Assembly: GCA_007121335.1 (NCBI GenBank)
Contig: SKLY01000002.1
Span: 1-33,677, forward strand
DNA: 33,677 nt
Reading direction: 5' to 3'
From: Saprospiraceae bacterium
GTDB lineage: Bacteria; Bacteroidota; Bacteroidia; Chitinophagales; Saprospiraceae
Shown: positions 1 to 33,677 of the stretch, piece by piece
Numbering within the stretch: the first letter of the stretch is position 1
Layout: each line of letters opens with the position of its first letter
Notes under the pieces: generated by a model
Database searches by the model: none
What the model saw: the letters and a program-made list of their open reading frames with translations, nothing else
What the model was told of the DNA's origin: nothing
Made by a program: the position numbers and the translations under genes

Positions 1-3000
1 CCGGGGCTAATGATGCCAGTGGGACCGACTTTAATATTGGCACCTCTACTGTTACCTATACAATTACTGATTTTGCCGGGAATTCGGATGACTGTGATTT
101 TACCGTTACAGTTAATCAGGTCATTCCTGTAAATGATACCATCAACCTGGTACTTAGCTCAGGAGCTGCTGATTGTGGCAACGAAGTAACACTTGATGTC
201 TCTGTTTACAACTTTAATGATGTGCAAGGTGCACAATTCAGCATTAACTGGGACGAGGACAACTTCTCCTTTGTAAATGGTTCCCTTAACTTCCCTGCTG
301 GTAGTGCTAATTTTAATGATGGAAATGATTTTGTTTCTGTTAGTTGGGTTGGGCAGGATGAAGAAAGCCTCCCCAATGGAACTGTTGTATTCAGTTTAAC
401 TCTTGAAGCATTTGGCGAAGAGGGTAATTCAACTGTTGAATTCAGCGACACACCGCTCGCAATTGAATTCACCAATTTGGACGGTGATATTCCTTTCACC
501 AGCCAGGATGGATCGGTTGAAATTTCTGATACTGAAGATCCCGAAATTACCTGTCCCGATGATGTGGTTGTAAATATCCCTTTTGGGACGTCCCCTGAAG
601 TTGTCAATGATATTGAGCCGGTAGATGTTTCTGATGATTGTGGTGTTGATGCAGTAGATTATGCCCTTAGTGGTGCTACGGATGCAACAGGATCAGATGA
701 TGCAAGTGGAGAAGCCTTTAATGAGGGAGTAACAAACGTTCAGTATACTGTAACTGACGTAAATGGCAACAGCGCTGATTGTTCCTTTTCAGTTACTGTT
801 GAAGAAGATGCCCCAGGCGATGACATATTAATTTTTGTACAAGATTATGTGTTTGATTGCGATGTGGATGAAGTTGTAGTTTCTGTTAGAGCTGCAAATC
901 TTGACGATGTGCTAGGTGTTCAGTATTCGGTTAATTGGGATGAAACCGCCCTGGAATTTGTTTCTGCTGAGGTTACTATTCCCAATGGAACCTCAGCCAT
1001 TAATGATGATTTTGTTAATGATGGCAAACTTGCTACTTCCTGGGCGGATGGCAATGAACCTGATGTAGATAATGGAGATGCCATCCTTGAAATTACTTTC
1101 AATATTTTGTCAGCAAGTGGAGTTAGTTCAGCAGTAGAAATTACTGATGATCCTGTAGCTATTGAATTTTCTGACTTATCAGGCCAGTTACCCTATGATG
1201 TTAATAATGGTTCTGTTCTATTTGAAGATAATGAAGCTCCTACTGTTGTATGCCCTGATGACCTAACCGTCTTTGTCGACGTCTTGGGTGACCCATCAGT
1301 CGCCATCAATGATATTGATGCAGATGCGAATGACAACTGTGAGATCGCTTCTGTTGAATTTGCAATCTCCGGTGATACTGATGTTACCGGATCCGGAGAC
1401 GCCAGTGGTACTGAGTTTAACCTTGGAACCAGCGTAGTCACCTACACGGTGGAAGATGGAGCTGGTAATTCTGCTGAGTGTTCTTTTTCGGCCCTGGTAT
1501 TGCCTCTGTTAACTGAAGAGGTTACAGTAAATGTCGGCTCTGCTACACCGAGTTGTGGCGATGAATTTACTATCGACCTGACTGTAGAAGATTTCATTGG
1601 TCTGGGAGGTGCTCAGTTTACTATTTCCTGGGATTCCGATGTAATCGATTATGTCGATATTGAGGCATTTTTCCCTTCCAATAACGGCTCATTCGAAGTA
1701 AATGATTCACTAACTAATGACGGCTTGTTGCTTGTTTCATGGGTTGGTGATGAAGATGTGACCTTAGACAATGGAGACGTAATTATTACCTTAACATTCC
1801 TTGCTGTCGGAGACCTTGGAGATGAGACGGTTATTGATATAATTGATGATCCTGTGGATATTGAATTCTCTAGTATTGACCCTCTAACCAATCAAATTGA
1901 TTTTGTGATCAATGCCGGAGATGTAGAAATAATCGATGAGGTTGATCCTATAGCTGTTTGTGAAGACATTACTGTTGATTTGGATGCCGATGGTCAGGTT
2001 ACCATTGTCGCTGATGATGTTGACGGTGGTTCTTCTGATAATTGTGGGGTTATCTCTCTTGAAATAGATAACGATTCTTTTGGTTGCGACAATACCGGAC
2101 AAAATACAGTGACTCTTACGGTGTCGGACCCAAGTGGCAATGAAGCTTCTTGCGACGCTATTGTTACTGTCGAGGACAACATCGCTCCATCTCTGGATTG
2201 TGTTGATTCGACTCAGGTATTCCTTGACGTAGATGGATTTGCTTCACTTGACCTGGACGACGTTATTATCCAGGTGTCTGATAACTGTGAGGTGGTTGAT
2301 ACTTTTGCCAATGTGGCTGAGTACGATTGCAGTCTGGTTGGTTCCCACGACCTGTTTATTACTGCAGTCGATCCATCCGGTAATGAAACCACCTGTGATT
2401 TCCACCTGGAGGTCATTGATAATATTCCTCCTGTTCTTGAATGTGTTGATTCTTTAACAATTGCACTTGATGAGAATGGAGAGGCTTCTTTAGATCTTGA
2501 TGATGTGGTTACCGAAGTTTCTGATGCCTGCGGTATCGAACAGTTGTTCGCCAATGTGGATCAATACGATTGCAGCCTTGTAGGTGAACACGATCTTTTC
2601 GTTACCGCTATCGATAGCAATGGAAATGAAAGTACTTGTGACTTCCACCTCACTGTTGTCGATGACATGGCTCCTGAACTTAGCTGTGTTGATTCATTGG
2701 AAATATTCCTGGATGAAAATGGTTTTGCCGCTCTTGATCTGGATGATGTAATTATTAGTGTAACTGACAACTGCGAAGTGGTTGATACTTTCGCCAATGT
2801 CTCTGAATACGATTGCAGCCTTGTAGGCTCTCACGATCTCTTTATCACTGCTGTAGATCCATCTGGAAATGAAACCACTTGTGATTTCCACCTGGAGGTT
2901 ATCGATAACATTCCTCCTGTATTGGAATGTGTAGATTCACTTGAAATCGCTCTGGATGTAACTGGTTTCGCAGCTTTGGATCTTGATGATGTGGTTACTG

Positions 3001-6000
3001 AAGTTTCTGATGCTTGTGGTATTGCTGAATTATTTGCCAATGTCGATCAATATAATTGTGATTTGGTAGGTGAGCACGACTTGTTTGTCACTGCAATAGA
3101 CAGCAATGGCAACGAAAGTACTTGTGATTTTCACCTGACTGTAATTGATGACATCGCCCCCGAATTGACTTGTGTTGATTCTTTAACCATAGCTCTTGAT
3201 TCTACCGGATTTGCCGCTTTGGATCTCGATGATGTGGTGATTGAAGCATCTGATGCTTGTGGTATTGCTGAATTATTTGCCAATGTCGATCAGTACGATT
3301 GTGATTTAGTAGGTGAACACGACTTGTTTGTCACGGCAATAGATAGCAATGGCAATGAGAGTACTTGTGATTTCCACCTGACCGTAATAGATGATATCGC
3401 TCCTGTATTGGAGTGTGTTGCAGAAGTTGATGTCTTCCTCGATGAGAATGGCGAAGCTTCTGTAGATCCTGATGACATCATTCTTTCTGTAGAGGATAAT
3501 TGTGATATTGATGAAGTAACCGCTGAGCCAATCGAATTTGATTGTGGTGATGTGGGAGCTGTTACTATAGAAGTCGAAGCCAGCGATGTAAATGGCAATG
3601 TTTCCACCTGCCAGGTTACTGCAAATGTTCAGGATAATATTCCCCCAACTGTTCTCTGTCAGGATATTGTTGCTGAATTAGACGAGGATGGTGAAGTAGT
3701 TGTAACTGCTGAAGATGTGGATGATGGTTCATTTGACAATTGTGGAATTGCTTCAGTTGAACCCCAATTTGTTGTCCTTACTTGTGATGATATAGGTGAC
3801 AATACTTTCGTGGGTACTGTAACTGATGTGAATGGCAACACTGCCACCTGTGAGGTTACTGTCACAGTGGAGGACAACCTTCCTCCCACAGCACTCTGTG
3901 TGGATGGGTTTGATGTCGAGCTGATGCCTTCTAATAATTTTGAATTCGCCCTTGACGTTGATGATATTGATGATGGTTCTTTCGATAACTGTGGCGATGT
4001 TACACTTGAATTATCTCAAGATCAAATAGGCACAGGTGATGTTGGTGATTTAGATATTGTTTTAACTGTTACTGATGGAAGTGGAAATTCTAGTTCGTGC
4101 GTAACTACGCTTAACGTTCTTGAATTGCCTCCATGTGTACTTATTTGTCCCGACGATGTCGTAATAGATACTGATCCCGGTGTATGCGAAGCTTTTGTGG
4201 GTGGTCTTGAAATTGAAACTACTGGTTTCTGTGATGAATCCGGTGATATTACCAACTCATTTAACGGTGGCGAAGATGCCAGCGGAGTTTATCCACTGGG
4301 TACTACAACCGTTACCTTTAGCATTGACGATCCGGACGTGGCTGATTGTGTGTTTACTGTCGTAGTTGAAGACAATGAGCCTCCGGTATTTAACTGTCCA
4401 AACGAAGTTAGTGTAACTCTGGGTGGTGGTGAATGTGGTGTGAATCTTGACTTTATTCCTGATGTGGATGACAATTGTCTTGAGGTTGCTACTCCTGGTG
4501 CCGGGTTTATGGGTGATATTACAACTACATTTAATGATAATAATGGTTTTGCTGGTAACATGTTTGATATTACCAATGTCTCTGGTGAAACGATAGTTCT
4601 CGATTCGTTTTATGTGCATTTATCTGGAATTGGAAATGCAGATGTTGAATTTTATTCCACTCCTGGTACTTATGTTGGAAATGAGAACAACGGTGCTGTC
4701 TGGGACCTGTTTGTTGCAGAGACGGTTGTGAGTAATGGCATAGGCATCCCAACACCTGTTCCTTTTGGTGGTCTTGTGATTGAACCCGGAGAGAGTTTTG
4801 GAATCTATTTCAACTTAGCTAATTACCTTCCTTTAGGTGTCAGATACACCAATGGCACTACTTTAGTAAATGATGGTAACATTGAAATCGAAACTGGTAT
4901 AGGTAGAGGAAATCCGGCATTCAGTGGGTCGATATTCGCTGATCGTATTTGGAATGGTACTGTTTTCTATTCCGCTGGTGCAGGTGTTTGCGATGAGATT
5001 GATGTCGTTCAAACCGCCGGTCCCGCAAGTGGTACATTTATTGAAATTGGAACCTATTTTGTTGAATTCGAAGCTACGGATTGTGAAGGCAATGTTGCTA
5101 CCTGTGGTTTTGAAGTGGTCGTAAATGAATTTCCCAACCCTGTCACTTCACTCGCTTGTAATGACATGGTTAATGTTTCAGTAGATGAAAACTGTATTGC
5201 AGATATCAATGCCGATATGATCCTGGAAGGTGGACCATATCGCTGTTATGACGATTATGAACTGATTTTTGAAACCAGCGATGGCGATATTGTTGACGCT
5301 CCTTTTGGTGCTGATGTCCTGGATCAGGTATTGACTGTAACAGTGGTTGACCCTGTGACTGGAAATAGCTGCTGGGGCAATGTGCTTATCGAGGACAAAA
5401 TTGATCCCGTAATAGAGTGTCGTGATCTAAACCTCGTTTGTGGTGATATTTTCCCGGAAGCTCCCGCTCCTGCTTTCGTTGGTGAGGAATTCTCAATCGC
5501 CTTGACCGGTTTGAACGACGAGTTTGGTAATGTCGCATCAGGTGCTCCTGCAATTGACCTGGAGTACGAATTTGATTTCTCAGGCCTGGGTGCAGACTTT
5601 ACTGTAAGCAATGTTCGTCTGCGTGTGGATGGAGAGATTTTGCGCCCACATAACAACAGTATCTTCCTGGAAAGTCCTGATGGTACTGAGGAGACCATTT
5701 ACAATGCCACTACATTCAACGCGGGTACTTTCCCCTTAGATATCACTTTTGATGATGAAGGAGATGTTGTAACCGCATATGATCAGTTTAATACGCTTTC
5801 TGATGGTGCGCCTGTGCAACCTATTAACGGTACTATTGCTGCCGGTGCTGGTCCTGTGTTCTTTAACTTCGCGGGTGAGAATGCGCAAGGTGTATGGACT
5901 GTTCGTTTCGAAACCACCTTTATATCGGCATTTACTGCTGCAGGTGGTAATATATCTGAAGTTGAACTAATCCTTAATGTGAATGCACCTGAAATTCTAC

Positions 6001-9000
6001 CATTTGATAACTGTGGTGATATTGATTTGACATTCCTTGATGATCTTGAAATATTTACCGATTGTGATTCCGAATTGGAGAGAATAATCAATAGAACCTG
6101 GACAGTTGAAGACCAAAGTGGCAACACGGCTGCTTGTGAGCAAATCATTAATATTCGCAGAATTACTCTCGACGAACTCGAGGCTCCTGAAAATTACGAT
6201 GGAATTACCAACCCGGGCTTACCCTGTGGTGGAAATTGGCCTACTGATGATAATGGCAACCCACATCCATCTGTAACAGGTGGTTTTGAAAGTGTCTGCG
6301 ATAATATTTACTTCACTTATCAAGATTTGATCTTCGACGTTGGAGATTGTGGATTGGAAAAATTATTGCGTACGTGGTATGTACTGGATGATTGTACCAA
6401 TGAAACAACTCAATTTACTCAGTTGATTCTCATTGACAACAGTGCACCTCCAGTGGTTGAATGCCCTGCTAACGTGCAAGTTAGTACTGCTTTCAATAGC
6501 TGTGAAGGCAGCTGGGATGCTACCCTTGAGACTTTGTTTGCTCAAGGACAAATTGATGAATTGCCTTCAGATATTTGTTCCGATAATGTTACTTATACAG
6601 TAACCGCCAGTGCAGGCAATGTTGAGGAGATCAACGGCAATTGGATTGTTAGCGACCTGCCTTTTGGTGACCACACAGTTACATATGTAGTGGATGATGG
6701 TTGCGGCAATACCGCTGAGTGTGTGACAGGAGTTTCTGTTATTGACGATGTTGCTCCTGTAGCTATCTGTGATCTCGATACCCGAGTGTCGCTTGGTGGT
6801 GGAACTCAAGGTTTCGCACGTGTCTTTGTCGATGCATTCGATGATGGCTCCTGGGATAACTGCGGGGTTGAATCAATATTGGTTAGAAGATCCAGAGACG
6901 ATAATAACTTTGCTAAAAATAGTCAGTGTGACAACAGTCGAACTGAATGGCAGGAATTTATGGATTTCTGTTGTGAGGACATTGAAGCTCGTGACGGTGA
7001 GGTTGATATTTATGTTCAGGTAACTGACCTTAGCGGTAATACCAACATTTGTAGTGTGACGGTTTTTGTTGAAGACAATGTTGCTCCTTCAATTACCTGC
7101 CCATCTGACCTTAATGTGACTGTAAATTGCCTCTTTGATTTTGGTGATTTTGACTTTAATGATCCCAATTCCGATCTTTCTCAAGCCTCGCTTGATGAAT
7201 TGTTTGGTGGAATCGTTGCCATTCAACGCGGTGAAGAGCGTGTTACCAGAGTTGTTGATCCTGCTGCTCTTCCTGCCGATGCACTTCCGGAAGTAACAAT
7301 TATTGATGGTATTGCCATTGATAACTGCCCCAATGGAATGGAAATCGATCAGGAAATCTTTACAGGAGTTATTGAGGAATGCGGTAACCTTGGAAATGGA
7401 GTACAGGTTACGCCTACGCAAGAGAGAATTGTGTTTGGCCAAACTACTCCGCAACAACGTCAGGGTTTTGAAATGGATGGTGATCTTGCGATTGTTAGAG
7501 GTTGGAGAGCAACTGACGCTTTCGGTAACGTAACTCTTGACTGTGTGCAACAAATCAAAGTTGTGAACACCAGCCCATTCTCTGGCATAGATCAGTTTTC
7601 CGGTCTGCCTCCAGGTCAATGGGAAATTGTATGGCCTGATAACGTTACTTTGACAGAATGTTTTGAAGGTAATGGTGTGGATCCTGATCAAGTGGGTGAA
7701 CCTCAAATTCAAGGACCTAATCTTGGATGTGCTGACATTCTTAAGTCATACACTGATCAAATATTTACCGGACCACAAGCTGGTAATGCATGTATGAAGA
7801 TCCTGAGAACCTGGGAGGTGATCGATTGGTGCCAACCGGCTACAATTCAGAGCCCCTGGACGCATGTACAGGAAATTAAGATCATGAATGCTGATGCACC
7901 TATTGTTGTCAATTGTGAAGACCTTGTCTTCGAAGTTACTGACAACACTTGTGAGAAGGATATAGAATTGATTATCGAACTTGACCATGCTTGTATTGAC
8001 GAGGATGTGCTCGAGGATGCGTTGACCATTACCTGGCAAATCGATGCCTTTAATAATGGCACTTTCGACTTTTCTGGTACAGGAGACAATGCATCTAGTG
8101 TTTACCCTGTAGGTGAACACAGAATCGTATGGACAGTCACTGATCCTTGTGGTAACACCACTGTATGTGAGCAAATCTTCGAAATTGTAGATGCTAAACC
8201 GCCTACACCGGTTTGTTTCCACGGAATTGCTACTGTTGTAATGCCAAGTAGTGGTTGTATTACTTTGAGTGCTGAAACCTATGATGCCGGTAGCTTCGAT
8301 AACTGTACAGATTCGACTGATTTGATCTTCTCTTTCAGTGAAGATATCGATAGTACTACTATTACCTTCTGCTGTGATGCTCTCGGTTCAAACAGAATTG
8401 AACTATGGGTTACTGACGAGGCGGGCAATCAGGATTTCTGTGAGACTTTCATATTGATACAGGATCCAAATGAAATTTGTAACGATATCTCTATTGCAGG
8501 TACACTGCAAACTGAAGATATGGAAGCAATTGAAGATGGTACTGTTGAGTTGACACGCAATGACGATCCGTTCAGTTCTATAGTAACCGGTAACGATGGT
8601 GGATTTACCTTCAATGCTGGAATTGCTCTGAACAATGATTATGTATTAACTCCAATAAAGGATATCAATCCATTAAATGGTGTTACTACCTATGACATTG
8701 CCTTGATTCAAAGACACATTCTTGGTATCCAGTATCTCGACAGTCCTTATAAGTTGATTGCTGCAGACGTACGTCCTGATGGTGTAATTAACGTTCTCGA
8801 TATCGCTGACCTCCGATCTTTGATTTTGGGTAGAGTGAACGAGTTCCCAAATAACACCAGCTGGAGGTTTGTTTCCTCTGATCAAACATTCGACCAGGGC
8901 ATGGTTCAACCTCCTAACCCCGCGGATATTGAGACTGTAAGATCATACGAAGATTTGCAAGCTACTGTTAGAAATGCCGACTTCTTCGGTGTGAAAATTG

Positions 9001-9749
9001 GTGATGTGGACAACAGTAATCAGCCTAACTCACTGATTGGTGCTCAAAGCCGTAGCATTGCTAATCCTGTGAATATCATTGTTGACCGTTTCGATTTCGA
9101 AGCTGGTGAGTTTGTAGAAGTTGATTTCAGAGCATCTGAATTTAACCAGGTTCTTGGCTACCAGTTCACACTGAACTTCAACCAGAACATGATTGAATTT
9201 GATGGTTTCAAGGAAGGCACTCTCAACGACTTAAGTGAAGCTAACTTCGGATTCCACTTGTTGGATGATGGAATGATCACTACTTCCTGGAATGCTTCTG
9301 AGCATGTCACCAGGTCGGAGGATGATGTATTGTTTACCCTGCAATTTGTTGCAAAAGCAGATGGTAGTACAGACCAGTTGTTCTCTATTACTTCTGCAGT
9401 TACTGCTTCTGAAGCATACCGCAGTGGTGATGGACCTGTAATTGTTAACCTGCAGGTTGAAGATGTGACTGGAACTGTTGATTCGGATGTATTTGCGCTT
9501 TATCAAAATACTCCGAACCCATTCGGACAATCTACCGTTATTGGCTTCGTACTTCCTGAGGAAGTTTCCGGTAGCATCACCATTTACGATGTAACCGGCA
9601 AGGTTGTGAAAGTCATTCAAGATGAGTTTGTACGCGGTTACAACGAAGTACAAATCGATAGAAATGACCTTCCAGCGAGTGGTGTTTACTACTACCAACT
9701 CGAAGCAGGTAGCAACAATGCAACTAAGAAAATGATGTTGATTGAATAA
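1..9749 (+). CDS. Giant T9SS-secreted HYR/cohesin/dockerin surface protein (5' end outside window)
   Basis: The frame is open from nt 3, so the gene starts upstream; 3248 residues are visible. In order: end of an HYR domain; cohesin-like domains at about nt 145-530, 825-1220 and 1515-1935 alternating with HYR domains; eight HYR-like modules of 80-81 residues (nt 1941-4130), five of them near-identical; an HYR domain split by a beta-module (about 4500-4990); an HYR-like module split by a proprotein-convertase P-domain-like stretch (about 5466-5990); more degenerate Cys-containing HYR-like modules to about 8470; a dockerin-like pair of calcium loops (DINPLNGVTTYD and DVRPDGVINVLD, nt 8660-8860); a fourth cohesin-like domain (9069-9475); and a type A T9SS sorting domain (TPNPFGQST onward, about 9490-9746). 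The chain is very rich in Asp and Glu. It is probably exported through the outer membrane and anchored as an adhesin or matrix protein; the ligand is unknown. Cohesin and P-domain calls rest on pattern recognition only. Confidence 0.9.
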   Translation, partial: GANDASGTDFNIGTSTVTYTITDFAGNSDDCDFTVTVNQVIPVNDTINLVLSSGAADCGNEVTLDVSVYNFNDVQGAQFSINWDEDNFSFVNGSLNFPAGSANFNDGNDFVSVSWVGQDEESLPNGTVVFSLTLEAFGEEGNSTVEFSDTPLAIEFTNLDGDIPFTSQDGSVEISDTEDPEITCPDDVVVNIPFGTSPEVVNDIEPVDVSDDCGVDAVDYALSGATDATGSDDASGEAFNEGVTNVQYTVTDVNGNSADCSFSVTVEEDAPGDDILIFVQDYVFDCDVDEVVVSVRAANLDDVLGVQYSVNWDETALEFVSAEVTIPNGTSAINDDFVNDGKLATSWADGNEPDVDNGDAILEITFNILSASGVSSAVEITDDPVAIEFSDLSGQLPYDVNNGSVLFEDNEAPTVVCPDDLTVFVDVLGDPSVAINDIDADANDNCEIASVEFAISGDTDVTGSGDASGTEFNLGTSVVTYTVEDGAGNSAECSFSALVLPLLTEEVTVNVGSATPSCGDEFTIDLTVEDFIGLGGAQFTISWDSDVIDYVDIEAFFPSNNGSFEVNDSLTNDGLLLVSWVGDEDVTLDNGDVIITLTFLAVGDLGDETVIDIIDDPVDIEFSSIDPLTNQIDFVINAGDVEIIDEVDPIAVCEDITVDLDADGQVTIVADDVDGGSSDNCGVISLEIDNDSFGCDNTGQNTVTLTVSDPSGNEASCDAIVTVEDNIAPSLDCVDSTQVFLDVDGFASLDLDDVIIQVSDNCEVVDTFANVAEYDCSLVGSHDLFITAVDPSGNETTCDFHLEVIDNIPPVLECVDSLTIALDENGEASLDLDDVVTEVSDACGIEQLFANVDQYDCSLVGEHDLFVTAIDSNGNESTCDFHLTVVDDMAPELSCVDSLEIFLDENGFAALDLDDVIISVTDNCEVVDTFANVSEYDCSLVGSHDLFITAVDPSGNETTCDFHLEVIDNIPPVLECVDSLEIALDVTGFAALDLDDVVTEVSDACGIAELFANVDQYNCDLVGEHDLFVTAIDSNGNESTCDFHLTVIDDIAPELTCVDSLTIALDSTGFAALDLDDVVIEASDACGIAELFANVDQYDCDLVGEHDLFVTAIDSNGNESTCDFHLTVIDDIAPVLECVAEVDVFLDENGEASVDPDDIILSVEDNCDIDEVTAEPIEFDCGDVGAVTIEVEASDVNGNVSTCQVTANVQDNIPPTVLCQDIVAELDEDGEVVVTAEDVDDGSFDNCGIASVEPQFVVLTCDDIGDNTFVGTVTDVNGNTATCEVTVTVEDNLPPTALCVDGFDVELMPSNNFEFALDVDDIDDGSFDNCGDVTLELSQDQIGTGDVGDLDIVLTVTDGSGNSSSCVTTLNVLELPPCVLICPDDVVIDTDPGVCEAFVGGLEIETTGFCDESGDITNSFNGGEDASGVYPLGTTTVTFSIDDPDVADCVFTVVVEDNEPPVFNCPNEVSVTLGGGECGVNLDFIPDVDDNCLEVATPGAGFMGDITTTFNDNNGFAGNMFDITNVSGETIVLDSFYVHLSGIGNADVEFYSTPGTYVGNENNGAVWDLFVAETVVSNGIGIPTPVPFGGLVIEPGESFGIYFNLANYLPLGVRYTNGTTLVNDGNIEIETGIGRGNPAFSGSIFADRIWNGTVFYSAGAGVCDEIDVVQTAGPASGTFIEIGTYFVEFEATDCEGNVATCGFEVVVNEFPNPVTSLACNDMVNVSVDENCIADINADMILEGGPYRCYDDYELIFETSDGDIVDAPFGADVLDQVLTVTVVDPVTGNSCWGNVLIEDKIDPVIECRDLNLVCGDIFPEAPAPAFVGEEFSIALTGLNDEFGNVASGAPAIDLEYEFDFSGLGADFTVSNVRLRVDGEILRPHNNSIFLESPDGTEETIYNATTFNAGTFPLDITFDDEGDVVTAYDQFNTLSDGAPVQPINGTIAAGAGPVFFNFAGENAQGVWTVRFETTFISAFTAAGGNISEVELILNVNAPEILPFDNCGDIDLTFLDDLEIFTDCDSELERIINRTWTVEDQSGNTAACEQIINIRRITLDELEAPENYDGITNPGLPCGGNWPTDDNGNPHPSVTGGFESVCDNIYFTYQDLIFDVGDCGLEKLLRTWYVLDDCTNETTQFTQLILIDNSAPPVVECPANVQVSTAFNSCEGSWDATLETLFAQGQIDELPSDICSDNVTYTVTASAGNVEEINGNWIVSDLPFGDHTVTYVVDDGCGNTAECVTGVSVIDDVAPVAICDLDTRVSLGGGTQGFARVFVDAFDDGSWDNCGVESILVRRSRDDNNFAKNSQCDNSRTEWQEFMDFCCEDIEARDGEVDIYVQVTDLSGNTNICSVTVFVEDNVAPSITCPSDLNVTVNCLFDFGDFDFNDPNSDLSQASLDELFGGIVAIQRGEERVTRVVDPAALPADALPEVTIIDGIAIDNCPNGMEIDQEIFTGVIEECGNLGNGVQVTPTQERIVFGQTTPQQRQGFEMDGDLAIVRGWRATDAFGNVTLDCVQQIKVVNTSPFSGIDQFSGLPPGQWEIVWPDNVTLTECFEGNGVDPDQVGEPQIQGPNLGCADILKSYTDQIFTGPQAGNACMKILRTWEVIDWCQPATIQSPWTHVQEIKIMNADAPIVVNCEDLVFEVTDNTCEKDIELIIELDHACIDEDVLEDALTITWQIDAFNNGTFDFSGTGDNASSVYPVGEHRIVWTVTDPCGNTTVCEQIFEIVDAKPPTPVCFHGIATVVMPSSGCITLSAETYDAGSFDNCTDSTDLIFSFSEDIDSTTITFCCDALGSNRIELWVTDEAGNQDFCETFILIQDPNEICNDISIAGTLQTEDMEAIEDGTVELTRNDDPFSSIVTGNDGGFTFNAGIALNNDYVLTPIKDINPLNGVTTYDIALIQRHILGIQYLDSPYKLIAADVRPDGVINVLDIADLRSLILGRVNEFPNNTSWRFVSSDQTFDQGMVQPPNPADIETVRSYEDLQATVRNADFFGVKIGDVDNSNQPNSLIGAQSRSIANPVNIIVDRFDFEAGEFVEVDFRASEFNQVLGYQFTLNFNQNMIEFDGFKEGTLNDLSEANFGFHLLDDGMITTSWNASEHVTRSEDDVLFTLQFVAKADGSTDQLFSITSAVTASEAYRSGDGPVIVNLQVEDVTGTVDSDVFALYQNTPNPFGQSTVIGFVLPEEVSGSITIYDVTGKVVKVIQDEFVRGYNEVQIDRNDLPASGVYYYQLEAGSNNATKKMMLIE
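2181..3395 (+). repeat. Five in-frame 243-bp tandem repeats (81-residue HYR-like units)
   Basis: Units start at 2181, 2424, 2667, 2910 and 3153, exactly 243 bp apart. Each has the pattern PPxLxCVDS, an Asp-rich LDLDDV strand, a D-N/A-C motif, FANV, YxCxLVGxHDLF and GNExTCDFHL. Units 1 and 3 share the DNCEVVDTFANV version and units 2, 4 and 5 the DACGI version, giving an A-B-A-B-B order. A sixth, diverged unit of the same length follows (3396-3638), and 80-residue cousins flank both sides (1941-2180, 3639-3878). Four Cys per unit are conserved. Confidence 0.95.
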
Positions 9750-9775
9750 TTGAGTTTGGTTATAAAATCAATATA

Positions 9776-9808
9776 AAGGCTGCGCTCTCCCGGGTGCAGC
9801 CTTTTTTC
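9776..9808 (+). terminator. Intrinsic terminator of the giant surface-protein gene
   Basis: Inverted repeat AAGGCTGC / GCAGCCTT with a 12-nt loop, the 3' arm running into TTTTTT. It begins 27 nt after the TAA stop codon and separates this gene from the oxidoreductase unit. Confidence 0.85.
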
Positions 9809-9882
9809 GTATATTTACTGTTGAACTGCTATTTCAAAGAATTGATAACCTGAATTTGACTTTACTGCATTAATATTACCAG

Positions 9883-10851
9883 ATGAAAGCTGTTGTTTTT
9901 GAAAGTGAGGAAAATGGCGCTACCTACAATGAGGACTTTAAACGCCCAGAAGCCCCTGATGACTTTGTGGAAATCTCAATGAAAGCCTCTGCGCTCAACA
10001 AAAGGGATGACTTTATTCTGAAGGGACTTTATCCGGGATTGAGACCCAATGTGGTCCTCGGCTCAGATGGCTGTGGGATCTATGAAGGGCGGCCAGTTGT
10101 TTTTGATCCCGGAATTAACTGGGGAGAAAACCCGGATTATCAATCTCCGGATTATCATATTCTCGGGATGCCGCAACACGGTACTTTCTGTGAAAAAGTT
10201 TCTGTTCCCGGGACCAATATTTACACCAAACCCAGCCACCTTGACTTTACCCAGGCTGCTGCCTTACCGTTGGCAGGGCTTACCGCCTACCGTGCGCTGT
10301 TTACACGCGCGGGATTGGAAGCCGGTCAAAAGGTTTTGATTAGCGGAGGAGGTGGGGGAGTGGCTCTCTTTTGCATTCAATTTGCCATTGCTTCGGGTGC
10401 CCGGGTTTTTTCTACTACTGGCTCTAAAGATAAACAAGACCGGCTTCTTAAAATGGGGCTGGAAGGTGTGGTCAACTACAATGAGAAATCCTGGGATAAA
10501 GATTTCAGTAGCGAGTTCGGCCAGGTGGATGTGGTTATTGACAGTGCTGGTGGAGATGGCTTTCACAGATTGATCAATTTACTTAATCCAGGTGGCACAC
10601 TGGTTACCTATGGTGGCACTCTCGGCAAAAGTGATAATATCAGCCCCCAGGTCATCTTTTGGAAACAACTCAATATTAAGGGCTCTACAATGGGATCCCC
10701 TCAGGATTTTATAGATATGTTACAGTTCGTGGAGCAACACCAAATTGTACCTGTTATAGAACGCGTTTTCCCATTGTCTGATTTTGACCGTGCTGTCGCA
10801 CGGTTGCGTAGTAAAGATCATTTCGGGAAAATTGTCTTGACCATTTCTTGA
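9883..10851 (+). CDS. Zinc-independent MDR-family alcohol dehydrogenase / quinone-oxidoreductase-like protein
   Basis: The 322-residue protein has the medium-chain dehydrogenase/reductase fold. A GroES-like N-terminal half (ALNKRDDFILKGLYPG at 37-52, GSDGCG at 60-65) is followed by a Rossmann half with the glycine-rich nucleotide loop SGGGGGV at 154-160 and the usual DVVIDSAGG strand. The structural four-cysteine zinc lobe of classical alcohol dehydrogenases is absent and no clear catalytic zinc ligands are seen, so an NADPH-dependent enoyl/quinone reductase-type activity is more likely; the substrate cannot be read from sequence. The ATG at 9883 fits the family start. The phosphoesterase gene follows after 12 nt, suggesting co-transcription. 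A weak -7-like box (TATATTTA, 9810-9817) lies just after the upstream terminator. Confidence 0.85.
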   Translation: MKAVVFESEENGATYNEDFKRPEAPDDFVEISMKASALNKRDDFILKGLYPGLRPNVVLGSDGCGIYEGRPVVFDPGINWGENPDYQSPDYHILGMPQHGTFCEKVSVPGTNIYTKPSHLDFTQAAALPLAGLTAYRALFTRAGLEAGQKVLISGGGGGVALFCIQFAIASGARVFSTTGSKDKQDRLLKMGLEGVVNYNEKSWDKDFSSEFGQVDVVIDSAGGDGFHRLINLLNPGGTLVTYGGTLGKSDNISPQVIFWKQLNIKGSTMGSPQDFIDMLQFVEQHQIVPVIERVFPLSDFDRAVARLRSKDHFGKIVLTIS

Positions 10852-10863
10852 GTCTATTTCACT

Positions 10864-11376
10864 ATGACCAATAGAAGAGGTTCCTCAAAAGTTCTTATTA
10901 TCTCGGATTCGCACTCCTATGCCGGTACTGAATTTATGGACGATCTGGATTTCGTGCCGGATGAGATTTGGCATGCTGGTGACATCGGTTCGTTTGAAGT
11001 GGTGAATACCTATTCCGCCTTAGCTCCCCTTCGGGCTGTGTATGGCAATATTGATGACAGGGAAATCAGAGCCACTTTCCCCGAAGTGCAGACTTTCGAT
11101 TATCTGGGCCTCAAAGTGGTGATGATCCACATTGCAGGACCCAGAGGCAAATACAATCCCCGGGTTCGGTCTTTGATTGAACAGCATCGTCCTGATATTT
11201 TTATCTGTGGTCATTCACATATCTGTGTGGCCGGCTTTGATAAAAAGTACCGGCACCTGCATATAAATCCCGGTGCCTTTGGTAAACACGGATTCCACAA
11301 ACTCCGGACTTGCATTGTTTTGACCATAAATAAGGGAAAACCCTCAAACCTCAAGGTGCTAGAGTATCCGCGTTGA
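10864..11376 (+). CDS. YfcE/MJ0936-type calcineurin-like metallophosphoesterase
   Basis: The 170-residue protein carries the metal-binding signature in order: D15-x-H17 (ISDSH), G-D40 (HAGDIG), G-N62 (YGNIDD), H89 (MIHIAG) and H117-x-H119 (CGHSH). The length is normal for this cytoplasmic single-domain family, whose known members cleave phosphodiesters with two bound metal ions; the physiological substrate is unknown. GNID replaces the commoner GNCD, which leaves the metal-binding Asn in place. It lies 12 nt after the oxidoreductase and ends 12 nt before the stop of the convergent PLP enzyme, leaving no room for a standard terminator between them. Confidence 0.88.
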   Translation: MTNRRGSSKVLIISDSHSYAGTEFMDDLDFVPDEIWHAGDIGSFEVVNTYSALAPLRAVYGNIDDREIRATFPEVQTFDYLGLKVVMIHIAGPRGKYNPRVRSLIEQHRPDIFICGHSHICVAGFDKKYRHLHINPGAFGKHGFHKLRTCIVLTINKGKPSNLKVLEYPR

Positions 11377-11388
11377 AATTTTTCAGCT

Positions 11389-12603
11389 CTAAAGGCTTTT
11401 GCCCGCTATATCCAATTCTGCAATTAAATCATCAGGATCTTCTAAACCAATGGAAATCCTGACAAGGGAATCTGTAATGCCTGTCTCCTCTCTTATCTTT
11501 GCATCCACGTTTATATGTGAAGAGGTGGCAGGGTGGAGTAGAAGTGTGTCCGGGTCTCCCAAAGTGGGCGCTTTTGAAAATGACAATTGATTGCAGAATT
11601 TGATCGTCGTTGAAAGGTCCGCATATAGCTCAATACTGAGCATACTCCCAAAGTTGCCCATTTGCGTTTTTGCAGCCTCGTGATAATGATTGGATTTTAA
11701 TCCCGGGTAATTTACCTTTTTTACCCATTCAAAATTCTGCAGGGCTTCTGCAACCTTCATCGCATTTCTGCACTGGGAATCCATTCGCAGGGGTAAGGTT
11801 TTCAATCCCTGATTGATTAGCCAGGCTTCAAATGGGCTGATATTGGTACCCAGGAGCTTCATGGTTTTCCAGACCTTTTTTCTCATGACTTCTCCATCCC
11901 TGCTCACAATGAGACCACCCATTGAGTTGCCGTGCCCGTTAATGAATTTTGAAGTTGAATATACTGTAAAATCGGCCCCGAGATCCAGTGGTCTCTGAAG
12001 GTACGAAGTGCAGAATGTATTGTCCACTATGGTTTTTAGCCCATATCGACTCGCAACGGCACAAATGTTTTCAATCTCAAGTATTTCCAGCCCGGGATTG
12101 GTTGGGCTTTCAAAAAAGACTGCAGAAGCATTTATGCTGCCGCTTTTTAAGTGGGATTCCAATTGATTTGTATCCCTTAAATCCATTTGGTGGACCCGAA
12201 TTCCCGCCCGCTGGATTTCAGATGTAAACAACTCAAGACTCCCACCGTACAAAGAAGGGTGAATAATCATTTCATCGCCTGAGTTCAGCAGTGAATAACA
12301 CAATGTCGAAATGGCTGACATGCCTGAAGAAGAGAGTATGGCATGACATTCAGTGTCCGATTTAAGGCCTTCTAAAAAAGCCAGTTTTTCCGCTACCGCA
12401 TTCACTGTCGGGTTTCCATACCTGGTGTAAATATAGCCACTCTCCCTGCCGGTAAATACATCAATGGCCTCTTCCATTGTAGGAGATTCAAATGAATTGC
12501 TCTGGTGAAGAGGGAGTATATGCGTTCCCGTAAAATCTTTTCCAGGCCACTCCCTGGCGCAGACAGTGCGGTATTTTTTTCCAAAAACGGTGGACTTGTC
12601 CAT
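11389..12603 (-). CDS. PLP-dependent trans-sulfuration enzyme (cystathionine synthase/lyase or sulfhydrylase family)
   Basis: The 404-residue protein is a fold-type I PLP enzyme of the Cys/Met metabolism family. Recognisable are YTRYGNP (59-65, contacts PLP phosphate of the partner subunit), SSGMSAI (92-98, phosphate loop), DNT (194-196, Asp pairing with the pyridine nitrogen) and the Schiff-base lysine K219 in STSKFINGHG. Family members include cystathionine gamma-synthase, cystathionine lyases, methionine gamma-lyase and O-acyl-homoserine sulfhydrylase; sequence alone does not decide between them here. The ATG at 12603 gives the standard N-terminus, with a TAnnTTTG promoter 45 nt upstream in the region shared with lepA. 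No sulfur-metabolism partner gene is adjacent. Confidence 0.85.
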   Translation of the reverse strand: MDKSTVFGKKYRTVCAREWPGKDFTGTHILPLHQSNSFESPTMEEAIDVFTGRESGYIYTRYGNPTVNAVAEKLAFLEGLKSDTECHAILSSSGMSAISTLCYSLLNSGDEMIIHPSLYGGSLELFTSEIQRAGIRVHQMDLRDTNQLESHLKSGSINASAVFFESPTNPGLEILEIENICAVASRYGLKTIVDNTFCTSYLQRPLDLGADFTVYSTSKFINGHGNSMGGLIVSRDGEVMRKKVWKTMKLLGTNISPFEAWLINQGLKTLPLRMDSQCRNAMKVAEALQNFEWVKKVNYPGLKSNHYHEAAKTQMGNFGSMLSIELYADLSTTIKFCNQLSFSKAPTLGDPDTLLLHPATSSHINVDAKIREETGITDSLVRISIGLEDPDDLIAELDIAGKSL

Positions 12604-12648
12604 TGGCTTAAATTTTTAATGATGCCGGCCCGGTATCGGACCACTGAA

Positions 12649-12656
12649 CAAAGTTA
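12649..12656 (-). promoter_or_regulatory. Bacteroidota -7 box (TAACTTTG) for the PLP enzyme gene
   Basis: On the minus strand the sequence reads TAACTTTG, an exact match to TAnnTTTG, 45 nt before the ATG at 12603. No clear TTG -33 element is visible upstream. Confidence 0.55.
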
Positions 12657-12715
12657 AGAGAAAAGGGCTTTTTACTGTGTGGGTTTTATTTCCTAATGTG
12701 TTAAAAAGATGACTG

Positions 12716-12742
12716 TTGAAGACCCAAATCTCAGTATCTTTG
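12716..12742 (+). promoter_or_regulatory. lepA promoter: TTG -33 and TATCTTTG -7 box touching the start codon
   Basis: TTG at 12716-12718 and TATCTTTG at 12735-12742 are separated by 16 nt; the box is an exact TAnnTTTG match and ends 6 nt before the ATG at 12749. The spacing is slightly short for the Bacteroidota consensus. It also argues against the in-frame TTG at 12716 as start codon, because that TTG would be the -33 element. Confidence 0.6.
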
Positions 12743-12748
12743 CAAACT

Positions 12749-14539
12749 ATGAAATTAATCAGAAATTTTTGTGTAATTGCCCATATCGATCACGGAAAAA
12801 GTACACTTTCGGATCGGTTGCTCGAGACGACTCAGACCATTTCGGAGCGGGAAATGAAGAACCAGGCTCTTGACAGCATGGATCTGGAGCGCGAGCGTGG
12901 CATAACCATCAAAAGTCACGCTGTGCAAATGTATTATCCTCATACCGACGGTGAGACTTACACCTTCAACCTCATCGATACCCCCGGCCACGTGGATTTT
13001 TCCTACGAGGTGTCCCGCTCCATAGCGGCTTGTGAGGGAGCTCTTTTGCTGGTTGATGCGACCCAGGGTATTCAGGCCCAGACCATCAGCAACCTCTATC
13101 TGGCCATTGAACACGATCTCGAAATTATCCCCATTTTGAATAAGGTGGATATGGAGAGTGCTATGGTAGAGGAAGTCTCAGACCAAATCGTTGATTTGAT
13201 CGGCTGTGACCCGGATGAAATTCTGCTCGCCAGTGGAAAAACGGGCCAGGGTGTGAAAGAAATTCTCGCCGCTATCGTCGATAGAATTCCCGCTCCTGAG
13301 GGTGATGAAAAAGCCCCGCTTCAGGCGCTGGTTTTTGATTCTGTATTCAATTCCTTCCGGGGCGTGATTGCCTATGTACGCATTTTTAACGGCGAATTGA
13401 ACAAGGGTGATGTTGTCCGTTTCATGAACACTAAAATGGATTATGAAGCCAGCGAAATTGGAGTTTTACAGATCAATCAAATCCCCAAGGATACACTCAA
13501 AGCCGGTAATGTGGGGTACATAATCACCGGTATAAAAGAGAGCTCGGATATCAAAGTGGGGGATACCATCACCAATGTGGAGCGTCCATGTGATAAACCA
13601 ATTCAGGGATTTGAGGTGGTAAAACCCATGGTTTTTGCCGGTATTTTTCCCGTGGACAATGACGATTACGAAGACCTGAGAGACAGCCTTGAAAAACTGC
13701 AATTGAACGATGCATCATTGGTGTTCGAACCGGAGAGTTCGGCAGCACTTGGCTTTGGATTCAGATGTGGTTTCCTCGGTATGTTGCACCTTGAAATTGT
13801 TCAGGAGAGACTCAGCAGGGAATTTGACCAGGAGGTAATCACCACCGTACCCAATGTATCCTATAAAGCCTACACCAAAAAAGGAGTTTTTTTAATTGTA
13901 AACACCCCCTCTGAACTGCCGGAAGCCACTGTTTTGGAAAAGGTTGAAGAGCCCTACATCGAGGCGCAAATTATCACCAAACCTGAATTTATAGGAAGTG
14001 TGATGACACTTTGTTTGGATAAGAGGGGAGAGCTGAAAAAACAGATTTACCTCACTACGGAGCGAGTGGAGCTCACCTTTGAGCTGCCCCTGGCTGAAAT
14101 TGTATTCGATTTCTACGACAAGCTGAAATCCATCTCAAAGGGCTACGCTTCATTTGATTATGCTCCCACTGATTATAAAGCATCGGATCTTGTCAAGCTG
14201 GATATTCGCCTCAATGGAGATATGGTGGATGCACTTTCTGCGCTGGTACACCGAACCAAGGCCGAAGCACTTGGAAGGCAGATTTGTAAGAAGCTGAAGG
14301 AATTGTTACCCAAACAGCAATTTGTCATCGCAATCCAGGCTGCAGTAGGCGCCAAAATAATTGCGCGTGAGACCATTTCCGCCATGCGAAAGGACGTCAC
14401 AGCCAAGTGCTACGGAGGTGATATCACCCGTAAGCGGAAATTGCTTGAGAAACAGAAAAAAGGAAAGAAGAAAATGCGGCAGATTGGAAGCATTGAGGTG
14501 CCCCAAAAGGCCTTTCTCGATGTATTGAAGCTGGACTGA
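12749..14539 (+). CDS. lepA: Elongation factor 4 (LepA), ribosome back-translocase GTPase
   Basis: The product is 596 residues, the normal LepA length, from the ATG at 12749; the N-terminus [20 protein letters not shown] is typical, while a TTG 33 nt earlier would add an unusual extension. GTPase motifs are AHIDHGKST (11-19), the switch region [16 protein letters not shown] and NKVD. EF-G-like domains follow ([14 protein letters not shown] is a LepA hallmark), and the LepA-specific C-terminal domain includes [19 protein letters not shown]. LepA binds the ribosome and acts on stalled or mis-translocated complexes or in 30S biogenesis. It is usually next to lepB in many proteobacteria, but here lepB lies about 8 kb away. 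Confidence 0.98.
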
Positions 14540-14656
14540 TCAGAGTGTTCCTTAGTTGCCTGTACCCGTATATTGAACGCCATTAAGCTGCTTTGGCCTA
14601 TTCAACGGCAGACATTCAGTAGTTTTATTTTTACAAAAAAAAGCGAGAACTGGTGG

Positions 14657-15616
14657 TCAATCCTTGAAGAGGGAATCCACAAACTCAGTGGCGTTGAACA
14701 CCTGCAGTTTTTCGATACTTTCGCCAACTCCTATGTATCGGATCGGTATCTTAAATTGATCGGATACTCCCAAAACCACACCGCCTTTTGCCGTTCCGTC
14801 TAATTTGGTCATGGCAATGGAACTCACTTCCGTGGCTTCAGTAAAGTGTTTGGCTTGTTCAATGGCGTTTTGCCCGGTGGATGCATCCAATACGAGTAGC
14901 ACATCGTGCGGTGCTCCCGCCTCTGATTTTTCAATAGAGCGTTTGATCTTGGATAGCTCGCGCATCAGATTGATTTTGGTGTGCAACCTTCCCGCTGTAT
15001 CCACAATGGCTACATCAATGTTGTTGTCTTTGGCATACCTGACGGTTTCAAATGCAACCGCCGCCGGATCGCTGTGCATGCCTTTGGAGTAAAAATGGCA
15101 TTCGTTTCGGTCTGCCCAAATTTTCAACTGATCAACGGCCGCCGCTCTAAAGGTGTCCGCAGCACCCATAACCACAGAATATCCGAGGTTCTTCAACTGA
15201 AAGGCGAGCTTCCCTATGGTGGTTGTTTTGCCAACCCCGTTTACACCCACCACCATGATTATATAGGGCTTTTTGTCAGAGGGGATGGAGAAATCAGTGA
15301 TGTCCAGGCTGTTGTTCTCACTCAACAGACCGACGATTTCCTCGCGCATGATTCTGTTGAGTTCTTCTGTATTGATAAACTTATCCCTGGCCACTCTTTT
15401 TTCCAATCTGTCGATTATTTTCACAGTGGTCTCCAGTCCGACATCCGATGTGATCAAAGCTTCCTCAATTTCATCAAGGGTGTCGTGATCCACCTTGGAT
15501 TTTCCGGCTACAGCCCGTGAAATCTTGCTGAGGAATGAGCTTTTTGTCTTTTCAAGCCCTTTGTCCAGATCCTTTTTTTTCTCCTCCTTGGAGAACATTC
15601 GCTTTAGAAAGTTCAT
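14657..15616 (-). CDS. ftsY: Signal recognition particle receptor FtsY
   Basis: The 319-residue SRP-family GTPase docks SRP-ribosome complexes at the membrane. It has a basic amphipathic N-terminal helix (MNFLKRMFSK), a short charged linker instead of the long acidic A domain of E. coli, the helical N domain, then the G domain: GVNGVGKTTT (124-133), DTFRAAA (154-160), DTAGRLHT (206-213), TKLDGTAKGG (270-279) and the closing GVGES motif. It faces lepA tail to tail with a 117-nt gap in which no clear hairpin terminator is visible. A hairpin at 15707-15747 separates it from the upstream ribosomal protein unit, so it probably has its own promoter within 15617-15706; no TAnnTTTG match was found there. 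Confidence 0.98.
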   Translation of the reverse strand: MNFLKRMFSKEEKKKDLDKGLEKTKSSFLSKISRAVAGKSKVDHDTLDEIEEALITSDVGLETTVKIIDRLEKRVARDKFINTEELNRIMREEIVGLLSENNSLDITDFSIPSDKKPYIIMVVGVNGVGKTTTIGKLAFQLKNLGYSVVMGAADTFRAAAVDQLKIWADRNECHFYSKGMHSDPAAVAFETVRYAKDNNIDVAIVDTAGRLHTKINLMRELSKIKRSIEKSEAGAPHDVLLVLDASTGQNAIEQAKHFTEATEVSSIAMTKLDGTAKGGVVLGVSDQFKIPIRYIGVGESIEKLQVFNATEFVDSLFKD

Positions 15617-15706
15617 CGGCCTATTCTGTTATTTAAAGCCCGGTTCTCTACAGAGAAAGGTTGGATAATTGATGCCCGGGCCTTGGTGGTTAGGTTTATT
15701 ACATAC

Positions 15707-15747
15707 AAAAAAAGGCTTTACCTCCGGGAAGAGACAGAGCCTTTTTT
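15707..15747 (-). terminator. Terminator after the ribosomal protein unit, symmetrical
   Basis: A-run plus AAGGCT, a loop of about 20 nt, and AGCC followed by a T-run form a hairpin flanked by A and T tracts on both strands. On the minus strand it ends the L28-L33-small protein unit, 41 nt after the last stop codon. Confidence 0.75.
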
Positions 15748-15788
15748 AGACATCAGATATAAGGAGCCAATTACTTGTTGGCAAAAAA

Positions 15789-15944
15789 CTACTTCACCTT
15801 GTCTTTGTGTACGATGGTCTCTTTGAAAGTAACCTTTCCTGTCACAGGGTCTTTGATAGGCTTAACCACTTTAACGTGTTCCTTACCTGAACCTGCATTT
15901 GCTGCTCTTTGAGCAATTCTCGCGTTTTTTGATACTTTAGCCAT
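15789..15944 (-). CDS. Small basic DUF4295-type protein, probable Bacteroidota ribosomal protein (bL38-like)
   Basis: A 51-residue ORF starts with ATG at 15944, 2 nt after the rpmG stop codon, and ends with TAG. It begins MAKVSKNARIAQRAANAGSG and continues with KEHVKVVKPIKDPVTGKVTFKE split over the middle, ending VHKDKVK. It is strongly basic, as expected of a ribosomal protein. A conserved protein of this size and place (rpmB-rpmG-DUF4295-ftsY) is a known Bacteroidota gene order, and from memory the Flavobacterium johnsoniae ribosome structure named a lineage-specific protein bL38 that I believe is this family. The gene is sure from context and codon pattern; identity with bL38 is less sure. 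Confidence 0.85.
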   Translation of the reverse strand: MAKVSKNARIAQRAANAGSGKEHVKVVKPIKDPVTGKVTFKETIVHKDKVK

Positions 15945-15946
15945 GG

Positions 15947-16135
15947 TTATTTAATTTCTTTGTGAACAGTATATTTCTTTAAAGTCGGGTTGTACTTCTT
16001 CAACTCCAATCTGTCCGGAGTATTTCTCCGGTTCTTTTGCGTGACATAGCGCGAAGTGCCCGGCTTGCCCGAAGCTTTGTGCTCCGTACACTCCAAAATC
16101 ACCTGCACTCTGTTGCCCTTAGATTTCTTTGCCAT
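15947..16135 (-). CDS. rpmG: Large-subunit ribosomal protein bL33
   Basis: The 62-residue basic protein matches L33: [20 protein letters not shown], then [23 protein letters not shown], the family's most conserved stretch. The CxxC zinc knuckles of some L33 forms are missing; a single Cys remains, so this is the zinc-independent (C-minus) form. It lies 24 nt after rpmB and 2 nt before the small ribosomal protein gene, forming one transcription unit. Confidence 0.97.
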
Positions 16136-16159
16136 GATCGAATAGCTTTATTTGCTTAT

Positions 16160-16408
16160 TTATAGTTTAATATCGGTTGCCAGTCCTTTCTTTTGCTGGC
16201 GCTTAATGTACTGGAAAATCCCCAATTTGTTGATGCAGCGCACCGCCTTGGCTGAAACGCGCAACGTCACCCACTTGTCAAGTTCCGGTATGTAAAAGCG
16301 CTTTTTCTGCAAGTTGGGCTCAAACCTACGCTTGGTCTTGATGTTTGAGTGGGATACCTTGTGACCGCTCTGCGGCCTTTTTCCTGTTAATTGACAAACC
16401 TTAGACAT
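16160..16408 (-). CDS. rpmB: Large-subunit ribosomal protein bL28
   Basis: The 82-residue protein starts MSKVCQLTGKRPQSGHKVSHS, the L28 signature, with the usual KTKRRFEPNLQKKRFYIPE and the closing LRVSAKAVRCINKLG region. Only one of the CxxC zinc cysteines is present, in line with the zinc-independent L33 partner. Its ATG lies only 13 nt beyond the 3' CCA of tRNA-Arg, so its mRNA is probably made by read-through from the tRNA and freed by tRNA 3' processing. Confidence 0.97.
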   Translation of the reverse strand: MSKVCQLTGKRPQSGHKVSHSNIKTKRRFEPNLQKKRFYIPELDKWVTLRVSAKAVRCINKLGIFQYIKRQQKKGLATDIKL

Positions 16409-16421
16409 ATCATTTTAGTTT

Positions 16422-16498
16422 TGGTGACTTCGGCAGGATTCGAACCTGCAACCTCCTGATCCGTAGTCAGGTGCTCTATCCAGTTAAGCTACGAAGCC
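16422..16498 (-). tRNA. tRNA-Arg, anticodon ACG
   Basis: Full cloverleaf on the minus strand: acceptor GGCTTCG/CGAAGTC (one G-T pair), D arm GCTT/GAGC, anticodon stem CCTGA/TCAGG with loop CTACGGA (anticodon ACG, read as ICG after deamination), T arm GCAGG/CCTGC with loop TTCGAAT, discriminator A and a genome-encoded CCA (16422-16424). Length is 77 nt with CCA. Confidence 0.97.
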
Positions 16499-16513
16499 TG
16501 TTTTTTCGGACGG

Positions 16514-16521
16514 CAAAGATA
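16514..16521 (-). promoter_or_regulatory. -7 box (TATCTTTG) for tRNA-Arg and the L28-L33 unit
   Basis: On the minus strand TATCTTTG is an exact TAnnTTTG match ending 15 nt before the first tRNA base, which leaves a 5' leader of about 10 nt. No TTG -33 element is clear. Being the only good promoter match upstream of rpmB, it probably drives tRNA and ribosomal protein genes together. Confidence 0.6.
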
Positions 16522-16576
16522 CTGCTTTTTCCGGTTTTTAAAGCTTTTTTTGGAAAATATTATCCTCTGACCAAAA

Positions 16577-16596
16577 TATAACGGTTTAACGTTATA
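16577..16596. repeat. Inverted repeat TATAACG-N6-CGTTATA
   Basis: Seven-bp arms TATAACG and CGTTATA around GTTTAA, between the 3' end of the subtilase gene and tRNA-Arg. No T-run follows directly, so it is not a standard terminator; operator or weak hairpin are possible. Confidence 0.5.
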
Positions 16597-16654
16597 AATC
16601 CTTTTTTCGTTCCTCCTGACCGGCTTTCAAATACGGGATTTAAATTCTAACCAA

Positions 16655-18307
16655 TCAGTGCTTTATAAAAGTATGCGTCTCCTTTTTTCGGGCACCGACT
16701 ATGTGAATGAGATATGCCCCGGATTGAAGCTGCTCGACATTGATCTGCTTCAGATTGGGTGAAAAGGCTTCGTAATCCACCGGAAATCGCAATATTTCAC
16801 GCCCGAGCATATCGGTAATCTGAATTTCATAGGGTTCAAAATCGGGGGCGAGGATGTCGATGTTCAGCTCTCCGGTTGTGGGATTGGGGTATAGATTTGA
16901 AATGGAAAGTGGTCCCAATTCAAACTGACAATCACTCAACTCAAAAAGACTGTTGTACACATTTAATCTACCCCCTGAAATGGTGTATTGTTCGAGATTG
17001 GGATTTCGATCTACTCCGTCCAGTATAGCACGTCTGGCTACAAGTGCCGCCTCACTGGGATTGTCGCGTGCGAGTTGGGCAAAAGCTATGCAATCTGCAG
17101 AGTAGAGTAGTGCAATGGCTGCCGTCACTTGCGGTGCTGCCAAAGAAGTGCCGCTTAGGTTCCCCCGGTATTCGCTATCGATGGTCGTGGTTAGAATACT
17201 GCGTCCGGGCGCTGCCAGTTCAATGTTTTTCAATCCGTAACCCGCACTCAGTATTTTTTCGTCATCCATGTTTGAGTTGGTCACTGAGATCAGAAAAGGG
17301 CTGGGACAGGTCGTGGGTATATCTCCAAAAACATCCACATCGGTATTGGAATTTACTGTGGCCGCAGTAGAAAGGATTCCCACCTCACCCATCAAATCGT
17401 ACATCTCACACCACATGGGGAAATTCTCCGGGTCCTCATTGGCGATTCCGCCGGAAAAATTGGTCGCGACCACAAAAGCACCCTCTTGACCTCCACTCTC
17501 ATTGTACCTCCTGCGCTGATCTATTGCATAGTGGTAGGCCTCTACCATGTCTGCCTCCGTGGGTCCGCCATTGCTCTTCGACAATACCATGACCTGTACA
17601 TTCCAGTTTATACTGCTGAGCCCCTCGGAGTTGTTTGTAACTGCAGCTGCAACTCCAATGACTTGCGTTCCGTGGGGATTAACGCTGTGTTGGTCGTCTC
17701 CGGTGGTGACATTCAGACCGTAATAGTCATCCACGTAGCCATTCCCATCGTCATCCATACCACTGCCGGGTATTTCGCCGCGGTTTACCCATATGTTGTC
17801 GTAAAGGTCGGGATGATCGATCTGACATCCGCCGTCCATAATAGCAATTATAATAGTGTCACCGAGTGCCGTGGTTCCTCCGCGCGCTATTTCCCAGGCT
17901 TCAGGTGCTTGTATTTGGAAAAGGTTCCACTGGTCGGGGAAAAGGGGGTCGTCGGGTTCACCGGTTCGCCATTCTCCTATTCTGTTGGGAAAAATGTCGC
18001 GAACAGAAGGTTGACCCAGCATAAACTCCCGCATTTGGGCTGGTGTGCGATCGACAGTCTCCATTCTAAAAAGGTGGGTGTTTAATGTTCTCGCCAGAGG
18101 CCGAATGTGTTCAACCTGCACTTCCGGGGCAAAATCAGTCAGTTGATCAATCCAATCGGAAGGCGCTGTTCCCTCTTTAAGCTGGACAATATACTCATCG
18201 GGGACAACCGGCGTATTTTGGAAAAGATGCTTTCCCTGACCTGTCATGTTAAAGGCGGAGACTAGAAAAATGATGACAAAAAACAGGGGTATGCGGTTGA
18301 TTTTCAT
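16655..18307 (-). CDS. Secreted subtilisin-like (S8) serine protease with T9SS sorting domain
   Basis: The 550-residue protein has a signal peptide (residues 1 to about 24), an inhibitor-like propeptide with an Asp-Glu-Tyr-Ile-Val-Gln-Leu start (about 37-110), and an S8 catalytic domain (about 125-455) with Asp158 in IMDGGCQIDHPDL, His212 in NPHGTQVIG and Ser388 in SGTSLAAPQV. A type A T9SS C-terminal domain follows (NLYPNPTTGELNIDI onward, about 470-550). The catalytic Asp is followed by GG instead of S/T-G, HGTQ replaces HGTH, and the canonical AAGN oxyanion motif is replaced by AATVN at about 315-319, so activity is likely but not certain. The protein should be exported by Sec, then by T9SS to the surface or medium. 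It lies last in a four-gene row, 19 nt after the metal-receptor gene. Confidence 0.93.
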   Translation of the reverse strand: MKINRIPLFFVIIFLVSAFNMTGQGKHLFQNTPVVPDEYIVQLKEGTAPSDWIDQLTDFAPEVQVEHIRPLARTLNTHLFRMETVDRTPAQMREFMLGQPSVRDIFPNRIGEWRTGEPDDPLFPDQWNLFQIQAPEAWEIARGGTTALGDTIIIAIMDGGCQIDHPDLYDNIWVNRGEIPGSGMDDDGNGYVDDYYGLNVTTGDDQHSVNPHGTQVIGVAAAVTNNSEGLSSINWNVQVMVLSKSNGGPTEADMVEAYHYAIDQRRRYNESGGQEGAFVVATNFSGGIANEDPENFPMWCEMYDLMGEVGILSTAATVNSNTDVDVFGDIPTTCPSPFLISVTNSNMDDEKILSAGYGLKNIELAAPGRSILTTTIDSEYRGNLSGTSLAAPQVTAAIALLYSADCIAFAQLARDNPSEAALVARRAILDGVDRNPNLEQYTISGGRLNVYNSLFELSDCQFELGPLSISNLYPNPTTGELNIDILAPDFEPYEIQITDMLGREILRFPVDYEAFSPNLKQINVEQLQSGAYLIHIVGARKKETHTFIKH

Positions 18308-18326
18308 GTGTTTTGAACTAATTAGG

Positions 18327-19136
18327 TTAAAACGTCAGTCTCTTTTTCAAATTGCGAAAGTAATCAAAGGACCGCAAAAGCCGGCTCCCGTACCAGGAAA
18401 ATAGCTCGCCATCGACCAATTCGATTTTTGCATCGGCTACAGCACTGCCTACTTCATCCAGGTGTTTTTCCTTAAAGGGATAGGGTTCTGACGAAAGCAG
18501 CACGAAATCAGGTGAAACGGATTGAATTTCTTCCAATGTTACCATGGGGTATCGGTCTCGTTTCTTAAATATATTTTCCATGCCTGCTATTTCCAGCATT
18601 TCACTGACAAAAGTATCACCCCCAACTGTCATCCACGGTTTTTTCCAGATCATGTAAGCCACTTTGGGCCTTTTTTCGGGACGCTTTTGTTCTTCCAAAA
18701 AGGCCCTGTACTGTTTATTAAGTTCGCATGACATGCGCTGTCCCCCCTCTTTTTTCCCGCACACATCTGCCACATCATCAATCATTTTTAGCGCGGATTT
18801 AAAATCGCTGACTTCGGTGACAAAAACCGGGTAATCCTTCTCCAGCTCTGTCACCATCTCTTTTGTGTTTTCCTCTTTGTTGGCCACAATCAGATCGGGT
18901 TTGAGCCTGTGGAGTCTCTCCATTTTAATCTCCTTCGTGCCGCCAACTCGCTCCTTGCTCTTGAACATCTCCCGGGGATTTACACAAAACCGGGTAATTC
19001 CCACGATTTCATCCTGCAGTCCCAAATCCCAGATAAGTTCTGTAATGGAGGGAACCAGGGAGACTATGCGCTGAGGTCTGACGGGGTGTTTTACCTCGCG
19101 TCCCAAATGATCGGCTGTAACTCTAAAGTCGGGCAT
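18327..19136 (-). CDS. BtuF/FepB-type helical-backbone metal/cobalamin receptor, no signal peptide
   Basis: The 269-residue product (ATG at 19136) has the periplasmic-binding-protein type III fold seen with cobalamin and heme/siderophore ABC systems: GREVKHPVRPQRIVSLVPSIT, a first beta-alpha unit ITELIWDLGLQDEIVGIT, ERVGGTKEIKMERLHRLKPDLIVA, and the late SPDFVLLSSEP strand. There is no signal peptide or lipobox, even if the in-frame TTG at 19166 is used, so it appears cytoplasmic unless exported otherwise. Similar short, signal-less members are common in Bacteroidota as I remember them. No permease or ATPase gene is adjacent. It starts 30 nt after the DUF1684 gene. Confidence 0.82.
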   Translation of the reverse strand: MPDFRVTADHLGREVKHPVRPQRIVSLVPSITELIWDLGLQDEIVGITRFCVNPREMFKSKERVGGTKEIKMERLHRLKPDLIVANKEENTKEMVTELEKDYPVFVTEVSDFKSALKMIDDVADVCGKKEGGQRMSCELNKQYRAFLEEQKRPEKRPKVAYMIWKKPWMTVGGDTFVSEMLEIAGMENIFKKRDRYPMVTLEEIQSVSPDFVLLSSEPYPFKEKHLDEVGSAVADAKIELVDGELFSWYGSRLLRSFDYFRNLKKRLTF

Positions 19137-19166
19137 CTTTTTAAATTGCTTCTGCTGTGAAACCAA

Positions 19167-19808
19167 TCAATGGCCGGGTGGTTTACCAAATTCTTTTTCT
19201 CCGGCTTTCAATGCAATGTTGAGATGATTGGCCCTGGGCGGAATGGGGCAGTGGAAACCGTCGCTGTACGCGCACCAGGGATTGTAGGCGAGGTTGAAAT
19301 TAATACGACAACCGTTTTTCTCCAAATCTGCAATACTCAAATTCAGATATCGCCCACCTCCGTATGTGGTCTCGCCATTGGTCAGGTCCTTAAAGGGAAG
19401 AAACAGGTAGTCACTGAACTCCTCACTTTCCAGCAGTGCGTAATTTTGGTACAATTCAAGGGAAAATGCTTTTCCTTCGAACTCCATAAATACTTTTCCG
19501 TACTTGATGTACTTGCGTTCTTCTCCCGAGTAGGTGGCAATGGAAAAAGGCTCGGGGTTTTCGGTTTTGCGCAGATCGCATTGCAGAAGATAGTCTGAGT
19601 CGATGGGGTAGTAGTTGAGGTGGACGGTGTCACTGGGCCGGATGGGCTGCCTTTCGGATTGCCAAAGCGACCGTATGGATTCTGCTCTTTTTTCCTCCAT
19701 CTCACCATACCAATCTCTCGAAACCTGTTGGGCAATAATGTTTTTTTCAGCCAGGCACAGTGTAAAAATGAGCAAAGAAAAGAAAATCAGGGTTTTGTAA
19801 TAATGCAT
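19167..19808 (-). CDS. Exported DUF1684 family protein
   Basis: The 213-residue protein has a hydrophobic signal segment (about 5-26, ending in an AQQ-type cleavage region). The rest matches the DUF1684 pattern: GKVFMEFEGK, LFLPFKDLTNGETTYGGGRYL, then FNLAYNPWCAYSDGFHCPIPP and a closing ALKAGEKEF. The Asn-Pro-x-Cys-Ala-Tyr plus Cys-Pro-x-Pro-Pro segment is the most conserved part of the family and could form a ligand or metal site. The biochemical function is not known to me. The gene overlaps the end of the TolB-like gene by 22 nt, implying coupled translation. Confidence 0.85.
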   Translation of the reverse strand: MHYYKTLIFFSLLIFTLCLAEKNIIAQQVSRDWYGEMEEKRAESIRSLWQSERQPIRPSDTVHLNYYPIDSDYLLQCDLRKTENPEPFSIATYSGEERKYIKYGKVFMEFEGKAFSLELYQNYALLESEEFSDYLFLPFKDLTNGETTYGGGRYLNLSIADLEKNGCRINFNLAYNPWCAYSDGFHCPIPPRANHLNIALKAGEKEFGKPPGH

Positions 19809-20719
19809 AATTGCCCGTTTTTGTCACTTGCAATTCTGGTGATTTCTGTCGCTCCTGGTATGTTGAGCGCGAATTGTGGTTTCCAATACGAATCCTTCCC
19901 GGGTCGGAAGGCCATGAGCATGCCATCTGCCGAGGTAAAGAGGGTGTTGTCGGGCCCAATGCAAAAATCCTGAGACCCTCCCGGTATCATCCTCACCAAA
20001 CGCTCGCTGTTTCCGGTGCGAAAGTTGTAACTGTATATGTGACGCGCATCTCTTCGGCCTTCCACAGTGTAATACAGCACACCATTTTCGTCCGACTCCA
20101 TGGAGCGGCCTGGGTTTTGTGCAATGGATTTCTCTTTGCCGGTTACCACATTCCACTCAATCAATTCGTTGCCATCTTCTCTGATTACAAAAAGTGCCAG
20201 CGTGTTGCTGTCTAACCAACTGTAGTAACCGACCCTCAGTGTCAAAGGGGTAATCGGTGAGCCGTAATTTGAACGGTCGTGGGGGAGATTCCATACCCTT
20301 TGAGTACCGTCTTTTTCCAGCCTGACAAAATTCAGTGCGGTGCTCCTCGCATTGTACCGCGGACTGAATTCGGACTCGCGGGTCCCGGTGATTCTCTTCA
20401 GTTCCTCGGTGTGCAAACTCAGGGAGTATAAATTAGTCACTGTATCCTTCCCGCTGCTAAGATACAGGGTGTTTTTATCTGCAAAAAAAGGCTGGTTGTT
20501 GTAACCTTCATCGTTGAAAGAACTCAAAAACAGCATTTCAGCCAGTTGCCATTGGTCGGAGTTTTCTGCGGGGGATATTTCCAGCAACCAGGCCTGAGAG
20601 ACAGGCAATTGCGCTCTGACATCTGCAGACAAAAATACCAGACAACAGATAATTGTCAGACCGGGAATGTACGGGTAGATTGAAAAGGTTTTCGCCTGCT
20701 TGTTTTCTCCTGTTTTCAT
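19787..20719 (-). CDS. Exported TolB/PD40-like beta-propeller protein
   Basis: The 310-residue product (ATG at 20719) has a signal peptide whose hydrophobic core is at about 16-33, ending ADVRAQ. The mature part contains repeating strands such as FNDEGYNNQPFFADKNTLYLSS, SEFSPRYNARSTALNFV, YYSWLDSNTLALFV and MESDENGVLYYTVEG, the pattern of WD40-like/TolB propeller blades. No enzymatic motif is seen; a sensing or scaffold role in the periplasm is inference. A GTG at 20734 in the same frame is less likely because it overlaps the -7 promoter box. It is the first gene of the row with DUF1684, receptor and subtilase. Confidence 0.78.
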   Translation of the reverse strand: MKTGENKQAKTFSIYPYIPGLTIICCLVFLSADVRAQLPVSQAWLLEISPAENSDQWQLAEMLFLSSFNDEGYNNQPFFADKNTLYLSSGKDTVTNLYSLSLHTEELKRITGTRESEFSPRYNARSTALNFVRLEKDGTQRVWNLPHDRSNYGSPITPLTLRVGYYSWLDSNTLALFVIREDGNELIEWNVVTGKEKSIAQNPGRSMESDENGVLYYTVEGRRDARHIYSYNFRTGNSERLVRMIPGGSQDFCIGPDNTLFTSADGMLMAFRPGKDSYWKPQFALNIPGATEITRIASDKNGQLCIITKP

Positions 20720-20733
20720 GGTACCGTTTTTCA

Positions 20734-20741
20734 CAAATCTA
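20734..20741 (-). promoter_or_regulatory. -7 box (TAGATTTG) for the TolB-like/DUF1684/receptor/subtilase row
   Basis: The minus strand reads TAGATTTG, an exact TAnnTTTG match, 14 nt before the ATG at 20719. The predicted mRNA leader is only about 8-9 nt. No clear -33 TTG was found. Confidence 0.5.
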
Positions 20742-20848
20742 TGGGGGTCATTTCATGTAAATATTAAGCTGTCAGCTATCGGGAAGTGTCACTGATTTTT
20801 TCTCGCTAAGTACTCGCCAACCTTCCCTGTTCAATGCCATTCCACCAA

Positions 20849-22420
20849 TCAAAGTCCCGAGGTGCTTTTAAATACCCGGTCCCAACGGATTCCATCGCGC
20901 ATATTGGCGTTTCTGGTACTGAAAAAGATAAATAGTGGCTTTCCGACTATGTGATCCGCAGGAACATAACCCCAAACCCTGGAATCTTCAGAATTGTGTC
21001 GGTTGTCTCCTATCATCCAATAGTAATCCTGCTTGAAGGTGTATTGGGTTGCGGGTCCGCCATTTATATAAATAGCGTCATCAGTGATGCGCAGTTCATT
21101 GTCTTCGTACACATTGATTATTCGCTCGAAAAGGGCGATGTTGCTGTGGTCTATTGAAACCGTTTGACCCTCTGCCGGTATGGGAATGGGCCCGTAATTG
21201 TCGTAATCGAAGTCCGGGAAGTTTTCAGGGTCGTGCGGAAATAAGTAGGTTGGAGCTCCCGGGTCTGGATTTACAGGGGTTACGGTTATGGACTCGTCCA
21301 GTGTTCTTAGAGCCTGTACTTGTTGCTCGTTGAGGTGAAATTGTGTCCGTCCGACCCGGTCTCCGGGATTAATGTCAAGGCGTTCAAAAGTTTCCGGTGA
21401 AATGGGTACCCCGGATTGCAATTCGTACCGAAACTGTAAATTTTCAGGGTTTTCTCTGCGCTGGCCATCAATGTAAACCAGACCATCTCTCAGTTCAAAG
21501 GTGGTTCCAGGGGCGCCCACACAGCGCTTTATATAAAAATCAGTCTTGTCCACAGGCCTCGTTATGATGTCCAATCCCTCAAAGCGCCTTTGTTGTTCCT
21601 CCGACCCCTGACGGATTTGATTGACACTGTAAGAGCGGTGGGGCAGCAGGTAGATGCTGTCGCCGGCCGGCCAGTTAAAGACGACCAGGTCGTTTTCCTT
21701 TACTTCCTGAAAAGATCCCAAACGCCGGTAGGAGAGTTGGGGGTTTTTGAGGTAGGACTCCCGATCTATCATTGGAATTCTATTGTGTAGCAGCGGTAAC
21801 TGGACCACAGTCATCGGCATTCGTATGCCGTAGTGCATCTTACTCACAAACAAGTAGTCCCCTACCAGCAAAGTGCCTTCCATAGATGAAGTGGGAATGG
21901 TAAATGCCTCAATCATAAACATGCGGATAAAAGCAGCTACAAATACTGCAAATACCGCAGCCTCAAACCACTCCCTGGCCACTGTTTTGCGGTAGGGATT
22001 GTTTGCCTCCAGCTTCCTCACGAGTAATTTTTTACCCTGTTCCTTCGCATCTTCAATTTTTGCATGGTATTCGCGCTCTGCTACAAGGGTCGGACCCTCG
22101 TACTTTATCTCTTTTGAAAAAGAAAGCCAAAAAAAGTAAAAGGGCATGAAAAGTACCGCCAATGTCGCATCCAATAGGGAAAGCCTCCCGAAGGACCGCG
22201 CTGTATCTATGGCAAGACCAAAAAATATGAAGAAATTGACCAGTGGGACCAATAACCAGAGTGCATGGAGGCGCTTCCTCCCAACCAATTCCGCCCAAAC
22301 CGCAAAATTCAGACCGGGAATCAGACCGTCAGTGGCTTTTTTATCCGCTCTGGGAAATAGGAAGTAAAAAGATATGCTCAGCAGCAGGTAGTAAACAATA
22401 AAAAATATCAGTACGCTCAC
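20849..22420 (-). CDS. lepB: Signal peptidase I, enlarged Bacteroidota form
   Basis: The 523-residue S26 peptidase cleaves signal peptides of Sec-exported proteins. Several N-terminal hydrophobic segments (about 2-22, 52-72, 83-100) precede a membrane anchor at about 153-172. The catalytic domain has Ser179 in IPTSSMEGTLLVGD, Lys298 in YIKRCVGAPG, and the closing GDNRHNSEDSRVWG (471-484). E. coli LepB is about 324 residues; the extra length here lies in the N-terminal membrane region and in long spacers on both sides of the Lys motif. The start is GTG at 22420, since no in-frame ATG exists nearby. It is followed by a 129-nt gap before the TolB-like gene. Confidence 0.95.
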   Translation of the reverse strand: MSVLIFFIVYYLLLSISFYFLFPRADKKATDGLIPGLNFAVWAELVGRKRLHALWLLVPLVNFFIFFGLAIDTARSFGRLSLLDATLAVLFMPFYFFWLSFSKEIKYEGPTLVAEREYHAKIEDAKEQGKKLLVRKLEANNPYRKTVAREWFEAAVFAVFVAAFIRMFMIEAFTIPTSSMEGTLLVGDYLFVSKMHYGIRMPMTVVQLPLLHNRIPMIDRESYLKNPQLSYRRLGSFQEVKENDLVVFNWPAGDSIYLLPHRSYSVNQIRQGSEEQQRRFEGLDIITRPVDKTDFYIKRCVGAPGTTFELRDGLVYIDGQRRENPENLQFRYELQSGVPISPETFERLDINPGDRVGRTQFHLNEQQVQALRTLDESITVTPVNPDPGAPTYLFPHDPENFPDFDYDNYGPIPIPAEGQTVSIDHSNIALFERIINVYEDNELRITDDAIYINGGPATQYTFKQDYYWMIGDNRHNSEDSRVWGYVPADHIVGKPLFIFFSTRNANMRDGIRWDRVFKSTSGL

Positions 22421-22711
22421 CTCGTGATGGTTTGTTGTTGTAAAAAACTACCGTGAATCGACACTTTAAAATGTCTGTACTTACTCAAAATTCTGGTCAG
22501 CGCAGAACATTTTTCCAGAATCAACCGGACGCAAGCTTATTACATTGACCGGCTACTCAGGAACTTTGAGTGCAATCCACCACGCAAATTTAATCAGCTT
22601 TTTGGACTATTTGAGTGTCACCGGGCACATATTGACTTTTCGTCCCTGGTCTGAATCCGGATAGATCGCAAAACCTGACTGCAAAAGTCAATTTTTCCGC
22701 AGAAGATAACA
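22421..22711. other. Intergenic region between lepB and the AAA+ ATPase gene
   Basis: No RNA gene, terminator hairpin or exact TAnnTTTG box was recognised. It must hold the lepB promoter on the minus strand and the 3' end of the ATPase transcript. A 25-codon ORF beginning at about 22470 on the plus strand has no support. Confidence 0.4.
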
Positions 22712-24184
22712 TTAAAAGTCATCCTCGTCCAGATCGTCTAACATGCCGGCCAGCGGGTCTTTAAACAGGTGTTTATTGGTGAGTATGTCTTTGCTTATCA
22801 ATTCAAATTCCGCCAGCGAATGCAGCACAAATTCCTTGAAAAAGTGAAGGTCTGCCGGGTTGATGTTTTGGGTCTCTGTAATCTTGTCCATGCCCGGTAT
22901 CTTGTCCAGTTTTTCCCACCGCAATTTGTCGGCTTCGTCGTTGATCAACTCCACGGTATTTTTACCCTCAAACCAGGCTTTTATGGTGTTATAAATATCT
23001 TTTTCTCCCTGCTTTACCTTCTCATTGGGATCCGGGAAGTACTCTAAAAATAACTCGCGGAGCGCTTCGCCAATGATCTCCATAGCCACGACATGCGGGC
23101 CTTTTTGCTCACCTTCGTAAAGCAACTCTACCTTACCGGTAATGGCCGGTATGATGGACCAAAAGTCGCTAAACCGTATGGTAGTCTTCTTTTCGCTGTT
23201 GAGCAGCATCCTGCGCTCGGCTGTGCTGTAGAGCAATTCCCTTGCCGCTATGGTCATCCTGGCTGATACCCCGCTGGAGTGGTCAATGTATTCGGATTCC
23301 CTGGCCTGAAAGGCGATCAATTCCAACAAGTCCTCGGCAGCTTCCGGCATGTGGACTCGCTTAACTGTCTCTGGATCCGGTCGTGCCTCCTGTTTGGTGA
23401 TGGCTTTGGAAATGTCGATGTCGTTGGGGTAGTGGGTGGTGATTTGACTCTCTATCCGGTCTTTTAAAGGGGTGATGATGCTGCCCCTGTTGGTGTAATC
23501 CTCCGGATTGGCGGTGAATACGAATAGAATATCCAGCGGAATTCGAAACTTGAATCCCCTTATTTGTACGTCCCCCTCTTCCAGTATATTGAAAAGCGCA
23601 ACCTGAATTCTGGGCTGGAGGTCTGGCAATTCATTGATCACAAATATCCCTCTGTGGGAGCGCGGCACCAAACCGTAGTGAATGGCTCGCTCATCGGAGT
23701 AGCTCAATTTAAGATTGACCGCCTTGATAGGGTCGAGATCACCGATAAGGTCTGAAACACTCACATCCGGCGTGGCCAGTTTTTCCACATAGCGATCTTT
23801 GGGGCTTTTCCATTCGATGGGGGTTTTGTCGCCGTGTTTTTCCAGTTGTTCTTTTCCCCAGGCCGAGATGGGATTGAGGGGGTCATCGTTTATCTCCGAT
23901 CCCTTAATTACCGGAATGGCGGGGTCTAAAAAATCTCCGATCTTTCGCGCAATTCTCGTCTTGGCCTGTCCGCGCAATCCAAGGAATAAAATATTGTGAC
24001 GGGCCAAAAGTGCCTTTTCCACTTCGGGAATTACTGTCTCCTGGTATCCCATGATCCCGGGAAAAACGGCCTTTTTTTCGGTGAGTCGTGCGATGAGGTT
24101 GCTCTTAATCTCTTCTTTGACTGATCTGGGCTTGTAGCCTGCTTTTTTCAAGCCTCCCACTGTTCGAGCGGTTGTTTTATTCAT
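22712..24184 (-). CDS. MoxR/magnesium-chelatase-I-like AAA+ ATPase
   Basis: The 490-residue protein has an AAA+ core: Walker A GLRGQAKT (69-76), a Walker B position HRGIFVINELPDL (Asn184-Glu185 in place of the usual Asp-Glu), sensor 1 Asn226 in FTANPEDYTNRG and an Arg finger candidate in PLKDRIESQI (R243). The C-terminal part (about 330-490) is helical and charged. Family knowledge: MoxR-type ATPases work with VWA-domain partners as chaperones that insert cofactors or remodel protein complexes. The partner gene lies 11 nt upstream in the same orientation. The target is unknown. The Asn in Walker B may be a feature of this subfamily and not a defect, as the catalytic Glu is kept. Confidence 0.88.
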   Translation of the reverse strand: MNKTTARTVGGLKKAGYKPRSVKEEIKSNLIARLTEKKAVFPGIMGYQETVIPEVEKALLARHNILFLGLRGQAKTRIARKIGDFLDPAIPVIKGSEINDDPLNPISAWGKEQLEKHGDKTPIEWKSPKDRYVEKLATPDVSVSDLIGDLDPIKAVNLKLSYSDERAIHYGLVPRSHRGIFVINELPDLQPRIQVALFNILEEGDVQIRGFKFRIPLDILFVFTANPEDYTNRGSIITPLKDRIESQITTHYPNDIDISKAITKQEARPDPETVKRVHMPEAAEDLLELIAFQARESEYIDHSSGVSARMTIAARELLYSTAERRMLLNSEKKTTIRFSDFWSIIPAITGKVELLYEGEQKGPHVVAMEIIGEALRELFLEYFPDPNEKVKQGEKDIYNTIKAWFEGKNTVELINDEADKLRWEKLDKIPGMDKITETQNINPADLHFFKEFVLHSLAEFELISKDILTNKHLFKDPLAGMLDDLDEDDF

Positions 24185-24195
24185 AGGCGAACTGC

Positions 24196-25281
24196 TTACT
24201 TTTTATAATTTTTGAAAATGAATTCACCAAGCCGGTCAATAGAGCTGTAGTAGGCCTTTCCGGCATTGGCTTTGGTAAATTGATCGACAAAATCGACCAG
24301 CCATGGATCTGTTGCGATCATAAAGGTAGTAATCGGAATGTTGGCCTTTTTGCACTTGTGCGCCAGGGACAATGTCCGATTAAGAATTTTTCGATCCAGT
24401 CCGAATGGATTCTTATAGTAACCTTTTCCCTGTTTAATACAGGTCGGCTTTCCATCGGTGATCATCAGAATCTGCTTGTTGGGGTTTTTCCGCTTGCGGA
24501 GAATATTGGTCGCAAGTTCGAGACCCGCCACCGTATTGGTGTGATAGGGCCCCACCTTCAAATAGGGCAGATCCTTTAACTCAACCTGCCAGGCATCGTC
24601 TCCAAAAACGATTATATCGAGCGTATCCTTTGGATAGCGCGTGGTGATGAACTCAGACAGCGCCATGGCCACTTTTCTGGCCGGAGTTATGCGATCCTCA
24701 CCGTACAGAATCATGGAGTGACTTATGTCAATCATCAACACACTACTGGTCTGCGTTTTGTAATAAGTCTCGCGCACCTCCAGATCCTCCTGTCGGAGGT
24801 CGATTTTCTGAATGCCGCGCTGTCGCATTGCATTTTTTAACGAGGCCGGCATATCGATTCGCTCCGGATCGTCCCCAAATTCAAAGGGTCTCAACTCACT
24901 GGTCTCTTCGTCTCCCTTGCCAGAATATCTGGTGTCGTGGTCTCCGCGACCGCTTTTTGATAATTCATCGAAAATATCATCCAGGGCTGTTTTTCGCATG
25001 TGGACTTCCATTCTCGAGGTGAGCAGAAGTTCATCGGGGATTCCATCCCCCTTGCCGGGCTTGAGGTATCCTTTTTCTATGAGGTCATCGATAAAATCAG
25101 ATATGGAATAGTCATCGCTGGTGAATTGATAGGTCCTGTCAAGTTCCGTCAGCCAGGCGAGGGCCTCACTCACATTTCCCGCAGTGTGCATCAACAGTTG
25201 TTGAAAAATCTCCAACAAATCCTCAAAGCCCGCTGTCTGATCGAGTTCGGGTTCCCACCTTCTGAATCTCCATCCTATCAT
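24196..25281 (-). CDS. VWA-domain protein partnered with the MoxR-type ATPase
   Basis: The 361-residue product (ATG at 25281; an in-frame TTG at 25311 is less likely) has a helical, acidic N-terminal half and a von Willebrand factor A domain from about 178. The metal-ion adhesion site is intact: Asp185-x-Ser187-x-Ser189 in MIDISHSM, Thr in HTNTVAGL (about 248-250) and Asp276 in MITDGKPT. No signal peptide or membrane segment is visible, so it is cytosolic, unlike the membrane-bound BatA/BatB proteins of the aerotolerance operons. Pairing with the ATPase resembles the ChlI/ChlD and NorQ/NorD partnership. A short inverted repeat sits just before the start. Confidence 0.88.
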   Translation of the reverse strand: MIGWRFRRWEPELDQTAGFEDLLEIFQQLLMHTAGNVSEALAWLTELDRTYQFTSDDYSISDFIDDLIEKGYLKPGKGDGIPDELLLTSRMEVHMRKTALDDIFDELSKSGRGDHDTRYSGKGDEETSELRPFEFGDDPERIDMPASLKNAMRQRGIQKIDLRQEDLEVRETYYKTQTSSVLMIDISHSMILYGEDRITPARKVAMALSEFITTRYPKDTLDIIVFGDDAWQVELKDLPYLKVGPYHTNTVAGLELATNILRKRKNPNKQILMITDGKPTCIKQGKGYYKNPFGLDRKILNRTLSLAHKCKKANIPITTFMIATDPWLVDFVDQFTKANAGKAYYSSIDRLGEFIFKNYKK

Positions 25282-25288
25282 TTTTGCA

Positions 25289-25302
25289 AGTTGTGTACAA
25301 CT
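25289..25302. promoter_or_regulatory. Inverted repeat AGTTGT-GT-ACAACT before the VWA/ATPase unit
   Basis: Perfect 6-bp arms with a 2-nt centre, 7 nt upstream of the ATG at 25281 on the minus strand. The position would suit an operator or an occluding element; no regulator gene is adjacent. Confidence 0.35.
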
Positions 25303-25557
25303 ATTTAGCAATTATCCTGCAATAAGGTTCACTAAACGATTCCGGTCAGGACAATCATATTTTACCACTACTTGAAATTGCTTTGGATTGCATCGTTTTT
25401 TCCGGAGATGACCGTCATGGTCTTTAAAACAGAGGTTTATTTTTCCGGGATAGGCAGACCGACAATGAAGTTTTTGTTAAAAAAAACACCATCTTCCTTA
25501 ACCAATGATGCGTTGAGGTCGGATCAGATTCCAGTGATGTTTTTGATAGCCGGAAGA

Positions 25558-26538
25558 TTATTTCAACTCAAAACGCGACATACCTGCGAGAAAACCTTTG
25601 TTGTAAACTTCCACAGTGTAGTTGCCGGACATGAAGGACATATTGGGCCGCCAGCGGGCACAAACAACGTCCTCCTCGTTTTGGTAGGCTATGGTTTTCA
25701 TTTGCGTGAATCTGACCTGGGTGTTTTTTTCGAGTTCCTGGATGACACCGCTGCCCAGGCTTTCAATGGCCATGGTTTCACCTGCCGGGTTAATCAAGCG
25801 TATGAAAAAAGTCTCATCACCGAATTCCACGATTTCATTCGCTGTGGTTTTAAAGCAAATGCGAAGCATGTCGATATTGTTGGCGCGTCTTCTTGGGCGC
25901 TCTCTACCTCTGTCTGTGACCCGATACCCCTGCACTTCAATTTCATCCACCTCAATTACGGATGCCCGCTCCACTTTTCGGGCCAACGCTCTGATCTCTT
26001 CATCCATTATTTCTTTCTCCTGGACCAGGTTGGTTTGAAGGGCTAAAAGTTCATCGGTGGCTTCACGCTCGGTAGCTACCTCCTCCTCCAGCAGTTTTTT
26101 CTCTTGCAACAGACGGTCTTTTTCCCGAACCAATTCCTCGTTTTCGCGGTACAGAGTTTCTATTTCGACAATGTAATCATCCACCTGTACACGCAAATTG
26201 TCCAATTCTCTCCGCGCCCCTTCCAGATTCCGGTTTTCGTAAATCAGACGGGAAATTTTATCTCGCTGACGGGATAACTCATCCTTTTGGGCGTCAATCA
26301 TTGCATTGAGCTCTTCATTGTCGCTCCGCATGTCGTCCAGCTCGGACAGGGCTTCGTAGTATTCCCTTTCAAGCTCACTTTGTAAATGACGAATCTCACT
26401 GAGGTCGGTTTTCAACTGGGAAATTTCCTGGTCTTTGGATGCGCGATCATATAGTAACACGCCATTTACCCCCATTAACAATAAAATTGCTATAATTGCA
26501 ATTGCCGATAGGTTCCTTCTGGACTTGGTAGTTGTCAT
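25558..26538 (-). CDS. Membrane-anchored coiled-coil protein of unknown function
   Basis: The 326-residue protein has a basic N-terminus, one membrane segment (about 12-30, AIAIIAILLLMGVNGVLL), a long heptad-rich coiled coil (about 34-195, rich in Glu, Leu, Arg), and a C-terminal globular domain (about 198-326) with beta-strand-like segments such as MLRICFKTTANEI, TFFIRLINPAGETM and SGNYTVEVYNKGFLAG. The topology suggests a tethered periplasmic or cytoplasmic scaffold; function is not recognised. It is divergent from the exonuclease gene, and the exonuclease promoter runs into its first codons. It ends 256 nt before the VWA start with no obvious terminator. Confidence 0.8.
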   Translation of the reverse strand: MTTTKSRRNLSAIAIIAILLLMGVNGVLLYDRASKDQEISQLKTDLSEIRHLQSELEREYYEALSELDDMRSDNEELNAMIDAQKDELSRQRDKISRLIYENRNLEGARRELDNLRVQVDDYIVEIETLYRENEELVREKDRLLQEKKLLEEEVATEREATDELLALQTNLVQEKEIMDEEIRALARKVERASVIEVDEIEVQGYRVTDRGRERPRRRANNIDMLRICFKTTANEIVEFGDETFFIRLINPAGETMAIESLGSGVIQELEKNTQVRFTQMKTIAYQNEEDVVCARWRPNMSFMSGNYTVEVYNKGFLAGMSRFELK

Positions 26539-26553
26539 GATTTGTTAACTTTG
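26525..26553 (+). promoter_or_regulatory. Promoter of the 3'-5' exonuclease gene
   Basis: TTG at 26525-26527, an 18-nt spacer and TAACTTTG at 26546-26553 match the Bacteroidota TTG/TAnnTTTG promoter. The -33 element lies inside the first codons of the divergent coiled-coil gene, and the predicted leader is about 85-90 nt. Confidence 0.65.
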
Positions 26554-26646
26554 TAGATGAAATAATGGATCATTATGTGTGACAAACCCGCTACTTCAGA
26601 AGTTAGATTATGGCGTAAATGACTGTGTAAAGGTAAATAAAAATTG

Positions 26647-27387
26647 ATGATTTATAACGTTAGGCTGGAAAAAGTATTATTCCTGGATGTGGAGACAGTG
26701 GCTGCTCAAGCCTCTTACGATGATCTCGATGAAGATTTTCAAGCCCTTTGGAATATCAAGGCAGAGTCCATTATTAAAAGGGGCAAGTTGGAAACAAAAC
26801 CGGAAGAACTCTACGACCAAATGGCTGGCATTTTTGCCGAGTTTGGTAAGATTGTCTGTATCTCAGTAGGCTATTTCTCAGAACTCAGGGATGGCCAACG
26901 GGAATTTCGGCTTAAATCCTTTTACGGCGATGATGAAGCCATACTTTTGGCCGAATTTGCTGAATTGATTTCCAATTACTTCAACAACCCCGACCGCCAT
27001 TTTTTCTGTGGCCACAATATCAAGGAGTTTGACATTCCCTACATCGGAAGACGCATGCTTGTCAACCAAATACCCCTCCCCAACATGGTCAATATACCGG
27101 GTAAAAAACCCTGGGAGGTCAAGTACCTTCTCGATACTATGGAGCTCTGGAAATTTGGAGACTACAAGGCTTATACTTCACTCAATCTGTTAGCGAAACT
27201 TTTTGGTGTGCCGACCCCTAAGGACGACATCGACGGAAGTATGGTTAACGGTCTTTACTGGCAGGGAGATCAACTGGAGCGAATAGCTGAGTACTGCGAA
27301 AAAGATGTGGTCGCAACCGCCAGCCTGTTTCTCGGTATGCGCGCTCAGGAACCCCTTAAACCCGATGAAGTGATAAAAGGGGGGTGA
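26647..27387 (+). CDS. PolB-like DEDDy 3'-5' exonuclease
   Basis: The 246-residue product (ATG at 26647; a TTG one codon earlier is discounted) shows the DEDD exonuclease signature: Asp14-x-Glu16 in FLDVETV, Asp129 in CGHNIKEFDIP, and Tyr216-x3-Asp220 in EYCEKDVVAT, which makes it the DEDDy type. It matches the stand-alone family related to the proofreading domain of family B DNA polymerases (Pfam DNA_pol_B_exo2); no polymerase domain is present. Role in DNA repair or RNA processing is not fixed by the sequence. It is a single gene with its own promoter. Confidence 0.88.
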   Translation: MIYNVRLEKVLFLDVETVAAQASYDDLDEDFQALWNIKAESIIKRGKLETKPEELYDQMAGIFAEFGKIVCISVGYFSELRDGQREFRLKSFYGDDEAILLAEFAELISNYFNNPDRHFFCGHNIKEFDIPYIGRRMLVNQIPLPNMVNIPGKKPWEVKYLLDTMELWKFGDYKAYTSLNLLAKLFGVPTPKDDIDGSMVNGLYWQGDQLERIAEYCEKDVVATASLFLGMRAQEPLKPDEVIKGG

Positions 27388-27505
27388 CACCCACTGTAGA
27401 TTTACATTGAATGTAGCTTTGACTTTCCCGGTGACCTGGACTGTTGATTTTAGTGCTTGTTACAATTAGTTTCTTATCCACCGGCAGAAAACTTTTTTAC
27501 CCGGC

Positions 27506-27535
27506 TTGATTTGTCCGGGCATTTGAGTAATTTCG
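27506..27535 (+). promoter_or_regulatory. Candidate rpe promoter
   Basis: TTG (27506-27508), a 19-nt spacer and TAATTTCG (27528-27535), one mismatch from TAnnTTTG, end 33 nt before the GTG start. A second exact box, TAGCTTTG at 27414-27421, lies further upstream without a clear -33 partner. Confidence 0.45.
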
Positions 27536-27568
27536 CAGAAATTTTGTGATCATAAAAAGTGCCATATC

Positions 27569-28255
27569 GTGCAAAAAGACCGTCATTTAATCGCTCCCTC
27601 CCTCCTCGCAGCGGATTTCTCAAAACTGGGAGAAGAAATAAAAATGTTTAACGAAAGTGAAGCAGACTGGCTTCATCTGGATGTGATGGACGGGCGTTTC
27701 GTACCCAATATTTCCTACGGAATGATGGTGGTTGAGTGCGCCTCCAAACTCACTCAAAAAACGCTGGATGTCCACCTGATGATTGTCGAACCGGAAAAGT
27801 ATATCGAGGAATTTGCCAAAGCAGGTGCATCGGTCATCACGGTTCACGCAGAAGCTTGCCCCCACCTGCACAGAACCATTCAGCAGATAAAAAGTACGGA
27901 TGCGAAAGCCGGAGTGGCATTGAACCCGAGTACTCCGGTTGACACCTTAGAGGACGTGCTGGAGGACCTGGACCTGGTGCTTGTCATGTCGGTCAATCCC
28001 GGTTTTGGAGGCCAAAAGTTCATCTATCGCACCATTCCGAAAATCCGCAAGCTTAAAACCATGCTTCAAGAGCGCAACCTTGACGCCATCATTGAAGTGG
28101 ACGGGGGAGTAGGGTTGCAAAATGCCTCCGCTGTTTTAGAAGCCGGAGCAAATGTACTGGTCGCAGGCAATGCAATTTTCAAAACCGATGATCCCAAAAA
28201 GACCATTAAACAATTTAAGGATATTGGACAGGAACCGCCGGTTGTGAGGGTGTAA
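27569..28255 (+). CDS. rpe: Ribulose-phosphate 3-epimerase
   Basis: The 228-residue TIM-barrel enzyme interconverts ribulose 5-phosphate and xylulose 5-phosphate in the pentose phosphate pathway. Seen: APSLLAADFSKLGEEI at the N-terminus, metal and catalytic residues His36, Asp38 and His69 (WLHLDVMDGRFVPN, DVHLM), the phosphate loop SVNPGFGGQKF, and catalytic Asp178 in IEVDGG. The length is standard. GTG at 27569 is the only start that gives the full N-terminus; no ATG lies in frame just upstream. Confidence 0.97.
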   Translation: MQKDRHLIAPSLLAADFSKLGEEIKMFNESEADWLHLDVMDGRFVPNISYGMMVVECASKLTQKTLDVHLMIVEPEKYIEEFAKAGASVITVHAEACPHLHRTIQQIKSTDAKAGVALNPSTPVDTLEDVLEDLDLVLVMSVNPGFGGQKFIYRTIPKIRKLKTMLQERNLDAIIEVDGGVGLQNASAVLEAGANVLVAGNAIFKTDDPKKTIKQFKDIGQEPPVVRV

Positions 28256-28330
28256 TCCTTCCCCGCACTATTTTATCCATCAAAATCCTAACAGACGAGG
28301 TGGTTAAAATATTGAGTGTTGTTTAACGGT

Positions 28331-28338
28331 TAATTTTG
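28331..28338 (+). promoter_or_regulatory. -7 box (TAATTTTG) upstream of the TonB-dependent receptor gene
   Basis: Exact TAnnTTTG match 107 nt before the ATG at 28446. A TTG 16 nt upstream (28312-28314) could be the -33 element. The roughly 100-nt leader is longer than for neighbouring genes and holds no recognised riboswitch. Confidence 0.45.
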
Positions 28339-28445
28339 TCAAATTTTTGGTCTTCTACACCTTTTTCTTAAGCCAGCTTATTTTGAACCAAATGTTTTTG
28401 TGCCGGAAGTAGTAACAGCGGTCTCTTTACAGAAAAAAATATTGA

Positions 28446-30992
28446 ATGCGAATAAATTACTGGAATCTTTGTGTTCTTCCACTCCTCTTACTGGTATTTT
28501 CTGCACTTGATCTTTCAGCAAAGAATAGTGCACTTATCAGTGGGACAGTGGTCAATGAAACAAATGACCAACCGGTAGAATTGGCAATCATTCGCGTGGC
28601 CGGGACCAATGTTTTTGCAGAATCAGATATGGATGGGGAATTTGAATTGCAGGTTCCCGCCAATGTGGATGTAAATCTGGTGGTTACGCGACTCGGGTAC
28701 TATACCCTGGAACAAAATATTGGCACCCTGGAGCCGGGTGAACAGAGAGGAATGAATATATACATCGTGCCCACGGACAGTGATCTGGAGGTGATAGTGC
28801 GCTCCGGGCGCATTGAAGAGGTGACTATGGTGCGAGAACAGGCCGAAAAACTGCGCTTTATCCCTTCTGTGTCAGGAAATTTCGAAAGCCTCCTCTCCGG
28901 AATTGCCCTCGGTACCTACGGCGGCACCGGTGGAGAGTTGAGCTCTCAGTACAATGTGCGGGGTGGGAATTACGACGAAAACCTGGTTTACGTAAACGAC
29001 TTTGAGATATACAGGCCACAGCTGATAAGCTCGAGTCAGCAGGAGGGCCTGAGCTTTCCCAACATACACCTGATAAGGGACGTGTCCTTTAGCTCGGGTG
29101 GATTCCAACCCCGGTACGGAGATAAAATGTCCTCTGTTCTCGACATCAGGTACAGGGTCCCCAATGAGTTTAAAATGGGTGTGGAAGCGAGTTTGCTGGG
29201 AGGTGGTATTCATGCCGAAGGCAGTGGCTTCATGGGAGACCACGGCCAAAATAGATTGAGATACCTCGCGGGCTTCCGTTATAAAACCACCAGATATCTG
29301 CTAGGAACACTGGATGTGACCGGTGAGTACGCCCCGGATTTCTACGACTTCCAGGCTTTTGTTACCTGGGACTTCAGTCCTGAACTTCAATTGGGGGTAA
29401 TCGGGAATTACAACCGCTCTATATACTCCTTCATCCCCGAAGAGCGCTCTACCGCATCCGGCCTGATCGATTTTGCACTACAACTCAGCTCTGTGTTTGA
29501 GGGAGGTCAGGAGGACGATTTCGAAAATTACATGGGAGGAGTTTCCCTAACCTGGCTACCGGAGCGTGTGGAAAATCCACTCTACCTGAAACTGCTCGCC
29601 TCAGGATTCCAAAGTGATGAAAACGAGAGTACCGATATTCTGGGATTCTACCGCCTGGCTCAGATTGAAACAGACATTGGCAGTGAAGATCTGGGAGAGG
29701 AAATTGCCATCCTGGGAACCGGTACTCAACATACCTACAAGCGTAACTTCCTCACCCTTCGGGTACTCAATCTACAGCACAAGGGAGGAATTGAATTCAA
29801 TAAACTTGGTGAAGAAAGCGGAGACCGCTCCCATTTTCTAGAGTGGGGCCTGGGATACAAAAGAGAGTATTTTGACGATTGGATCAATGAATGGGAGCGG
29901 CTTGACTCTGCCGGATACTCTCTGCCATACGATGGCGAGACCATCAATTTGTTCGAAGTCCTCAAAAGTGCTAACAGCCAGTATTCCAATCGCATGGAAG
30001 GCTTTTTACAAAATACTTACACTGTGTACAAGCCCGGTAGGAGGGAGTGGCAATTTGCCGGGGGACTTAGGTTCAATTACTGGGACTTAAACCGCGAGTT
30101 GATTCTCTCACCCAGATTTTCTGCTAGCCTGAGACCCCTGGATTGGGATACGGACATGTCTTTTAGACTCAGCACCGGATTGTACGCTCAGCCTCCGTTT
30201 TACCGCGAATTGAGAAGGCCGGACGGCAGCCTGAATATGGACCTGAAAGCTCAGCGTTCTTTCCACATCGTAGGCGGAATGACCTGGGATTTTGGCCAAA
30301 AAACCGGCAACAGAAGAAAATACAGATTGATAACCGAACTTTACTACAAAAGTCTCTGGAATTTGGTCTCTTACGAGTTGGACAATGTCAAAATTTCTTA
30401 TTCAGGCGAAAATGATGCGCGGGGATATGTAATGGGATTAGATGCCAGACTCAATGGGGAATTTGTGCCCGGTGCTGAAAGTTGGGTTAACCTTTCTATA
30501 CTCAGAGCAAGAGAGCGACTGGATGATGTGACACACCTGAGACGTGAATTGGGAGAGCCTGAAGCAAAAGAAGTCAAAGATGTACCAAGGCCATCAGACC
30601 AGTTGGTAAATGTGTCCATTTTTTTTCAGGACTACCTGCCCAATAACGAAAACTTCAAGATGCATCTCAATTTGGAGCTGGGTACCGGTTTGCCATTTGG
30701 TCTCAGAGGAAACAACCGGGTTTATAGAAACACCTACAGGTTTTCCCCTTATCACCGCGTGGATATAGGCTTTTCTTATTTGCTCTGGGATGAGAGTAGG
30801 CGAAAGACCAATCCCGGCAGCCTGTTCAGACACACCAGCAGGGTCTGGGCCAGTCTGGAAGTATTTAACCTAATGCAAGTCCAGAATGAGGCCAGTAAAA
30901 CCTGGATAAAAACAATTTTTCAAACCCAGTATGCCATCCCCAACTACCTGACTTCCAGGAGGATTAATCTTAGGGTACAAGTGGATATCTAG
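28446..30992 (+). CDS. TonB-dependent outer-membrane receptor with CarboxypepD_reg-like N-terminal domain
   Basis: The 848-residue protein has a signal peptide (1 to about 25), a carboxypeptidase-regulatory-like beta-sandwich (about 29-110, ISGTVVNETNDQPVELAIIRV and DMDGEFEL), a plug domain (about 115-235, with YNVRGGNYDENLVYVNDFEIYRP and SSGGFQPRYGDKMSSVLDIRY), and a long beta-barrel of alternating aromatic strands to the C-terminus. Family members import siderophores, cobalamin or glycans with TonB energy. No SusD-like lipoprotein follows, so a classical polysaccharide utilisation locus is unlikely; the substrate is unknown. No intrinsic terminator is clear after the stop; a GACTTT/AAAGTC inverted repeat at 30992-31010 lacks a T-run. 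Confidence 0.92.
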   Translation: MRINYWNLCVLPLLLLVFSALDLSAKNSALISGTVVNETNDQPVELAIIRVAGTNVFAESDMDGEFELQVPANVDVNLVVTRLGYYTLEQNIGTLEPGEQRGMNIYIVPTDSDLEVIVRSGRIEEVTMVREQAEKLRFIPSVSGNFESLLSGIALGTYGGTGGELSSQYNVRGGNYDENLVYVNDFEIYRPQLISSSQQEGLSFPNIHLIRDVSFSSGGFQPRYGDKMSSVLDIRYRVPNEFKMGVEASLLGGGIHAEGSGFMGDHGQNRLRYLAGFRYKTTRYLLGTLDVTGEYAPDFYDFQAFVTWDFSPELQLGVIGNYNRSIYSFIPEERSTASGLIDFALQLSSVFEGGQEDDFENYMGGVSLTWLPERVENPLYLKLLASGFQSDENESTDILGFYRLAQIETDIGSEDLGEEIAILGTGTQHTYKRNFLTLRVLNLQHKGGIEFNKLGEESGDRSHFLEWGLGYKREYFDDWINEWERLDSAGYSLPYDGETINLFEVLKSANSQYSNRMEGFLQNTYTVYKPGRREWQFAGGLRFNYWDLNRELILSPRFSASLRPLDWDTDMSFRLSTGLYAQPPFYRELRRPDGSLNMDLKAQRSFHIVGGMTWDFGQKTGNRRKYRLITELYYKSLWNLVSYELDNVKISYSGENDARGYVMGLDARLNGEFVPGAESWVNLSILRARERLDDVTHLRRELGEPEAKEVKDVPRPSDQLVNVSIFFQDYLPNNENFKMHLNLELGTGLPFGLRGNNRVYRNTYRFSPYHRVDIGFSYLLWDESRRKTNPGSLFRHTSRVWASLEVFNLMQVQNEASKTWIKTIFQTQYAIPNYLTSRRINLRVQVDI

Positions 30993-31134
30993 ACTTTTCT
31001 CCGGAAAGTCAGCCTGCTCGAGAGTTGGTAGAAGCAATCCCAAATCCGGGCATTGGAAGGTGACCTTTTTTCCTTGCTATCTTTTTTTCTTTAATGTGAA
31101 TCACTTTCATACTCACCAGTTTTTTAAAATAAAC

Positions 31135-31142
31135 TATATTTG
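31135..31142 (+). promoter_or_regulatory. -7 box (TATATTTG) of the GT2 glycosyltransferase gene
   Basis: Exact TAnnTTTG match ending 28 nt before the TTG start codon, so the mRNA leader is about 22-24 nt. The upstream region is T/A-rich with no clear TTG. Confidence 0.55.
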
Positions 31143-31170
31143 CCACTCAATTTATAAAACGCCTTAAACC

Positions 31171-31896
31171 TTGGGCCAGTCACTAATTATCATACCGACT
31201 TACAACGAAAGTGAGAACATCTCCAAAATTGTAGATGCCGCGCTTGAAAGTGGGGAAGACTTTCACGTGATGGTCGTTGATGACGGATCCCCGGATGGTA
31301 CAGGCGACCTGGTCCGAAAAAAAATCGACCAGTATCCCGGTCGGGTACATCTCATCGAGAGGGAAGGTAAACTGGGACTGGGTACCGCTTATATTGCAGG
31401 TTTTAAATGGGGGCTGGAAAATGGCTACGACTACATCTTTGAAATGGATGCCGATTTTTCCCACAATCCAAAAGACCTGCCACGGCTTCACGAGGTTGTA
31501 GCCAATAATCAAGCGGATGTGGCAGTGGGATCTCGTTACGTAAAGGGCGGAAAAGTGGTTAACTGGCCATTCCTCAGACTTTTTATTTCATACGGAGCAT
31601 CTCTTTATGTTAGAATCATCACCTGGATGCCCGTCAAAGATCCAACAGCCGGTTTTATTTGCTACCACAGAAAAGTCCTCGAAAATCTTGAATTGGACAA
31701 TATTAAGTTTATTGGTTATGCGTTTCAGATTGAAATGAAGTACAAATCCCGGAATAAGGGCTACACCATTAAGGAAATTCCGATCACCTTTACCGATAGA
31801 ATCGAGGGATCGTCCAAAATGAGTAAGGCAATTGTCCGGGAGGCCATCTTTGGCGTGCTAAAACTCAAGTGGTTGAAAATTACCGGAAGACTTTAG
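31171..31896 (+). CDS. GT2 glycosyltransferase, polyprenol-phosphate mannose synthase-like
   Basis: The 241-residue protein has the GT-A fold of dolichyl/polyprenyl-phosphate mannosyltransferases: IIIPTYNESENI (6-17), VVDDGSPDGT (35-44, nucleotide-sugar binding), GLGTAYIAGFKWG (69-81) and the metal-binding EMDADFSHNP (91-100), then GSRYVKGG and the closing EIPITFTDRIEGSSKMS. It ends soon after this, with no C-terminal membrane domain, as in soluble Dpm1-like enzymes. It probably makes a lipid-linked sugar for protein or envelope glycosylation, possibly T9SS cargo, which is inference. The start is TTG at 31171, because a TAA stop lies two codons upstream in frame. Confidence 0.9.
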   Translation: MGQSLIIIPTYNESENISKIVDAALESGEDFHVMVVDDGSPDGTGDLVRKKIDQYPGRVHLIEREGKLGLGTAYIAGFKWGLENGYDYIFEMDADFSHNPKDLPRLHEVVANNQADVAVGSRYVKGGKVVNWPFLRLFISYGASLYVRIITWMPVKDPTAGFICYHRKVLENLELDNIKFIGYAFQIEMKYKSRNKGYTIKEIPITFTDRIEGSSKMSKAIVREAIFGVLKLKWLKITGRL

Positions 31897-31947
31897 AAGT
31901 CTTTCTTATCAGAAAACTGCAGTAAACTACAGGGGCTTGTCCCCGTT

Positions 31948-31982
31948 TCCCATTTCTTCCCACCGCAGGGTGTGATTTCCCA
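31948..31982 (-). promoter_or_regulatory. Phased TGGGA boxes, minus orientation, cluster 1
   Basis: TCCCA on the plus strand (TGGGA on the minus) occurs at 31948, 31958 and 31978, a 10-nt phase with one position skipped. This is the spacing of MraZ operators (TGGGN boxes each followed by 5 nt), but opposite to the mraZ gene and about 410-440 nt away. Confidence 0.4.
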
Positions 31983-32040
31983 AAAACAGTACGTTTTATT
32001 AGATCTCTTTGTCACGGTAGGTGAAAAGCAGGATTGAGCG

Positions 32041-32076
32041 TCCCGGTTTGGTGTAATCATTTCCCCTTTTTTCCCA
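32041..32076 (-). promoter_or_regulatory. Phased TGGGA-like boxes, minus orientation, cluster 2
   Basis: TCCCG (32041), TCCCC (32062) and TCCCA (32072) on the plus strand keep a near 10-nt phase with one position skipped. The surrounding bases (TTTCCCCTTTTTTCCCACCG) resemble cluster 1 (TTTCCCATTTCTTCCCACCG) at most positions. Confidence 0.35.
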
Positions 32077-32245
32077 CCGAGAGGAGTTTTGCATATATGT
32101 ATTATATATATGTAATACACCTTGAAAAATAATTCGTTGCAATTCGCCACTTCCTGAAGGTGATTCAATGGATCAATCCGGAGCAAGCTGCTTTGATTGC
32201 AAATGGTGTGCCACAAATTGCTTTATAATCAAAAAAACTCTAATA

Positions 32246-32264
32246 TGTAATCAATTTGATTACA
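32246..32264. promoter_or_regulatory. Perfect 19-nt palindrome, candidate operator
   Basis: TGTAATCAATTTGATTACA has two 9-bp arms around a single T. It lies 127 nt before the mraZ ATG. It has the form of a dimeric helix-turn-helix operator, with an internal ATCAA/TTGAT pair; the regulator is unknown. Confidence 0.5.
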
Positions 32265-32320
32265 ATCGACCCCGTAAAAGATTTTTTTAGCATTTCTCCC
32301 CCTTTCTCCTCAAAAAAATT

Positions 32321-32350
32321 TGTGGTAATTTGTGGTAAAATGTGGGAAAT
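32321..32350 (+). promoter_or_regulatory. MraZ-type operator: three 10-nt direct repeats
   Basis: TGTGGTAATT, TGTGGTAAAA and TGTGGGAAAT follow one another without gaps, giving TGGTA, TGGTA, TGGGA cores at 32323, 32333 and 32343. A fourth core TGGGA (32385-32389, within AAAGTGGGAAATG) touches the mraZ start codon. MraZ is known to bind such 10-nt phased boxes upstream of its own gene. Confidence 0.75.
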
Positions 32351-32363
32351 TGACCTACATTTG
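32329..32363 (+). promoter_or_regulatory. mraZ (dcw cluster) promoter
   Basis: TTTG at 32329-32332, a 23-nt spacer and TACATTTG at 32356-32363 (exact TAnnTTTG). The MraZ boxes cover the -33 element and spacer, as expected for autorepression. The leader is about 20-22 nt. Confidence 0.6.
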
Positions 32364-32390
32364 AATCATATTTGAAAGACAAAGTGGGAA

Positions 32391-32858
32391 ATGCCATTTT
32401 TTGGTGAATATGAATGTAAGCTCGACTCAAAGGGTCGATTGAGGCTTCCATCTCAGCTTATACGGCAGATGGAGGGCAAGGGTTCCTATGACTTTGTCAT
32501 TCACAGGGGGTTTGAGAAATGTCTCATGCTCTACGAAAAAGTGACCTGGGATAAGATTGTGAAGAAGGTGGAGCAATTGAATGTGTACAACAGGAAAGAG
32601 CGCGAATTTCTCAGGTATTTTTTCAGAGGGGCCACTTTGGTTTCTCTTGACAGTGCGGATAGAATTCTTCTCAGTAAGAGACAGCTTGAGTTTGCGGACA
32701 TAGAAAAGGAGGTTATCCTCTCGCCGTTGAACGACAGAATCGAGCTTTGGTCTCCTGAGAATTACGATAAGCTGTTGGCGGAAGAGCCGGCAGATCTCTC
32801 GGCCCTGGCAGAGGAAGTGCTGGGCAGACCGAGTTTTGAAAAGGATGAAGATGAGTGA
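32391..32858 (+). CDS. mraZ: MraZ, transcriptional regulator of the division and cell-wall cluster
   Basis: The 155-residue protein contains two SpoVT-AbrB-like DNA-binding repeats, with signatures YECKLDSKGRLRLP (7-20) and VSLDSADRILLSK (84-96), the conserved Asp-x-x-x/Arg pattern of MraZ. Family members form ring oligomers that bind phased TGGGN boxes and control their own operon. The C-terminal tail is acidic (EKDEDE). It starts at ATG 32391, directly after the fourth box, and its stop codon overlaps the rsmH start in TGATG. Confidence 0.96.
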   Translation: MPFFGEYECKLDSKGRLRLPSQLIRQMEGKGSYDFVIHRGFEKCLMLYEKVTWDKIVKKVEQLNVYNRKEREFLRYFFRGATLVSLDSADRILLSKRQLEFADIEKEVILSPLNDRIELWSPENYDKLLAEEPADLSALAEEVLGRPSFEKDEDE

Positions 32859-33677
32859 TGGCGTACCACGAACCGGTTTTGTTAAAGGAGTCGATAGAGG
32901 GTCTGGAAATTGTTCCCGATGGAATTTACCTGGACCTTACCTTCGGTGGGGGCGGACACTCGGCAGCCATTTTGGAAAGGCTGGGTGATGATGGGTTGTT
33001 GATAGCTTTTGACCAGGATGCAGATTCTGCGAAAAATGCAACTGCCGACCCGAGATTCAGACTCGTAGGCGCAAATTTTCGGTTTTTCCCGGCCTGGCTC
33101 AGGTTTTTGGGATTGGAAAAAGTTGATGGGATTTTGGCAGACCTCGGCTTGTCATCTCACCAAATCGACCGACCCGAAAAGGGATTTTCCCACAAGTACG
33201 ACGGGCCGCTCGATATGCGGATGAACAAGGAATTGGATCTTACCGCAGCCGAAATTTTGAACGAATGGTCTGAAGGGGAGCTGGTTTCAATTTTCAGCAA
33301 ATACGGTGAAATACGAAACTCCAAAACCCTGGCCGCCGAGATCGCAAAAGGTCGAAAATCGCGACCACTGAAAATGAGCGCTGAACTGGTGCAATTGGTG
33401 GACCCGATTATCAGGGGACAGAGGAATAGATACCTCTCCCAACTTTTTCAGGCGCTGAGAATTGCGGTCAACCGCGAAATGGAAGCCCTGGAAGAGGCGC
33501 TGGGTTCAACCGCGGAGTATTTAAAAACCGGTGGGAGACTTTCGGTTATTAGCTATCACTCACTGGAAGACCGAATGGTCAAAAATTTCATCCGGGCCGG
33601 CAACGCAGCCGGCCGAATCCAAAAAGACGAATACGGAGTCCCGAAGACTCCATTTAAAAAGATTAACAATAAACCAA
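32858..33677 (+). CDS. rsmH: 16S rRNA (cytosine1402-N4)-methyltransferase RsmH (3' end outside window)
   Basis: The ATG at 32858 overlaps the mraZ stop (TGATG), giving translational coupling, and the frame stays open to the window edge, with 273 complete codons visible. RsmH motifs: MAYHEPVLLKESIEGL, SAM-binding loop DLTFGGGGHS (26-35), FDQD, the DGILADLGLSSHQID motif, DGPLDMRM, YGEIRNSKTLAAEIAKGR, and SQLFQALRIAVNREMEALEEAL with ISYHSLEDRMVKNF. The enzyme methylates C1402 in the 30S P site. It is the usual second gene of the dcw cluster; ftsL, ftsI and mur genes are expected to the right. Confidence 0.97.
   Translation, partial: MAYHEPVLLKESIEGLEIVPDGIYLDLTFGGGGHSAAILERLGDDGLLIAFDQDADSAKNATADPRFRLVGANFRFFPAWLRFLGLEKVDGILADLGLSSHQIDRPEKGFSHKYDGPLDMRMNKELDLTAAEILNEWSEGELVSIFSKYGEIRNSKTLAAEIAKGRKSRPLKMSAELVQLVDPIIRGQRNRYLSQLFQALRIAVNREMEALEEALGSTAEYLKTGGRLSVISYHSLEDRMVKNFIRAGNAAGRIQKDEYGVPKTPFKKINNKP

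Follow-up and report, generated by a model that had tools for sequence, protein, structure and literature searches.

Cohesin–dockerin assembly is the textbook basis of cellulosomes, and its use elsewhere is mostly unexplained. The DNA analysed here ("the window") is 33,677 nt long and makes up the complete contig C62 in the 3.14 Mb draft genome of a soda-lake bacterium. It encodes a giant protein that carries both cohesins and a dockerin-like module, and it raises the question of what these modules do on one chain.

Our preferred answer, to which we assign a probability of roughly 55%, is that the protein is an adaptor-scaffoldin-like hub in a non-cellulosomal surface network, delivered by the T9SS and held together by cohesin–dockerin contacts in trans. 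Its N-terminal, scaffold-type cohesins (three in the window, five in an ortholog) would be sockets for the dockerins of other proteins. Its own dockerin would plug into a cohesin of a type B scaffold, or into that of another protein with the same C-terminal cassette, and its type A sorting domain (CTD) would carry it via the T9SS to the cell surface. We infer that dockerins and cohesins bind each other in trans and with calcium; the arrays of HYR domains would act as spacers.

Architecture of the window protein

The open reading frame (positions 3–9749, plus strand; 3,248 aa) is open from base 3 to its stop at 9749. Its 5′ end lies at the contig edge, and the protein is therefore truncated at its N-terminus. 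Gauged on the ortholog L051, whose open frame is 3,713 aa from stop to stop, the window has approximately the C-terminal 87% of the frame and lacks roughly the first 460 residues. The signal peptide region is missing from the truncated ORF, and a signal-like N-terminus can be seen by eye in L051.

The domain order is three cohesins interleaved with HYR domains, an HYR array, a dockerin-like pair, a fourth cohesin and the type A CTD. A Pfam search with the whole ORF reported HYR (1.9e-52, 8 stretches), Cohesin (1.7e-21, 4 stretches) and Por_Secre_tail (5.5e-8), and found no catalytic family. A preliminary description had called the four cohesins, the HYR domains, the dockerin-like pair and the T9SS end by eye; the profiles agree with all of these calls, and of the models proposed for checking them Cohesin, HYR and TIGR04183 match the ORF.

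The best HYR stretch in Pfam is the domain at 528–800 (aa 176–266; this and all further window features are on the plus strand). The array of HYR and HYR-like beta-domains at 1926–4400 scores 80.2 bits as a segment, in 8 stretches. Several domains of this array appear near-identical by eye. A weak segment resembling the P-domain of proprotein convertases occurs at 5607–5909 (P_proprotein, 16.3 bits, under the cut-off of 21). The CTD at 9510–9737 matches TIGR04183 with 41.1 bits (cut-off 23), and the SprA model scores above its cut-off on two contigs of the genome. Based on the CTD and SprA, the window protein is a predicted T9SS type A cargo. With several predicted cohesins and a predicted dockerin on a non-catalytic chain, it also fits the definition of a scaffoldin.

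Two kinds of cohesin

The scaffold-type cohesins are Coh1 (138–530, aa 46–176), Coh2 (828–1217, aa 276–405) and Coh3 (1518–1925, aa 506–641), and Coh4 (9075–9452, aa 3025–3150) is of the cassette type. When the segments were scanned with the Pfam model (PF00963, cut-off 24.1 bits), Coh2, Coh3 and Coh4 scored above the cut-off (27.5, 34.1 and 40.8 bits), and Coh1 alone scored below it (22.5 bits). A family HMM built from 42 cohesin domains of other genomes, none of them from the window, gave 73, 67, 73 and 62 bits for Coh1 to Coh4.

Structure prediction had been suggested as a check on the cohesin fold, and the fold is present in the models. In the N-terminal model (aa 36–697, alignment of 4 sequences, mean pLDDT 75), the Coh1 region matches the solved cohesin 6kge_A with a Z score of 17.8 (rmsd 1.9 Å, 127 residues), and the Coh3 region matches the type II cohesin 2b59_A (Z 13.1, rmsd 2.6 Å). 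Coh2 has no separate structural match row; the cohesin dyad 3l8q_A spans Coh2 and Coh3 with a poor overall rmsd. The C-terminal AF2 model (aa 2841–3248, 20 sequences) has a mean pLDDT of 67 and a pTM of 0.42, with a pLDDT of mostly 77–92 in Coh4, which matches 4dh2_C, a cohesin from a cohesin–dockerin complex (Z 12.2, rmsd 2.8 Å, 129 residues). The top structural match rows for the cohesin models are solved cohesins. According to these models, Coh1, Coh3 and Coh4 have the cohesin fold. A Foldseek list also contains Aureispira GhpA, although Ig-like stacks match many things, and the matches of the cassette profile at E≤0.1 include no GhpA chain.

In a tree of 115 cohesins, a branch with support 100/98 separates Coh1, Coh2 and Coh3, together with every scaffold and one-cohesin domain, from Coh4, which lies among the cassette cohesins (98/87); this tree is built from few columns, its bootstrap is not settled and many of its inner forks are open. 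Given that the cohesins fall on two sides of the tree, the window protein is a hybrid in which a receptor-type array is fused to a cassette. This split argues for a hub.

The dockerin and its surroundings

The Dockerin_1 module occupies positions 8661–8819. It is preceded by a CarboxypepD_reg-like beta-domain (Reg, 8484–8648), at which the cassette-profile match begins; on paralogs of the window cassette, CarboxypepD_reg scores 16–19 bits, under its cut-off. The module is followed by a conserved link (8820–9062) with the motif NTSWRF ... GVKIGDV. The first 12-residue loop (8661–8696) is non-canonical and has no ligand residue at position 5. The second (8766–8801) follows a pattern that is canonical in the family, with R at position 3 in the window copy.

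The proposed Dockerin_1 check (PF00404, cut-off 22.9 bits) gave a divided result: the module scores 25.3 bits in the genome scan, and falls below the cut-off as a segment (22.7) and within the whole ORF (17.1). In the AF2 model, the dockerin part has two helices near the expected places, but its pLDDT is about 38–52, and the dockerin call in the window therefore rests on sequence. The model shows no reliable contact between the dockerin and Coh4, although its dockerin part is too poor to exclude one.

At E≤0.01, a profile made from ten family dockerins finds 22 distinct PDB sequences, mostly named dockerins or enzymes from cellulosome-type bacteria. The names of the best match, AaBgIC, and of two "serine protease" chains do not say dockerin, but the alignment of AaBgIC with the profile shows two dockerin-like repeats. 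Judged by profile, the window module belongs to the dockerin family.

Dockerins bind calcium through F-hand ligands at loop positions 1, 3, 5 and 12. Among 104 distinct family dockerins, repeat 2 is canonical (D1 98%, N/D3 85%, D/S/N5 95%, D12 99%). Repeat 1 has D/N1 in 76%, D/N3 in 70%, G7 in 98% and D12 in 99%, but its position 5 is most often L (43%), so that the usual ligand is mostly lost. The helix of repeat 1 is kept (Q17 71%, R/K18 87%, H19 87%). In clostridial dockerins, positions 10, 11, 18 and 19 touch the cohesin. The conserved R/K18 and H19 coincide with such contact positions and thus favour a hub, and the helix fits a conserved putative binding face on one side of the module. 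By contrast, the low-confidence dockerin model and the loss of the position 5 ligand count against a hub.

A cassette common in the family

The last 400 residues of the window protein form a cassette of Reg, dockerin, link, cohesin and CTD. In the window's genome, the cassette is found in eleven other complete proteins, in one cut at a contig end and in one degenerate copy, and it directly precedes the CTD on proteins with varied cargo. A profile that includes the CTD matches all of the 40 relative genomes at E≤0.001, and 24 of them at E<1e-60 (23 of the 25 in-family genomes plus G036). The matches in the remaining genomes look like matches to the CTD only; two in-family genomes, G012 and G013, have only E-values of this kind.

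A profile without the CTD matches 24 of 149 genomes of the order at E≤1e-10, namely 18 of 19 from the same family (a total taken from the ordering of the genome tables) and 6 of 130 others. With the threshold at E≤1e-20, 18 of the 19 family genomes have 3–27 matches each, and a few of these matches cover the dockerin part only. Dockerin and cohesin occur together along most cassette-profile matches. The recurrence of the cassette in 18 of 19 family genomes means that the pairing of dockerin and cohesin in cis is common and no peculiarity of the giant. The notion that the pair is unique to the giant is ruled out by this count and by the 23 of 25 genomes above.

Pfam does not report Cohesin in four of the five full-cassette ORFs scanned, nor in a degenerate sixth. 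That many cassette cohesins are below Pfam detection counts against a hub. It would be expected if the cassette were instead a generic membrane-proximal stalk and sorting unit without partners, its dockerin-like pair serving as a joint stiffened by calcium and its cohesin-like domain being an Ig-like sandwich. We regard this structural role as possible but doubtful. The position of the cassette right before the CTD on varied cargo suits it, as do the mostly lost ligand position of repeat 1 and a model without a reliable dockerin–cohesin contact. However, the folds resemble cohesins even in detail, the top match rows being solved cohesins, and helix positions 17–19 of repeat 1 are strongly conserved, neither of which favours a mere spacer. 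Two further observations, on a protease and on scaffold genes, also speak against it.

A protease that ends in a dockerin

Among the dockerin ORFs of the window's genome, one encodes a trypsin-like protein whose chain stops directly behind the dockerin-link motif. Matches covering both protease and dockerin (E<1e-80) occur in 33 of 61 family genomes. We read 20 protease loci, including that of the window's genome; 19 of them contain the whole 3′ end, and the remaining one reaches the end of its contig first. Each of the 19 complete proteases stops within some ten residues of the motif, too early for a CTD to follow (L149, among these 19, has an in-frame stop upstream). The protease loci contain no match to the cohesin HMM. 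The dockerin unit is therefore kept here without a neighbouring cohesin, and since the chain has no CTD, the unit cannot be the stalk of one, contrary to the purely structural role.

A dockerin protease that has neither cohesin nor CTD is also what would be expected if the window protein is a hub with partners in trans. Two findings weigh on the other side. The protease does not always accompany the scaffold: among six searched genomes with a scaffold locus, G000 and G134 have it, and its absence from the other four (G041, G116, G122 and G140) counts against the network. In addition, the network as proposed does not account for how a CTD-less protease leaves the periplasm.

Tandem-cohesin scaffolds and their neighbours

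We surveyed one scaffold locus per genome, picked for tandem cohesin matches, and read 18 loci. In 17 of these the scaffold is complete, with 3–10 cohesins; in L135 it is cut at the contig end. In all six scaffolds tested (that of the window's genome and five others), Pfam identifies SprB repeats together with a CHU_C type B CTD.

SprB-type T9SS type B adhesins pair with PorP/SprF partners. Downstream of the scaffold in the window's genome is an ORF that we take to be PorP/SprF, and, with the other loci assigned by likeness to it, the ORF right after the scaffold is PorP/SprF-like in all 17 complete loci. In their repeats, their CTD and this downstream gene, the scaffolds resemble SprB-type adhesins. 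We know of no described SprB with an N-terminal array of cohesins.

A cassette ORF adjoins the scaffold on the same strand in 13 of the 17 loci, where only a one-cohesin ORF or PorP is allowed in between. The scaffold gene of the window's genome, which encodes three cohesins (L032:7449-10724, minus strand), has a cassette gene as its immediate upstream neighbour. Chance adjacency can be ruled out, given a rough expectation of 0.13 of 17 loci (assuming one gene per 1.1 kb) against the 13 observed; the genomes are related, and counted by genus the fraction is 8 of 11. The four loci without an adjacent cassette are L119, L124, L132 and L133, and a contig end limits one side at L119 and L132.

As a control, we considered the 25 CHU_C ORFs above the cut-off in the window's genome. 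The cohesin scaffold adjoins a cassette. Among the other 24, one, on C270, has no detectable cohesins, and its immediate neighbour on the same strand is a degenerate dockerin gene. The ORF on C278 shares its contig with cassettes on the other strand, the one on C183 is about 16 kb from a cassette, and the contigs of the remaining ORFs have no dockerin match in the genome scan.

The presence of tandem-cohesin scaffolds in the same genomes supports a hub, as does the scaffold–PorP gene pair with its linkage to cassette genes; this linkage is also difficult to reconcile with a cassette that has no partners. The C270 gene pair and the four loci without an adjacent cassette count against a hub, as does the fact that cassette genes also cluster with one another (L029, L136).

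Small one-cohesin proteins are encoded upstream of the scaffold in 8 of the 18 loci. Among three that were tested, two match the type A CTD at a score under the cut-off, and the third does not match it. A relative of the response regulator encoded upstream of the own-genome cassette gene occurs in 9 of the 18 loci.

Across the 149 genomes of the order, taken as the same sample for cassette and cohesin counts, all 21 genomes with at least three cohesin matches also have a cassette. This co-occurrence favours a hub, but it is partly circular, since each cassette contains a cohesin. Three cassette genomes have two or fewer cohesin matches (G084, G086 and G094). Two of them, G084 and G086, are outside the family and have a cassette but lack any match to a cohesin, and a cassette is absent from 24 genomes that show one or two cohesin matches; both facts count against a hub. 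The in-family genome without a cassette match, G013, has one cohesin match at E 4.2e-4.

Binding between or within cassettes

The preliminary description had taken the cis pair as a hint of head-to-tail assembly or of a calcium-triggered fibre, in which the dockerin of each cassette plugs into the cohesin of the next protein. Both partners are indeed on the chain: a dockerin and at least one cohesin occur together in the window protein and in the cassettes of 18 of 19 family genomes, and Coh4 is the top Pfam scorer among the window's four cohesins. However, anchoring close to the C-terminus is to be expected of a mature T9SS type A chain and makes a lateral network more likely than a free fibre, and separate scaffolds and dockerin-only proteins exist. 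We consequently think a polymer improbable and do not adopt it as the leading reading.

It is less probable still that the dockerin docks on its own neighbouring Coh4 to form one compact unit. The two modules are adjacent and are inherited together along most cassette matches, but they are separable, given that the protease has the dockerin without a cohesin and the scaffolds have cohesins without a dockerin. The model offers no reliable contact in its favour, albeit with a dockerin part of too low quality to argue strongly either way. A cellulosome proper can be dismissed, as Pfam detects neither GH nor CBM domains in the window protein, six scaffolds and eight other ORFs, a scan that leaves aside seven further dockerin ORFs (C278, C183, C155, C215, C227, C230 and C235).

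Comparison with known systems

Adaptor scaffoldins of the ScaB type have several cohesins and a dockerin on one non-catalytic chain, and the window protein resembles the clostridial examples in this respect. The family dockerin profile matches 4uyp_B, annotated as "Cellulosomal scaffoldin adaptor protein B", and the window cohesin models match both type I and type II cohesins. Unlike these adaptors, the window protein has a T9SS CTD, HYR arrays and an extra cohesin behind the dockerin, and, unlike in clostridial cellulosomes, no glycoside hydrolase is present among the dockerin ORFs scanned in its genome.

If the proposed hub exists, it would be a family-wide case in Gram-negative T9SS bacteria, in which the genes for plug, socket, scaffold and anchor are visible and linked. 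Such a network could explain the abundance of giant HYR surface proteins in Saprospiraceae, and cohesin and dockerin sets from alkaline, saline habitats may supply new docking pairs for protein assembly. More speculatively, Saprospiraceae might possess a cellulosome-like but non-cellulolytic surface machine, in which scaffolds and HYR adaptors gather dockerin proteins and the CTD-less protease is exported piggyback on a CTD-bearing cohesin partner. We consider this extended scheme unlikely as a whole; if true, export by docking would be a new route through the T9SS.

The nearest published parallel that we found, as far as the consulted part of its description goes, is Ca. Stygibacter (Cloacimonadota), for which a cellulosome-like complex was predicted from MAGs (PMC8542988). 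According to that part, it similarly has a tandem-cohesin scaffoldin with a C-terminal surface-attachment domain, and dockerin-bearing peptidases. By contrast, its scaffoldin bears CBM domains and its enzymes include GH18 and GH57, and the same part describes no dockerin–cohesin cassette before a CTD, no SprB repeats and no PorP partner (PMC8542988). Proteins of ANME archaea combine one dockerin with as many as five cohesins, and the ANME dockerin and cohesin proteins are not thought to serve cellulose degradation; these are archaeal, and the consulted part of the source describes neither a T9SS signal nor an HYR array (PMC9012536).

A search of titles and abstracts in the open-licence literature yielded no paper describing a Saprospiraceae cohesin–dockerin system of this kind. 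PMC11557425 does not contain the terms Bacteroidota, Bacteroidetes or Saprospir, PMC11205867 does not contain dockerin or cohesin, and PMC3796261, in the part consulted, has classical cellulosomes as its subject.

Named relatives and the receptor end

A search of named genomes returned 16 loci: 14 carry the label Saprospirales, and Saprospiraceae and Trueperaceae account for one each. The Trueperaceae locus is probably a stray contig. Judged by these named relatives, the family of the window protein is Saprospiraceae. Only L051 and L053 share the fusion of a scaffold array with a cassette. Others, such as the 3,552-aa L056, have at most the cassette cohesin according to the cohesin HMM, and several of the 16 are cut by contig ends.

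With --nobias, the cohesin HMM detects six cohesins in the L051 ortholog (Saprospirales): five precede the HYR array, and the sixth belongs to the cassette. Pfam does not report Cohesin for the full-length protein despite these six domains, which we take as a filter effect on a long protein.

The window and L051 proteins are 97–100% identical over aa 2200–3248, but only 63–72% identical over Coh1-HYR1-Coh2. The same is seen in the DNA, with nucleotide identities of 94–97% and 65–69%, respectively. The low identity at the receptor end, next to near-identity in the C-terminal part, points to a probable exchange or fast divergence of the receptor end.

Divergence of the receptor end

Pairwise comparison of the window giant with its Saprospirales ortholog, L051, revealed an identity of only 63-75% in the N-terminal receptor end (window 3-1217, HYR0-Coh1-HYR1-Coh2), compared to 97-100% at the C-terminus. 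The divergence of window 3-1217 extends to synonymous sites. Judging from these sequences, the receptor end appears to be a mosaic or fast-exchanged segment. A second dip in identity between the two proteins occurs at about aa 1500-1680.

Additional observations on dockerin, cohesin and neighboring genes

The window also encodes a subtilase (16658-18307, minus strand) with a T9SS type A signal of its own and without a dockerin match. It thereby differs from the dockerin-terminated, trypsin-like protease on contig C131 of the same genome.

Close to the scaffold or cassette genes, 9 of 18 loci have a response regulator, classed by eye as NarL/LuxR-like, which may control these genes. It lies at 14200-14895 in the scaffold locus of the window's own genome (L032), with counterparts at 8 further scaffold loci.

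In two genomes, a degenerate dockerin-cassette protein is encoded immediately ahead of an ORF whose C-terminus is type B-like (L040:62-5194 and L066:1199-6311). The L040 ORF matches CHU_C, and no cohesins are detectable in it.

Dockerins also occur in another setting. The cassette is absent from one protein (L028:2133-4697) that combines Big_9/cadherin-like repeats, Dockerin_1 (35.3 bits) and a T9SS CTD. Two consecutive one-cohesin proteins (L124:8936-10752) lie upstream of a six-cohesin scaffold, with no adjoining cassette.

Cassette matches were found within a 16,143-aa open frame (genome G170, contig C14, near 2,118,000) and, in Saprospirales-type form, on a contig of a MAG labelled Trueperaceae (L057), where the contig is probably mis-binned.
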